A stretch of DNA of 64,000 nt, taken from the NCBI GenBank assembly GCA_916048055.1, contig CAJZHL010000017.1:62001-126000 (forward strand). The letters are read 5' to 3'. Positions within the stretch are counted from its first letter, which is position 1; the number at the start of each line of letters is the position of its first letter. A program made the position numbers and the translations under genes. The DNA comes from Pedinophyceae sp. YPF-701 (Eukaryota > Chlorophyta > Pedinophyceae). Of this stretch, positions 1 to 64,000 are shown piece after piece. The notes beneath the pieces were generated by a model, which had not been told where the DNA came from, made no database searches, and saw only the letters and a program-made list of their open reading frames with translations.

Positions 1-2
1 GC

Positions 3-344
3 CGGCGCATCATCCTCGTCAAAAACGGCGTCAGTGGAATGCGCAGCATCACCGCGCTGGGGTGCAGCCTGTCGAGCCTGGTCGCGGGCTTCGTCGCCGT
101 GCGCTGCGGCCGGACGAACGACAGCGATGACGAGGACGGCGAGGCGGCTGGGCCCGCGGCGTCGGTGCTCGAGGCCACCGCGCACGCCACGTGCTTCTAC
201 GGGGTGTGCGGCGAGGTCGCGATGACACAGGGCGGCGCCAAGGGGCCCGGGTCGCTCCGCGCGGCGTTCCTGGACGCGCTCGCCGCCGTCGGACCGGAGG
301 AGCTGCAGTCTCTCGCGAACATGACGCTGGAGGTCGTGGCATGA
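3..344 (+). CDS. thiM: Hydroxyethylthiazole kinase, 3' end (partial)
   Basis: This is the C-terminal 113 codons of a ThiM-type kinase whose 5' part lies before the window; the frame is open to base 3 and ends with TGA at 342-344. ThiM phosphorylates 4-methyl-5-hydroxyethylthiazole in thiamine salvage. The visible part holds the ribokinase-fold active-site region: ITALGCSLSSLVAGF matches the plant-type SITATGCAVTAL motif with its Cys, and further on GVCGEVAM and GPGSLRAAFLDAL match the family end. The protein stops about where the single-domain enzyme normally stops, so no thiamine-phosphate synthase domain follows. A TGTAA at 633-637 could be its poly(A) signal. Assignment rests on motif recognition; the missing N-terminus prevents judging targeting or fusion at that end. 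Confidence 0.85.
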   Translation, partial: RRIILVKNGVSGMRSITALGCSLSSLVAGFVAVRCGRTNDSDDEDGEAAGPAASVLEATAHATCFYGVCGEVAMTQGGAKGPGSLRAAFLDALAAVGPEELQSLANMTLEVVA

Positions 345-731
345 GGGACCGCCACACGCATACACCTGCACGGTCGCTGGCACGCACCGCGTCGTGCGCG
401 CATCCACGCCCCTAGCGCGTGCGGATCCACGTCGATCCCCGCGCGACTACGCCCCCGCCCATCCCCTTCAGTCTCAGACTCGCAAAGCTCATGAGCTGAT
501 CTGATTTTTCCCTCCCCTAACTCTTGCTCGACGTCGACGATACGGCATGGTAGCATCCTACTTGACCACTCGAGCTCGTTCGCACCATCATCTCCCCCCC
601 TTGCACATTCAACTACGACCCCGAAACACACCTGTAACCATTGCATCACGGCCCGTACCGCCTCAGAGCAAAGGCCCTCGGCCCCTGCGCCCGTCATGGT
701 CGTCGCCTGCTCGCCTGCCGCTGCACGCGTA

Positions 732-784
732 CCATTTCGGTCGCTCAGGCATCCTCGCGGTGAGGGTGCTTGTAGGTCAGCGAA
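732..784 (-). repeat. 53-bp dispersed repeat, copy 1
   Basis: Read on the minus strand, this matches 53317-53369 on the plus strand at 48 of 53 positions; all five differences are transitions. Both copies lie in 3' intergenic DNA. Confidence 0.7.
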
Positions 785-1071
785 GTACAGACCCACACAG
801 CTCTCCGCCCATTCCATGCGCCTTCACGCCCCCTCGCTGCCCCGGGCGCGCCCGTCACTGCCGCCCCCGAACTGACCGCTCCGCCTGCCCCAGCTAGCTG
901 CGCCATGCGCTCATCATCGGAGCGGCGCGACCCCCTCGTAACGCAGCACCGCGTGCGCGGCCCCCGCTTGAGCACCTTGGCTCTTGGCATAGCATTGACG
1001 CGAGCAAGGCGTTCCCGTCGACGCGCGCTGCGCTGTATCCGATCAGAGCCGAGACTCGAAAGCGGCGCAAT

Positions 1072-1076
1072 TTACA
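1072..1076 (-). terminator. Putative UGUAA poly(A) signal of the RING gene
   Basis: TGTAA on the minus strand, about 144 nt past the RING stop codon. UGUAA is the usual chlorophyte poly(A) element; a 5-mer alone is weak evidence. Confidence 0.35.
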
Positions 1077-1219
1077 CCCCCGAAACTGCCAAATATCCGC
1101 AACACGGGCGAATTCGTCCGCAACAGGCGGGTGACTATGGGAACGCCGACGCCAGCGAGAGCCGGCGCGCGTTCGTCCTGAGCCGTCAGAGCATGCATCC
1201 ACCCTGCCCCGCGTTGCCG

Positions 1220-2635
1220 TCAGAGCTCCAGGCCGTCCACCTTGAGCTTCTTGCCGCACACCGGGCAAGCGCGGGAGCGCTCCCGCCACTCGAGGATGCA
1301 CGGGAGGTGGAAGTGGTGCCCGCAGCGGGTCGTCATCTTCGGGTTGGAGTCTGCGGACGCAGAGGCCCGGCGCGGGCGTGGTGAGCGGCGCCACGGGGCA
1401 GGAGGGGCGGGCCGCCGCGCGAGGCACGTTCGCAGCGCGGGGAACGGCGATAGCGCGGCGGCGCGGGCGTCCGCAGCCGCCGGGGCGCAGCGGGCGCCCA
1501 CCGTCGTAGGGGTCGAGGCAAGTGGGGCAACACTCGTCGTCGTCGACGTCGCCCAGGTCCGGGCCAAGGAGCTCCTCTATCTGGTTCTTGAGCTTCAGGG
1601 ACTTCTTCGCGGTCGCGGGCTCCTCCCAGGACAGCTTCCCTGCGCGCGGCGGGGGCAGGTCGTTGGGCGGCAGTTGAGGGGGCGCCTCTGCGGGTCCGCA
1701 CCGCCCGCCTGGCGCACCAGAATGCCACCAAACGGCACGAACGGTCGGTGCGCGACGTGGGCGCCGCCCCTCGGGCGCAGGTTCGGCGGCCCGGGCGGAG
1801 AAAACCGCAGCTGCAGCACAGGTGCATCGTGTGCTGCGCACACGCCCGCGCGTCGCACCTTCGAGCTTCATCTGCGTCTGCGCGGCCGTGTCGACGCCCT
1901 CGCTCGCAGCTCCCCTCGCGCCGGGCGCCTTGCGGTGCCCGCGGCGCCCGGTGGTGGGGCGCGCAGGAGTGGGGCCAGAAAGCTCCTCCGCGCTCGCCGC
2001 GTTCGCGCGGGCGGCCTGCCCGGCCGTCGCGCGGGGCGAGGAGCGCGCGTAGCTCACGTCCCAAGTGCCTTCGCTATCGTTCGAGCCCCCGCCCCCGTGA
2101 GGCGACTCGGGCGAGGTGGGTGCCGCTCGCAGAGGGTCGTCCTCCCCCTGAGCGGCCCTGCGGGGAGCTCCGCGCACGAGGAGTGGCGGACGGGTCGGGA
2201 GAGGCGTCGGGAAGCGGGCGCGCGCGGAACGCGGGCGCGCCGGCGGCTCCGCGCGGCACGATGACGCGCTCACGGTGAGCTGAGGCCTCGCACAGCACTG
2301 GGGCTGGAACCCGGCCGCTCGGGCCGGGCGAAGCGGCCTCGGGCGGTTCGCAGCGCCGGTCGAAAAATAACCCGCGCGTCGAGATCGCGAATCTGGGCCG
2401 AGCGCGTGTCCACGCGACGGGAGCGGCACCGATGCTCGTCGTGGCCCAGCACGGCCAAGCGCCCGGCGCGTGCGCGGCGCACGCCGCTGCCTCGCGCGTC
2501 CGCCGGCAGCCGCGGGCCAGAGCTCGCTCCAGCGGCGTTCGGAAGGCGCGCGCGCGGGCGGGGGGGGGGTGTTTCGCACCCGTGCCGATCCAGGTTCCTG
2601 GCCCGGGCGGGAAAGCAGCACAGGAAGGTGGCCAT
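1220..2635 (-). CDS. RING-H2 finger protein (At3g02290-like E3 ubiquitin ligase)
   Basis: I model five exons: 2635-2580, 2157-2058, 1877-1859, 1639-1502 and 1350-1220, giving 147 aa with every phase matching. The C-terminal third is a RING-H2 finger: CPTCLDPYDDSNPKMTTRC, then GHHFHLPCILEW and CPVCGKK, so all eight metal ligands (C2-H-H-C3 order with the H2 signature) are present. Spacing and the NPK(M/I)TT(R/K)C motif are those of plant At3g02290-type ligases, which transfer ubiquitin from an E2 to unknown substrates. The N-terminus MATFLCCFP is Cys-rich like the plant proteins, where it may be lipidated (inference). Exon 3 is only 19 nt. The two C-terminal exons are certain; the three upstream exons rest on splice consensus and phase. 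It is divergent from GPN2 across 760 bp. Confidence 0.8.
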
Positions 2636-3395
2636 GATGCAGGTGAGAGCGTCCTCGACAACGGTGAGCGCGCAGGACGTGTTCGCCATGGAACGCGCCC
2701 GCCGCCGGTCACGACCGCACGAGCCGCCCGCGCAGCCGGTGCGTGCTGTGTGCCCCTCGGGTCGCCTGCAGGTTCAGGGCGCTCTGCCGGCACGAACCGA
2801 CCGCGGCGCGCCCGGCGCCGTTCCTGGATGCAAGGGCTCGCAGGGTGCGCGCCCAGGAACGGATGCGCGCCGGGGACCGGTGCGCGTCAGCTGCGCAGCG
2901 GGCGCAACGTTTTCTGCACCCTGCTTCGTGCTGCGCGTGCTGCCAGCGTGGAAACAGATGACGTGGCGCTGGCGGTGGATGTGGCGGGGTCTGGAGTATA
3001 GCGGTGGCGGGGTGCGCGCGCGGGTGATGGCCCCGCGCTGCGGGGAGTGGTGCTGGCAGCGCACGCTCCGGGGATGTCCCGGAGGTGTCCCGAGGGGGCC
3101 GGCTGGCGCGATCGGGGCGAGCCTCGCGCGCGGAGGAGCATTCTGCGATGCCCGAGGCGTGGTGTTCCGTGCTGGAAGTCGCGGCGTGCGAGCACTGGAG
3201 CGAGCGGAAGCCTTGCGCTGTTGTCCGGGCGTGAGGACGGGCGTGGAGGATGGGGAGTTGATCGAGGGCCGGGCGTACTGATGAGTGGGAGGGCGAGTAG
3301 CCAGTCTAGGGCAGCGTAGCTCGTAGGCGTTGGCTCGAGTGTGCGGCAGAGCCGTGGCTCGGGGGCCCGCCGCAGCAGTGGTTGCCCCCCGCGCC
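2636..3395. other. Divergent intergenic region, RING gene / GPN2
   Basis: A 760-bp stretch between two divergent start codons, probably carrying both promoters. I see no gene or clear TATA element in it. Confidence 0.45.
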
Positions 3396-4818
3396 ATGGG
3401 GGGTTTCGGCCAGCTCGTTACAGGTCCTCCCGGAAGCGGCAAGACGACGTACTGCAACGCCGTGCAGCAATTCGTCGGGAGATACGGGTGAGCCTCGGCA
3501 CCACAGCTGCGCCACTCTCGCAGGCGGTCACCGGGGCGCCTCACGGCCCTCACGACCCAGACGACCTAGGAACGGCCTCCACATGACTCATGTCGCCAGA
3601 AACGCCGCGTCGCGGGACTGCGTTGCGCGTCTGGGCGTCGAGTCGGTCTCAGGAAGCACACCCCCACTGTTGCGTGTGCAGGATCCCTGTGTCGGTCGTG
3701 AACCTCGACCCGGCGAACGACCAGCCCAGCTACGAGTGCGCGGTGGACATCCGCGACCTCATCACGCTGGACGAGATCCAGCGCGAGGCCGGCCTGGGCC
3801 CCAACGGCGGACTCGTGTTCGCGCTCGAGTTCCTCCGCGACGACCTCGCGTGGCTCGACGAGCGCCTCGCGCCGCTCCTCAAGGACCAGCACTACCTCCT
3901 CTTCGACTGCCCGGGCCAGGTCGAGCTCTTCTCGCTGCACTCGGCGCTCCAGGACGTCGTCACACACCTCACGCGCGGGGCCCCGGGGCTCTCGCTGGCG
4001 ACCGTGCACCTCGTCGACGCGCTGCTGTGCGCGGACCCGAGCAAGTACGTCTCCGCGATCCTCCTGTCGCTCTCGTCGATGCTGCACGTGGAGCTCCCCC
4101 ACGTCAACGTACTGAGCAAGGTGAGACACCCCCCCACGCGCCGCGGGTGAGGCAGGGTTTCAGCGCGTGCTCTGTAGTAGGCTCGGGCTGCCTAGGCCGG
4201 CGGTGGCAGAGCGGGGCCGTCAGGGAGCCGTCGCGCGCGTTGGCGCGCATCGCAGCGTGTCGGGCCTCGCGGGCGATGCACACGGCCCGGACCCCTCCGC
4301 GGCCCGCGCAGGTGGATCTCCTGAAGACGCAGCAGCACGCGGAGGGTTTCGACCTCGAGTACTTCTTGGAAGCGCGCGACCTCGGGCATTTGATATCTGC
4401 GATGGACTCGAGCGCCCTACTGCCGGAGCGGTTCCGCAGGATGGCGGGGGAGATCTGCGAGACGGTCGAGGACTTCGGCCTCATGGGGTTCGAGGCGCTC
4501 GACGTGTCGGACCCGCGCAGCCTGAGCAAACTCCTGCGCGTCGTGCACGCCGCAAACGGCTTTGCGTACGCGCAGCCGGACGCGCCGTGGGAGGCCGGGG
4601 CGGGCGAGGACTGGGCGGCGCACGAGGAGGCTGAGGCGCGCGCGCGCCTCGCGGCCATGGGCCTAAACATGCCCCCGGAGCCAGGCTCAGTCGAGGGACG
4701 GGAGGTGGCGAGTGACGGCGGTACATCGATTGGCGACGCGGTGGCGGAACCGGCGAAGGGGGCGGCGCCGGGCGCGCGGAAGGCGGGCAAGGGCATGCGG
4801 AAGGGGTTCCTGCTGTGA
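3396..4818 (+). CDS. GPN2: GPN-loop GTPase 2
   Basis: Three exons, 3396-3487, 3682-4120 and 4312-4818, encode 345 aa. The protein starts MGGFGQLVTGPPGSGKTTYC, so the P-loop GPPGSGKT lies at residues 9-16, right at the N-terminus as in the family. VVNLDPAND follows (switch region). The hallmark Gly-Pro-Asn loop is in EAGLGPNGGL, and LFDCPGQVELF is the G3/Walker B segment. The third exon carries the helical C-terminal part (LLKTQQHAEGFDLEYFLEARD) and a lysine-rich tail. GPN GTPases act in cytoplasmic assembly and nuclear import of RNA polymerase II. GPN2 rather than GPN1 or GPN3 is chosen from the FGQLVTGPPGSGKTTYC start and overall length (human GPN2 is about 310 aa). Introns start GTGAGC and GTGAGA. 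Confidence 0.93.
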
Positions 4819-5112
4819 CGCGGCTCGCGTGTTGTCGTGGGGGGGACTGGGTAAAGACAGGAGAGGGGGTTTGCGCGGTGCGAGCAACGTGGGTGGCTTG
4901 ATGGGGGCGCGCGGGCGCGGCTGGCATGTTCGTTCATGGTGGTAGCCGCAGGGCGCATCTGTGGTCACGGCGCACACGCCCGTGCATTGGCATTGCCTGT
5001 TGCAGCCCGAGGCCGTTGCCCGGCCCACAGCGCCGTCTCGGTTGCCGCAGTTTGGGGCGGCGCGCGCGGCGGAGCGGGCCGGGCTCGAAGTGCGAGAAAC
5101 AGGGGGAGCGGG

Positions 5113-8100
5113 ATGGGAGAGAACGGGGCGATGGAGCGGCCCGCGAAGAAGGCGAAGGTCGATTTCGATGTCTCTCAGCACGCCTCGGTGGTCGTGCTCG
5201 ACTATGGGTCCCAGTACACCCAGCTGATCGCCCGGCGCGTCCGCGAATTGTCGTGTCTGTCGGTCCTGCTGCCGGGGGACGCGTCCATGGTGAGTCGGCG
5301 CCCCAGACCGATCCCCGCGCACGGCGCCAGTGGCCCGAGCGCGCTCGCTGCTGCTTCGCTCGGGGACCAAGCTGCGCAAGCGGCTTCCCGACTTGCGACA
5401 TGTTGCCCGTGTCGCGTCACGCAACGGTTGCGCGCCCCGCGAGGCCCAGCGACCGACCAGTCGTTGAAGGCCCAGACGCCCGCCTTTGCGGACCCAGGCG
5501 AGAACACGCTCGTTCCGCGCGGAAGCGCGTAGCGGGCGTGTCCGCCATGTCGGCCGGCGCCGTTTCGGGGCAAAATGCGCCTGAGATGTGCCGCGGGCCC
5601 GCCGCACTCGCGACCTGGTTGCCATCAATGCCCTGCAACCCGCCGCCGCGCCGCGCAAGGATCTCCTCGCCCGCCGCGCCCGCTCGGCTTGCCAGAATCC
5701 ATCCCAAGCGAGACTTCCTGGTCACTCTCGCGGACCGTTCCGCACCAGCGGTGCTGCGGTGGCAGGGCCGCCATCCCTCGGCACCTCCACCACCGCCCCC
5801 GCGTCGCCGCGCGCCCGGCCACCGCGCACCTCTCTACCCCCGCGAGGCCTCCTCATCGCCGGCGCATCCAGCGCCGAGAGCCCGCCCCCGCGCGCCCCTG
5901 CCACGCCTAGCAGCCCGCCGTCTCCCCGCCGCCGCCGTTCGCAGGAGCGCATCGCGTCGCACAAGCCCCGCGTCATCATCCTCTCCGGCGGCCCGAACTC
6001 CGTCCACCTCGAGGGCGCCCCGCGCGTCCCGGACGAGTTCTTCGAGTATTGCCGCGAGCACTCGGTTCCGGTCCTGGGCATCTGCTACGGGATGCAACTG
6101 ATCGTGCACATGCTGGGCGGCGAGGTGGTGGCCGCGACGGACGGCGGGGAGTACGGCAAGATGAACATCCACTGCTCGAAGGACTCGGTGCTGTACGGCG
6201 ACATGGACGGCAAGCAGCTGGTGTGGATGTCGCATGGCGACGAGGCCGTGCGCCTGCCCGAGGGCTTCCTCGCGGTGGCCAAGTCGGAGCAGGGCGCGAT
6301 CGTGGCGATCGAGAACCCGAAGAGGAAGATCTTCGGGCTGCAGTACCACCCGGAGGTCATGCACAGTGTGCGTGGAAAGGAGACCCTGCGGCGCTTCCTG
6401 TTCGACGTGTGCTTGATGCGCGGGGACTGGAGCATGGAGAGCGTGCTGGAGGAGCAGCTGCGTCTCCTGAAGGACCAGGTGCGCGCCGTGGCTCGCGGAG
6501 CCCCGCCGCTGCCCCTGCGTGGTGTGTGCTTGCGTGACGACACGGCGAACATCCTATTGCTGTCGCGTACGGGGTGCCAGGGCCGCAGGCGGGCCGGGCA
6601 CACTGTGGCCGGCCCGCGCAGGCCCGCTTGATGAGCACACAGCCCAGCGCAGCCGCCGAAGAGCAGCTCGCCCGGTCGAGGCTCCCGCAGCTGCCGCTGG
6701 CGGACTCCGCGTCTCGAGGGCCGGTCCCTTGGCGCGTCGAGGCCGTTGGCGGCGCACGGCTGCGGGGACAGCCTCCTGGGTCGACGCGAATGCTGATTCC
6801 ATCAACCTCCGAAGCCCCGTCGGGGCAGTTATCGGTTGGTTTCTGCCCAGCAAATGACATCCCCCGCCCTCCCCTCCCCTCACCGACATCGCGTCCGCTG
6901 ACGGCCTCGTCGCACGCGCACCGCTGCGGCGCACGTGCCCGCGGCCACCTCGCGCCCCGTCCCGCCCCCACGTCGTGGCGTTGTGTGTCTGACCGCCGTC
7001 CCAGGTGGGGGAGAACGACCACGCGATTTGCGCGCTGTCCGGCGGCGTTGACAGCACCGTCGCGGCGACGCTGGTGCACCGCGTCCTCGGCGACCGGCTG
7101 CACTGCGTTTTCGTCGACAACGGCCTGCTGCGGTACAAGGAGCAGGAGCGCGTCAAGGCGACCTTCGTCGACCACCTGCACCTCCCCGTGACCACCGTCG
7201 ACGCCACCGACCGCTTCCTGTCGAAGCTCAAGGGCGTCTCGGACCCCGAGAAGAAACGCAAGGTGCGCCCGCGCTGCCCACACCTCTCAACACCCCCCCC
7301 CCGACAAAGGCTGGCAGTTTTCCACGCATCTTCCTTGCTTGCGCGAGACGGTGCCGTTCCGGTGGCGCGCCTCGGCGCCTGCGTGCGCCAGGCGAGGCCG
7401 GCACTGCGCGTTTGGCCAGCAGGCTCGTTTTCGAGCCACGTTGCTTCGTTCCGCGTGACGTGCGTGCCAACGGCTGTTCGGTATCTGGCTGTGTGACCAG
7501 CGCGGAGGGCTGGCATTCGCCGCCCCCGTGTTACCTGAGCACCGCCTCATAAGGGAGCCAAGAAAGACCCGGTGTTCTTTGCGACGTGCTGCCCGCTTGC
7601 TCATGAGGGCGGGGCTACCAACGCACCGCACACACCCCCCCCTCCTTCCCCGCGGAGGCCCACGGCCCCGCGCGCCCCTGCGCCACGGGCGCTCACGTCG
7701 CCGTTCAGCTTCTCTCCCGCCACGCCCACGCATTCCACATTCCGCGCAGATCATTGGGACCGAGTTCATTGGAGTATTCAAGGACTACGCGCACGAGCTG
7801 GAGGCGAAGCTCGGGGTGCACCCGCGCTTCCTGATCCAGGGCACGCTGTACCCCGACGTCATCGAGTCGTGCCCCCCGCCCGGCAAAGGCCAGAAGCACT
7901 CGCACACCATCAAGAGCCACCACAACGTCGGGGGGCTGCCCGCCGAGCTCGGGTTCGAGCTGCTCGAGCCCCTGCGCGAGCTGTTCAAGGACGAGGTGCG
8001 CGCGAGGCCCTTCGGTTCGCCCCGAGACGTTGCGCGCCTCTGCAATGTTGCGTGACGACACGGCGAACATCCTATTGCTGTCGCGTACGGGGTGCCAGGG

Positions 8101-9036
8101 CCGCAGGCGGGCCGGGCACACTGTGGCCGGCCCGCGCAGGCCCGCTTGATGAGCACACAGCCCAGCGCAGCCGCCGAAGAGCAGCTCGCCCGGTCGAGGC
8201 TCCCGCAGCTGCCGCTGGCGGACTCCGCGTCTCGAGGGCCGGTCCCTTGGCGCGTCGAGGCCGCTGGCGGCGCACGGCTGCGGGGACAGCCTCCTGGGTC
8301 GACGCGAATGCTGATTCCATCAACCTCCGAAGCCCCGTCGGGGCAGTTATCGGTTGGTTTCTGCCCAGCAAATGACATCCCCCCCTCCCGCCAGATCCAC
8401 TCCTCCTCGCAACCCCCGCACCCAACCTCACCGCCGCCCCGTCCCGCCCCCGCGCCGCGCCCGTGCCCCCAGGTGCGCGAGCTGGGCCGCCTTCTGGGAG
8501 TGCCTGAACAGTTCATCAAGCGCCACCCCTTCCCGGGGCCCGGGCTGGCGGTGCGCGCCCTCGGGGACGTGACCGAGGACAAGAAGCTCGACGTCCTGCG
8601 CCGCGCGGACGAGATTTACTGCTCGGCGCTGCGTGAGTTCAACTTGTACGACGAGATTTGGCAGGCGTTCGCCGTCTTCATCCCGTGCAAGACCGTCGGC
8701 GTGCAGGGCGACCAGCGGACGCACAGGTGTGCACCTGCCGCCCGACGGCCCGCTCGTCCGTGCGGCGACTTGCATGCGTGTATTGTGTAGTATTATCGGC
8801 TAGCTTCGATTGTGCCGTGGACGTCACGCTCTGCCCCGCCCTCGTCGCTGATGCGCAGCTACGTGATCGGGCTGCGCGCGGTCACGTCCGGCGACGGGAT
8901 GACCGCGGACTGGTACCCGTTCAAGCCCGACTTCCTGCGAGAGGTGTCGACGCGCATCTGCAACCAGATTCGCGAGGTCAACCGCGTCGTGTACGACATC
9001 ACGTCCAAGCCGCCTGGCACCATTGAGTGGGAGTGA
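5113..9036 (+). CDS. GMPS: GMP synthase (glutamine-hydrolysing)
   Basis: Six exons (5113-5289, 5945-6478, 7005-7262, 7750-7995, 8473-8726, 8859-9036) encode 548 aa with all phases closing. The enzyme converts XMP to GMP using glutamine and ATP, the last step of guanine nucleotide synthesis. The N-terminal class I amidotransferase has the nucleophile in GICYGMQ and the His/Glu pair in LQYHPEV. The ATP-pyrophosphatase domain has the P-loop LSGGVDST at the start of exon 3, then FVDNGLLR and the Lys-rich KKRKIIGTEF. The dimerisation domain ends in the family's [18 protein letters not shown]. Length and order match plant and bacterial GuaA. Introns 2 and 4 each hold a near-identical 336-bp repeat, which makes them about 300 nt longer than typical introns here. 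Exon 5 to 6 splits a Ser codon. Confidence 0.95.
6530..6865 (+). repeat. 336-bp intronic repeat, copy 1 (GMPS intron 2)
   Basis: This block is identical to 8048-8383 except for one base (T at 6746, C at 8264). It lies wholly inside intron 2 and carries neither the donor nor the acceptor site. I see no long open frame, terminal inverted repeat or clear target-site duplication. Both copies are in the same orientation as the gene. Confidence 0.95.
8048..8383 (+). repeat. 336-bp intronic repeat, copy 2 (GMPS intron 4)
   Basis: Second copy, 335 of 336 bases identical to 6530-6865. It starts TTGCGTGACGACACGG and ends AAATGACATCCCCC. Left and right flanks differ from copy 1 immediately outside the block. 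Confidence 0.95.
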
Positions 9037-9508
9037 AGCGAGGAACCAGTCCGACCGGCCAGGGCCCCGTCGGCGCCCTGCGCGAGCCCGTATACACCAC
9101 GGCCCAGGGCTGCATGTTTTACCCATCACGGGGCTCTGTTCGTTATATATCAACGCACCAGGGCTGCGCCTCGACGACTCCAAGGAACCGCGCATGTGAT
9201 TCGCGGCAGTCAGCAAACCGCGCATGCGGGGGGTGCCAACACTGTTGCACATCCCCCCCAAATACACGCTTGGACACCCCCAGCTCTATGGACCGCGACG
9301 CACGCACGGGCGCGGGCACCCCTAGCCCGGCACCGCCCCTCCTGCCTCGTCGTGCCCGCGTCGCGCACGGTGACAGCTTCCCGCAGGGAGATCCCCTTTG
9401 CCCGCGTGACCTCATCCACGCAGTCCCTGACCGACGCGCCGCCTCCCGCGCCGTTCGGCACAGCGTCACAGCGTTTCGCCAGGCTGCGCGTCCCTCACAC
9501 CGGCGCGC
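9037..9508. other. Intergenic, convergent 3' flanks of GMPS and MORN gene
   Basis: 472 bp between two stop codons. It has an AT-richer patch around 9140 but no gene, tRNA or repeat that I can recognise. Confidence 0.45.
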
Positions 9509-10370
9509 TCACTGTTCGAGGAGCTGCGTCAGCCCTGGACCTGCGCCGTTGAAGAACTGGCCCTCCCACCGGTGGCCCTCGCGGTCGAGGTACACGCCCT
9601 TCCCATGCATCTTCCCCTCCTCCCAGCCCCCCTCGTACTGCCGCCCGTCCGACCACTTGTACGTCCCCGTCCCGTGGTACTTGTTGTCCTTGAACTCCCC
9701 GTCGTACCGCGCCCCTGACGCAAACACGAAGCTCCCCTTCCCGCACATCTTGTCGTCCTCCCAGTTCCCCTCGTACCTGCGCAAGAACGCGGGAGAGCGC
9801 GCCCAGGATCGCGGCGGGTCGCTGTGGAAATGGCACGCGTGCATGCACGCACGGCCCCGGGAGCGCGTCGGAGGGCCGAACAGCGCAGTTGCGGCGCGCA
9901 CTTGTAGTCTCCTTCGATGAATGTGCCCTTCCCGTGCCGGTACCGCGGCCGCGTCTCGCCCTCTGGCACCGCGGTCTCCCCCTCCTTGAGCCTGTGCATG
10001 TACTCCCCCTCGTACGTCGCGCCGGACGGGTAGTGGAACTTTCCCTCCAGCGGCTTCGGCGGCTCCTGCATAGCGGGTCAGCGACGACGAGGCGCGTCGC
10101 TCGGGGTCTCGATTGCGCGGCGCAGCGACGTGACGGAGTCCGCCGAGATTGCACGATCCGCATGAGTCCCCTGGGGGGTGTGTGCGCCGAAGCTTGCGCA
10201 AGAATGATTCATTCGAGATAGCGTAAGGTGCTCGCGGCGTCGTTCGGCCGCGTCCGCGCCGCGCTGGAGCCGATGCCGGCGCCCAGTGACCCGGCAGGTC
10301 TAAAAGGGGGCTCGTCGCGCCGTGTGCTCGCCTGCGGAACCTCGGGCGCCGCCTGCTTCTTCGGCGGCAT
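9509..10370 (-). CDS. MORN-repeat protein
   Basis: Modelled as 10370-10332, 10065-9902 and 9776-9509, 156 aa. The protein is built of MORN repeats: YEGEYMH, then YEGNWEDDKMCGKGSF, YDGEFKDNKYHGTGTYKW, YEGGWEEGKMHGKGVY and a final WEGQFFNGAG. MORN repeats bind membranes or act as scaffolds; short MORN proteins are frequent in flagella and basal bodies, so a cytoskeletal role is likely but not shown. The two last exons are certain. A tiny first exon (MPPKKQAAPEVPQ) is inferred because EPPKPLEGKF is preceded by a strong acceptor with a CTGAC branch-like motif; its donor would be GC (CAG then GCGAGC) or a nearby GT in the same phase. If wrong, translation starts at the ATG at 10071. It is divergent from the RRM gene. 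Confidence 0.8.
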
Positions 10371-10748
10371 CTTGGATCTCGTGACCAGCGACTGCCCGCA
10401 CCGGCTCCTGTCCGCGGCCCGTGGCTTCCGCGGCGGAGCGGGGCCTATAGCAGCGCAACTCCCCACACGGGATGTTCGGTGCCTGTCGCGCCGTTGCTGT
10501 GCGGCCGGCGGACCGCGCTGAGTTGCCCCGGGAGCGCCCTCCTCCACAGCGGCCTTGGTTGCGCGTATTTCGTCGCGGCAGCGCGTACACAAGAGCGTGG
10601 CAACGGAGCGCGCTCAATCGATCTGATCTGCCGCGGTCCTGGCGCCACGCTGCGGACGATTTCGCCCCGCTTGTAGCTGCATGGCGTGGCTGGAAGCTGG
10701 CAGCCGCTGCCGGTCGGCCAGGTGCCGCGCGTGCGCGGGGCGCGCGGA
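10371..10748. other. Divergent intergenic region, MORN gene / RRM gene
   Basis: 378 bp between divergent starts. No gene is supportable; the sequence is likely promoter and 5' leader for both neighbours. Confidence 0.4.
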
Positions 10749-12149
10749 ATGAGCAGGCATTGCTCCGCGCTTGTGGCCCTCGGAGCTGCGTTGAGCAGTG
10801 CGCGCTGCGGAGCCGCACCAGGGTTGCTCGGCGAGGGACTCCTCAGCCGACATTCCTGGCGCCCGGTCAGGAACATCGCCTCAGCGGGCTGCCGGGGGAG
10901 CCCGCGGACTGTTCTGGGGTCGCCGTGCCTCCGCGGAGGCCTCCTGCACACCGAGGCGCGCGGCGTGACCTTTGGCCCCCCCAGAAATGAGACAGGGTGT
11001 CCGTGCGCGGGACACAGCTCGCACAAGACGTCATGGGCCGGGAGCACTAGGGTAGTTGCTGCGCCGCGGAGCGTGTCCGCGGCGAATCGCGGCACTGTCC
11101 GCGACAGGAGCGTGGGATGCGGATCCTCGAGTGCGTACTCTACGGGGCGAAGGAGAGACGCGGGCTCGTCGGAGTCGCCCAGCAGCTTCCTCTTGCTATC
11201 AAAAGTCAGCGCAGCGAGCTCAGCGCAGGACGTGGCCGACTTCGTCACGGCGCACGGGTTCCCTGGTGCGCCCGATCCTGACCACGCCGCGCGCGCCTGC
11301 GCCTTTCGTCGCGCGGCCCTGCGCACACACCGCGCGGGTGAGCGACCAACAGCATGTTGCGCCCGTGTCACCGCCGCGCAGTGGGCCGCGACCAGGTCTT
11401 CACGGAGCTCGCTTCGCTCGGCACGCGGCTGTGGAGCCCCGCGCGCCGCGCCGTCCAGCTGCCCTCCGTGCAGGCGGCCCAGGACGCCAGCAGAGCGCTA
11501 CACGGCGCGTGGATGGGCACCCGCGTCGTGAGCGCGCGGGTCGCGGCGGAGGAGGAGGTCGCGGAGGTCGGCGCGGGGCTCGGGCTGCTGGACGGGGCGT
11601 CCCGGGCGCTGCGTCTCGTGGCGTCGCGCGGCAGGTGGATGGTCGTGTACAACCTGCACCACCGCGTCGTGGCGCGCGACGTGGCGCGCATGTTCCGCGA
11701 CTACGACCTCGACTACCGGGACGTCGCGATGCTGAACAAGGTGCGCGGCCCTGCCAGGAAGCGCTCGCGCATCGTCCGAGATCGATCGATTGCTGTTGGA
11801 GCCTCTCGTGGTTGCTTTAACCGTTCAGGCGCTGCGTGCACGGTTGGTTGGTGAGCCCGTGGAACGCGTTTGGAGGTGTGCGACCATGCTGCTTCGGTCG
11901 CTTTTGCAGTTCGCCAAGAGCGTGCACGTGGCGGGGCTGCCCAGGCACAGGAAGAGCAGCTTCGAGGGCGAGGCGCCGTCGACGCGCAGCCTGCTGGCCT
12001 GGCGGCTCAACGACAAGGGCAGGAGCAACCACGCCAAGGCCGCGATCGTGCGCTTCCGGACGGCGGACGAGGCGCTGCGCGCCCTGCGGGAAGAGCAGGG
12101 CGTGCGGAGAGTGTATGGCATCGAAGCGGGCATGCGAATCATCCCCTGA
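10749..12149 (+). CDS. RRM-like RNA-binding protein, possibly organellar
   Basis: Exons 10749-11265, 11382-11740 and 11910-12149 give 371 aa, phases 1 and 0. The first about 100 residues (MSRHCSALVALGAALSSARC...) are rich in Ala, Ser and Arg with few acids, resembling a mitochondrial or plastid presequence (inference). Near residue 175 comes AQDVADFVTAHGF; the C-terminal half has RGRWMVVYNLHHRVVARDV, an RNP2-like strand and helix, and after the last intron AKAAIVRFRTADEALRAL, an RNP1-like strand and helix. Together they fit one degenerate RRM, with GGG-less RNP1. No family name is recognised. The last two exons are well supported. Exon 1 is supported by the donor CCTG/GTGCGC and the matching phase, but its start could lie further downstream behind an unseen acceptor. 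Confidence 0.6.
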
Positions 12150-12412
12150 CCGACCCACGCACGTACACGAGCACCACCTGGCCTGGTCACACCCGCCCCG
12201 AGGCGCACGGTAGCAGGGCACGCTGCAGCTCGCACTCGCCAACGCGCTCCGTCCTCGTCAACGCGCCAACGCACACGCGACTCGCCGCGCCACCGACGTG
12301 GGTCGTTCACACATCGCGCGACACTCGCCGCGGGCTCCTATTTACCCCCTCCAGTCCCACACACACCCCCGTTCACACACTCGCTCCCGTCCCCCCTGCC
12401 CGCGCCCCGCGC
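12150..12412. other. Convergent 3' region, RRM gene / RAD51
   Basis: 263 bp between stop codons with nothing recognisable in it. Confidence 0.4.
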
Positions 12413-13996
12413 TCAGTCGTCCGCCTCCTTGATCCCCTGCGGCCCGATCCCGAACATCGCGTCGCGCTCCGGGAGGTGCGGGCTGGCCACGATGGTGCAC
12501 TTGCGGTTGTCGCCCTTGGCCTTCCGGAGCCACAGCCGCGTGGTCGACGCGTGCGCCATGATGTTGCCCCCGATCGGCTTCATCTGCGGGCCCGCGAACA
12601 TCGCCGCCGCGCCCCCGTCCGGGTTCGCCACCACCTGGTTGGTCACCACCACCGCCACCGAGAACTCCGTCGCCAGGCGCATCAGCCCGCGCAGGAACCG
12701 GTTGAGGTGCACCTGCCGCGCGGACAGCTCCCCGCGCCCGTTGAACTCCGAGCGGTACAGCGACGTCGCGCTGTCGACCACGATCAGCGCAAAGCGCGTG
12801 TCGGCCATCATCGACGCCGCCGCGCCGAGGAGGTCCATCTGGTGGTCCGTGTTGTGCGCCCGCGCGTAGGCCACGTTGTCGAGGACGTCCTGCGGGCTCA
12901 TGCCGACGTGCTCGGCGATCTGCGCGACGCGGTTCGGGCGGAAGGTGCCCTCGGTGTCAATGTACAGGACCTTGCCCTCCGCGCCGCCGGACTCGATCGA
13001 CATCTGCGCGTACACGCACAGCGTGTGGCACAGCTGCGTCTTGCCGCACCTGCGAGGGCGCGCGGGGACGGCGCGGAGCGGTCATGGTGCGTGGCAGCGG
13101 AGCGCTGTGAGCGGCTGGGAGGTGGCGGGTGCGTGGGTGCCGCGTGGAGAGCGGTGGCACTGACCGGAACTCTCCGTAGATTTCCGTGATCGAGCCGGTC
13201 TCGATGCCGCCCTCGAGCGCGTCGTCGAGGGCCTTGCTGCCAGTGCTGATGGTGACCAGCGCCTCGCGGCGCTGCTGCACGATCGTCGCCGGCGTGAACC
13301 CCATCGGGACCATCTTCCACGCTGCGAGTGCGGGTCGTTCGGGGGCGGGCGGGCGGTGACGTCGCGGCGCCGCGACGTTCGTGCCGGCAGCAGGCAAAGC
13401 GTGGCAGCGCTCGGGCCCGCGATTCCGGGCCAACCGCTCCGCGCGCGGCCGTGGGCCTTCGCGTACCGGCTTCGTGGAGCTTCTGGGCCTTGGCCTCGCT
13501 GATGCCCTTGACGGCCATGAGCTCCTTGCGCGAGGCGTGCGCGACGCGCTCCACAGTGTGCATTCCTCCCTCGATCAGCTTCTTGACGTCCGACGCCGCC
13601 ACTCCGCAGTCCTGCGTGGACGAATCCGTCGCTCACGTTGTTGGACATGTCTGTGCCGGCGATGACACGCGCGGGGTGGCGCCCATGCCCGAGCGCGCCA
13701 CTGCTGGTCCAAATCGCTTGCTTCTGTCGCCCGCAGTTGCGCCCGCTCGTGGCCGCAGAGCGCGCCAGACTGGCGCTCTCGGGTCCCGCGTGCTTGTGGA
13801 ACAGTTGCCAAGCGCGACGGCGTCCGTCAGGGTCGAGGGACTGCGCTAGGCCTCCGGGAAGGAGCGGCAGCGTGGGCGCTTGGCGCACCTGGAGACGCGC
13901 GATGGGGGTCGCCATCTCCGCCCCGTGCTCCTCCTCCTCCATCATCTCCTGCTCCTCAAGCTCCGCGGGAGCATGCTGCTCCGCGACCGCCGCCAT
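12413..13996 (-). CDS. RAD51: RAD51 recombinase
   Basis: Four exons (13996-13889, 13611-13467, 13321-13165, 13049-12413) encode 348 aa, about the family length. RAD51 forms the nucleoprotein filament for strand exchange in homologous recombination. The acidic N-terminus leads to [19 protein letters not shown], the helix-hairpin-helix DNA-binding domain with [11 protein letters not shown], and the linker VPMGFTPAT. Walker A is [11 protein letters not shown], split by intron 3; Walker B is [19 protein letters not shown] is the RAD51 form; DMC1 has ELADRQ. The C-terminus has [19 protein letters not shown], as in plant and animal RAD51. The usual RTGKT is RCGKT here, a mild substitution just before the catalytic Gly-Lys-Thr. 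Introns start GTGCGC, GTACGC and GTCAGT. The gene runs tail-to-tail with the RRM gene. Confidence 0.95.
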
Positions 13997-14521
13997 ACTG
14001 CCGCTGCGGCCCTCTCAAAGCACAGCAGACCAGCTCTCGTCTCGCGACCGCCTCGACGACGCTTCAAGCACGTCCCTCTTGCCGATCAGCGAAACAGGCT
14101 TCTGATATCCGAATGCACGCGTCTCTCTGTGCCCCGGTTGTCCGCAGAACACGCCCAATAGCGCCCGGGGCGCGCCAGCACGGCCAGGCCGGGCCTGCCC
14201 GACCGACCCAGGGCACGCGGTCCGCGGATCCGGACGACCTCGCGCTCCGACATCACACGGTCGGGCAAGCTTCCTCGCCCGCTGGAGCCCGTGCGCCGTC
14301 CACCGGACCGGCGAACTCCACATGTTTGCAGACACGACAGAAACACTCACGCGGCGTGCAGGCAGCCCGCGCATGTGGCATGGGTCTCAGCAGATTCGGA
14401 AAGGAAATCACAGTTTACGCGAGCGCGAGGTCAGAAAATGCCCGCAGCGGCCAGAAAGGACCGTCGCACCTAGACATCTCGCAGCACCACTTCAGGCCGG
14501 GCTGCAGCACCCGGAACAGCG
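13997..14521. other. Intergenic between RAD51 and the M14 carboxypeptidase
   Basis: 525 bp upstream of RAD51 and downstream of the carboxypeptidase, both on the minus strand. It probably holds the RAD51 promoter; no element or gene stands out. Confidence 0.4.
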
Positions 14522-16752
14522 TCACGACCCGGCGCGGCGCATCGTAGGGAGCTCCAGGGAGTTCACCGGCAGGTACGGCCCTCCGCGTCTCCGTCGCCGC
14601 CTGCAGCGCGCTCGGAACATCGCCGATGTGTCAGACACACACGCATGACCGACCTGGGCACACCGCGCGTCGCTTGCGGTCCGCACAGCACCGCGAACGC
14701 TCTGCGGGACGTACATGCGAATGAGCACCATCCCCGCGACCGCCACCACGAGCACCACCGCCATGATCGCCGGCCAGCTGTGCCGCGGACCGCCCCCTGC
14801 CGACGCCCGGTCGTCCCACGAATCGCCGCCCGGCTGCGGACCCTGCGTTGGCCCGTCGTTTCCGCTGTCCGGCTCGCTGCCGTGCGCGTCCGCGGGGGCC
14901 GCGGTCGGCGCCGGCGGCTGCGTGGCGGGCGCTGTCCCGTACGGGCCCTCCGGGTCGTCGCGGAGCGGGGTGAGCGTGGCGCCGCCGCGCAGGTGCTTGT
15001 ACACCGTGTCGCCCGTCTCGGGCTCGCCGCTGTCGCCGGGCCCGTCGACGAGCGCGCGGATCGAGGCCGGCATCCCAGGATGCGTGGGCAGGCGCAGCAT
15101 GAGGAGGAACGTGGCGCGCAGCCACTGGTCGATCACCGCCTGCGCGCGGGGCGGAGCAAGGCGGTCGTCAGGGGACGCGCCGCGCGCGGCGGGCGGGAGT
15201 CGCCGTGCTTGTGGGCATGCGTGCGTGCGGGCGTGCGTACCTTGAGGCCGTCCCGCGTGATGGGGTTGAACATGCCGAAGCAGTCGTCGACGGGCACGTC
15301 CCAGTCCCCGTAGATCTCCCACGTGCTCACGAGGGGGACCTTCTCCACCTTGTACATGTGGTCGGTCAGCGTGCCGTGCGCGAGGTACCCCACGCCCAGC
15401 CCCCCGGGCGACACCACGCAGCGCCCGTCGCACGTCCGCGCGTTGATCTCGTCCAGGATCCCCTTCTGCACCGCCACGGCCGGGTCGTCCGGCGCGCCCC
15501 CCTGGTGGTCCCACGGCGTGAACATCGCCTCCATCCCCGAGTGCACGTTCAGCACCACGTGCGGCCGGAACGCCCGCACCACCTCCACGTCCACCTGCGC
15601 CTCGGGCTCCGACAGCTTCGCGAACCCTGCGCGAACGCGTCGAGGCCGCGCTTTGAACGCACGACTTCGCGAAGTTCAAAACGCACCAGGAGAGCAGTTG
15701 CCGTCGCGCCGGGACTCGCCGGTGGGCACACACGGGTCCGCCGCGCCGCGGGTATTTCTGCGCGTCGAGCCTTACCTCCGAACTCTTCGTTGCGGTCGTA
15801 GTCGATCTCCCTGACGTTCCAGTCGACCTCGAAGTTCCGGTTGATGTCGACGCCGCGGCCGTTCTTGCGCTCGCACAGCGCCTTGGTCGGGCCCTCCAGG
15901 CGCGCGCGGCCGACCGTGTTCTCCATCGGCGCGATCTTCAGCGTCGCGCGCGACATGACGGCCAGGATCGTCGCAGACTCCTCCGCGGTGAAGCCCAGCC
16001 GCGTCAGGGGCGCGGGGAGGTCGGGCAGGGAGCGCAGGACCGCGACGCCGAGCTCGACCGTGACCAGCTCGCGGGCGTGCTCGCCGTAGATGAAGTACAT
16101 GTGCAGCGGGTCGTCGTCCGCGCCGGTGCGCGCCCTGGGCGGACCGCTGCTCGGAAAGTCAGCCTCCACCGTGACGATCCTGCGGGTCGGGGGCGCGGTC
16201 AAACGCGCAAAAGGTGGAGCACGATCTAACGGAGGGACCGCGTGGGCTGGGAAGCGCGGGGGGGTCCCCGACGCGGCCCACGGCGCAGCTTGTGTGGGGG
16301 CATCAGGACACGGCCCGAGTGCGAGCGTGTGCGGGCGAGATAGCGGGGTTCGGCGGGCGCTGCGTAGTGCTGCAGTCGCTGTCGAGGGCCACGCACTTCG
16401 CTTCGATGCTGTACTCGTCTTTGCACGCCTCACGGTACTGCACTTGGCACGCATCGGCTCCCGGGGGCTCCGCCGTCTTCTTGACCACGTCGAGCTGCAT
16501 CCAGTCGCGGTTCTCCGACACAAGCTGGCTTACTTCCGACCACACGGCCTCGGTGTTCATGTAGTACGAGAAGTCCGGCTGCGAGGCTCTGAGGCTACGC
16601 GCTGCACTCAGGGCGCTGGTTCCCGCCGCCAGCGGCGCACGCCCGCGCCGCACCGTGCTCGCCGCGTCTGCAGTGGTCGCACTGAGGAGCACGAGCGCGG
16701 CCCCCGCGGCAAGGAGCCAGCGCCATGCCCCCCCGCTGGTGGCCACCATCAT
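14522..16752 (-). CDS. Membrane-anchored M14 zinc carboxypeptidase
   Basis: Exons 16752-16397, 16179-15776, 15626-15241 and 15139-14522 encode 587 aa. A signal peptide opens the protein (WRWLLAAGAALVLLSATTADA). The M14 core is complete: zinc ligands His and Glu in YGEHARE (about 153 and 156), substrate-binding Arg in VDINRNFEVDW, third zinc ligand in NVHSGMEAMFTPW (about 281), and the catalytic Glu in VSTWEIYGD. Spacing fits M14 enzymes; the STWEIYGD form resembles the plant At5g42320-type protein. After an acidic Pro/Ala/Gly-rich stalk there is one transmembrane helix, WPAIMAVVLVVAVAGMVLI, and an Arg-rich tail. So this is a type I membrane carboxypeptidase with its catalytic domain in the lumen or outside the cell (inference). 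Substrate is unknown. It is divergent from the acetyltransferase gene. Confidence 0.87.
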
Positions 16753-17392
16753 GGGCTCGCGAAACCCGCGCTCTGGGCCGCGCCCGCCCAGGACCCAACG
16801 GCGTGCCCTAGCCCTGGCTGAGCGCCTGCTGGTAGGCGAGAGCCGCTGGATCGGGTGCTGTAGCAGAACGCGGCCCGGTGTCTGCGCGAAAAAGGTCGAG
16901 CCGCGAGCGGTCGAGGGGAGGTAGAACCGCCCTTGAAACTACGAGCTGGAGGATGCAGCGCCCGTCTGTTCGCACAGGGCGCAGCGAGCGCTCGTGATGC
17001 CGGGAGTCGCCGCGGTTTGAGCTCCAAACACCTCCCTTATACTCTCCCTGCATGTGTGGTGCTTCCGGCCTTTGCACGCACGATTTGATGGCGTTATGCA
17101 GCACTCCTGCGAACAGAGCGCCGAGCGCACAGCCCGCATCGCTTATTCAGAGCGATCGTACGGTGTGCAGGCGTGCCTCGCTGAAGGGACCCTACTCGGA
17201 CCGCGAGCGGACCGCAGAGGGCTCCTCCGTCCCTGGGCCATGGCAGGCTGTCTCGCCCTCGCCCGCGTTCTGTCCTGTCACACTTGTCTTCTCACACGCC
17301 GGCCACCACGATCGCCCTGCACGGCGAGCTTGTCATCGACCACAAGCAGCGGAACCGCCTTCCGGCGCGCCTGCAGCGGTATTCGGGCACCC
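16753..17392. other. Divergent intergenic region, carboxypeptidase / acetyltransferase
   Basis: 640 bp between divergent starts; an in-frame upstream ATG for the acetyltransferase exists at 17239. No other feature is recognised. Confidence 0.4.
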
Positions 17393-18786
17393 ATGGCGCC
17401 TGAGACGAGCTCGTACGTTGCATCGGCGACCTCCAGCCGGTGCAGGGCGCTCCCGCAACGCGCCGCCGCGGCGACAGAGGTGAGCACGTCTCCACGCGGA
17501 TTGGCGATCGACACCGCGCCAGTTCGGGTCGCCGGCCACCGCATCCGCCGCACCTACGACCACGAGAGGGACTTCGAGGCCGTCAAGGACCTCTGCAAAA
17601 ACGTCTACGGCGGCAAGGACTACCTCCCAGCGCTGCTCGAGGAAACCTTCGGGACAGACGCGGACAGCCCCACGCACGACGCCGCAGACAACATCGTTTA
17701 TCTCGTCGTCACGTGCCCCGAGGTGCGCTCGGCGACCGGTCCACATCCCGCGCGAGACGAATCGAATCGAACCGCCGCGAGTTTCCGTGTAAGTGCTGCT
17801 CGCGTCACTCTGGCACGCAGGGCGAGACGCTGGACGCCATCATCGGCATCGAGCGCCAGGGCCTCGCCGCGCTGTGGCTGTTCGCGCTGCGCGTCCGCGA
17901 GGAGGCGCGCGGCCAGGGATTGGGCAAGCTGATGATGGTGCAGTGCGACGACATCGCGGACGACCTCGCGGCCTCCGGGGCGCTCAGCACGGCCGCGGAG
18001 GACCGCGCCGTGGGCGTACTGAGCGCCACGATCGAGCCGAACACGGCGATGATGCGGATCTTCCTGGACTGGCAGGGCTACCGCGTCATGGCGCGGAACC
18101 ACGTGTGGCCGCGGTGGGACGTGACGGCCGCGCAGGACCAGGCGAACGGCGGCGACCGGCTCGCGTGGCGCGAGTCGGGCCCGACGCTGGACTTCACGGG
18201 GCAGAGGGAGGCGGTGACGGCGGCTGCAAGCAGCGTGGAGGCGTCGCACGAGTGGGCGCGGGTGACGGACGGCGGTGCGCTGGTGACGGCGCTGGAGGAG
18301 CTGCAGGGACGCGCGGGGTCGCTGCGGTGCTGGATCCCGGCGGAGTACGTGATTTACGGCGTCGGGTCGGACAGGGTGGCGGGCTTTGTCCGCGGGGACG
18401 AGGTGTGCGGTGCGTGGCTGCTGCGTGATCGCTCGACCGGCCGCGTGGAGGCGACGGCGGTGCTGCGGCGGTCGTTCGAAATGAAGGGCCGGGTGATCGT
18501 GGGAGTCGTCGCGCGGAGCGAGGCTGGCGTGGCGTCGGCGCTGCTGCTCGCCGACCGCATCGCGCCCCGGTTCTGCGCCGTCGTGGACGTGGGAACGACG
18601 CAGGGGTGGCTGGCGGGGAAGGCGGGCCCGATGCGGGAGCCGGAGCCCTGGCCGGAGGCGACGTCGACGGGTGGTGCTGACGTGGAGGAGAGTTCGCGAC
18701 CCAAAGGGCTGGAGTTGCTGGAGCAGATCGGCGGGTCTGACTTCTACGTAGTCGTCGAGCGTCGCTGTGCGGCACGGGGTGCGTGA
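17393..18786 (+). CDS. GNAT acetyltransferase, NAT16/histidine N-acetyltransferase-like
   Basis: Exons 17393-17722 and 17821-18786 encode 431 aa, phase 0. The N-terminal GNAT domain has VYGGKDYLPALLEETF, which matches the YGGLDYLP segment typical of NAT16-type histidine N-alpha-acetyltransferases, then NIVYLVVTCPE and, after the intron, AIIGIERQGLAALWLFALRV. The acetyl-CoA loop is EARGQGLGKLMM (R-x-x-G-x-G/A form). EPNTAMMRIFLDWQGYRV is the usual GNAT strand-helix. The C-terminal half (about 230 residues) also resembles the second half of NAT16-like proteins. The likely reaction is transfer of acetyl from acetyl-CoA to a small amine or amino acid; the substrate is not provable from sequence. 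The N-terminus before GHRIRRTYDHE is Ser/Ala-rich and could be a transit peptide; the start could also be 17239. Confidence 0.7.
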
Positions 18787-18828
18787 GGTGTGACGGCGTG
18801 GCGGCGGACGTGGCGGCATGCACATCCG

Positions 18829-18833
18829 TTACA
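18829..18833 (-). terminator. Putative UGUAA poly(A) signal of the Cys-rich gene
   Basis: TGTAA on the minus strand, about 42 nt past the stop codon of the Cys-rich secreted protein gene. Confidence 0.4.
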
Positions 18834-18874
18834 GGACGACTGGTATCTCGAAGGGGGTTTCGTTGCTTGCCGGC

Positions 18875-19565
18875 TCAGAACGGATTGCACCTGCAGTAGC
18901 CGCTGTAGTCGCCGGCGCCGTTCAGCAGCGACCGCGGCGCGCGGTAGATGTTGAAGTTGGTCCCCGCCGACGCACGATCGAAGAAGTAGCCCGAACAGAA
19001 GGGGCGCGCGGAGACGAAGCACGTGTCGCAGCGCGGACACTCCGGCAGACACTCCTGCGCGACGAGAGGCGGTGCGGAGTCGACGGCGACTTAGGTGCAA
19101 TAGAGTCACGGAACGGTTCGATGGTGGTCTCTCCCACCCGGTGGTGTGGTCACCACGGGTGGGGAGTCGAACAAAAAAAAGCTTGCGTGTTGTACGCACC
19201 CGAATCGCCTCAGCGAGGGCGTCGGAGACGGAGCTGGCGTTGGCGCCATCTTCTGCGATGGCGTCAGACACCGCGTCAGCGTACGCCGGGCACCACCGGT
19301 AGCCGATCGCGGTGGAAGTGGCCACGCTCAGAGCGGTCGACCCGCCGCGGGCCACCGCGTTCGAGATGCTGTTCGAACTCGCAGCACGCCCGCGCGCGTA
19401 GCTGCTGCTGACAGCGCTTGCGGTCGCGTGGAGCTGGCGGCTCGAAGCGCGGGCCAGCGCGCCGGACACGCACAGTGCGCCCACGATGAACACGCCGAGG
19501 ATCAGACGCGCTGCGAGGGCAGAGCCGCGGTGCAGCGACGCCGGAGCGAGGACGCGGACCGACAT
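18875..19565 (-). CDS. Small secreted Cys-rich protein, unknown function
   Basis: Exons 19565-19200 and 19054-18875 give 181 aa, joined in phase 0 over a 145-nt intron (GTGCGT..AG). The second exon is short, but its reading is coherent and ends in TGA. The start MSVRVLAPASLHRGSALAARL followed by ILGVFIVGALCVSGALA is a signal peptide or signal anchor. The middle is Ala/Ser-rich. The C-terminal 59 residues are Cys-dense: CLPECPRCDTC, later FCSGYFF and a final YCRCNPF, eight Cys in all, consistent with disulfides in an extracellular or luminal domain. I do not recognise the family. Its stop lies 88 bp from the convergent acetyltransferase stop. A UGUAA follows at 42 nt. Cell-wall or secreted matrix protein is one possibility, unproven. 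Confidence 0.65.
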
Positions 19566-19804
19566 GGTTTGTTGCGCTTGGAAGAGTGTGCGGGCCGTGG
19601 TGGCAGAAGTCTGAGCGGATCGAAGTTCAGCACTGCTGTCGCTGGGCAGTCGATGTCGCGGTGTGGAGCGAGAGCGCGAACGAGCACAGCAATGTCCTGC
19701 GAGCGCCGTCAGACGCCCCCAGGGGGTGTTCCACCTGGTGACAACGCAACCGCCACATGGGCGCCCCGCGCCGCGGCCCCGCGCTCCGCCACGTACGCAC
19801 GCAG

Positions 19805-21874
19805 TCACCCAGTTGCTGACGGCCCCGTCGAGGGCCCCTCCGCCCCAAGCACGCACCCTGCACTCGAATGAAGCGCAGCAGCGGTGGCGGCAGCCTGCGC
19901 ACCCGCCGCCTGCTGCGCCTCGTCGCCCTCATCGCCGGGCAGGTCCGCCGCATTCTCGTCCTCGGAACTGCTCCCATCGTCGTCCTCCGAGCTCCCGTCG
20001 CCCCCGTCCCCGCCCGAACCGCCCCCGGAACCTCGTTGCTGCGAAGAACTCTCACCGTCGACTTCCGTGCCGTCGCCGTCGCCAGGCTCGCGATTCGTGC
20101 ATTCGCCGGCCTCGTTATTTTCTCGCGCGTCGGGGGCCGCAGTGGCCGCCGCGCTGGACTTCTCGGCACGTCGCTTCGCGCCCTGTGCCTTGCTGGACGA
20201 ACCAGAGGTCTTCGTCGGCCGTCTGCGCGCCCCGAAGCTGTCTGCGGGCACCGGAGCGCCGGTCTCGCTGTCCTCGGACGCATAGCCATCCCACTTGCTC
20301 GCGGTCTTCCGCTGCCCCAGCGCGTTCGCCTGCGGAAACGCAACCACGAACGAACATCTCCCAAAACATCAACGCTCACGGCCAAAACATCATGATGCGA
20401 TCACGCCAACCTACCGTCCTCGCACGAGGACGCACGCCGGTCGCGCCGCGCGTGCGGCGCCGGGCAGCGGGGCGTCCGTGCGCGCACCCGCTCGAGGCGC
20501 AGCCGCCACGTCCCCAGTCGTCGCTTGGCACTGGCCACATGCTTGTCGATGTGCTCCGCCGCCTCCTCCCACAGCACCTTCTCCAGATTGCAGTGGCAGT
20601 ACCGCCAGCACACCGGCCCCGCGTGGTACAGGTTGTGGTCCACGGGCAAGCCCACCCGTATCTGCAGAGCACTCCACACGCGCGTACATGTGCCGATCAG
20701 TCCTGGCGGTGCGAGCCGGGCCCGCGCGGGCCTGGGCGCGAGCGCGCGCGTGTGATTCACTCAACGTCGGCTCCGGGTGGGTTCTCGCGCGGCGGACCTT
20801 GAGCACGACGTGCCACCAGCGCTCGTAGGCCCGCTTGAAGTCAGCCATGAGGTCCGACAGCGACGCGAACTCGGGCGGCTTGTACATCAGGCTCTCGCGG
20901 CGCGACAGACCGAGGGCGCCGAACTTCCCCGACGGGCGGTGGTGCACGGCGAGCACGATGTGGCGGTACACGCGCCCGCCCACAGCGCTCTTGAAGCCGA
21001 CGGGGTACCGGTCCGTGTCCTCGAGGCCGCTCGTGAGGAGCAGCGCGAGGAAGACGCCCTCGACGCACTTGATGGGGAGCGCGTCGCGGCAGATGTCGCG
21101 CGCCGTGTCCATGATGCGCGTCAGTGGGCGGTTCTTGCGCACGTCGAAGTAGTTGTTGCCGGTGTGGTTGTACTGGAACGAACTGATGAACGCCTGCAGG
21201 GGAGGACGGTCGAGAACGGACACTCCGAGGTCGGTGGGCGCCTGGGTAGCCCTTCGACGTTGACAGTAAGCATGCTGTGCGCTGAGCTCAGCGCATCTAC
21301 CGCGCGTGCTGCGGCCATGGCGGCAATCACGGCCGCTCACCTGTATCGTCTCCATCCTCTGGTGTATGTCCATCAGCTCGAGGGTCTCGCGCTTCGGCGG
21401 GGGCCGTTTCGGCGGCGGCGCGAGGTTGAGTCTGCGCAGCTCGTCGATGCCTGCCTTGGCGATCAGCTGCGCGGCCAGCTCGACGTCCGCGTCGTTCAGG
21501 GGCACCCGCTGAATCAGGCTCTCGAGCGTGACAGGCGCCTCCACCCCGCTCGGCTCCTCGCTCGCCGCAGGCTCCGCAGCGTCCCCGCTTGCAGGTACTG
21601 CCAACACGTCATCCTCCCCCTGACCATGCGCCGCACCCTCGTCCTCTTCGGCCGCCGCAGCTGCCTCCCCGTCCTCTCCAGCACTCCGTGCATCGCCCTC
21701 GTCGACGTCGTCCGCTGCAGGCGCCGCAGCGGCTTCGGGCGGCACGCTGCATGGCTGCGCCTCAGTGGTCGCGCCCAGGATCGCGCTCCGCGCCTCTCCC
21801 GCGACCTCCCGCGGCTCCTGCCCCTCCCCGCAGGTCCCCTCGACAGCTTGCACTGCCGACGGAGCGCCGCCCAT
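19805..21874 (-). CDS. VASH: Vasohibin-like tubulinyl-tyrosine carboxypeptidase
   Basis: Exons 21874-21341, 21193-20798, 20661-20488 and 20329-19805, all phase 0, encode 542 aa. The core in exons 2-3 is vasohibin: FQYNHTGNNYFDVRKNRPLT, then DALPIKCVEG with the catalytic Cys (about 221), VYRHIVLAVHH with the His (about 256) and GALGLSRRESLMYKPP with the Ser (about 275). Cys to His spacing is 35 as in human VASH1; His to Ser is two longer. RWWHVVLK and the last core helix follow. Vasohibins remove the C-terminal tyrosine of alpha-tubulin, usually with the small partner SVBP. Unlike animal proteins this one has an acidic Ala/Glu-rich N-terminus of about 100 residues and a Ser/Gly/Asp/Glu-rich disordered tail of about 170. 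The last exon joins cleanly by phase and acceptor, but its assignment to this gene is inference. Confidence 0.88.
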
Positions 21875-22393
21875 CGCCCCCAGCTCTGCCCGGAGACGCG
21901 GGGACGTGCGTCAACGGCGGCCAAAACCTTGCTGCTGGCGAGACTCTGCCGTGCGCACAGTGCGACGCGTGCCAAATGCCCTTCGTTGGGAGATCGCCAC
22001 GTGGCGCCGTAGAAGGCGCGGCCTCCACCCCAGCTCGTGTCCCTCGCACTACGAGTCTTGCGGCAGATGGAAGGAACGTGCCTGTGGCAGCCGCTGCGTG
22101 ATAGCAGCGCGGGATGCCGCTGGACCGGCGCGGCGGAGGCCCGTTGAGGCCGCTACGAACGCGCGCGGGTCCGACCCAGCCGTCGGACACCTCCGGAGGT
22201 GTGCCGCATGACACCTCCGCAGGACTCCCGGGCGCTGCCGGGGCCGCGGCGTTTGCAGGAACGCAGCGGGGCGCGCGCCCAAGGTTGCCGGCGCGCCTGG
22301 AGGTCTGCAGGTTGGACGTTTTCTCCCGCTGCGCACGTCTTTTCCCCGGTGATGGGCACGGAGGTTGCCTGAGCGTTGCTGGCTCGGCGCGGG
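21875..22393. other. Divergent intergenic region, vasohibin / VPS33
   Basis: 519 bp between divergent start codons; contains the two 5' leaders. No gene or clear element is seen. Confidence 0.4.
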
Positions 22394-24926
22394 ATGACGG
22401 ACCCGCCCGCGGGCGGGACGCCCGGCACGATATCGCTGCAGTGGTTGCGGCACGACGCCCGAAAGAAGGTGATCGCGGCGCTCGGGCAGCGCAAGGGCAA
22501 GAAGGCGTTGGTGCTGGACGCGCGGTCCTCTGCGCTGCTCAACCTCGTCGCGGAGGTGGCGCTGCTGCGCGAGCACGGCGTCGAGGCGCTCCATACGATC
22601 GGGCAGGAGCAGCAGGCGGCGCCGGACCTCAGGTGCGTGCGCTGCCCGCGGAGGCGAGGTCGGTTGCTCTGCGGGCTCGTTGGCCACGACGGTGCCGCGC
22701 CGTTGCGAAGTCGTCCGACGCTTGGTGTGGATTGCAGTCTCGTGTATATCATCGAGCCGCTCGTGGGCCACTGCGCGAGCATCGCGACGCACATACGCGC
22801 GGCTCGGAACCTGGTGCGTCCGCCGGATGGGCTCCTGGCGTCGGTGTTCTTCCTCCCGCGGGTCATGCCGGCCTGCGAGCAGGCGCTCGAGGAAGCAGGG
22901 ATCATGGGCGACATCAGCGTGCACGACCTCGACGTCCAGGTGCGGCCTGCACGTTGCAGTGCGGTAACAGCACCGCATCACTGCGCCTCCCGCGCTCCTG
23001 CCGCCCCCGCAAACGTCCCGCCTCCCCACACCTAGCATGATTCATCTTGTACAGTGAAATGAGCGCTCCGCACGCGTCCGTCCCCCCAGCACCTCCACAT
23101 CCTAACATCTCAACCCCGCTCTTGTGTTTTCCGCGCCAGGCCGTGCCCCTCGAAATCGACGTCGTGTCGCTGGAGCTCGCCCGCGGTCCAGGCGCGTTCC
23201 TGTGCGGCGAGGACCCGTTCGCGGTGTCCGCCGTCGCCCGCGCCCTCCTGGCCCTGCAGCGCACATACGGCAGCACCGCGCGCGCGCTCGCGGTCGGCAA
23301 GCGCGCCGTCGCAGTCTGCGAGGCCCTCGGCCACCTCTGGCGCGCCCTGCCTCAGGGCGAGGCGCACGCCGCGGGCGCAGAGGGCTTCACGGACGTTGTC
23401 GTCATCGACCGCGCTGCCGACCTCGTGACGCCGCTGTGCACCCCGATGACCTACGAGGGCCTCATGGAGGAGGTGCTCGGCCTGAGGAACGGCGTGCTCG
23501 AGCTGGACGTCGACGGCGCGGGCGGGGCGGGGCAGGCCGGGGCGGCGGGGGGCGCGGGCAGCGCAGCTCGCGGAGGGAGGGCGCGGCTGGCGCTCAACTC
23601 GAACGACGGGCTGTTCGCGCAGCTGCGGGACCTGAGCTTCGTGGCGGTCGGGGCCAGACTGCGCGAGGTCGCGGGCGGGCTCCAGCAGGTGCGCGACAGA
23701 CACACAAAAGCTCCAGTGTTGTTGATCTAGGTCGCGTTCCGTCCGCCTGTGTCTGGTCGCTCGAGCGGCCGCAGCACCTCGACGACACAGCGCCCTGCGC
23801 CGGTGCTCCGTTCGACCGGGCGAGCGCGCTGAAGCTGGCCTTCCCACAGTGCTGACGTGGTCGGGCTCTGCCTGCGTAGGCAGCCGGACCTCACCGCGCC
23901 ACCCGGCGTCGCTGCTCGATCGCTGCGCTGCAGGGATACCGCGACCTCGCGCCGGAGTCGCGGTCCGTCAGCGAGATGCGCGACTTCGTGCGGCGGCTCG
24001 GGACGCTCCCTGACGTGACGCGGCACGCCTCCATTTCGGAGCGGCTGGCCACCGCGGTCCGCCAGCAGCAGTTCCGCGAGTTCCTGCGCGCGGAGCAGTC
24101 CCTGCTGGACGGTCCTGGCAGCGACTCGGTGCCGGCAACGATCGAGGCGATGATCGAGGCCGGGGCGCCCGCGCCCACCGCTCTGCGGCTGGCGTGTCTG
24201 ATGTCGGTCGCGCAGGGGGGCGTGCAGCGCCGCACGCTCGAGGCGCTGTTCCGCGCCGCGGCGATCTGGTACGGCCACGCGCGCACGGCGCTCGCGCTGG
24301 CGCGGCTGCGGCGCGCAGGGCTGCTGCGACGGCACGAGGGGGGGAGTCGGAGGGGGGTGTACGGCGCCCTGAAGAAGCCGCTCCAGCTGCTCGTGGACAA
24401 GCTCGACGAGCGCGATCCGAAGGACCCGGCCTACGCGTACGCCGGGTACGCGCCGATCAGCGTGCGCATCGTGCAGCGCTTCATCGCGGGAACGCTCCCC
24501 ATGGAGCTGCTCGCGTCCGCCTGCGGGGCCTGCGTGCTGTACAAGCAGGAGCGGGACGCCGCCGACCGGCTGCAGCTCGTGCCACAGGGCGAGGACGGCG
24601 GGGCGGGGACCGGGGGCGGGGCGGCGGGGGCGGGGAGTTCAGCTGGGGGTGTTTCGGGCGGCGGGGGGGGTATTGCGGGGATGGCGGGGCTGGGCCGACG
24701 GCGGGGGCGGCGCACAGCTGGGGCGGGGGGAGCGGAGGGGGCGCGGTCGGGGCGGCAGGGCGGAGCGAAGAGGGTACTAGTGGTGTACGTTGGGGGGGCG
24801 ACGCTGGCGGAGGTGTCGGGGCTGCGGCTGGTGCGGTCGCAGCCGGAGACGGCGTGCTCGCTGTCGGTGATGGTGACGGGCATCGTGGGGGGGAAGCGGT
24901 TGCTGGAGGAGCTGGTGGGCCCCTAA
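22394..24926 (+). CDS. VPS33: Vacuolar protein sorting protein 33 (Sec1/Munc18 family)
   Basis: Exons 22394-22632, 22738-22939, 23140-23688 and 23934-24926 encode 660 aa. VPS33 is the SM-family subunit of the HOPS/CORVET tethers that guides SNARE pairing at the vacuole and late endosome. Matching segments: VYIIEPLVGHCASIATHI and LASVFFLPRVMPACE near the N-terminus, SLELARGPGAFLCGEDPF, FTDVVVIDRAADLVTPLCTPMTYEG (the diagnostic IDR..D..TP..T.LTYEG block), and the C-terminal RVLVVYVGGATLAEVSGLR. Two Gly-rich insertions are unusual: residues about 222-240 and about 549-608, the second encoded by G-rich DNA. Otherwise length is close to the family's 600. Introns start GTGCGT, GTGCGG and GTGCGC. 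It converges on GPHR with 241 bp between stops. Confidence 0.88.
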
Positions 24927-25074
24927 GGGGGGGGGGAGTGGGCGGACGACGTCGGGACGACCGCCGTGGTGCGACCGACGTACAGCACACGGATCGATCA
25001 GCGGCAACTGAGAGCGATCTCAGCTCCGGACCCAGATCCATGCGATGTGTCCGAGAATACGCTGTGGCTATACT

Positions 25075-25079
25075 TTACA
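25075..25079 (-). terminator. Putative UGUAA poly(A) signal of GPHR
   Basis: TGTAA on the minus strand 89 nt past the GPHR stop, in a locally AT-rich patch. Confidence 0.4.
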
Positions 25080-25090
25080 CAACTCGATGC

Positions 25091-25095
25091 TGTAA
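25091..25095 (+). terminator. Putative UGUAA poly(A) signal of VPS33
   Basis: TGTAA on the plus strand 165 nt past the VPS33 stop, only 11 bp from the opposite-strand signal. Confidence 0.4.
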
Positions 25096-25167
25096 ACTCT
25101 CATCGCCCCCGGTATTTAGATAGCGCGCGTTTCCCGCCGTCCAGCGAAGTCCGTGCCCGAGACGCCA

Positions 25168-27276
25168 CTACACCATCCTCCACGCTGCGGCCCCGCGGCC
25201 CGCGGCCAGGCTCGCCACGCCGCTCCGCAGCGTCGTTGCTGGCGACTCCTCTCCGAACCCGCTGAACCCCGTGCCGGGCAGGCCCGCTCCGCTGAGCTCC
25301 GCGGGCACGGCGTGGTAGAACACGTCGCCGTCCCGCTTGGCCTGGTACGTCTTGTACAGCACGAGCGCCGACAGCAGCGCGGTGACGAAGAACATCCCGT
25401 TGAACCAGCGGTTGAACGGCGAGAACTCCAGCGGGGCGCCGATCGCGGTGGTGATGGCGTCGCGGTGCTTGTCGGGCAGCTTCTGCCGGATGAGCAGCAG
25501 TGACGCGCTGGCGTACATGACCATGACTTCGGTGAACAACAGAGTCAGGACTGACGGGTCCATCAGACCTGCGAGCGGGGGAGGGACGGTGGCGCAGAGC
25601 GTGTGAGGACAGCGGTGCGCTTGGGCATGCGTGATGAACAGTTATACTTACTTGTACGTGATAGGAAACGGGGGGAGTCTTGCCTGCGATCGAGGACGTG
25701 AATTTCAAGAGGTCCTTCAGGAAGTTCCGGAGGGAATTGGCGGTGACGAACCCGACGAACGCGAGCGCGACGTACTGCCCGATGGCGTGTCTGTCCACCT
25801 GCACGCGCCCCCCGGACAGCGCCGTGACCAGCAGCGCGGCGATGAAGCCCACGGGGTCCGCGCGGCCCGGAGACGTCGTGAAGCTCGATATCAGCGATGA
25901 TCCGAGTCGGTAGATGCAGTACGCCGCGAACACGTACCCCAGAGCGTTGCGGACGCGTCCCCACAGCGTCCGCGACTGCACGACTCGCCTCCGCTCCTTC
26001 TGCGGCGCGAACGTCGCCACGGCGCCTGAGGTCAACATGCTTGGACTAGTGGCTGCAAGGGTGGCGCGGCGTGGCGAGCGGCGCGCGTGGCGTCGTCGGA
26101 GCGCGCGTGCAGCAGACCTTGAGTTCCGCGAGCTCCATAATCATCAAACGATGGACCTCCTTGAGCGTCTTCTGCTCGATCTCCAGCGCGCTGATCTGCG
26201 CCGCGAGTCCGCCGCCTCCGCCGCCCACGAGCGACGTCAGCCACGACGGGAACACCCCCCCCTTCTTCCCCCCCAGGCTCTCGGCCGCCTCCTGGTCCCG
26301 CAGGTGCGTGATGCGCGCGGCCTTGTCGCGCAGCATGTGCTTGGACTGCGCGAGCTGCGTCTCCACCGACGCGACCTGGCTGTCCGTCACGGGGCGGATG
26401 AACGCCGCCAGCCATGTGAAGGGCATGTTGATGGTGCCGTAGCCTGACAGGAGGGCCAGGAACACCGTGCCGACCACCGCCAGCCGCGCGATGACCTGCG
26501 AGCCTCGCGGCGACACCGGCGCTCGCTGTGAGCGCCCAGCGGTGCGCGGGCGGGCGCAGCCCGGCGGGGAGCTGCGTTGTTTCCGCCGGTGCGAGCATGG
26601 TGGTGCTGCAACATGATGGGGCGGGCGGGGGTAGACCTGTTGCACGCAGACCATATGCTGGCCCTCGGCGAGCGGCGGGACGCCCGGAATTAGGGCGCCG
26701 TAGTGCCAGAAGCACCACTGGAACGCCGCGAGGAACATCACCGCCAGGATCACGCTCTTCGTCTGCAGGGGCGGTCGAGGTTCGCTGGTTGGCGTTTGGT
26801 TGGTTGGCCGCGGGTGATGCAGGCGGGGAGCATGCGGCGTGGCGGGAGCGGGGTGCCGCGGATCGGTGGGTGCTGACGTCGCTGGAAGCGAAGGCGGGCG
26901 GAGGACAACTGCAGCCAACGGCGCGCCGGCGCGCGCACTGGCCAGTCTGCACGGCCGCGCGTCTCACCTGGTCGAAGCCTTTCTCACGAGCGACCCACCA
27001 CGCGTGGAAGAACGGCAGGACGATCGCGGCGATCACCGAGAGAGAGAGGAGAGCAAAGCGCCAGGCCCTGAGGCGCGTGTCCGCGCTGATGACGTCCGTC
27101 ACTTCCAGAATGATGAGTTCAAGGAGGAAGCAGGACGCGGAGAACACGACCGCGAAGAGCGCCCGCACTGGCGCGTCCGAATCCGTCATGTCCTGGAGCA
27201 GGAACCGCCGCTGGAACGCCGTGCCCGCCCACGCGAGAAACAGCAGCGAGCCGACCAGGAACGCAATGCCGATCAT
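25168..27276 (-). CDS. GPHR: Golgi pH regulator / GTG-type membrane protein
   Basis: Exons 27276-26968, 26762-26637, 26495-26118, 25999-25684 and 25568-25168 encode 509 aa. The family (animal GPHR, plant GTG1/2 and COLD1) are multi-pass proteins of Golgi/ER or plasma membrane, proposed anion channels or G-protein-linked receptors. Exon 1 carries two N-terminal helices (MIGIAFLVGSLLFLAWAG; ALFAVVFSASCFLLELIIL). IARLAVVGTVFLALLSGYGT followed by INMPFTW equals the diagnostic [24 protein letters not shown] block. A long cytosolic loop includes a Gly-rich stretch. KERRRVVQSRTLWGRVRNAL followed by GYVFAAYCIYRL fits the next conserved segment, and TLLFTEVMVMYASASLLLIR and FNRWFNGMFFVTALLSAL complete the C-terminal helices. 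Intron 4 must be GC-AG (CAG/GCAAGA): no GT donor gives the required phase 1, and the joined FTSSIAGLMDPSVLTLLF aligns with the family. Confidence 0.88.
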
Positions 27277-27824
27277 CCTCGCCGATCAGCCACGCGCGTC
27301 GCGATGCGGACCGTATCACTGCGTCGCGCTTTTGGCCACCACAAGTGCATACTGCACTGTCAAACCCGCCCCCGCGGCCGCACGATGGAGCGCTCGACAC
27401 GGCAATGCGCGATCACGACAGGTCCGCTGATTGCAGGTCCGGGTGCTGGCGGCGCGTTCGTAATCAAGATTGCGCGAGAGGCATACGCGGTCGCAGAAGA
27501 AGCAAGCAACACACACTAGCACGGTGCACAGGGCACTCGCGCCCGCCTGCTCCTGTCTGAGCCTCTGGCCACCACCGTGCGAGTGTGCCCGCCTGCACGA
27601 CACCTCCCCGCTCACGAGCCGCGTCGGGCGGGGAGATGTTTCGTCAACAGACAGACCTGACATCACAACGTCCCAGCTGAGCGGCGGCCGGCGGCCGGCG
27701 TCGTTGTCGCGAGCAGCGGCGTCTCCCGCGCAGACACGTGCCTTGGACAGCTGAGCGCCATGGTCTGAGCCTCGTGTCTCGCCTCGGGCGTGCGTTGCAC
27801 CATAGTGAGACGGACGCCTGCGCG
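27277..27824. other. Divergent intergenic region, GPHR / unknown membrane protein
   Basis: 548 bp between divergent starts, GC lower than in the flanking exons. No gene is supportable. Confidence 0.4.
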
Positions 27825-29346
27825 ATGCCTGCGCTCGACAGGGAGCGCTCGCTCAGGGCGTGTAGCTGGCCGCTCGAGCAGCTCCTTCATGAATCGGACG
27901 ACTGCATCATCGAAGAAGCCGATGTCTGGAGGCACGATGCACCTGGAGGTGCGGGCAACCTACCGCACTGCCGTTGCGGGATTCCTGCCCATGACGCGGG
28001 ATGAGTTCACGCTTAATGCATCCTCAGTGATCCACCAGTCCTCTCCAAGCGTTGCATGCGCCAAGTCGAGGACTGCGCAGGCCACGCGCGCCCCTTGCCT
28101 CATGTCCTGACTGCCCGTCGTCTACGCAGGAGAGCTCCTCGCCTTCTCAACCATCGTCATTGCGTCGCTCACACTATGGTATACATTGCTGCGGCGGTGT
28201 CTCCGAGCGCCGCCCAACCGCCACGCCAGCGCACCAGCGGCTCCAAGCCCGCCAGCAGCGCCCGCGCAGGGGGCGATCTGGCAGGCGCCCGCCACGTCGG
28301 CGCGGCGCGTGTCGGGCGCCCCCCCGCAGCAGTGTCGGCTCTGGGACGGCAGCTCCGACGGCGAAGCGAGCTCCGGCCCGCCGGGCATCCGTCGCCGCAG
28401 GACGTTTGACGCCTCCCACTACGATGCCGAGGGCCGGCCTCTCACGGTCGCGGCGCACCTGGCGGACCCGCGCGTCCGAGAACACGTGTCCTCCGCGACG
28501 GGGTCCTCCCCCCACGATATCGAAGTCCAGCTCACCAGGCAAGTTGAGCTCTCACGCAAGCGCTGTCAACTCCTGTGGCGAGAGCGGCCGGGCGCGACGC
28601 GCTCGCCCGTGCGCGCTGCCCGCAGGCTGCGCGAGCTCCGTGCGAAGGAGCCGCGGGCGTTCGCGGCGATGTGGCGGAGCGAGGGCTGGCGGTTCAAGTC
28701 CCCGGAGACAGAATTGGGGGACTATTCATTCGAACCGCCGCCGTCCCGGGCGTCCGCTGCGCTGGTGCACGTCGCGCACATGGCATCCCTCGCCTACGCC
28801 GCGCAGGCGCGTCCGCTCGCGTGGCCCGCGGCCGCGGCGGCGCTGGCGCTGGCGCTGTGCACAGCGCTAGCATGGCGGGCAGCATCGGGGCGACTGCCGC
28901 GGGCCGCGGCGGCGGTGATCGTCGGTGGCGGCGGGGCAGTGTTCGTGGGGTGCGCGCTCTGGACGCGGGCGTCTGTGGCGGTGCTGTGGCTGACGTGGGT
29001 GACGATGGTGGGGGCGCTGTGGTGGGGCGTGGGCGCCGGGGCGGCGGCGCTGGTCCTCGGCAGCGGCCCGGCGGCGTGGCTGGAGGGCGTGCGCGCTGTG
29101 GACTGCGAGACGGGCCGGCCTGCCTCCGGCGCGGCGTGCGCGGCGGCGCTGGTCACGGACGGCGTGCTGTTCCTGACGAGCTGCGGGGCGACGAGCGCGG
29201 TGTCGCTGGGGCTGGTGCTGGCGTCGGAGAGCCGCGCGACGATCGGGGAGCGGCTCGCGGGGATCCGAGGGGTGCGGTGGCAGGGCAGCGTGCGGGGAGC
29301 TGCGTGGCGGTTGATGCATGGACAGTTTTGGGCCGCCGCACGCTGA
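27825..29346 (+). CDS. Multi-pass membrane protein, unknown function
   Basis: Exons 27825-27948 and 28130-29346 encode 446 aa, phase 1, with donor GGAG/GTGCGG and acceptor TACGCAG. The join reads VWRHDAPGGELLAFSTIVIA, placing a first transmembrane helix (LLAFSTIVIASLTLWYTLL) at residues about 44-62. A polar region of about 150 residues follows (DASHYDAEGRPLTVAAHL, later RRLRELRAKEPRAFAAMWRS). The C-terminal half has four or five more hydrophobic segments, e.g. AWPAAAAALALALCTALAW, ASVAVLWLTWVTMVGALWW and DGVLFLTSCGATSAVSLGLV. I recognise no family. Exon 2 is strongly coding. Exon 1 rests on splice sites, phase and the coherence of the joined protein, and the start ATG is the first in that frame. 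It could act in any membrane; no targeting is evident. Confidence 0.6.
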
Positions 29347-29556
29347 CGCGGGCGCGGGCGGCGGTCCGCGCGATGTGACGCGGGCCATATGCATAGGAGC
29401 GTCGGGCGGCGGGGCGGAAGAGGCGCGCGCTGCGTTGTGGGGGGGTCTTGGGGACCGTCGATCAGGTACTCCAGACAGTCCGGGACACCGAGCCCAATAC
29501 GCTTCCGCTGCACCTCGTTCCGCCATTGCACGTTTGGTTCACTTCGAGGGTCAGAA

Positions 29557-30386
29557 ATGTGGGACGATGCGTTCACATTTAACATGGACGGCGCGCCCGC
29601 AAGCGAGAACGACAGGGCTGCTTCCTCCGGCGAGCGCGATGTCGCTGCGGCCATGAGCGTTGCGCGCGCGATCCTGCAGAGGATTTCCGCGAAGACGACG
29701 CTCTCGCGAGGTACGTGGACGGCGCTCGCGCCGCGACCAGCGAGCCCGCCACCCTGGTGAAGCCGCCAGCTTGCCCCGCCACTGCTTGCGTGGGATGTTT
29801 CTCGCCCACACGTCGACGTCGCAACGCCCCGCACCGTATCCTCCAAGACAGCCGACCGCGCTCCCACGCAGTGTCGCCCCTCTGGCAAGCAAAGGGCTCG
29901 GCCCACACCACCACACTGTGCGTCCTCGCAATGCGATCGCACGGATCCCGGCATGTTCGCGCAGGTCCGTCGTCGGGCTACCTGAACCCGTTCCTCGCCT
30001 CGCCCTCCGGCTCCTCGTGGACGACGGCGGCGGTTGCAACGCACCGCGACGCAACGACGGAACGGCGTCTCCTGCGCAACTCGCTTCCCGCGCCCGTGCC
30101 TCCGCCGACGCTCCTCCACGGCGGAGCATCCGGCTCGGTCTCCAGCATGGCCGCTGGAGCGTCCGGCGCGAGGGGCGCGCACGCCGCCAGCGACCCCGAC
30201 GGCAACGGCTTCCTGGCTGCCAAGAACCGAGCCGCCAACCGCGCGAGCGTCGATCCGGCGGTCTGGTTCTACCAGCGCTCTGCGTCCCTGCCCGAGCACC
30301 TGAACGCACTCGACAAGCAGCAGCACCGGGAGGTCCTCAGGGACACCTGCGCGCGCGCACAGTCGCACGCGCGCCACGAGTGCTAG
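29557..30386 (+). CDS. Hypothetical protein, 191 aa
   Basis: Exons 29557-29710 and 29965-30386, phase 1, with a good donor (CGAG/GTACGT) and acceptor (TTCGCGCAG). The protein starts MWDDAFTFNMDGAPASENDR, continues with a likely helix (AAAMSVARAILQRISAKTTL), and after the intron has GPSSGYLNPFLASPSGSSW, a Ser/Ala/Gly-rich middle and a more ordered end: NRASVDPAVWFYQRSASLPE and LNALDKQQHREVLRDTCARA. I recognise no domain. Coding support is the intact splice and phase, an aromatic- and charge-bearing C-terminus and the stop. No signal peptide or membrane segment is visible, so it is probably soluble. Its 5' end lies 210 bp past the membrane protein's stop on the same strand. Confidence 0.5.
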
Positions 30387-31725
30387 CTCCCCGGCCCCAT
30401 CGCTAAGCTACCAACCGCCAGCTCTCCGCGCACAGCGACGTCTCGCAACCCGATTTTCGCGCGCGCTGCCGGCTCGAAATCCGAACCGGCAGCGCGGCGC
30501 TGCGCCAACCACACTTTGCAGCTCCCTCTCGCCGACGCGGAGAGCCCCGCTACGCTACTTTTCGCAAAGATACATCTCCTCCGGCAGCTCGAGGTGATAC
30601 TGCGCCCGTTTGGCCCCACCGCTGCGACACCGAGTCGGTCTCGCGGCATCAGGGCCGATGGGCGACGCATCACCATGATTTCTCCAAGCAACCAAAATCC
30701 CCCCCCCTACATATCTGGCCGACCAAGCTCTGTTAGGCACCGACCGCGCGCGCATTGCAGCGCCGCGACGCCCTGCATGCCCGCGCGGCACGACCACGCC
30801 CCGCCGCGGCACCCGCTTGGCGCCTGTACCCCCTTCCAACCAGACTCCCTCCGCCCCTCCCGCTCACCCGATGTCCCCGCCAACGCTCGACCCTACGCGC
30901 TTCAACTGTACCTCGCCGCCGGGCGACCCGTGGGCCGCCCGGCACGGCAGACATCAACACTCGTGTGACTCCCCCCACCACCACGGCGGGAACCGGCGCG
31001 GCCGCGCGGGCCCACGGGGCCGACGCGGCCTGCCCGTGTCTCTGGCTGAGCGCCGCTCGTGCTGGCCCCCCGCTCAATGACGTGTCGCACCTCGCCCCTG
31101 TACTGGTGGGTTGCTGGAGGCGCGCTCGCCGCCGCCGTGGTGCCGGCACCCTGACCCGCCGCGCGAGAAACATGTGCATGGCGAGATGCGCGTTGCGGAC
31201 ACGATGATGGCGTTTCCGTGGCCGCGGGACGCCGCCCAGTGACGTTGCGGCAATTGTGGTGCCCTGCTGCCCGCGGGAGGGCGCGCGCGAGCCGACGTTG
31301 ACGGAGAACGGGCGCAACGGCACTCGCGAGAGTCGGCGGCGGCGTCCTGCGCGCGCGCGCGTGGACGAAGGCGCGTGGGGTGCGGCGACGGACCATCAGC
31401 TGAGCTCAGCTGATGGTGACCATCAGCAGGGAGGTGTCGAGCGGCCCCGGCCAGCGCGGCTCACAGGCAACACCCGGCGCGCGGGGCCGCCACAAATCTA
31501 AGCTGGCGACTCAGCTACCCTCTCGTGCACGCGGACCCGTCGTCGGGCCAGCAGCGCGTCATCGACCCCCACCAAGCGACAGCCTGGGCTTGCGCAGCGC
31601 TCAACGCGGACATTCAGCGCCTGCCGTCCGGCCTGAGGCCCGGAGTGTAGTCCAGACGGAGCACGGCGGACACGTGCCCTCCTGACCGCGCCCCCTGCGC
31701 CGTAGCAGCCAGCCTGAAGCGCACC
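30387..31725. other. Long intergenic region upstream of the ABCG gene
   Basis: 1339 bp with no supportable gene; open frames on both strands look like GC-driven shadows. It holds a 26-bp perfect palindrome at 31392-31417 and probably the ABCG promoter and 5' leader. Confidence 0.45.
31392..31417. repeat. 26-bp perfect palindrome
   Basis: ACCATCAGCTGAG and its exact reverse complement abut without spacer, centred on a SacI-like GAGCTC. The left arm sequence GACCATCAG recurs directly at 31418. It lies about 310 bp upstream of the ABCG start. Confidence 0.9.
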
Positions 31726-34520
31726 ATGGCTGGGAACGATGTGGAGCTCGGCGAGCGCTTCGCCGACATGAGCAACCACGACGGGCCGGCCAAGTCCACC
31801 CACTTCGAGCAGCAGTTCGCGAAGACCATGGAACGCACGCGCGTCGCCGCCGCGGTCCTCCAGGCACGCACCCGTCGCGCCCGTTCGCCCCGCCCCTCGC
31901 TCCCTCCGCGCGGGGTCCCGCGCTCAGGCCCAGCCGGCGCCAGACGTCCACCTCTGCGTAGACTGCCCGCCGCGCGAGACCTGCCGCCCGTCCCGCCCGG
32001 CAGCCGCGCGGTGGGGCGTGCGCCTCTGGTTCGTGGCCACGAGGCCCCAGTCGACGCGGGCGGCGCGTCCGGGGCGCAGCGACGCCTCGCAGCGGGCTCC
32101 GCGACAAGCCATGCCCCTGATATGGTCGCCTGCATTGCCGATTGCGCGTCTCCCCGCCGCCCGGGACCTGTCCGCCGCCGCTGCCTGCAGCGCACTGCTC
32201 CGCCGGCTTCGACCTCCCAACCCGCCCTGTCGCCGGTCCGCAGACTGTCCCGAAGTCCCGGCAGGTGTGCGTGGCGTTCGAGGACGTCAACGCGTTCGTC
32301 AGCACCATGCCCTTCAAGCCCTCCCTCCCCGCGCAGTGAGTGTCCCTGCGTGCTCGCCGCAGCCCCCGCACACGCCGCACGGCCGCCTCGCGCCTTCCGC
32401 TCGCACGTCCTCCACTGCACTGCGATCCCATACGGCCCCCGTGCCCCGCAAGCTGCGTTCCGCGGCCCATCTGACCGTGACGCGCGGTGCCTCCGTACCG
32501 CAGGGCGGTGACCAAGGCCACGTCGATGCTCACGGAGAAGGGCCGCGAGCGCGCCGCCGCGGCGGCCGCGGCGCCGACCGAGCGGCAGATCCTCACCGGC
32601 GTGCACGGGCGCGTCTCCCCGGGCGAGATGATGGCGCTGATGGGCCCGAGCGGGAGCGGGAAGACGTCCCTGCTGTCGATCCTCGGCGGGCGCGCCGCCG
32701 CGGCCGTGCGCGTCGAGGGCCGCCTGCAGTACAACGGCGCGCCGCTCGTGAAGGCCACGAAGCGCACGATGGGGTTCGTGCACCAGGACGACCTCCTGTT
32801 TGACAGCCTCACCGTGTACGAGACGCTGCACTACGCGGCGCGGCTGCGGCTCCCGCGCGACATGTCGAACGACGAGAAGGAGCTCCGCGTGGAGACGGTC
32901 ATCCAGGCGCTCGGCCTCGACCGCTGCCGCAACACCATCATCGGCGGGCCGTTCATGCGCGGCGTGTCGGGCGGGGAGCGGAAGCGCGTGTCGATCGGGC
33001 ACGAGCTGCTGATCAACCCCGCGGGGATCTTCCTCGACGAGCCGACGTCCGGCCTCGACGCCACGACCGCGCTGAAGCTCGTGCACACGCTCAAGGTGCT
33101 GGCCGCGGGCGGGCGCAGCGTGGTGACCACGATCCACCAGCCCGCGTCGCGGATCTACCAGGAGCTCGACAAGGTCATGGTGCTCTCCGAGGGCAAGGTG
33201 ATGTACTTCGGGCACGGCTCGCTCGCCCACGCGTGGTTCAACTCGCTGGGGTACGCCATGCCGCTGGGCGTCAACACGGCGGACTTCTTGCTCGACCTGG
33301 CCTCGGGCGACGTGGGCGCCACGCAGCAGGAGGCGCGCGAGCTGTCGTCGCAGCTGTGCGCGGCGTACGAGCGGTTCATGAAGGGCGGCGCCGTGGAGCC
33401 GCGGGACCTGTCTGACGTGGCGAAACACTCCTCCGCCGAGATCGCGAAGCTCGACGGGCCCGCCGCGTCGGCGCACGAGGTCCGCCAGCGCCAGATGATG
33501 GGCGTGCAGCACCGGCACGTGGCCGTGCTGCGGGCGCTGCAGGGCGGCGGGTCGCACGACGGCGACGACGCCGCACGGCCCGCGCACGCGGACGACGACT
33601 CGATGGGGCAGTCGAACTCGACGGACCTGAGCGACAAGGCGACGCTGGCTGCGCACAGCGCGCACGACACGTCGAAGGTGGACGTGGAGCTCGGAAAGGG
33701 CGAGCACGCACACAGCACGCGCTGGGGCGCGAGCTTCATGGACCAGATCCTCATCCTGACGCGGCGCTCGCTCAAGACGCGGCGGTTCGAGGCGCTCGGG
33801 TTCCAGAAGTTCCTCCAGTTCGCCGTCGTGGGCGTCCTGACGGGCCTCTTCTGGTTCCGGCAGGGCGGCGGCACCACGGCCAAGGACGTGAACAACACGG
33901 TCGGGCTGCTGTTCTTCGAGATGATCTTCATGTCGTTCGCGGCCCTCTTCGCCGCGCTCTTCACCTTCCCCGCCGAGTACCAGATGCTCCTCAAGGAGCG
34001 CGCGTCCGGCATGTACCGCCTCTCGGCCTTCTACCTCGCGCGCTCCTTCTCCGACCTCCCCCTCGACTGCCTCTACCCCTCGGTGTTCGTGTTCATCATC
34101 TACTGGATGTCGGGCCTCAAGGCCACCGCCGCGGCCTTCTTCGGCAACTGGTTCACCATCATTCTCACCGTCCTGGTCGGGCAGAGCATGGGGATGCTGA
34201 TCGGCACGGTCATGATGAACCCGAAGAGCGGGCAGACGGTGGCCACGATCGCGATGCTCACGTTCATGCTCACCGCGGGCTTCTACATCGACGACATCCC
34301 GGTGTGGATCGAGTGGGTCAAGTATTTGGGGTTCCCGTACTTCTCCTGGCGCATGCTCATGAAGCTCGAGTTCGGGGACTACGACGGGGAGTATCCCGAG
34401 CGCCTCACGCGGCCGAACGAGATCAGCTTCGGGCTCGACATGGGCTGCATGTTTTTGTTCCTGTTTGGGCTGCGCTTCATCACGTACATGGAGCTGCGGC
34501 GCAAGACGAAGAACGTCTGA
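31726..34520 (+). CDS. ABCG (White/WBC) half-transporter
   Basis: Exons 31726-31863, 32265-32335 and 32504-34520 give 741 aa in reverse order: nucleotide-binding domain first, then the membrane domain, as in ABCG half-transporters. The NBD has Walker A GPSGSGKTSLL, Q-loop FVHQDDLLFDSLTV, signature VSGGERKRVSIG, Walker B AGIFLDEPTSGLD and the H-loop TTIHQPA. After a linker (about residues 270-450, Asp/His-rich) come about six membrane helices, e.g. LQFAVVGVLTGLFWF, IFMSFAALFAALFTF and DMGCMFLFLFGLRFI. Such proteins dimerise and export lipids or other hydrophobic compounds. Exon 3 alone is certain; exon 2 (CVAFEDVNAFVSTMPFKPS) fits by phase. Exon 1 needs a GC donor (CAG/GCACGC) or one of two nearby GT sites in the same phase. 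A TGTAA lies at 34751-34755. Confidence 0.9.
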
Positions 34521-34844
34521 GGAGGCCGCGCGCGCGGTGGACGCGCGGGGCGGCGCGTCGCTCGGGGTGACGGTTGTCGTCCGGAGCGACGCTCAATTTT
34601 GATGCACCAACCACATCACCGTAGAGCTGCTCGCTCTGCTGCAGATGCTCAGTCAGCAGCCCCACGGGTCAGGCCTGACTCTTAGTATTGAAGCTCGGTG
34701 ACACACTATCCGCACGTTGCGGTGTCCTCGCTCTTCCGCGAAGAGAGACATGTAAATGAAACGACGGTGTGTGTTTCCTGTCACCGCCAGCCTGGACATC
34801 CCTGCAGCGTGCACCGGTGTTTCAGGGCGCGGTCGCGGACTTGA

Positions 34845-34981
34845 GTGCCAGCCACGTCGTCCTCCGGTCGCAGTAGCAAAGTGCAGCCAGGCGCCTCTGT
34901 CCGTCGTCTCCACGTCGCCTCGGTCAAGTAGCAAGCGAGCGGCAAACAGCCGACGTGCGCAGCGGCTTGAATATCCTTCAC
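34845..34981 (-). pseudogene. Decayed ankyrin-repeat remnant
   Basis: On the minus strand one frame reads KDIQAAAHVGCLPLACYLTEA and the next frame continues GDVETTDRGAWLHFATATG. Together they resemble one and a half ankyrin units with a frameshift and a few lost residues at the loop. No start, splice frame or intact neighbour repeat supports a live gene. The PAS/ankyrin gene on the same strand nearby also ends in ankyrin repeats, but the wording differs. Confidence 0.4.
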
Positions 34982-35645
34982 ATTTCTTCGAGGATATCTT
35001 GCTGAATGGCCCCGCGGCTCGTCGAACCGACGGCGCCGATCTCAGCGGCCCTGCCGCGCGCGGTCGAGCGCTGAGTGCAGAGGCATGTGTGTTGACGCGT
35101 GCAGTTGTGCAAGCCAGCCCCACCAGCGGGTGGCCGCCGTCGACAGCCTGGCGCGGCGCTTCTCCGCGCCCGCTACTCGCGCGGGGCGTAGTGTTGAACT
35201 GCGTTCGGATTCATTTCATTTCTTTCATCTCTGAGGCGAGATACTGTGTGTTATGCACGCTGCAAGCCCGGATCCACCGGGTCATGTCCATGGGGAGATG
35301 GTCCGCGAGACGCGCGCAACGATGATTGACGTCAAGGCAGGGGTCGGGGAGAGGGTGTGCTCCTGAGCGGGAGTACTCCTTCTCAGAGAAGATTCAAGGC
35401 AAGAGCACGAAAGCGCAGCAGCTTCCAGCTGCTGAACAGACTGGTTTCGAGCCGGCCACGAGTGGCGACGTGTGGTGTTGGCACACGCGGGGGCAGCGAT
35501 ATGGGTTTGGAACACGAAGCGGGTCCCTGAGGTACCCATGGCACGCAGCGCTGGTTTCAGCGCCAGGGGTGGACGGGCGGCTCGGAGGGACACTGCGGTA
35601 ACGTGCGCAGTCGTTCAAGTTTTCCAACCGAATGAAGCGGATCGG

Positions 35646-35681
35646 GGAAGGGAGGGGAGGGGAGGGGAGGGGAGGGGGGGA
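35646..35681 (+). repeat. (GGGGA)n G-rich tandem repeat
   Basis: Seven or so GGGGA units ending in a run of G. It can form a G-quadruplex on the plus strand and lies about 120 bp past the PAS/ankyrin stop codon (read on the minus strand). Confidence 0.85.
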
Positions 35682-35801
35682 TAGGGTTTGTGCCGGCCAA
35701 GAAGGGGGATTGGGGTTCATGGGCGGAGGGATGTTAGAGGCCCCGAAGCCGTTGTCTCCGGAGCCCAGGCGGGGCGGCACGCGCGCGAGGAACCGCGTTG
35801 T

Positions 35802-38800
35802 TCAGAAGAGGCCCGCGGCCAGGTGCTGCCGCAGCAAGCGCGCCACCTGGACGTGCCCCGCGACCTCGGCCATGTCCGCGGGCGCCTGGCCCACCGAGTT
35901 CAGGGTCGCCGCCGACAGGCCCAGCGTGAGCAGCTGCACGACGCAGTCTGCGTGCCCCGCGGCGGCGGCGCAGTGCAGCGGCGTGTTGCCCATCGAGTCG
36001 ACGCTGTCCAGCGCCGCGGCTCCGGCCATGCCCGCTGCTGCAATGGCCGTCACGGCCGCGGTCTGCCCCATCGTGGCCGCGACGTGCACGATGTTGCCGC
36101 CACCAGGCAGCAGGGGCGTCGTCGCCGCGGCCTGCATCACGCTCGCGTACCCCAGGTCGAGGTGCACGCGCAGGAGCGCCTGGTTGAGCGCGGTGACGTC
36201 GCGCGTGCACACGTGGTAGATCAACTGCCGCACGAACGGCTCCAGGTGCTGCGTCGCCGGCCCGACCACAGGCTGGTACGGGAGCGTCTGCAGCCCGGCC
36301 TGCCAGTCCAGGAGCGCCGAGAGCTTGTTCGGCGTGAGATCCGCGCCGCCGTGCAGGTGCGACTGGAACTGGTCGCGCCGGGGCGCGAAGCCGGCGTCGA
36401 GCCGAGTTTGCGGCGCACGAGCGTGGTTCTGGTTCGAGACGTTTCTCGTCGGGATGAACGCGCTCAGGCTGCGCTGGGGGCGCCGCTGCGTCAGCGGGAC
36501 GCCGCCTGAATGCGAGAGCTTGCCGCCGCCCGCGGGCGAGCGGAGAACGGCCTGCCCGATCGTCTGGGCCTGGTACGCCGGGTCGCCGTAGCCACCCAGG
36601 TTGCTTCGCGGCGGGGTGTTGGCGCCGGAGTCCCCTCGGCCACTGCCCCCCGAGCCATGTCCGCCGCGCCACGAGGCGGCCTGGTGCCGTCCAGCGGGGC
36701 GCGACGGCGCGTACAGCCCCTGCATCCCCTGCGGCGGGTCGAGCGTCATGAGCCCGGTCTCCGGCTTCACCCCGAGCGGGAGCCTCGGGAGCCATATGCG
36801 GTACATCGCGGGGAGGTGTTCCGAGACCCCCGCGGAGGACAGTTCCGGCGGCAGCGGCGGCGAATGGAACGTCTTGCACGGCAGGGACCCCGGCGGCAGC
36901 ACGCCCGCCGGCGGCGGCTGCGCCTGCAGGAGCTTGCACGCCTGCGCGTCGAACGCTCGCACTTCCGCGACGACCTGCGGGTTCGCCGCCCACGCAGGCA
37001 GCTGCTCCACAGGGTCGGTCCCGCCCCCCGGGCGCGCAACCAGGCCAGTGATGATGTGCTTCGCAGCGGTGGACGCCCGCGTCGCGCGCCCGGACGTGTC
37101 GATGTGCACGATAGCGGCGGGCACGATGTCCAGGAGGGCGTCCGCAACGGCCGCCTGGGCGCGGGTGCGCACGGCGCGGGTCGCGTCCGTCATGCGGATC
37201 CGCACGGCCGCGCCCTCGCTGGCCCCGGCAGCCGGCTGCGCGAAGAAGCTCCCCTCGACGAAGCGCGGCAGTCGCGGCACCGAGCGGATGGCCGCGGCGA
37301 CGACGCCGCCGTGCACCGTCGTGCCTGCACCCGCCGCGACGGCGGCCTTGATTCGCTCGCGGTAGTTGCCCTCCGAGATCATCTTCGGCGAGAACAGGAT
37401 CGGCCCGACCGGCCCCTCCTCCGCACCGAGCCCCGCCGCCGCCCCCTGCGCGGCCACCACCGCCGACGTCAGGTGCTGCGCCACCAGTGCGCGGTCGCCC
37501 TTGTGGACCAGGTCGAGCAGCAGCGCGCCCGACACGGCGCCGGGGAGCCGCCCGAGCACCGCCACGCAGTCCCCCGCGACCCGCAGGACGCGCCCCTCCG
37601 CGTCAAGCTCCAGGTCGACGGTGGCGATGCACTCCCCGCTCCGGGACAGCGGCGGGCGGGGTGACGGCAGCCCGCGCGCGTAGTCCGTGGCGTCGCGGCA
37701 CACGACGGCTGCCTGGATGCCGCCGTGCGCGGCGCGGAGGAACGCGAAGCTGTAGGCCAGCAGGATCCGCCGCCCCGACGCATGCCGGGCCTGACTCAGC
37801 CAAGGCCGCCGGGAGTACGGCAGCTTGCCGTCGCGGACGGCGACCTGCAGCGCGTTGCGCACCGCCTGCGCGGACGCCGGGCCCTGCGCGAGCTCGAGCG
37901 CGCCGAACAGGCCGCGCTCCGAGACGCTGTCCGCGGCAGGACTCAGGACGTCGCCCACTTGCGGCGACCGGTACAGCAGGTTCCCGTTCTCGTCGTGCAC
38001 CATCAGCATCGCGCCGCCGATGGCCTCGAGCCCCGTCGCCAGCCACGGCGCCTGAGGGCCGTGCCGTGCGCGCAGCGTGCTGAGCGCCGCGCCGCTCCCG
38101 GTGCGCGCCAGGTGCCCCATGAGCGCCAGGTCCGCGCCGGGTCCGTCCGAGGGCGCCGGCTGCCTGCGCGCGGTCCGCCCCTCCGAGAAGGATCGCCCGA
38201 ACAGCCCCGTCGCCAGCAGCGGCCGGCGCGCTGTCATCGACCGCCCAGACAGCGTCCGCTCCATCGCCGCCTCCGTGCGGCTCCCGGGCCGGCTGCCCGT
38301 CTGGCTGCCGTCGACTGTGAGCGCACCGCTGCTGGGCGACCTGCGGCTCGCGCGGGAGGTCGAGCGCCCCAGCGACCGCACGTGCTGCATGGTATGCGTC
38401 ACTGCGCCGTCCGTGGCGGCGACAGTGGGGCGCGGCGACGGCGCGAACCGCGCGCCGGGCTTGCGCGATACGACGAGCGGGGCCGAGCGCATGACGCCGG
38501 AGAGGACGGCGTCCCGCGGCGGCGAGAGGCCCTGCGCGGGGGGCGGGATGCACTCCGACATGACCACGGGCCGGGGGGCCTCCACCGGGGGCAGGTCGCT
38601 GGGGTTGATCGGGCGCTCGATGATGAGCAGCTCCCAGATGCACGAGACGTGCACGACGGCGATCGTCGCGTCCACGGCGACCTTCCGGCCGCGGATCACG
38701 CGACGGTACTTCAGGCGCTTGGATTCCACTGCGAGCGAGGGCCCGGGGGGTGTTTTGTTCGCGGTGCCTGAGGGATATGACGGGTCGTCGCGCGTGGGGC

Positions 38801-41252
38801 GCTGGTGCGAGGGGCGTGGCGCACCGCGAGCTTGGGTGGCCGATGTCTTGGGGTCGTCAGGCAGCGAGGTCTCAGGGTCATCGGCGGCGCGCATCTGCTT
38901 CTGCAGGTCCTTGACGACGCGCAGAACCTCCGGGGCGTCCGCCTCGTCGATGCTAGGAAGGATGTTCCAGCCGGTCGCTTCGTCCGCTGCAGCCGCCGGG
39001 GGGAAACAACACGAGTCAGGGGTTTCAGCGCACTGGACAGCCCGCCGACACGCGCGCCCGACGCTCGCTGGCACGAGCCCCTAGGTGACATGCAAGGGCT
39101 GGGCCGCACCTGCCGCTCCGGAGACCTGGAGGTACAACTCCGACGCAGACACAACATCCAGCAGAGGGTTGGCGCGGAAGATGAACATCGGGCACACTTC
39201 GAGGTACACCTGGAGGCGCCGCGCCTGCGCCAGCGCCTCCAGGTGCAGGTGCATCGGCATCACGGCGGCTAGCACCACGTCCTCCGTGCACGGCCACGCG
39301 GGCCGATACAGCAGCACCTCCACGGGCACCGACCCGCCGCCCGTGACGCCCGCGCCCGCCTCGAGCTGCGTGTGGACGCGCATCTGGGCGACGCGCGGCC
39401 CGCGGAAGGAGTCGTCCAGCGCCTTGAGCACGGCGGGGGTGTCGTCGGGGTGAATGAGGTCGGGCAGGTTGCGGCCGCGCAGGTCCGCGGCGCGGCAGCC
39501 GAGCGGGGCGTCCGTGAAGCTCTCCGAGACCGCGAGGACCTCGCCGGCCGGCCGCAGCATCAGGAACGGCATCGGGGCGCCGGTGACGTCGGAGAGGAGG
39601 GTGCCCAGGGCGGCAGGCTGCAGGCTCTCGCGCCGGCTCACCGCGAGCCGCGAGCTGGCGTCCTCGTCCTCGCTGTCCGCGGGGGACCTGCGCGCAGGGC
39701 GTGGGCGGGCGGTGAGCGAAGGCCGCGACGCGACAACACCCACACCACGTGGGCGTGCAGGTTTGCGTAGGAGGGCTGCGCGCGCGCGCGTGCGCGCGGC
39801 GGCGGAGCTTCGCGGCGGGGCCGCACCCGCTCCCGAGGTCGAGGACGTCCCTGCCGTCCTGCTCGGGCTTGCTGAGCTCCGGGGGCGGCAGGACGGGTTC
39901 CAGCGCGACCGTGCACGCCACGTAGAAGGAACTGCTCCCTGGCACCGTGGACTTGATCGCCCCGGCCGGGAACTCTTCGTCCTGGATCCATTGCATGCGG
40001 AGCTGTGCGCTGCGGCGGGCGGGGGCGTACGAGGGCGGCGGGGGCGTCGGCGAGAGCGTGCGACGTGAACAGGCCACGAATCGCCCGGGTCGTCCTTCCG
40101 GCGTGCGCAGCGCGCGTTGGCGCTGGCGGGTCGCTGTGGGGGCGCATGTCCCGGCGATCGAGGGACGAATGCGCAGCGGGGGAGCGCGGTGCAGCGGCGC
40201 GGCGAGGCCTCGGGTGGCAGCTGGCTCCTGGAAGGGACACTCACCTGCTCTCAGCGCCCTCAGAATGTAGCACTTTGACGGGGACGCATTCCGGGGGATG
40301 CGGTTCGCAGCCCTCCCGCACCTCCTGGTAGTTGTGGAGGATCCAGTGCGACACCTGCGCGGACGCGGCGAGTTGCAGTTGGCTGCAGCGGGTTCGTGCG
40401 AGAGACGCCACCTCGAACACGGCGCGCATCGCCGAAGACACTGGCGGTGTTCGCCGATAAGGGAGCAAAGCAGAACCGACGGCTTTGCGGCGTGTGAGGC
40501 CCGCAAATCCGCGCCTCGCACGAGCTGTTGTAGGCAATGGCCGCGCTGGCCCGCGTTCTCGCGTCGACCGGCGCGTTGCGGCGCGAGGTCAGCTTGTACG
40601 AGGCAAGGAGACGGAGATGCGCAGCACGCGCGGCCGCATCCATCCGAAACGGAGCGCTGGGCGCCCAGTAATCGTGTAAAGATCTACATAATCTAGGACG
40701 GTCGGAAAGGGACGGGCCGTGGCAATAGGCCCGCCTGGCTCGTTCAGCGTCGCGAGAGGTTCCGGGAACGCGCGCCGAACAGCGTCCCGGAGCGGCCCGG
40801 TCGCGAGGGGCAGAGCGTTGGAGGCAGCCAAGCCAGCGCGTACCTTGGCCGCGCCGGCCACATCCAGGAAGCTCAGGATCGCCTTCCCGACGAGATACTC
40901 GGGGTCGTCCCCGAAGACGACCCGAGCCCCGCGCGAGGCCGTCAGAACGGCGCCGCTGGCGTCGAGCAGCAGCGTGCACTCCGGCAGAGCCTGCAGCCGA
41001 TCGCCGCACCCCGCACGTCTTTAGGGGCTTTCCCGGGACGTCCGATGTGGGGGACGCGCGCAAGCGCCACAGCGACGCACGCGCCGCAATCGGAGCCTGC
41101 CATCGCTGCGGGCAGCTCACGAGCACGCCAGCAGCAGCTGTGGGGTCGCGCACCTGCACCGCGTCCGCGACCATGAAGTTGTACAGGTCGGGGTTGCTCT
41201 CCGCATGGGTGGTCGTGTCGCCGCCATTGGAGCCCCCGCCGTGGCTGCTCAT
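35802..41252 (-). CDS. Large PAS-domain and ankyrin-repeat protein
   Basis: Six exons (41252-41154, 40990-40844, 40354-40245, 40009-39827, 39687-39110, 38986-35802) encode 1433 aa; every phase closes. A first PAS-like unit spans exon 2 (LPECTLLLDASGAVLTASRG, VVFGDDPEYLVGKAILSFLD). A second lies in exon 5 (PFLMLRPAGEVLAVSESFTD, GRNLPDLIHPDDTPAVLKAL). A third may begin at LEVCPMFIFRANPLLDVVSA and cross into exon 6, and ATVDLELDAEGRVLRVAGDC with DLVHKGDRALVAQHL is a fourth PAS-like stretch. Disordered Ser/Pro-rich parts separate them. The last 125 residues are ankyrin repeats (GNIVHVAATMGQTAAVTAIA, GNTPLHCAAAAGHADCVVQL). No kinase, cyclase or DNA-binding domain is visible, so it is probably a sensor or scaffold. 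Ligand is unknown. Exons 3 and 4 are the least certain. Confidence 0.75.
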
Positions 41253-41867
41253 GGCGGCACGCCCGTGCGGAGGCTTGCGGCCAGGGTGGGCGCGAGCGGC
41301 GCGGCGTCACTCAGGCGCCCCGCAAGGTCGGGATCATCGAGGTGCGCTCCGATGCTGCAGCCCGAGGTGCGTCCACGGCGTTCTGTCGCTTCGCCGCGAT
41401 GCGCGGTCCTTCTGTCACCGCCTGGGTGGATGACTGGCCTTTCAGACTGTCCCAAGTGCGTGACGAACGTCCGAGGAACATCGAGTCATCGTGAGTAACC
41501 GAAGCACGTCGGGCTTCTCGACACGATGCCACGCGTACGAGTGCCTGGATGGCAAATCTACTGCACACAGCATCAGCGGCGCCCTGGCCCCCTGCGCGAC
41601 GGAGACCGCGCCCGCCGAGCGGCAGCGCCTGCTGCAAACAAGTTGCCAACCGGTGACGCTCGTGCCATGCCATGCCGGAGCAAGGCACTCCCACTCGCTC
41701 GGGAAGAAGTCGCCGCCTCGCTGGCGCGCGACCACCGAGCATCTGCGGCGAACAAAGCACGCCTCGCCTCCGCGAACTCAACGCCCTGCAAATCGTGCCA
41801 GACATAAAGTCTCAGGCACGCGCGGTCCACACACGCAGCTGCCCATCAGAGCACGTCACACACCCGC
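41253..41867. other. Intergenic between PAS/ankyrin and coiled-coil genes
   Basis: 615 bp, upstream of one minus-strand gene and downstream of another. No gene or repeat recognised. Confidence 0.4.
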
Positions 41868-44326
41868 TCAGTCCAGCCCCTGCGGCGCGCTCGCCAGCGA
41901 CATTTCCAGCGACGCGCCCGTCCCGGCCAGTGCGGCCGCGCGCCCTACCGCGCCAGCCCCCGCAGCTTCCGCCCGCGCCAGCGCGTCCCGCAGGCCCCAG
42001 GCCTCGTTCTGCAGCACCTGCGCCCGCGCCTCCGCGTCGTGCAGCTCCTGCATGTCCGCGAGGCGCATCCTCTCGAGCTGGTGCACGCGCTGCAGCTCCA
42101 CCTGCAGCGCGCGGTGTGCCGCAGCTTCGCGCTCCCGCGCCTCCGCGAGCAGCCGCCGCGCCTGCGACTCCAGGTACTCGGACTCCGCGAGCTGCTCGCG
42201 CGACAGCCCCGCCGCCTCCCGCGCGTCGCGCACGCGCTGCTCCAACGTGCGCACATACGCCTCCTGCGGGCCGCTGCCGCCCGCCATCGCAGCGGCCGCA
42301 GCGGCCGCAGCTCCGCCCGCCGCCCGCAGAGCATCCTGTGGGGAGCCCGTCGCGGGTCGCGGTGGAGCGGTGAGAGCCGCGAAGCAGCGAGAAACGACGT
42401 TGCGTGTGTGCGAGCTGCAGTGCAGGCGTGACATCAGGGCTCGCGCCGCACCTCCCACGACCGGTCGCGCAGGTCGGTGTTCTGCGCGCGCAGCGACTGC
42501 ACTTCCTCGCGCGCCGCCGCGAGAGCCTCCTCCGCGGACCGCAGCTGCGCCACCAGCTTGGCGTGCCCCTCGCTCAGTTGGGCGTTCGCCGCGAGCAGGC
42601 CGTCCGCGCGCTCCGCAGCTGCGACGAGCTGCCCTCGCAGCCGCTCGACCGCGCTTCGCTGCGCCCCGGAGACCCCGCCCCCCCCCGCGACGCCCCTCCC
42701 CGACGCCGCCTCGCGCTCCGCAGCCCGCATCCGCGCCAGCGCCTCGTCGCGCTCCGCTATCGCCCTCGCGCCGCGCTCCTCCGCGTCGGTGGCGCGGCGC
42801 ATCTGCGTCTGCAGGGCCGCGGCCTGTTCGCGCAGCTGCACATGCAGCTCCTCCACCTCCAGTGCCAGGTCGTGGCTGTGGCGGGAGTGCGCGGCCTTCG
42901 CCCGCGTCCACTCCTGCTTCCACGTCTCGCGCAGAGCCTCCAGCTCGTTCACGCGCGCCTCGGCCTGCGCGGCGCGCGCCTCCAGGGAGTGCACCGTGCG
43001 CAGGCGCGTCTCGGCATCAGCCCTCACTGCCTCCGCGTCCGACTTGACGGCGTGCGCGGTCTCCGCGATCTTCTGGGCGTCGCCGAGGCGGACGCTGTTC
43101 TGCGGGACAGCCAGAGCGGGAGGGCGCAGCCGGTGAGGGCCGGCTTGAACCCCTCTGTGCTGTATGTCGAGAGCGCGCGTGCCTGTGGGCGCACGAGCTG
43201 CCAGCTTCGAGGTGCGGCGTGCTTGTTCAACCAAAATGTATCTGAATGGCTGCCCCAGCACTGTGTTCGAGGGACGGTGTCCGCGGGTGCAGCGGCGGTG
43301 AACTACGTGCCTCGATGTTCGTGCGCTCCAGGGCCTTGTTCCGCTCCATGAGGTCGTGGAGCTGTCGTTCGGCATGCCTGAGCTTCTGTTCGAGCTCGTG
43401 AACCCGTGAGGACGTCGAGCGTATCTCCTGCTGCGCGACTGCGTGGGGCAGAGGGACCGCAAGGATGACCTGAGCACGCGGTCTCGTGACGCGTCCGTGA
43501 ACGCGTCTCGTTCAAGGGGCGAAATGCAGCCTCGTCGAGCTACGAGAATCGGTGTCTCAAAACCACGTTTAGGTCCGGGACTCGCGAGGAGGCCGGGGGC
43601 AGGCGGAAAGGGGAAACATCGACTGTGCCGCCCGAGCCAAGCTCCAAATGCACGGCTCGCCGCGACATATCATCATCAAGGGTCGAGAGAGCACTTGCAC
43701 GCGGCCAGCACGCGCCGGCGCCCTCATGCGGCGCTGACCGGGCGGTGCAGGGCCCAGAGCAAGGGCGGCGCACCCGACGCTTCCTGCTGCATGCGCTCCG
43801 CGCTTTGCCGCAGCTCGCCACGGTCCCTCTTCAGTCCGTGAATCTCCGCCTCCATCTCCTCCTTCTCCTTGCGGAAGTCCTGCGCGGATCCCGGCGCGCC
43901 GCTGCGTTGCTGTGCGCGGCCCAGACTCGGCCCCGGATGCCCGCTTTTCGCGGGCCTCGCGCGCTCAGAGCCGCGGCTCGGGCTCAATCACTGCCTCATC
44001 ATGCCGAGGGACGCCAGGAACTCCACGCCACACGCACGGTCAGCGACGGGGGGCGCGTGCAATCAGCTTGCCTGCAGGATGCGCCCGAGCAGCGCATTTT
44101 CCGCCTTGTAGTCCCTGACCTTCTCCTCGAGTAGCTCTAGGTGCTGCGCATGTTGCGGGCGCTTCCCGGGGCTCCGCAGCGGCGACGTGCCCGCCTTGGT
44201 GATCACACCGCCCGTCGACAGGTTCAGCATCGCGCCGTGTGTGCGCTGGAGGGCGCGCACGCCTCCGCAACGACGCTCCGTGGACGGCGGCTGACGTGGG
44301 TTTCGTAGTGGCGACGAGACGCGCAT
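41868..44326 (-). CDS. Coiled-coil protein
   Basis: Five exons (44326-44072, 43879-43774, 43438-43311, 43099-42452, 42335-41868) encode 534 aa; an alternative ATG at 44230 shortens it by 32. From LELLEEKVRDYKAENALLGR onward almost all sequence is heptad-rich: DFRKEKEEMEAEIHGLKRDR, VHELEQKLRHAERQLHDLME, EARVNELE, then ERLRGQLVAAAERADGLLAA and REREAAAHRALQVELQRVHQ. The final 30 residues lose the pattern. It is likely a long rod-like scaffold; basal body, flagellar or Golgi tether roles are common for such proteins but nothing here decides. Introns 1 and 3 have GC donors (CAG/GCAAGC, GAG/GCACGT), because no GT gives the needed phase and the joined heptads continue smoothly. Confidence 0.72.
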
Positions 44327-44644
44327 CGGCGCGGCGTCGTTTGCGCAGCATACGGGGGGGCGTTGGGCCTGGAGTCTGGCTGGGCGAGGGGGGGGCGTCG
44401 GGCGGCTTGATGATCGTCGCTAGGCGACAGAAGGGGCCGCGAACAGATACAGCGGCACAAGAACGTCAGGGCGCAGTACGTGACGTGCGTCGTGAACCCC
44501 CGGAACTCTCGTAGCGAGCTGGTTCAGCTGGGCCTGAGTTGAATCCTCGCGCTCAAAGCGAGGAGGAGCGGCACGCAGTACCTCAACGGACTGTGACCAC
44601 CGAGAACCGTCGCAGATATACCTCGTATCCCGTCGTTCGTCCTC
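44327..44644. promoter_or_regulatory. Divergent region with conserved 141-bp upstream block, copy A
   Basis: 318 bp between the coiled-coil gene and tandem gene A. Bases 44406-44546 align without gaps to 46597-46737 upstream of gene B with roughly ten differences, including GAACAGATACAGCGG and CCCCCGGAACTCTCGTAGCG. Conservation could reflect a promoter/5' leader or simply recent duplication. Confidence 0.5.
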
Positions 44645-45591
44645 ATGCAGGCGTCGGGCTTGTACCTCGAGCTCGTTGATGAGCAGGGGAGCTACATCGA
44701 GACGGTGGAGAGCGGGGGGAAGGTGTACGCGATCGGGCGGCCTGGCAAGTCGTTTCAGGTGGAGTGCGGGCTGCTGGACGGCACGACGGGGGGGCCGTGG
44801 GTGGTTCACGCACGTGTTTCGGGCCAGAGTACCAGAATGAAGTTGGTAAGCGACGAGCTGGGCATCGATGCGGAGCAGATACATGGGTCACCGTGCAGGA
44901 GTGCGACGGGAACACGTCCTGCCCTCACTTGATTCGGTTGCTAGTCGTGGTAGCGCGAGCGAATGCCAAAGCTATCATCCCCTGGCGCCGTTCCGCGTGT
45001 CCATCGCGCTTGCAGTTCTTGGGCGACAACTGGCGGAAGACCACGTTCCAGGGCTTCCTCACACACACGACAGCTGCGGACGCTGCTGGCACCCGTCAGT
45101 ACACTTACAACAGCTTCGAGTTCGCTGCTGCCGTGGACGGAGAGGGCAGGAACGGTGGCTCGGAGGCGGGCCAGCCGGACAACGCGGGGCTGGTGGAGGT
45201 GTCCGTTTACAAAGCCGAAACGTATCCGTGCCCGCTTGTTCACGGCGGACAGCACTGCCCCAAATGCAGCAAGTCGACTGACTACACCAAGCCCGTCCTG
45301 ACCGCGCGGAAGGGCAACGGCGGTCCGGAGAAGAAGTTCTTCCAGAAGCCTTCCTTGGGCGTCAAAGCGGGGGTCAGCAAACAGGCCTCAGGCACGAGAC
45401 ACGCAAGGCACGTGCATTCCAGGAGCGTTGGCGAGCCGGTGGTGCTGCGGATCCAGTGCGAGACGCGGTCGTGTCTGGAGCTGCGGGGCATCCTCGAGCG
45501 GCCCCCCCCGGCGCCCCGCGCCGTCGCCCGCAACACCACCGGCAGGGCCGTGGGGGAGGACGTGAAGCCAGTGATCTACATCCTGGACTGA
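44645..45591 (+). CDS. Tandem unknown family, member A
   Basis: Exons 44645-44845 and 45016-45591 (donor GTAAGC, phase 0) encode 258 aa. The family layout is an N-terminal beta-rich-looking part, LYLELVDEQGSYIETVESGG then GKVYAIGRPGKSF; a middle with QYTYNSFEFAAAVDG and GLVEVSVYKAETYPCP; a Cys pair (QHCPKCSK); the basic motif KKFFQKPSLGVKAGVSK; then VVLRIQCETRSCLELRGILE, a Pro/Ala spacer and the invariant ending PVIYILD. There is no signal peptide or membrane helix. I recognise no named family; the N-terminal part recalls the loosely defined beta-sandwich domains of unknown function seen in fungi and algae, which is only an impression. This copy has a divergent exon-2 start (FLGDNWRKTTFQGF) against B and C. 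Confidence 0.75.
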
Positions 45592-46762
45592 GGCGCGGAG
45601 GCAGGGAGAGGGAGGAGGAGGCGGGACGGGCCGTGGCGGGCGAGGAAGGCGGGCGGGCGCGCGACGCGCGCATGGCGGCGGAGGGATGACAACGACAAGC
45701 TAGCGCAGGTATAAGATATGAACATGAATGACGCGCAGAACGAGGGCACGCGGCGGCGTGCTGTGCGCCGGCGGGGCGCGCTCGAGAGCAGTGGATGCGA
45801 GCATGGCGCCGCGCAGGGGCTGATGATGTGACACGACACGTGTGTCATTTCGCGCTGCTGCGTCAAGACCGCGAGGTCTGCTGCGACCGCTGTGGCACCC
45901 GACGGGCTCGAGCGAGGCGCCGCGGCGGGCACGTGCACGGCGCTGCGATCAGCCTGCCCGCTGTGCACGGACTACGCCGCGTCCGCGCGCACCGCTCGCC
46001 GTCGCTCCCCCGGCCCTGATACCCCCGGGGTCGCGGGACGAGGCGAGCGGAGCACATCCCACGCCCGCGTCGTCCACGGTCCGCCGCGCTGGATCAAACC
46101 CCTTGTCATGCCTGTCATGTGGTAGCGGTCCTGGGCTGGCGCCCCCTGATCCGCGCCAGGGGCCCCTACGATGCGCAGCGCCAGCTCGCGGCCACCCCTG
46201 CCTCCGGCGACCAGCCCCGGCTCTCTCGGCGAGGATGAGGGTGCCTCGCCCAGGGTTTTCGTGTCCAGCGGTAGCGCAGCGACCGTCGGCACACTTCACG
46301 GGCCGTTTGGGATGGTGGGAGGGCCTCGGCCGCCCCTGCCTGCGCCGGCCGCGGTGCAATCCGGTCTGTGAGTCTGAGTCTGAGTCTGAGTGTGCATCAG
46401 CGCTGCACTAGTTGTTGTGTGCGCAGGACGGCGCCCGCAACGACGCCGGCCCCGAATGTGGCGGGCGGCGGGGCGCACGGTCGGACGTTGGCGTTCGCGC
46501 GGCGCAGAGGCGGGCGTTTGGCCTGGAGTCAGCTGGTGGCGGTATGTCTGGCTGAGCGACTCGCTGCGAGGGGGGACGTCGGGCGGCTTCAAGCCGCTTG
46601 ATGACCGTCGCTTGGCGACACAAGGGGCCGCGAACAGATACAGCGGTACAAGAACGACAGGGAGCAGTACGTGACGAGCGTCGTGAACCCCCGGAACTCT
46701 CGTAGCGAGCGGGTTCAGCTGGGCCTTGGTTGAATCCCCTCGGCGCCACGGCGTCGGGCAGG
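45592..46762. other. Duplicated spacer between tandem genes A and B
   Basis: 1171 bp. Its first about 240 bp match the 3' flank of gene B (for example AGGTATAAGATATGAACATG at 45707 and 47808), and its last part carries the 141-bp block copy B (46597-46737). A GAGTCT hexamer is repeated around 46370-46392. No gene is supported. Confidence 0.6.
46597..46737 (+). repeat. Conserved 141-bp upstream block, copy B
   Basis: Ungapped match to 44406-44546. Both copies end shortly before the start codon of a family member and contain the short inverted repeat CTCGTAGCGAG. Confidence 0.8.
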
Positions 46763-47683
46763 ATGGCAGAGGGGTCGGGCTTCTACGCACGACTTGTGGA
46801 TGAGCAGGGCAGCTACATCGAGACGGTGGAGAGCGGGGGGAAGGTGTACGCGATCGGGCGGCCAGGCCAGGCTTTCACGCTGGAGTGCGGCCTGCTGGAC
46901 GGCACGAAGGGGGGGCCGTGGCAGGTGGGCGCAAGTGTTGCGGGAAAGGATGCGAACGTCCACTCGGTGAGTGACGATGCGGACGCGTTCACAGGAACTC
47001 TTGCCCCAGATTTCTCATGCCCCCCACACCGGCGGTTACTGTTTGCGTGTGCCCACGCACTGCGCGACTGACACGCTACCGCCGGCGCCGTCCCGCACGA
47101 CAATCGCTTGCAGACCTTGAGCAACACCAGTCGCACGTGGACTTGCAAGGGCTTCCTGTCGAACGCGACAGCACCAGATGCTGCCGGCAACCGTCAGTTC
47201 ACCTACGAAAGCTTCGAGTTCGCTGCTGCCGTGGACGGGCAGGACGCGAACGCCGGCCACGACGGTCAGGCCGGACCGACCGACCGCGGGGGGCTGGTGG
47301 AGGTCCGCTTTTCCAAAGCAGAGACTTGGGCATGCCCGCTCAGGAAAGGAAAGCACTGCCCCAGCTGCTCCAGGACGGCGGAGTATTCGAAGGCGGGCCT
47401 AGCAGCGCGGAAGGGCAGCGGCGGCCCGGAGAAGAAGTTCTTCCAGAAGCCCTCCCTGGGCGTCAAGGGGGGTGTCAGCAAACAGGTCCCGAACGCGATG
47501 GTCACGACGCATTCCAGGAGCGTTGGCGAGCCGGTGGTGCTGCGGATCCAGTGCGAGACGCGGTCGTGTCTGGAGCTGCGGGGCATCCTCGAGCGGCCCC
47601 CCGCGCCGCCCCGCGCCACCGCCCGCAACAACGGCAGGGGCGCGGGCGAGGACATGAAGCCAGTTATCTACATCCTGGATTGA
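46763..47683 (+). CDS. Tandem unknown family, member B
   Basis: Exons 46763-46966 and 47114-47683 (donor GTGAGT, phase 0) encode 257 aa; an in-frame ATG at 46730 is an alternative start. It shares with A the segments VDEQGSYIETVESGGKVYAI and SRSVGEPVVLRIQCETRSCL, the CETRSCLELRGILE and PVIYILD end, and KKFFQKPSLGVKGGVSK. The Cys pair is HCPSCSR. The middle reads SRTWTCKGFLSNATAPDAAG and RQFTYESFEFAAAVDGQD. The last about 80 bp of the conserved C-terminal block are nearly identical in DNA to A and C even at silent sites, while the middle has diverged, suggesting gene conversion or strong recent duplication. Function unknown. Confidence 0.78.
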
Positions 47684-48433
47684 GGCGAGGGGGCAGGGAC
47701 AAGGAGGAGGAGGCGGGGCGGGCCGTGGCGGACGAGGAAGGCAGGCGGGCGCGCGACGACGACGCGCGCGTGGTGGCGGAGGAACATAAAGCGAAACACA
47801 AGCGCTGAGGTATAAGATATGAACATGAATGACGCGCAGAACGAGGGCACGCGGCTCGCGGCGGCGTGCTGTGCGCCGGCGGGGCGCGCTCGCGAGCAGC
47901 GGGTGCGAGCATGGCGCCGCGCAGGGGCTGATGATGTGACGCGTACACATCTTGTTCTGGCAGCGCTTGCCTGTTGCGCTGCGGCGCCAAGACCGCGAGA
48001 TCTGCCGCAGCATCCGGCGGGCTCGAGCGAGGCGCCGCAGCGGCACGTGCACTGCGCTGAGATCAATGTGGTCGCTGCGCGAACTCACGTGCGCGGCACG
48101 CGTGCACCGTACGGTGCGTGCGCAGGACATCACCCGCAACGCGGGCGCCCCGAACGCGGCGCAGGCGGCCGAACGTGGGCGTTCGCGCGGCGCAGAGGCG
48201 GGCGTTCGGCCTGGAGTGGGCTGTTGGCGGTGTGTCGGGCTGGGCGGGGGGGTGTGTGCTAGCGATGTGGGGGAAGAGGAGGGGCGGCGGAGGGGCGCCG
48301 CGGAATGACTGTGAAGTGAGAAGATCGGGAGTGTGTAAGCCGCTCTGGAAACGTCGCCACGGGCGCTGTGGCTCGGCAACTGACTCCAAACAGAGAGCTG
48401 CTGCTTCCAGCCACCGCGCTCGAGGTGGCGAGG
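47684..48433. other. Duplicated spacer between tandem genes B and C
   Basis: 750 bp sharing its first part with the spacer after gene A and a later part (around 48133-48210) with 46437-46530. No gene is supported; an open frame starting in the shared block at 47819 is not conserved in the other copy. Confidence 0.55.
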
Positions 48434-49313
48434 ATGACCCACGCGGCTCAGGCTGGTGGCTTCTACATCGAGCTCCTCGACGAGCAAGGAGGAGGCTATC
48501 TAGAGACGGTGACGAGCGAGGGGAAGGTGTACGCGGTCGGCAGGCCCGGCCAGAGTTTCACGGTCGAATGTGGGCTTGCGGACGGCAGTTCTGGCGGTCC
48601 ATGGGTGGTCCAAGTCAGTGTTTCGGGGAGGGATGCCCTCGTCTCAGCGGTAAGCGGTTAACACCGTCGAAAGTTGCGCGCGGGCGACCGCTGCAGTCCG
48701 CGCCGTTGATGAGACGTTCTCTCCACCCACCCCCCGCTGCATGCAGGTGCTGCGCGCACCCGGTAGTACTTGGGTTTGTGAGGGCTTCCTGTCGAACTGG
48801 ACAGGGGCTGAAGGCGCTGGGGGCCGGCAATTCACGTACAAGAGCTTTGAGCTCTCGTCACCGGCCGAGGGTCAGGAGGCGAGGAGCGACGACGCCGAGG
48901 GGGGTGCGAGCGATCTCGCGGGGCTCGTGGAGGTCCGCTTTTACGAAGCAGAGACGTTCCCGTGCCCCCGTTTGCGCGGGAAGTATTGCCCAGACTGTGC
49001 CAGCACCGGGTGCGCCGAGACGAAGGCCGCTGCCGTGCGGAGGGCCAACGGCGGCGAGGAGAAGAAGTTCTTCCAGAAGCCCTCCCTGGGCGTCAAGGGG
49101 GGGGTCAGCAAAAAGGTCCAAGTGCACGGCGCCACCTCACACTTCAGAACCGCCGGCGAGCCGGTGGTGCTGCGGATCCAGTGCGAGACGCGGTCGTGTC
49201 TGGAGCTGCGGGGCATCCTCGAACGGCCCCCCGCGCCGCCCAGGTCCACCGGCGGCGGCAACGCTGGTGGCACAAAGGCCAAGGCAGCGCCGGTGATCTA
49301 CATCCTGGACTGA
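48434..49313 (+). CDS. Tandem unknown family, member C
   Basis: Exons 48434-48649 and 48747-49313 (donor GTAAGC, phase 0) encode 260 aa. It is the most diverged copy: GFYIELLDEQGGGYLETVTS, VYAVGRPGQSFTVECGLADG, STWVCEGFLSNWTGAEGAGG, FTYKSFELSS and LVEVRFYEAETFPCP align with A and B, the Cys pair is YCPDCAS, and GEEKKFFQKPSLGVKGGVSK, VVLRIQCETRSCLELRGILE and PVIYILD are conserved. The segment before VVLRIQ is FRTAGEP instead of SRSVGEP. The 141-bp upstream block of A and B is not evident here. All three genes keep one intron at the same place and phase, so the intron predates the duplications. Confidence 0.75.
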
Positions 49314-49703
49314 CGCAGGGGCGGACCGGTCGCAGCCGGGACCTGTATGGGTCGCAGATGGACGCGGCCTGGCGGAGCAAGGCGGGCGGTGGCACCGCGA
49401 GCGGCTTCCAGGCCGGAGACACACATGCAGTGCTCCCGCACGCAGCAGCGACGAGCGGAGGAACGACCGGCTGTGCGCCGACGGTGCAGGGCGCTCGCGG
49501 CGAGGCTGGGTAGGCGTGGCTGGGGTGAGTGCGGGCCTGTGCGCAAGGAGTTGTGAGGCTGCACGGCGGGAACGCCCTCGGTCGCCCTGCGTGGCACGTA
49601 GAGACATGTTGGCCCGATGCAGGAGCCGCGTTCCAACTGCTCAAGGCCACCTTGGGATGAGAACAGTTCAGGCGTAACACGCGAAAACCTCGACACGCGC
49701 CGA
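49314..49703. other. Convergent 3' region, tandem gene C / POP1
   Basis: 390 bp between stop codons; nothing recognisable. Confidence 0.4.
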
Positions 49704-52000
49704 TCACCACGCCGGGTGCACGACCGCGGGCCTCCGTATCCCGCCCCCGCACTGCACGTCCACCAGCAGCCCCGCACGATGCAGCCCGCCCCTGCGCCCC
49801 GCCGACTGCTCCCGCAGAAGCCCCACCAAACCACGCACTTGCATCACCCCCACCGCCGACCGCGGGAAGTGCAGCACGCCGGACAGCACGGCCCCGACAG
49901 CGCCGCGGTCCTCCTGTGCCTGGGCGCCGCCTGCGCTGGGCGCGAAGATCGGCGCACCACGCGCAGGGACGCCTTTGCCAAGCAGCGACACAGAGACATG
50001 GACGACGGCGCCCTGGTCCGCGAGAGCGGCGGGGCTAGCGTCGCTGTTGCAGGGCCGGAAGTGCCGGGGACTGTCGGGCCAGGCGTCGGCCGGCAAGCCC
50101 GCAGACGCGCACACGAGCCGCGTAGCAGCCCGACCTGACGTCAGCGCTGGCGACGCTGGAAGTGGGAGGTCGATCGGGGCCTGTGTGCTGCGCTCCCCGT
50201 CGCCAGACGCAGGGCCGTGGTAGAAGGGTGCGAAGTCGTCAGGGACGTGCGGCGCTCCGAGCATCGTGTGGCACCAGGCGTGCTCTTTCGTGCCAATCAC
50301 CCTCGCGCCTCTTCGCAGCGCCTCGAACACCGTCGGCGCCCACTGCACGGGCACCAGCACGTCCACCGTGGGCGGCCCAGCCGCGCCAAGCGATCCCGCG
50401 AGGAGCACAGCCGGGCACGTCGACGGGCGCAGGTCATCACTCCCCCCCACCGCAGGGGGGTCTAGCCACAGATGCCGTCGCTTCGCCGCGCGCCGGAACT
50501 CGCACGCCGCCGCAACAGAGCACGGCGGCACAGCGTCCTCGCTCGAGCCCAGCGCGTAGTCCAGCAGAACGCGCGCCTGCTGCGCCGACGGCCCGTCCCG
50601 GACACACGACGCCATGCGCGATGTCGCCTGCGCGAGCTTCCGCCGGGCCCCCGCGGTCATCGCGCCCTGCGGCGCCGCCTCCGTGGTCGGCGGGGCGACC
50701 GCCGCAGCTGCACGGCTGTCCATGAGCCGGCAGCCAATGGCGGCGCCGCCCGGGAGACGGAACGGCGCAGCTCCATCCTCCGTCCGGCGCGACGCAGCCT
50801 GCTTCAAGCGCCGCAGGTCCGCAACTGCGTCAGTGACGAGGCCCAGAGCTGCAGCTACAGCCGTGCGTCCAGCGAGGCGCAGGCGACCGAGTCTGTGCCC
50901 GGCATCGTGCATCGTCCCTCCGCAGTGCCCCGCTGCACGCAACGCCGCGCGCACGGCATCCCGCACCGCGGCGGCACAGCACGGGTGCGCGAGGAGGACC
51001 GCAGCGTGTGCGGCCGCGTCCGCGCCGTGATCCGGTCCCGCCCGCACCACGAACACCTCGGCGTGCCCAGCGAGGGTTCGAGCACGTGACGCAGGTGTGC
51101 TCGTGTCGCACGGGCTGCGGAACGGCAAGCGGGCCACCGCGCCGTCCCACAGGGTGCTGCCTCGGAGATCTTCGCCCGTTGCGGCGGCGAGGGCGCCGCG
51201 CAGGTCGGCGAGCGAGGGGCTCTGGATGATAATGGTGCGGGTGTGTGTGGCGTCGTGGAGCACGTGGCCCACGTCGAGGGAGCGCCGCACAGCCCTGCAG
51301 GAGCACCGCCGGGCGAGGTTCTCGTTCGCGGACCGGTCGGACGGAGTCGCGGGGCGGTGATGCGGCGATGGGGGTTGGCGGTGACGCGCCTGGTTCCGTG
51401 CTGCTTGCCGACCACGCACTCCGGTAGCACGAAGCCCCACTGGCGGACCATGCGGAAGCGCTTGGCGTGCCACGTGTGCGTCGCCAGGCGCAGCGCGCCC
51501 TGGTCGCGCCGGGCATCATCTTGTTGTTCGCCGCTCTGGTCGTTTGCTCGCTCATCCGCCGTACTCTGGCGTTCTCGCGGCACGGGCTCGCCCATGAGAC
51601 GCGCTATGTAGTCGTCTTGCAGGCGGGCTGGGCGGCGGCGCTCGTAGCGCGGCGCGGGCAGCTCGCGAGCGACCGCTGAGGGCAGCGCCGTGGTGGCCGC
51701 AGCTGCGTCGTCGCGCCCTCGGCCGCTGTTGAGGCGGCGAATCTTGCGCTTATGCTCCTCGACCTTCTCGATCTTGATGTTGGGGCGCCGCCTGTGCCGG
51801 TACGGGTTGTGGCTCGTCGCCCTGCGCCTCTGGTGCCGTGGCATGACGCCCAGAGGAGCGCCGCCCGCTGCTTCGAGCGCCTGCGCCAGCGCCATGATCT
51901 CAGGGGCGCGCGCTGCCGCAAACTGACCCACGTCGACCATTCGCGGCAGCAGCCCGTCCCAGCTGCCGTCGGGCGCCGGGGAAGTCATATGGCCGTCCAT
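49704..52000 (-). CDS. POP1: RNase P/MRP subunit POP1
   Basis: Two exons, 52000-51390 and 51294-49704, encode 733 aa. POP1 is the large protein of the RNase P and RNase MRP ribonucleoproteins that process tRNA and rRNA. The N-terminus has MVDVGQFAAARAPEIMALAQ, then the basic block RHQRRRATSHNPYRHRRRP and RLATHTWHAKRFRMVRQWGF, which is the diagnostic LPTHIWHAKRF motif. Exon 2 holds LHDATHTRTIIIQSP, and TVDVLVPVQWAPTVFEALRR followed by GARVIGTKEHAW is the POPLD domain. The protein ends RPAVVHPAW after a conserved-looking beta region. It is Ala-rich in the middle but has no obvious gap. The intron must use a GC donor (ACCAG/GCGCGT): only phase 2 fits the exon 2 frame, giving HGTRAVRRSL. It is divergent from AP2S1. 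Confidence 0.9.
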
Positions 52001-52485
52001 GGACGCGAATTGCCGGCTGTTGCGGGGACCGCAACGCCAGCAAAGCACATGGAGCAGTCCACACGACCGTCTCCCTGCCGCTGCCGGGCCCGGGCTCCAA
52101 TGCGGCCCGAACCGAGCTCTCTGGGGAGGTGCGAAAAGAGACGCCACCGCGGGGCAGTTTGGCCTCCGTTCGTGGCGCTGCTGATACCAGCACCGACGCG
52201 GGCGCGCCGCGGACATGCCCGCTTGTCCATCGCTGTTGTGTCGGCAAGAAATCCGTCCTCGGCCGTTTCGCAGCCTCAGGCGTGCTTGCGTGCTGCTCCC
52301 TGGAGCGCGTCCGCGGCTTGGGCGGCATCCCTGCGGTCGCTTTTCGTTTCCTCGAGAATCTGTGTGCGGCCAGTTGCGTGATCGTCAGGAGCGCAGTCGT
52401 CTCACGGATCAACGAGCGGACCGCAGGCTGGAGTCGGGGCGAGGCTCTGCTCAGAGGGCGAGGCGTGTCGTAGTCTCTGGGAGCC
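52001..52485. other. Divergent intergenic region, POP1 / AP2S1
   Basis: 485 bp between divergent start codons, likely a shared promoter region. No gene recognised. Confidence 0.4.
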
Positions 52486-53173
52486 ATGATTCGCTTCCTG
52501 CTGCTACAGAACCGGCAGGGGAAGACGCGCATAGCGAAGTGGTTCGTGCCACTCAAGGATGAAGAGAAGCGGCGCATAGAGGAGGAGGTCCACAAGGCGG
52601 TCACGAGCCGAGACAGCAAGATGGCAAACATCCTCGAGGTGCGCACCCTCAGGCCGGAAATGCGCATGCACAGTGCAGACAACCTTCTGACCTTCGTCTA
52701 GGGGCGCTGGAGCCTCGTATTCGTGCGGGTCCGACCACGCTTGACCGCCTTTTGCTCCTGTGCAGTATCAGTCCCACAAGCTCGTCTACAGGCGGTACGC
52801 TGGGCTCTTCTTTTCCATCTGCATCGAGTCCGCGGACAACGAGCTCGCCCACCTCGAGGCCATTCACTTGTTCGTCGAGATCCTCGACCACTACTTCGAC
52901 CAGGTACCGCCCAGACCCCAGGGCGCGACCACGACCACGCGGCCGCGCAAAGCGCCGATGCTCTGCCACCGCGGACCCGAGTCTCTCGCATACAGCGCAC
53001 TGAGGCGGCCCGTCGGTGCGGCCTGTGCGCAGGTGTGCGAGTTGGACCTGGTGTTCAACTTCCACAAGGTGTTTTTGATCCTCGAGGAGTTCGTGCTGGC
53101 CGGGGAGCTCCAGGAGACGTCGAAGAAGGCCATCCTGGAGCGGCTGGAGGAGCTGGACAAGGCCCCGGAGTAG
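52486..53173 (+). CDS. AP2S1: AP-2 complex subunit sigma
   Basis: Exons 52486-52638, 52766-52903 and 53033-53173, all phase 0, encode 143 aa; human AP2S1 has 142. The start [20 protein letters not shown] is the sigma-2 signature, followed by [57 protein letters not shown] and [20 protein letters not shown]. Sigma-2 is the small longin-fold subunit of the AP-2 adaptor, which links clathrin to cargo with dileucine motifs at the plasma membrane. Sigma-1 proteins start MI.F.L..SRQGK.RL.KW and would differ at NR and at FNFHK. No anomalies. Confidence 0.95.
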
Positions 53174-53316
53174 CTCCGCGGCGCCATCGTTGCGCACAGC
53201 CTTGCGGCGCATGTGATGCGTCCGACCACCGCGCGCGCGCTGATCCGTGTCGGGCGCTGACGTGCCCGCCTGCCCGCTGCGCAGCGGTGAGGTGGCAACG
53301 CTTTGGGCGTCCGCGG

Positions 53317-53369
53317 TTCGCTGACCTACAGGCACCCTCGCCGTGAGGATGCTTGAGCGACCGAAACGG
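53317..53369 (+). repeat. 53-bp dispersed repeat, copy 2
   Basis: Matches 732-784 (opposite strand) at 48 of 53 positions. It begins TTCGCTGACCTACAGGC. Confidence 0.7.
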
Positions 53370-53475
53370 CGGATCCGCGGACGTGCTCGTCCTGCGAATG
53401 TTACTGGCATGGCGAATCAGCGTGAGCAACGCACGCCATGTACCGTCCCGCCGCATATTCGAGAGTGTTGGTTCA

Positions 53476-53540
53476 CACACTTGTTCGAGGCCGTTCGAGG
53501 CCACACTTGTTCGAGGTCACACTTCGAGGCCACACGAGGC
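53476..53540 (+). repeat. Degenerate tandem repeat (CACACTTGTTCGAGGC)n
   Basis: Four shrinking copies of CACACTTGTTCGAGGC in a row, the last only CACACGAGGC. It is followed within 10 bp by AACCCTAAGGGTT, a near-palindrome of telomere-like sequence. Confidence 0.75.
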
Positions 53541-54225
53541 GTTAGTCTAACCCTAAGGGTTCGCATTCGTCGCGTCTCGGGGGACGGATGAGTGCGGATG
53601 AGGGTGAGCGAGTCACGGCAATGTCCCGACGGGTGGGGCAGGGAAGGAGGTTGAAACAGGGGGGGGGGGAAGTTCGAAGCGTTCACGGGGCGCGGAGGAG
53701 GTCCGGGCGGCGCTCTATGCGATGCCCGTGTGCGGTTGGAGGTCATCGAAGTCTGCTCATTGTGTCTAGTCTCCTCACGCACCCGCCAGATTCCTGCGAC
53801 GCAATGTCGCTGCCGGGAGTCCTCTGCCAGGATCCGGCGGTGTACATCGGTGGGTGCTCGCACGGATGTGTGTGAGCAGAGCAAGGCGGGGGGCGCCCTG
53901 CTCGTGGATTCGCGTCCTAGCGGGTCACCGTTCCATCAGCGGCCCGAGATGTCTTCAGTCCCCCCTGGGGTCGACTAGGGGAGGGAAAGGGGGGGTAGCG
54001 CGGGCCATTGCATACGCGCGAACGTACAGCGTCGCTAGTGTCGCCACGTGTGGGCGGAGGGAGTGACGGCACTGCATGTGGGGGGGGTTGCAGAGATGTA
54101 AGGAGCGCAGGTGGCGCTGCTGAGCGATCGCGGTGTCGAGATCGGGTTGAGCGGGGGGGTGGGGGGTGACGCACAATGTGCGCTGGATCAAGGGGCGGCG
54201 GGTGGTCATGCAGCGGCACGCCACG

Positions 54226-57200
54226 TCACCGCGTGGCCGGGAAGACGATGTCGGCCATCAGGCTGTTGCTGGACGTGGCCGACTGCGACAGGAGGCCGCC
54301 CGCGAGCGCCTGCATCTCCCGCAGGAATGCGCCCGACGGCAGCGGCAGGTTCTCGCACTCCCCGTTGTGCAGCGCCGAGCGCAGCGGCGGCGCCCACACC
54401 CCCTCGTCGCTGCCGAGCACGTGCGTCGCCGACGCGATCGCCGCCGCGGCGCCCGCGTCGTGCGCGAGGTCGTTGACGTCCTTGGACGCCCACGAGAGGA
54501 AGTCAGCCGCCGGCGCCCGCTCCCCGACGTCGTCCCCCGTCCCGGTGGTCCGCGACGACGCAGCCGTCGACGCAAACTCGCTGACGCGGAACTCCGGCGC
54601 CGCGGGGTTCAGAATGCGCGCCGCCATCCCCGACAGCGGGTGCGAGAGCTCCCAGTGGCCCTCGGGGCCCATGGCGTGCCGGTGCCGCTGCTGGTTCGCG
54701 GTGGCAACGGCCGCTTGCTCTGCGGCCTCGTTCGGGGCGCTCGCGTCGACGTACTGCGCCCAGCGCCGCTGGCCGCCGTCCTCAGACACGTCGTCGCGCA
54801 GCGCCGGGCGCACGCGCAGGCACGCCAGCGCCTCGCCCGCGGACGCGTCCTCTACCAGCAGCAGGCGCAGGAAGTCCACTCGCGCGTCGGCGGAGAGCGC
54901 GTCCCAGGCCCAGTACGGCAGCGAGACGACACCGTAGCCGTAGTGCTCGAGCGTGCGGCGCCGCGCGATCGCCTTCCCGAGCGGGCGCGGGACCTCTTCG
55001 CCCTTGAGCACGTTGACGCAAAACATCCTGGCGTTGTCGAGGAGGAGCACCTTCTTCAGGGACCCGTCGGGGCCCACCAGCGCAGCATCGCCGCGGAGGG
55101 AGCCGTCCGCGGCGCGCCACCGCGGCTCGAACGCCACGCCGAGCGCGCTGAGCGCCCCGAACACGTCCATGTGGAAGCAGTCCGCGGATTGCAGCGCGGG
55201 CTCGCCGGAGGAGATCCAGCCGGCGTGCGCGGCGGAGACCGACGCGTCGGAGAGCTGCTCGAGGCCGCCGTGGTCGTCGTCGCTGCTGTGCGTCAGCAGC
55301 GCGGCCTCGTACAGGAGCGCGGCGTCCGAGGCGCCGCAGCGCGGAACGGCGTCGTCGACCGCGCCGACGAACCGCGCCCAGAGCGGCGCATCGAGCGCGC
55401 CCATGACGCCGAGGCCCCAGAGGAGCGTGGACAGGCTGTGCGGGCCGCAGCCGGCCGCGGCTTCGCCGGCGCCGCCGCCCGAGAGAAAGGCGCGCAGGGC
55501 GCCGACGAGCACGCCCGGGGCCTCGCCGAGCTCGGCGCAGGCCCAGACGAGCGCCGCGAGGTCCGCGGGGCGCAGCTCGTGCAGCCGGCAGCTCACGTCG
55601 GAGATCAGCGCGGACAGCGCGCGGGGCCCCGGGTGGTGGCGCAGCGTCGCGAACGCCCAGAGGATGTTCGCGGCGTGCTGCGGGCGGCGCGCGCTCGCGA
55701 GGGCCGACGTCTGGTCCGCGCCGAAGCGCGTGCGGCACACCGCGGCGACGGCGTCCAGGATGCGCGCGTCGCGGATGCCCAGCTTGGACAGAGCCCAGAC
55801 GAGGTTGGACAGCTCCTGGGGCTTGAACCTGCAGCCACGGAGACACGACAGCGAAGCTGTTGGTGCTGGCCGCGGAAGGGCGTGCTGCCCGGGAAGGGGC
55901 TGTGCTCCTCCTTCTCGGGCACGCCCCGGAGGCGCCGTCGACAGGCACCGCGGTCTTGAAGACTGATGGTGCAGCCATTCACGCGTGGTGGACGGGAAAC
56001 ACGCGTGAGCGTGATTGGGTGGTGCATGGTTGGCGCTGGAGGCGCACCCGGACATGCAGAACACGCTCTGCTCGGACAGGCCGTCGAGGAACTCGCGCGG
56101 CGGGAGGAAGTCCATCGTCGCGCACGCGTAGAGCGAGATGCTGAGATGCTGCGGCGCGAAGTCGGGCAGGACCTCCGCGGCCGCCGCCGTGAAGTCCCGC
56201 AGGAAGCCCGCGGGCGGCGCGTGCTGCAGCGCCGACAGCGCCCACAGCATATTCGCGACCGCCTGCGGGCAGAACCGGCTCTGCGGCCGGCTCCACGCCT
56301 CGGCCACCACAGCCTCCCACAGCCGCTGCCCCGGGTCCGTCTGCCCCGATGCCGCCCCGCCGGGCCCCGTGCCCAGGTGCGCGACGAGCTCGTCCGCGAT
56401 CGTCTGGAACGCAGCGTCCATCGTCGTCGGGCCCAGCGTCCGCCGGAGCGTCGCGTTCGCCCACATCAGGTTGGAGATGCCCTGCGCGTCCATGTCGCGT
56501 AGCAGCTGCGCGGCCATCGCGTTCAGGCGCGCGGCGTGCGCGGCCGCGCGGGCGCCCATGCTGCGCCCGGACGCGTCCGTCAGCCCCGCGCTCGCGCCGC
56601 CCCCCGTCGCGCTGCCGGCCTCGTGCGCGGCCCGCGCCAGGCGGTGCAACGCCGTGGAGACGTTCACGGCGTTCAGGCGGACCCGCGGGAGCGCGCCGTT
56701 CTGCGGGAGCATCTCGTCGAGCAGCGCCAGGACCTGCGAGGACGCGCGCGGCGCGCGGCGTGTTCGGCGGCTGCGAAGCGACACGCGGCGCGGGTTGCTG
56801 CGCGCACTGCACGCGGGACACGACCGGCGCCGCCGGGGGCGCGCGGTGGGCGCGCGGCACGTTCGGGAGGCACCTGGGCGATGGTCCGCGCGCGCACGAT
56901 GCGCTTGTTGATGCTTTTCGAGGCGGCGATGTCGGCCTGCCGCGCCTGCGCTGCCAGCGGGTCGCGGCTACGTTCCAGGGCGCGCGACAGCGACGCGCCG
57001 GAGCCGGCCGCGGCGACGGGGTGCTTCCGGCGACCCTGCGCCTCCGCGTCCGGAGTCCCTGACCACGGGCGCAGCCTGCGGGGCAGGAGGGGCCGCGCCG
57101 AACGCTTTGTAGGAAGCAAGTCATGTGTGGTAGGAAGCAAGTCATGTGTGTGCTTGATATGCGTCTGGGTGGCGTAGGTCGTGCGCCGGGAGGAGGGCGT

Positions 57201-57690
57201 GACCGGGGCGTCGAGGGACGCGCGGGGGCAGGCAACGCATGGAAGAGTCATGCGGTGCGCGCGCCGCGGCCGGGGTCGGCCCAGCGACGTGGCGAGGACG
57301 GCTGGTCGAGGAGCGGCAGGCAAGCAGTTGCAGGCGGTTGCAACGACTCGCGTTGCAGGCGGGGCGCGGCGGCTGGCGGTCTCCGTTTCAGGCCTGGCGT
57401 TGCGCGGGGAGTGCGGGCGGGCGCGGGCGGCCGCGCACGGGCGGTCTGCGCGGCGCTGCGGGTCGGTGTGCGACGGCGGTTTGGCCCACTCACCCTTTCG
57501 TGATCTGTCCGGTGGTGTGGGGCGGTTGTCGGGACCACCAGAGGCTGGTCTGGAGGAGGGGGAGATCGTGCGCGGTGCGCGCCGTCGACCCGGTCGCTGT
57601 GTCGACGACGGTGAGGGCGCTGCCTAGCTGTTGCGTCCAGGCGTTCACCAGCGGCTTGGCCTTGGGGCCGAGCCGGCGGGCCGCCGACAT
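54226..57690 (-). CDS. OPR/RAP-domain organelle RNA-binding protein
   Basis: Exons 57690-57494, 57075-56874, 56733-56048 and 55828-54226 encode 895 aa. SINKRIVRARTIAQVLALLD and RLNAVNVSTALHRLA are the usual N-terminal lead-in of octotricopeptide (OPR) proteins. Helical repeats follow with the family's W-A-(L/F) pattern: ISNLMWANATLRR, ANMLWALSALQH, QELSNLVWALSKLGI, AANILWAFATLRHH and ADLAALVWACAELG. Near residues 620-690 is a RAP domain (KKVLLLDNARMF, RRRTLEHYGYGVVSLPYWAW). OPR proteins bind specific chloroplast or mitochondrial transcripts and control their stability or translation; RAP domains may have endonuclease-like folds. The last about 190 residues are unique and disordered. Exon 1 (MSAARRLGPKAKPLVNAWTQ) is inferred from its GTGAGT donor and matching phase; a start at the ATG at 57251 inside what I call intron 1 is the alternative. 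Confidence 0.82.
57109..57150 (-). repeat. 21-bp tandem duplication in OPR intron 1
   Basis: Two perfect adjacent copies of a 21-bp unit beginning GTAGGAAGCAAGTCATGTGT on the plus strand. It lies in intron 1 in my model. Confidence 0.9.
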
Positions 57691-58918
57691 GCTTGCGGGG
57701 ATGCTGGTTAGGGAGTGTGCGTCGAGGCGGGGAGGGTGTCGGAGGAAATGCCGGCGAGGCGAGCGTGGTGGTGGGCTGCGAGCGGAGAGTCAGAAAATCG
57801 GGTCGCGCGGAGCCCCTAGGCGCGGAATCGGCCCGTGGGCCGGACGTGCGTGGATTCCCTTGGACTGGGTCTACGGAATCGCGCGAGGTGAGGACCAAAA
57901 CATCCCGGCGGGCGGGATCCCAGGACTGCTGCTGCTTGCCAGTGGCAACAGCGCGGGCACGGCGCGGCGCGGACGCTCGTCAAGGGCGTGTTCAGGATTC
58001 CTCGATTCGAGAATGCCGTTTCGTTTAAATCTGCGAGCAATGTGCCGCACGGCAACCTCGCGCGGCAACTTGACGCCCCTGGCGCGTGAGCGGTGATACG
58101 TGTCTCCTCTCGTTATACACGCGCTCGCCGCAGCGCCCGCATCGCATGTTCCCGCCCGCGCGACCCGCCCGCCGCCCCTCCCACCCCCACGCCATCCTCC
58201 TCCCGCCGCCACCTGCCCACCGGCCGTCGGACGCCCCGGCGCCCGTCCCCATAGCACTCCGCGCCGCGCCATGTGCGCACCATGGCCGGCGCCGTTTCAG
58301 GTTGCGCGTTCGGGGCGACGCCGGCGCGCGCGCGATCGCGCGGCCCCGCAGCCTCGCGCGCGCGGGGCTCCGCGGCCCCGGCACGGCGCCAATACGGAAG
58401 ACGACGAGCGCGGGTGCGTGCGTGCTGGGCCGCGTGAGGCCCGGGAGGGCGGCGGCGGGCGCAGGGCGCAGGCGGCACACGGCCGTCGGTGGCGGTCGGG
58501 CCGGGGGCTGGGCGCGTGCGCCGCGGTGGGCGGGCCCGCGCCGCGGGTCAAACTGCCAACAACAGTACTCCCGCCCCTGCGGTTGGGGCGCCGCCCGGGC
58601 GCGAGGGGGCGCTTGGGGCGCCGCGGGCGCGCGGGACGGGCAGACGGTCGGACAGGCGGACTCTCGTTCGGTTGATACGCGCGCATTGTGCGTGTTCGGC
58701 GCGCTGGGCGGCCTGGAGGTGCTCCCCCTGGTCCGGGGCGTAGGCCTGCGGCCGTGGTCCCGCGGGGCGTGGTTTTGCGCCGGGGCGCGCGGTGAGATCT
58801 CGGGGCGCTGCTGGCCCGCGGTTCCGGGCGGAAGGGCGCGTTCGCGAGCGGTGCGGTAGGGGTGGTCCGGGTGGTGTGAATTCGGGGCCCGGGCGGCGGT
58901 ATACGGGGGACAAGGGCG
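57691..58918. other. Long GC-rich divergent region, OPR/RAP gene / Trx-MOCOS gene
   Basis: 1228 bp, extremely GC-rich from about 58100 to 58700. Long open frames exist in several frames but show no domain, and all look like GC-driven shadows. It probably holds both promoters. Confidence 0.4.
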
Positions 58919-61900
58919 ATGCTGGCGGGCGTGTCGGGTCAGAGAAAAGGCGTGGGGCGTGCCGGACTGCACTTGCTACAGCTGTGCGCGGCTCTAGCCA
59001 TAGGCGCGGGTCTCCTCGGGCTTCTCGGCGTCCACGAGGTGCAGGTCGGAGGAATGAAGGTCTCGATACCGACCTCCTCGGTCAAATGGATTGCAGGGCG
59101 CGCGCGGCCGAGCGCGCGGCCCGCCTCGGCGGCTCCTCCGCACGCTGCGCGACTCGGAGGTTGCAGGTTGGCGCCCCCCGCTGCGTTTCCGCGCTCGAGA
59201 CACAAAAAGCGACGAACGGTGCCGGCTCCGCCACCCCTCATTCCGCATTACGCGCCGCGTCGCGCACGAACCCCAATTACGCCTGTGCCGCGCGGAGCCG
59301 AGATACCCTGGGCTCGACCATCGCTGCCGTCGCCCGCTCGCCGGCTCCGCGCACCCGCGCCGTCCGCACCGCCGCGAGCCGCTCGCGCCGCAGCGGTCGC
59401 ATCGCCACGCGGCAGCGCGGCCCCTCCCCGCGTCGCGGCCCGCGGTCTCCGCTCTCCAACTGCAAGTCCTCTCTGCCCTCTCACTTCCTCCGCGTGCCGC
59501 GGCGCCGCACCGTGCCTCGCAGCGAGGAGATGTGCTCGCTCGACGGGCCCGAGCCTGGACTCATGGTGGAGAGCGTGTTTGGAGGGAGCCGCCTCGGGGC
59601 GGTGCCGCACGCGCGTAGCCCGGTCGCTGCGGGTGCAGCGCCCGCGCGGACCGCGACTGGAGTCGCCGCGGACGACAGGTGAGCGCCCGCGTCACACCAA
59701 CTCCAAGGACATCGCGCGATCGCGCCGCGCGTGCCCGCGTCTCCGCCGGGCGCGCCGGAATCCCGTGAGGTCCACACACACGAGCTAGGTGCTGCGTCCG
59801 GCGCGCTCGCGCGCCGCGCGCGTCCCGGCGCGGCCCGTCCGGCCGGAGCAGCGGTTCCTGACGCCGCCCCGCCGCCCGGCCGCGCCGTTCGCAGGTGGTG
59901 GGACAAGGACAAGGAGCTGTGGACGGACGTGCACACGGCGGACGACTACTGGCGCGAGATCAACAACTCGGACAAGGACCTGGTGATCGTGGACTGGTAC
60001 GCGACGTGGTGCCAGTCCTGCCGCATGCTCTACCCGCGGCTGTGCTCGTTCGCGCGCGACAAGGACCTGCGCAAGCGCTTCAAGTTCATCAAGGCCAACG
60101 TCGACGAGCTGAAGCCGCTCGCCAAGGAGCAGGAGGTCCTCGCGATGCCCTTCCTCATCGTGTATCGCAAGGGCGACCGCGAGCCGCTCGTCGGGTGGCA
60201 CCTCCCGCCCTCGAAGATGAAGCACCTCCGCAAGAATGTGGAGCTCATCGCGGAGAAGCCGGAGTCGGCCTTCGCGGTCGACCCGAACGGGTTCGTGATC
60301 AGCACGGGCCCGCGGCTGTCGGCGCCGGACCGCCAGCGCGTCAAGGACGAGAAGAAGAAGGAGGTCGAGGACATGGCGCGCAACCGGGGGGGGCTGTTCG
60401 ACCACCTCATGAAGATCGGGGCCGTGGGCGAGCGCAAGGAGCGGCGGGACAAGGCCGTCGCGGACGCGGGCGCGCGCCGGGAGGCGGCCGCGGAGCCCGC
60501 GGCCGTCGCGCCCGCGCCCGCGCCGGCGGGGCCGTCCAAGGCCAAGAGGGACTTCCTGGAAAAGTGCGCGCCCCGCCAGGGATCCGCGACTGACTGTTCC
60601 GTGTGTGCCGCGCGCCCGCGGGGCGTCCGCGGCGAACGCACACGCTCGTCGCGCAGTGCGTCCCAACGCTGGCGTGTTCCGCCGCGCCGCGCGCAGGTAC
60701 GGGCACATGTACGGGTACGGCGGGCAGATCGACGCCCTGTACGAGTCGGAGGTGGGCGCGCGGCTGAACGGCGGGCACTACCTGGACTACACGGGGTCGT
60801 CGGTGTACACCTCGTCGCAGCTCGACTCGGTGTTCCACGAGCTCAAGGCGTCGGTGTTCGGGAACCCGCACTCCGCGAACCCCTCCTCGGCGCTGTCGTC
60901 GCGCCTGATCGAGGAGGCGCGCGACCGCGTGCTGAAGCACTTCAACGCCAGCCCGGTGGACTACCACGTGGTGTTCACGAAGAGCGCGACGGGCGCGCTG
61001 AAGACGGTCGGCGAGGCGTTCCCCTGGACGGACAAGAGCGAGTACGTCTACCTGCGCGAGAACCACAACAGCGTCCTCGGGGTGCGCGAGTTCGCGCTCC
61101 AGAAGCAAGGGACCTTCCGCGCCCTGACGTACGACGAGGTCGAGGAGTGGCTGTGCGACACCGCCGCGACGCAGCCCTTCGACGGCTCCCCCACGCGCGA
61201 GCCGACGTACAACCTCTTCGCGTTCCCCGCCGAGGACAACTTCGCGGGCATCAAGTACCCCCTCCGCTGGATCGAGGCCGTGCGCGCGAAGAGCACCGCG
61301 GGCAACCGCTGGAAGGTCATGCTCGACGCCGCGGCGTTCGCGCCGACCAACCCGCTCGACCTCAGCGCGGCGCCCGCGGACTTCGTGTCGGTGTCGTTCT
61401 ACAAGATGTTTGGCTACCCGACGGGGCTGGGCGCGCTGCTGATCCGCGCGGAGAACGTCGACCTGCTCCAGGAGGTGTACTGGGCGGGCGGGACGGTCGC
61501 GGTGGCCACGGCGGGCGGCAACTTCCACTCCCTGCGGTGCAACCCGAGCGAGCGGTTTGAGGAGGGCACGGTGGCGTTCCTGGACATCGTGTCGCTCCGG
61601 CACGGGTTCGACGCGATGGAGAAGCTCGGGGGCATCAACCGGATCCAGGGCCACGTGACGTGCCTCGCGGAGTGGCTGCACGGCGCGATGCGGGGCCTGA
61701 AGCACCGCAACGGAGCGCCGCTGGTGCGCATGTTCGGCCGGCACGGCGACGCGGACGCGCGCGACACGCAGGGCGCGGTGCTGAACTTCGTCGTCCTCGG
61801 GAACGACGGCATGGCGGTGCCGTACAAGCGCGTGGAGGACCTCGCGGCGCAGCAGGGCTTCCACGTGCGCACCGGGTGCGAGTGCAACCCGGGCGCGTGC

Positions 61901-62212
61901 TACGCGTGCCTGGGGCTGTCGGACGACGAGGTGGAGCAGCTGGCGGGCGAGAAGGAGGGCTGCAACGACGACTACGAGTTCGTGCGCGTGCAGCGGCCGC
62001 GGAGGGACGTCTTGCAGGGCAAGGTGATCCAGGGGCGCCCGCGGTCGCCGGAGCTGGTGATCCAGGCCGCGCCGACGCAGACGAACGGCGAGGGCGGGAT
62101 GCAGTGGGTGGACGTGCCGCTCGGGACCGTGCGCGTGAGCCTGGGCTGGTGGTCGACGTTCGAGGACTGCGAGGCGTTTGTCGGGTTTTTGAAGACGACG
62201 TTCCTCGACTGA
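58919..62212 (+). CDS. MOCOS: Thioredoxin-molybdenum cofactor sulfurase fusion
   Basis: Exons 58919-59097, 59523-59678, 59895-60563 and 60697-62212 encode 839 aa, all phases closing (each join is phase 2). An N-terminal hydrophobic segment (LLQLCAALAIGAGLLGLLGV, about residues 19-38) may anchor or target the protein. Residues about 113-235 form a thioredoxin domain: VIVDWYATWCQSCRMLYPRL with the WCxxC redox pair, FKFIKANVDE and the cis-Pro in AMPFLIVYRKG. After an Ala-rich linker comes the NifS-like half of MoCo sulfurase: YLDYTGSSVYTSSQ, FGNPHSANPSSALSSRL, the PLP lysine in VSFYKMFGYPTGLGALL (about 571) and the persulfide Cys region RTGCECNPGACYACLG (about 729). It ends GTVRVSLGWWSTFEDCEAF. 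The C-terminal MOSC domain of ABA3/MOCOS is absent. The sulfurase makes the sulfido form of MoCo for xanthine dehydrogenase and aldehyde oxidase. The first donor must be GC; exons 3 and 4 are certain. Confidence 0.87.
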
Positions 62213-62826
62213 GGCGGCGCCCGCTCGCGAGGACGAGCGCGGCGTGGAGTAGCGCGTCCGTGCCTGGCGGGACGGCCGGCAGCGGCGCGAGCTCGTGCTC
62301 TCTGTACAATTTTCCCTCCGCGACTATGCACCGGTGTTTGTAATTCGCTCACTTGAGACCGGTGTGAGACAACCGCATGAGTGCGTAGGTTGTCACAGAC
62401 CGCGTCCTCTGGTGCCGCCGCTTCGTCCCAGGTCGCAGCTGGGCGGGGTGTTCTTTGATGCCCCCCATGGCGGGCTCCACCACGAACACGGGCGTCGTGA
62501 CGTGCCTGACGTAGCACGGTCAAATTGAACGACATCGTGCGCCGACGCGAAGCCTCACCGCGCCGCGCCAAGCCTCAGGCCTGCTTTGCGACCCCCCGCG
62601 CCGATAATACCAGTAGGGTCATGTTCTTATTTTTGTCACTGTTCATCCCGCGGCGTGTCCCTCAGGTTGTCTGCTTCCGCCCGAATGCCCTCGGGGTCCT
62701 CCGCGCCGTGCGCCGTCTCGAGATGATCCTGGTCGGCGCCACCTGCAGCCCGAAAGCGCGCCTCTTGGTCAATCGATCACGGCAAGCAAACAGCCAAGTG
62801 CACGCCTTGGTTGCGCACTGCCGGCA
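62213..62826. other. Convergent 3' region, Trx-MOCOS / disordered protein
   Basis: 614 bp between stop codons. A TGTAA at 62339-62343 fits the poly(A) signal of the plus-strand gene. Nothing else recognised. Confidence 0.45.
62339..62343 (+). terminator. Putative UGUAA poly(A) signal of Trx-MOCOS
   Basis: TGTAA 127 nt past the stop codon in an AT-richer patch. Confidence 0.4.
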
Positions 62827-64000
62827 TCACGGCCGCCGCCCTCGCGCATCGTGCTCACCTACGATGCTCTTGGACATCCGCGAGGGCGACCTCTCGTTCC
62901 CATCGTCCTCCCGCACCGCCAGCGACTCCGGCAACAGGTGCGTCAGGTCCAGTTGAGACGTCTTCTGCTCCGTCTTCGAACCCGCCAACCCGCCGCTGTC
63001 CGGCTGCGACCCCGCCTTGCTCTCCCTCCCCAGCGACGTCAGCGACGCCGCGCTCTGCCCCGCGCTGCGGAGCTGCTGAGTCAGCGGCGACGGTCCCGCC
63101 ACCTGCGTGCCCAGCCCCGTTCCGACCGGCGGGCGCGGCGACGACGCGAACCCGTGCGTCGGACCCCTCGGCGGCAGCGGCGCGCCGCTCGCGTGCGCCC
63201 GCGCGGGGCTCACCAGCACGTTGCTCTCCGCCCCGCCCGTGGGTCCAGTCACCATCGGCGGCTGACTCGGCATCGCCTGCGCGGGCGGAGACCCCCCGTA
63301 GATCGCCTGGCTCTCGCTCGTCAACGCCCCCACGCGGTCAGCCGACCCCGAAATCGGAATCCCGCCGGCCTGCTCCGCGCCGGCCGCGCCGCCGGCGACC
63401 GCATCGAGCGCGCTCAGCACCGGACAGCTGGCGGCCATCGCCGGCGGCGGCATGCCGGCGGACTGCGGCACCGCGGGCCCGGAGGCCCCGGCCGACACCT
63501 GGGACCCCTCGATCCCCGTCATCTGGCTCATGCGCGAGTTGCGCGGCGGCAGCTGTGCGCCCTGCACTTCGTAGCTCTCCTCCCTCCCCGCAGCGGCGAG
63601 CTCGTGCTGCGACGCGACCTCCGAGGCCCCCGCCTGCGCCCCGCCCGCGGACCCGAGGGAGAGCGACTGCCCGCGGTTGCGCGAGTTCGACCGCGAGCCC
63701 GCGGGCCAGCGCTGCTCCGCGGAGACACCCCCCTCCTGGTAGAACGAGTTGCCGGCGCTGTTGTGCGACGGAGAGCGCGCGGTGCCGGCGACGACGGTCG
63801 GCACGAGCTGCGGCTCGCCGTCCGCGCCGTCGTCGCCCGTGAACGACCGCCCGAGCGTCCCGAGCGCCTGTGTCAACTTGTTGATGGCTTGCACGGGCGC
63901 CGAGGGCTCCAGGTCCGCGCGGCCGGACTCGGCGCCCGGCGCGACGCTCGTGTAGTGCAGCGGCGTGTGCACGGGCTCCGGCGTCGCGGACGTCACGTCG
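62827..64000 (-). CDS. C-terminal part of a Ser/Pro/Ala-rich disordered protein (partial)
   Basis: A minus-strand frame is open from the window end (64000) to a stop at 62827, about 390 codons. The composition is low in hydrophobics and rich in Ser, Pro, Ala, Gly and Gln, so it is predicted to be disordered. Slightly ordered pieces are VQAINKLTQALGTLGRSFTG near the window edge and SQLDLTHLLPESLAVREDDG followed by RSPSRMSKSIVG at the end. No domain is recognised; it may be the tail of a kinase, transcription factor or signalling scaffold whose domains lie outside the window. It has no visible intron in this part. High codon GC in one frame and lack of stops over 1.1 kb support coding, though GC-rich DNA alone gives long open frames. 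Confidence 0.55.
   Translation of the reverse strand, partial: DVTSATPEPVHTPLHYTSVAPGAESGRADLEPSAPVQAINKLTQALGTLGRSFTGDDGADGEPQLVPTVVAGTARSPSHNSAGNSFYQEGGVSAEQRWPAGSRSNSRNRGQSLSLGSAGGAQAGASEVASQHELAAAGREESYEVQGAQLPPRNSRMSQMTGIEGSQVSAGASGPAVPQSAGMPPPAMAASCPVLSALDAVAGGAAGAEQAGGIPISGSADRVGALTSESQAIYGGSPPAQAMPSQPPMVTGPTGGAESNVLVSPARAHASGAPLPPRGPTHGFASSPRPPVGTGLGTQVAGPSPLTQQLRSAGQSAASLTSLGRESKAGSQPDSGGLAGSKTEQKTSQLDLTHLLPESLAVREDDGNERSPSRMSKSIVGEHDARGRRP

Follow-up and report, generated by a model that had tools for sequence, protein, structure and literature searches.

A predicted fusion of thioredoxin with a MOSC-less, MOCOS-type cysteine desulfurase in a pedinophyte alga

The ABA3/MOCOS enzymes resemble the protein considered here in having a desulfurase domain of the class V aminotransferase type with a PLP lysine and a cysteine loop, but the algal protein lacks their MOSC domains, has a thioredoxin placed in front, and comes from a genome in which no client of the xanthine-oxidase family was found. 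ABA3 passes its persulfide on to STR18, a second protein, which speeds the enzyme by taking it (PMC8931425). The same study describes a natural cysteine desulfurase-rhodanese fusion from Pseudorhodoferax, which is similar to the algal protein in joining a desulfurase to a thiol protein able to take a persulfide and differs from it in being bacterial and in having a rhodanese as the partner (PMC8931425). While desulfurase-rhodanese and desulfurase-TusA fusions have thus been published already (PMC8931425, PMC11763069), no report of a thioredoxin-desulfurase fusion was found among the titles listed in a literature search of open-licence papers, and the word thioredoxin has no occurrence in an article on molybdoprotein domain fusions (PMC6147048). 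For Chlamydomonas, section 2.2 of a paper devoted mainly to the SUF system lists five desulfurases including ABA3 and describes no thioredoxin fusion (PMC8003979).

In Pedinophyceae sp. YPF-701, what appears from the sequence to be one nuclear gene is predicted to encode a thioredoxin, a linker and a MOCOS-type cysteine desulfurase that has no MOSC domain. The gene lies in the window, by which we mean the whole stretch of 64,000 nucleotides that was analysed (positions 62001-126000 of contig C17 in a 27.9-Mb, 32-contig assembly, 70% GC). Its parts, numbered from the first position of the window, are as follows.

59895..60563, + strand: exon A, with the thioredoxin domain, the linker, and then the beginning of the desulfurase domain, FLE plus the greater part of the K codon (basis: PF00085, the 6lyw match, reading frame and splice site)
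59932..60180, + strand: thioredoxin domain in its Pfam extent, residues 13-95 of exon A
60007..60021, + strand: WCQSC redox motif, from the translation
60148..60150, + strand: proline of the MP motif, from the translation
Within exon A: linker, some 100 residues long and Ala/Pro-rich at its end
60553..60561, + strand: FLE, the beginning of the desulfurase N-terminal motif, inside the thioredoxin exon (basis: conservation in homologues)
60564..60696, + strand: predicted intron of 133 bases, GTGCGC...GCGCAG, whose hexamers recur in the SufS intron of the same genome
60697..62212, + strand: exon B, the MOSC-less MOCOS-type cysteine desulfurase domain up to the stop codon (basis: PF00266, E 1.4e-27, and a SufS-like fold)
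61403..61405, + strand: Lys236 in SFYKMFGY, conserved in 83/83 sequences, the putative PLP lysine by family membership
61877..61885, + strand: Cys394 and Cys396 in GCECNPG, candidate persulfide cysteines, each conserved in 83/83
61898..61909, + strand: Cys401-Tyr-Ala-Cys404, a CxxC pair, with cysteine in 0/82 bacterial relatives at both places

The thioredoxin assignment of the earlier note, made from the WCQSC and cis-Pro motifs, is borne out by our analysis. PF00085 matches exon A with 59.9 bits against a cut-off of 23.5 (E 2.6e-16), and both motifs stand in the translation, the MP-motif proline occupying the putative cis-Pro position of the family; exon A thus combines a Pfam domain above the cut-off with the CxxC and cis-Pro motifs of a thioredoxin. 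Its top match in the PDB is 6lyw, 'Thioredoxin-like 2-1, chloroplastic' (E 2.5e-15, 35% identical), a name which we presume to denote ACHT1, and both proteins share a WW start and a WCxSC motif (WCGSC in 6lyw, WCQSC in the alga). When the genome was searched with the 6lyw chain, the fusion was the best single match by E-value, whereas a gene on contig C13 was higher in identity. The latter, at C13:162377-162758, encodes an ACHT-like thioredoxin that stands alone and whose two exons are 47 and 52% identical to the chain, so that 6lyw is closer to this gene than to the fused thioredoxin. Together with the introns and a FAST_1+RAP protein encoded near the fusion, this C13 gene points to a green alga as the source.

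The NifS-like, MOCOS-type domain with PLP lysine and persulfide cysteine, also proposed earlier, is likewise supported at the level of sequence by PF00266 (Aminotran_5), which matches exon B with 97.1 bits, and by the candidate residues conserved throughout the alignment. Up to an E value of 1, exon B matches no Pfam model other than Aminotran_5, and the stop codon follows the end of the desulfurase domain, which agrees with the claim that the fusion lacks MOSC. An AlphaFold2 model of exon B alone, built with 46 homologues, reached a pTM of 0.84 and a mean pLDDT of 79, with low confidence for residues 422-474, and the 50 PDB matches listed for it are all desulfurases or selenocysteine lyases of the SufS-like fold. 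To these class II desulfurases (SufS/NFS2) the model is similar in structure (TM-scores by target of 0.79-0.86 in the 50 matches listed; 0.85 for 4w91, at 20% identity) but not in sequence, since identity in the same matches is 15-20% and the genome has a SufS-like gene of its own. The predicted fold and the active-site Lys and Cys are those of a class II cysteine desulfurase, and the corresponding activity is a prediction.

A genome search with Aminotran_5 returned 13 matches (22 candidates, 12 scored), and nine of these segments, compared with NCBIfam, were best matched by SufS, IscS, a SufS-like protein (the segment on C32), BhcA-like aminotransferases and SerC, so that separate IscS/NFS1-like and SufS-like desulfurase genes are present. 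Compared with loci L001-L014, the window protein matched, besides itself, only the SufS and IscS loci (29%), and for this reason we regard it as the only MOCOS-type gene found. The SufS-like segment on C32 (129788-130636) represents a third SufS-like desulfurase, with a low score against every named family. Two SerC matches of equal score, at C1:1698207 on a large contig and C18:7385 on a small one, are perhaps due to a duplicate or haplotype contig.

That the protein ends where the MOSC domain should start, as the earlier note observed, is true of the algal protein but not peculiar to it, since this MOSC-less form is shared by a large family of bacterial proteins. A scan of genome contigs gave at least 556 MOSC-less relatives, which suggests that such proteins are common in bacteria; the best 80, which were retained (L051-L130), are 37-44% identical in their best segment. 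A tblastn search against plasmids gave 82 records at E 1e-3. Among those listed, the two nearest come from Embleya, with 34% identity along 99% of the query, and from Gemmatirosa, with 41% along 75%; the other 23 listed show 23-28% identity. Since at most 79 residues follow the desulfurase match in the 82 bacterial loci compared, none of them has room for a MOSC domain. The stand-alone proteins L051-L130 resemble the alga in the N-terminal motif, the Lys, the Cys and the lack of MOSC, but they have neither a fused thioredoxin nor the CYAC pair, and their stretch before the last strand is shorter (32-38 residues in bacterial relatives against 72 between Cys404 and Gly476 in the alga, where the low-confidence part of the model lies). 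A fused thioredoxin was found in 0/82 bacterial relatives, and in no open reading frame does WCxxC precede the desulfurase match (for L130, whose extension is long, this was judged by eye); blastp and phmmer searches with exon A of all frames of at least 80 residues in these loci gave one separate thioredoxin-like frame, in L057. Viral contigs yielded no confirmed relative in two scans, and 11 phage records appeared at E 0.01, of which the 10 listed are at most 28% identical. Table entries from Spironucleus and Entamoeba carry the label 'molybdenum cofactor sulfurase'.

Gene order in bacteria gives no strong guide to a dominant partner, because none of the families represented among 133 neighbour proteins, chosen from 80 loci, has more than four occurrences; the 25 of 149 neighbour families displayed include no MOSC, xanthine-oxidase or thioredoxin family. 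In Gemmatirosa (locus L050), the MOSC-less relative is preceded by a rhodanese gene, a pair of Sulf_transp segments and another rhodanese gene (region 1288-6296), an arrangement that points to sulfur traffic and is a possible sulfur-traffic operon.

The reading that we prefer, and to which we give about an even chance of being right, is that the fusion is a redox-coupled cysteine desulfurase that supplies sulfur or makes sulfide, and does not finish the molybdenum cofactor (MoCo) of xanthine dehydrogenase or aldehyde oxidase. PLP and Lys236 would strip sulfur from cysteine, Cys394 or Cys396 would carry it as a persulfide, and the fused WCQSC thioredoxin, on its linker, would either reduce this persulfide with release of sulfide or accept and relay it. 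Because the thioredoxin would act on the persulfide in one of these ways, the output of the enzyme would track the thiol-redox state of its compartment. Both domains retain their catalytic residues within the one predicted polypeptide. In Bacillus subtilis the thioredoxin system reportedly reduces such persulfides, as the title of a study has it. The idea of the earlier note that the thioredoxin acts on the persulfide is chemically reasonable, since thioredoxins reduce protein persulfides and free H2S from sulfurtransferases (PMC11763069).

A plain reductase role is, however, argued against by the oxidising character of the TrxL2 and ACHT proteins, given that the closest solved thioredoxin is Thioredoxin-like 2-1. 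The nearest alternative, which we consider unlikely, is that the thioredoxin, ACHT-like and relatively oxidising, serves chiefly as a switch, which would make or break a Cys401-Cys404 disulfide (or one with Cys422/Cys491) and so gate desulfuration by light or peroxide. It is favored by the CYAC pair, which adjoins the catalytic loop, and by the cysteines at 153, 281, 422 and 491, since these six have a counterpart in 0/82 bacterial sequences (Cys322 is common to 55), as well as by the chloroplast thioredoxin-like protein that is the best PDB match. Cys401 may, on the other hand, be no more than a general trait of MOCOS proteins in eukaryotes, the motif of ABA3 being GCFCNPGAC, and the closer stand-alone ACHT on C13 also speaks against the switch. 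TrxL2 and ACHT are described as high-potential chloroplast proteins whose targets they oxidise or may oxidise (PMC6882916), which is in line with the switch.

Drainage or relay of the persulfide and a CYAC redox switch may both hold. In its boldest form, which we think quite improbable, this would mean that an alga without the xanthine-oxidase family retained a MOSC-less MOCOS-type desulfurase and brought it under direct thiol control; its fused, ACHT-like thioredoxin would drain the persulfide and would also toggle a new CYAC disulfide next to the catalytic cysteines, in which case cysteine-derived sulfide or persulfide would read out the chloroplast redox state within one polypeptide. Most work on which proteins reduce or receive the persulfides of desulfurases, and on the redox control of sulfur release, has used separate proteins; a natural fusion of thioredoxin and desulfurase would link the partners physically, and point mutations in it could separate persulfide reduction, relay and redox gating.

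Judged by its sequence, the fusion is unlikely to be a molybdenum-cofactor sulfurase, as it has no MOSC domain and none of the client enzymes turned up in the genome. The known clients of MoCo sulfuration are xanthine dehydrogenase and aldehyde oxidase (PMC10385300), but three models of xanthine-oxidase-family domains (PF02738, PF20256 and PF00941; control genomes prokaryotic) gave no match in the 27.9-Mb assembly, where a client might be missed if the assembly is incomplete. The suggestion that the fusion sulfurates MoCo was accordingly not supported: the NifS-like domain of such an enzyme, including its PLP lysine and catalytic cysteine, is present, while a C-terminal MOSC in the same protein and, with the three models in this assembly, a client of this family are not. 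It had further been expected that a separate MOSC protein would supply MoCo binding, and one stand-alone MOSC gene was indeed found, the sole MOSC match in the genome, on C6 beside MOSC_N matches. This gene, however, looks from its sequence like mARC, itself a molybdoenzyme, the three sequence matches above noise being human mARC1 constructs. A two-piece sulfurase, in which the fusion would form the persulfide while MoCo is bound by a MOSC protein encoded elsewhere, would account for the MOCOS-type domain and for the MOSC_N-MOSC gene on C6, but we consider it very improbable in view of the absent matches to the three client domains, the mARC1 likeness of that gene, and the lack of MOSC and xanthine-oxidase families among the bacterial neighbour families displayed. 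The label 'molybdenum cofactor sulfurase' on MOSC-less proteins should not be read as function. PF00174, of the nitrate reductase/sulfite oxidase type, has four matches in the genome (two genes on C28, two pieces on C9) and MoCF_biosynth has five; at C28:2405426-2432697 a MoCF_biosynth gene lies between the two PF00174 genes, which are oppositely oriented, possibly as a nitrate/molybdenum cluster.

The joint between the thioredoxin and desulfurase exons looks real as far as the sequence can tell. Joining them through GT at 60564 and AG at 60696 gives a single open frame of 727 residues (counted from the first whole codon of exon A) that reads ...DFLEK/YGHMYGYG... across the predicted junction, so that the spliced frame claimed earlier to unite the two domains holds as a prediction. 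Bacterial relatives open with F-[LVI]-x-x-Y-P, while in the alga F-L-E-K closes the thioredoxin exon and Y-G begins exon B, the predicted intron thus interrupting the desulfurase N-terminal motif. In an alignment whose algal row included FLEK, the Phe is kept in 73/82 bacterial homologues, which indicates that the desulfurase domain starts within the thioredoxin exon; the next residue is L, V or I in 63/82, and the motif Pro, present in 73/82, is Gly in the alga. An intron of 161 bases in this genome's SufS gene carries hexamers identical to those of the predicted fusion intron (GTGCGC donor, GCGCAG acceptor), and of three CAG acceptors tried there only this one keeps the joined frame open, restoring ...STETLE/SMPPWQGGGEMI. 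That two adjacent genes were misread as one, the desulfurase gene beginning at the ATG of YGHMYG, which is in frame four codons into exon B (60707), is hardly credible, since the family motif F-L-x-x-Y straddles the junction, exon A has no in-frame stop before the intron and, unspliced, continues in the wrong frame to 61560, and the splice hexamers equal those of the SufS intron. A promoter and terminator scan of 60500-60750 found nothing, although its patterns are bacterial and carry little weight.

At the 5' end, no in-frame ATG occurs between the start of the open frame at 59683 and the thioredoxin domain, and an upstream exon is therefore needed. Codon scores, trained on exons A and B themselves, climb sharply at 59896, and a weak candidate for the intervening intron is the following.

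59679..59894, + strand: possible upstream intron, GTGAGC...TCGCAG

Its donor (AG/GTGAGC, at 59679) is compatible with the frame whose ATGs lie at 59086, 59530 and 59563 but not with that of 58919, where the gene had been proposed to start. The 58919 stretch resembles non-coding sequence in its codon score and in its GC3 of 0.74, which lies inside the 0.56-0.88 of nearby non-coding-looking frames, compared with 0.99 for exons A and B. The proposed start is thus unsupported, and so is the hydrophobic N-terminal membrane tether, which depends on this exon.

Downstream of the gene, an open frame of 390 residues on the minus strand (window positions 62830-63999), rich in Ser, Gly, Ala and Pro and without a Pfam match at E 0.01, runs past the window edge. 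Upstream, also on the minus strand, an open frame at 54229-56967 carries FAST_1 (E 3.3e-11) and RAP (E 4.9e-6) domains; algae are known to have organellar RNA-binding proteins of this kind.
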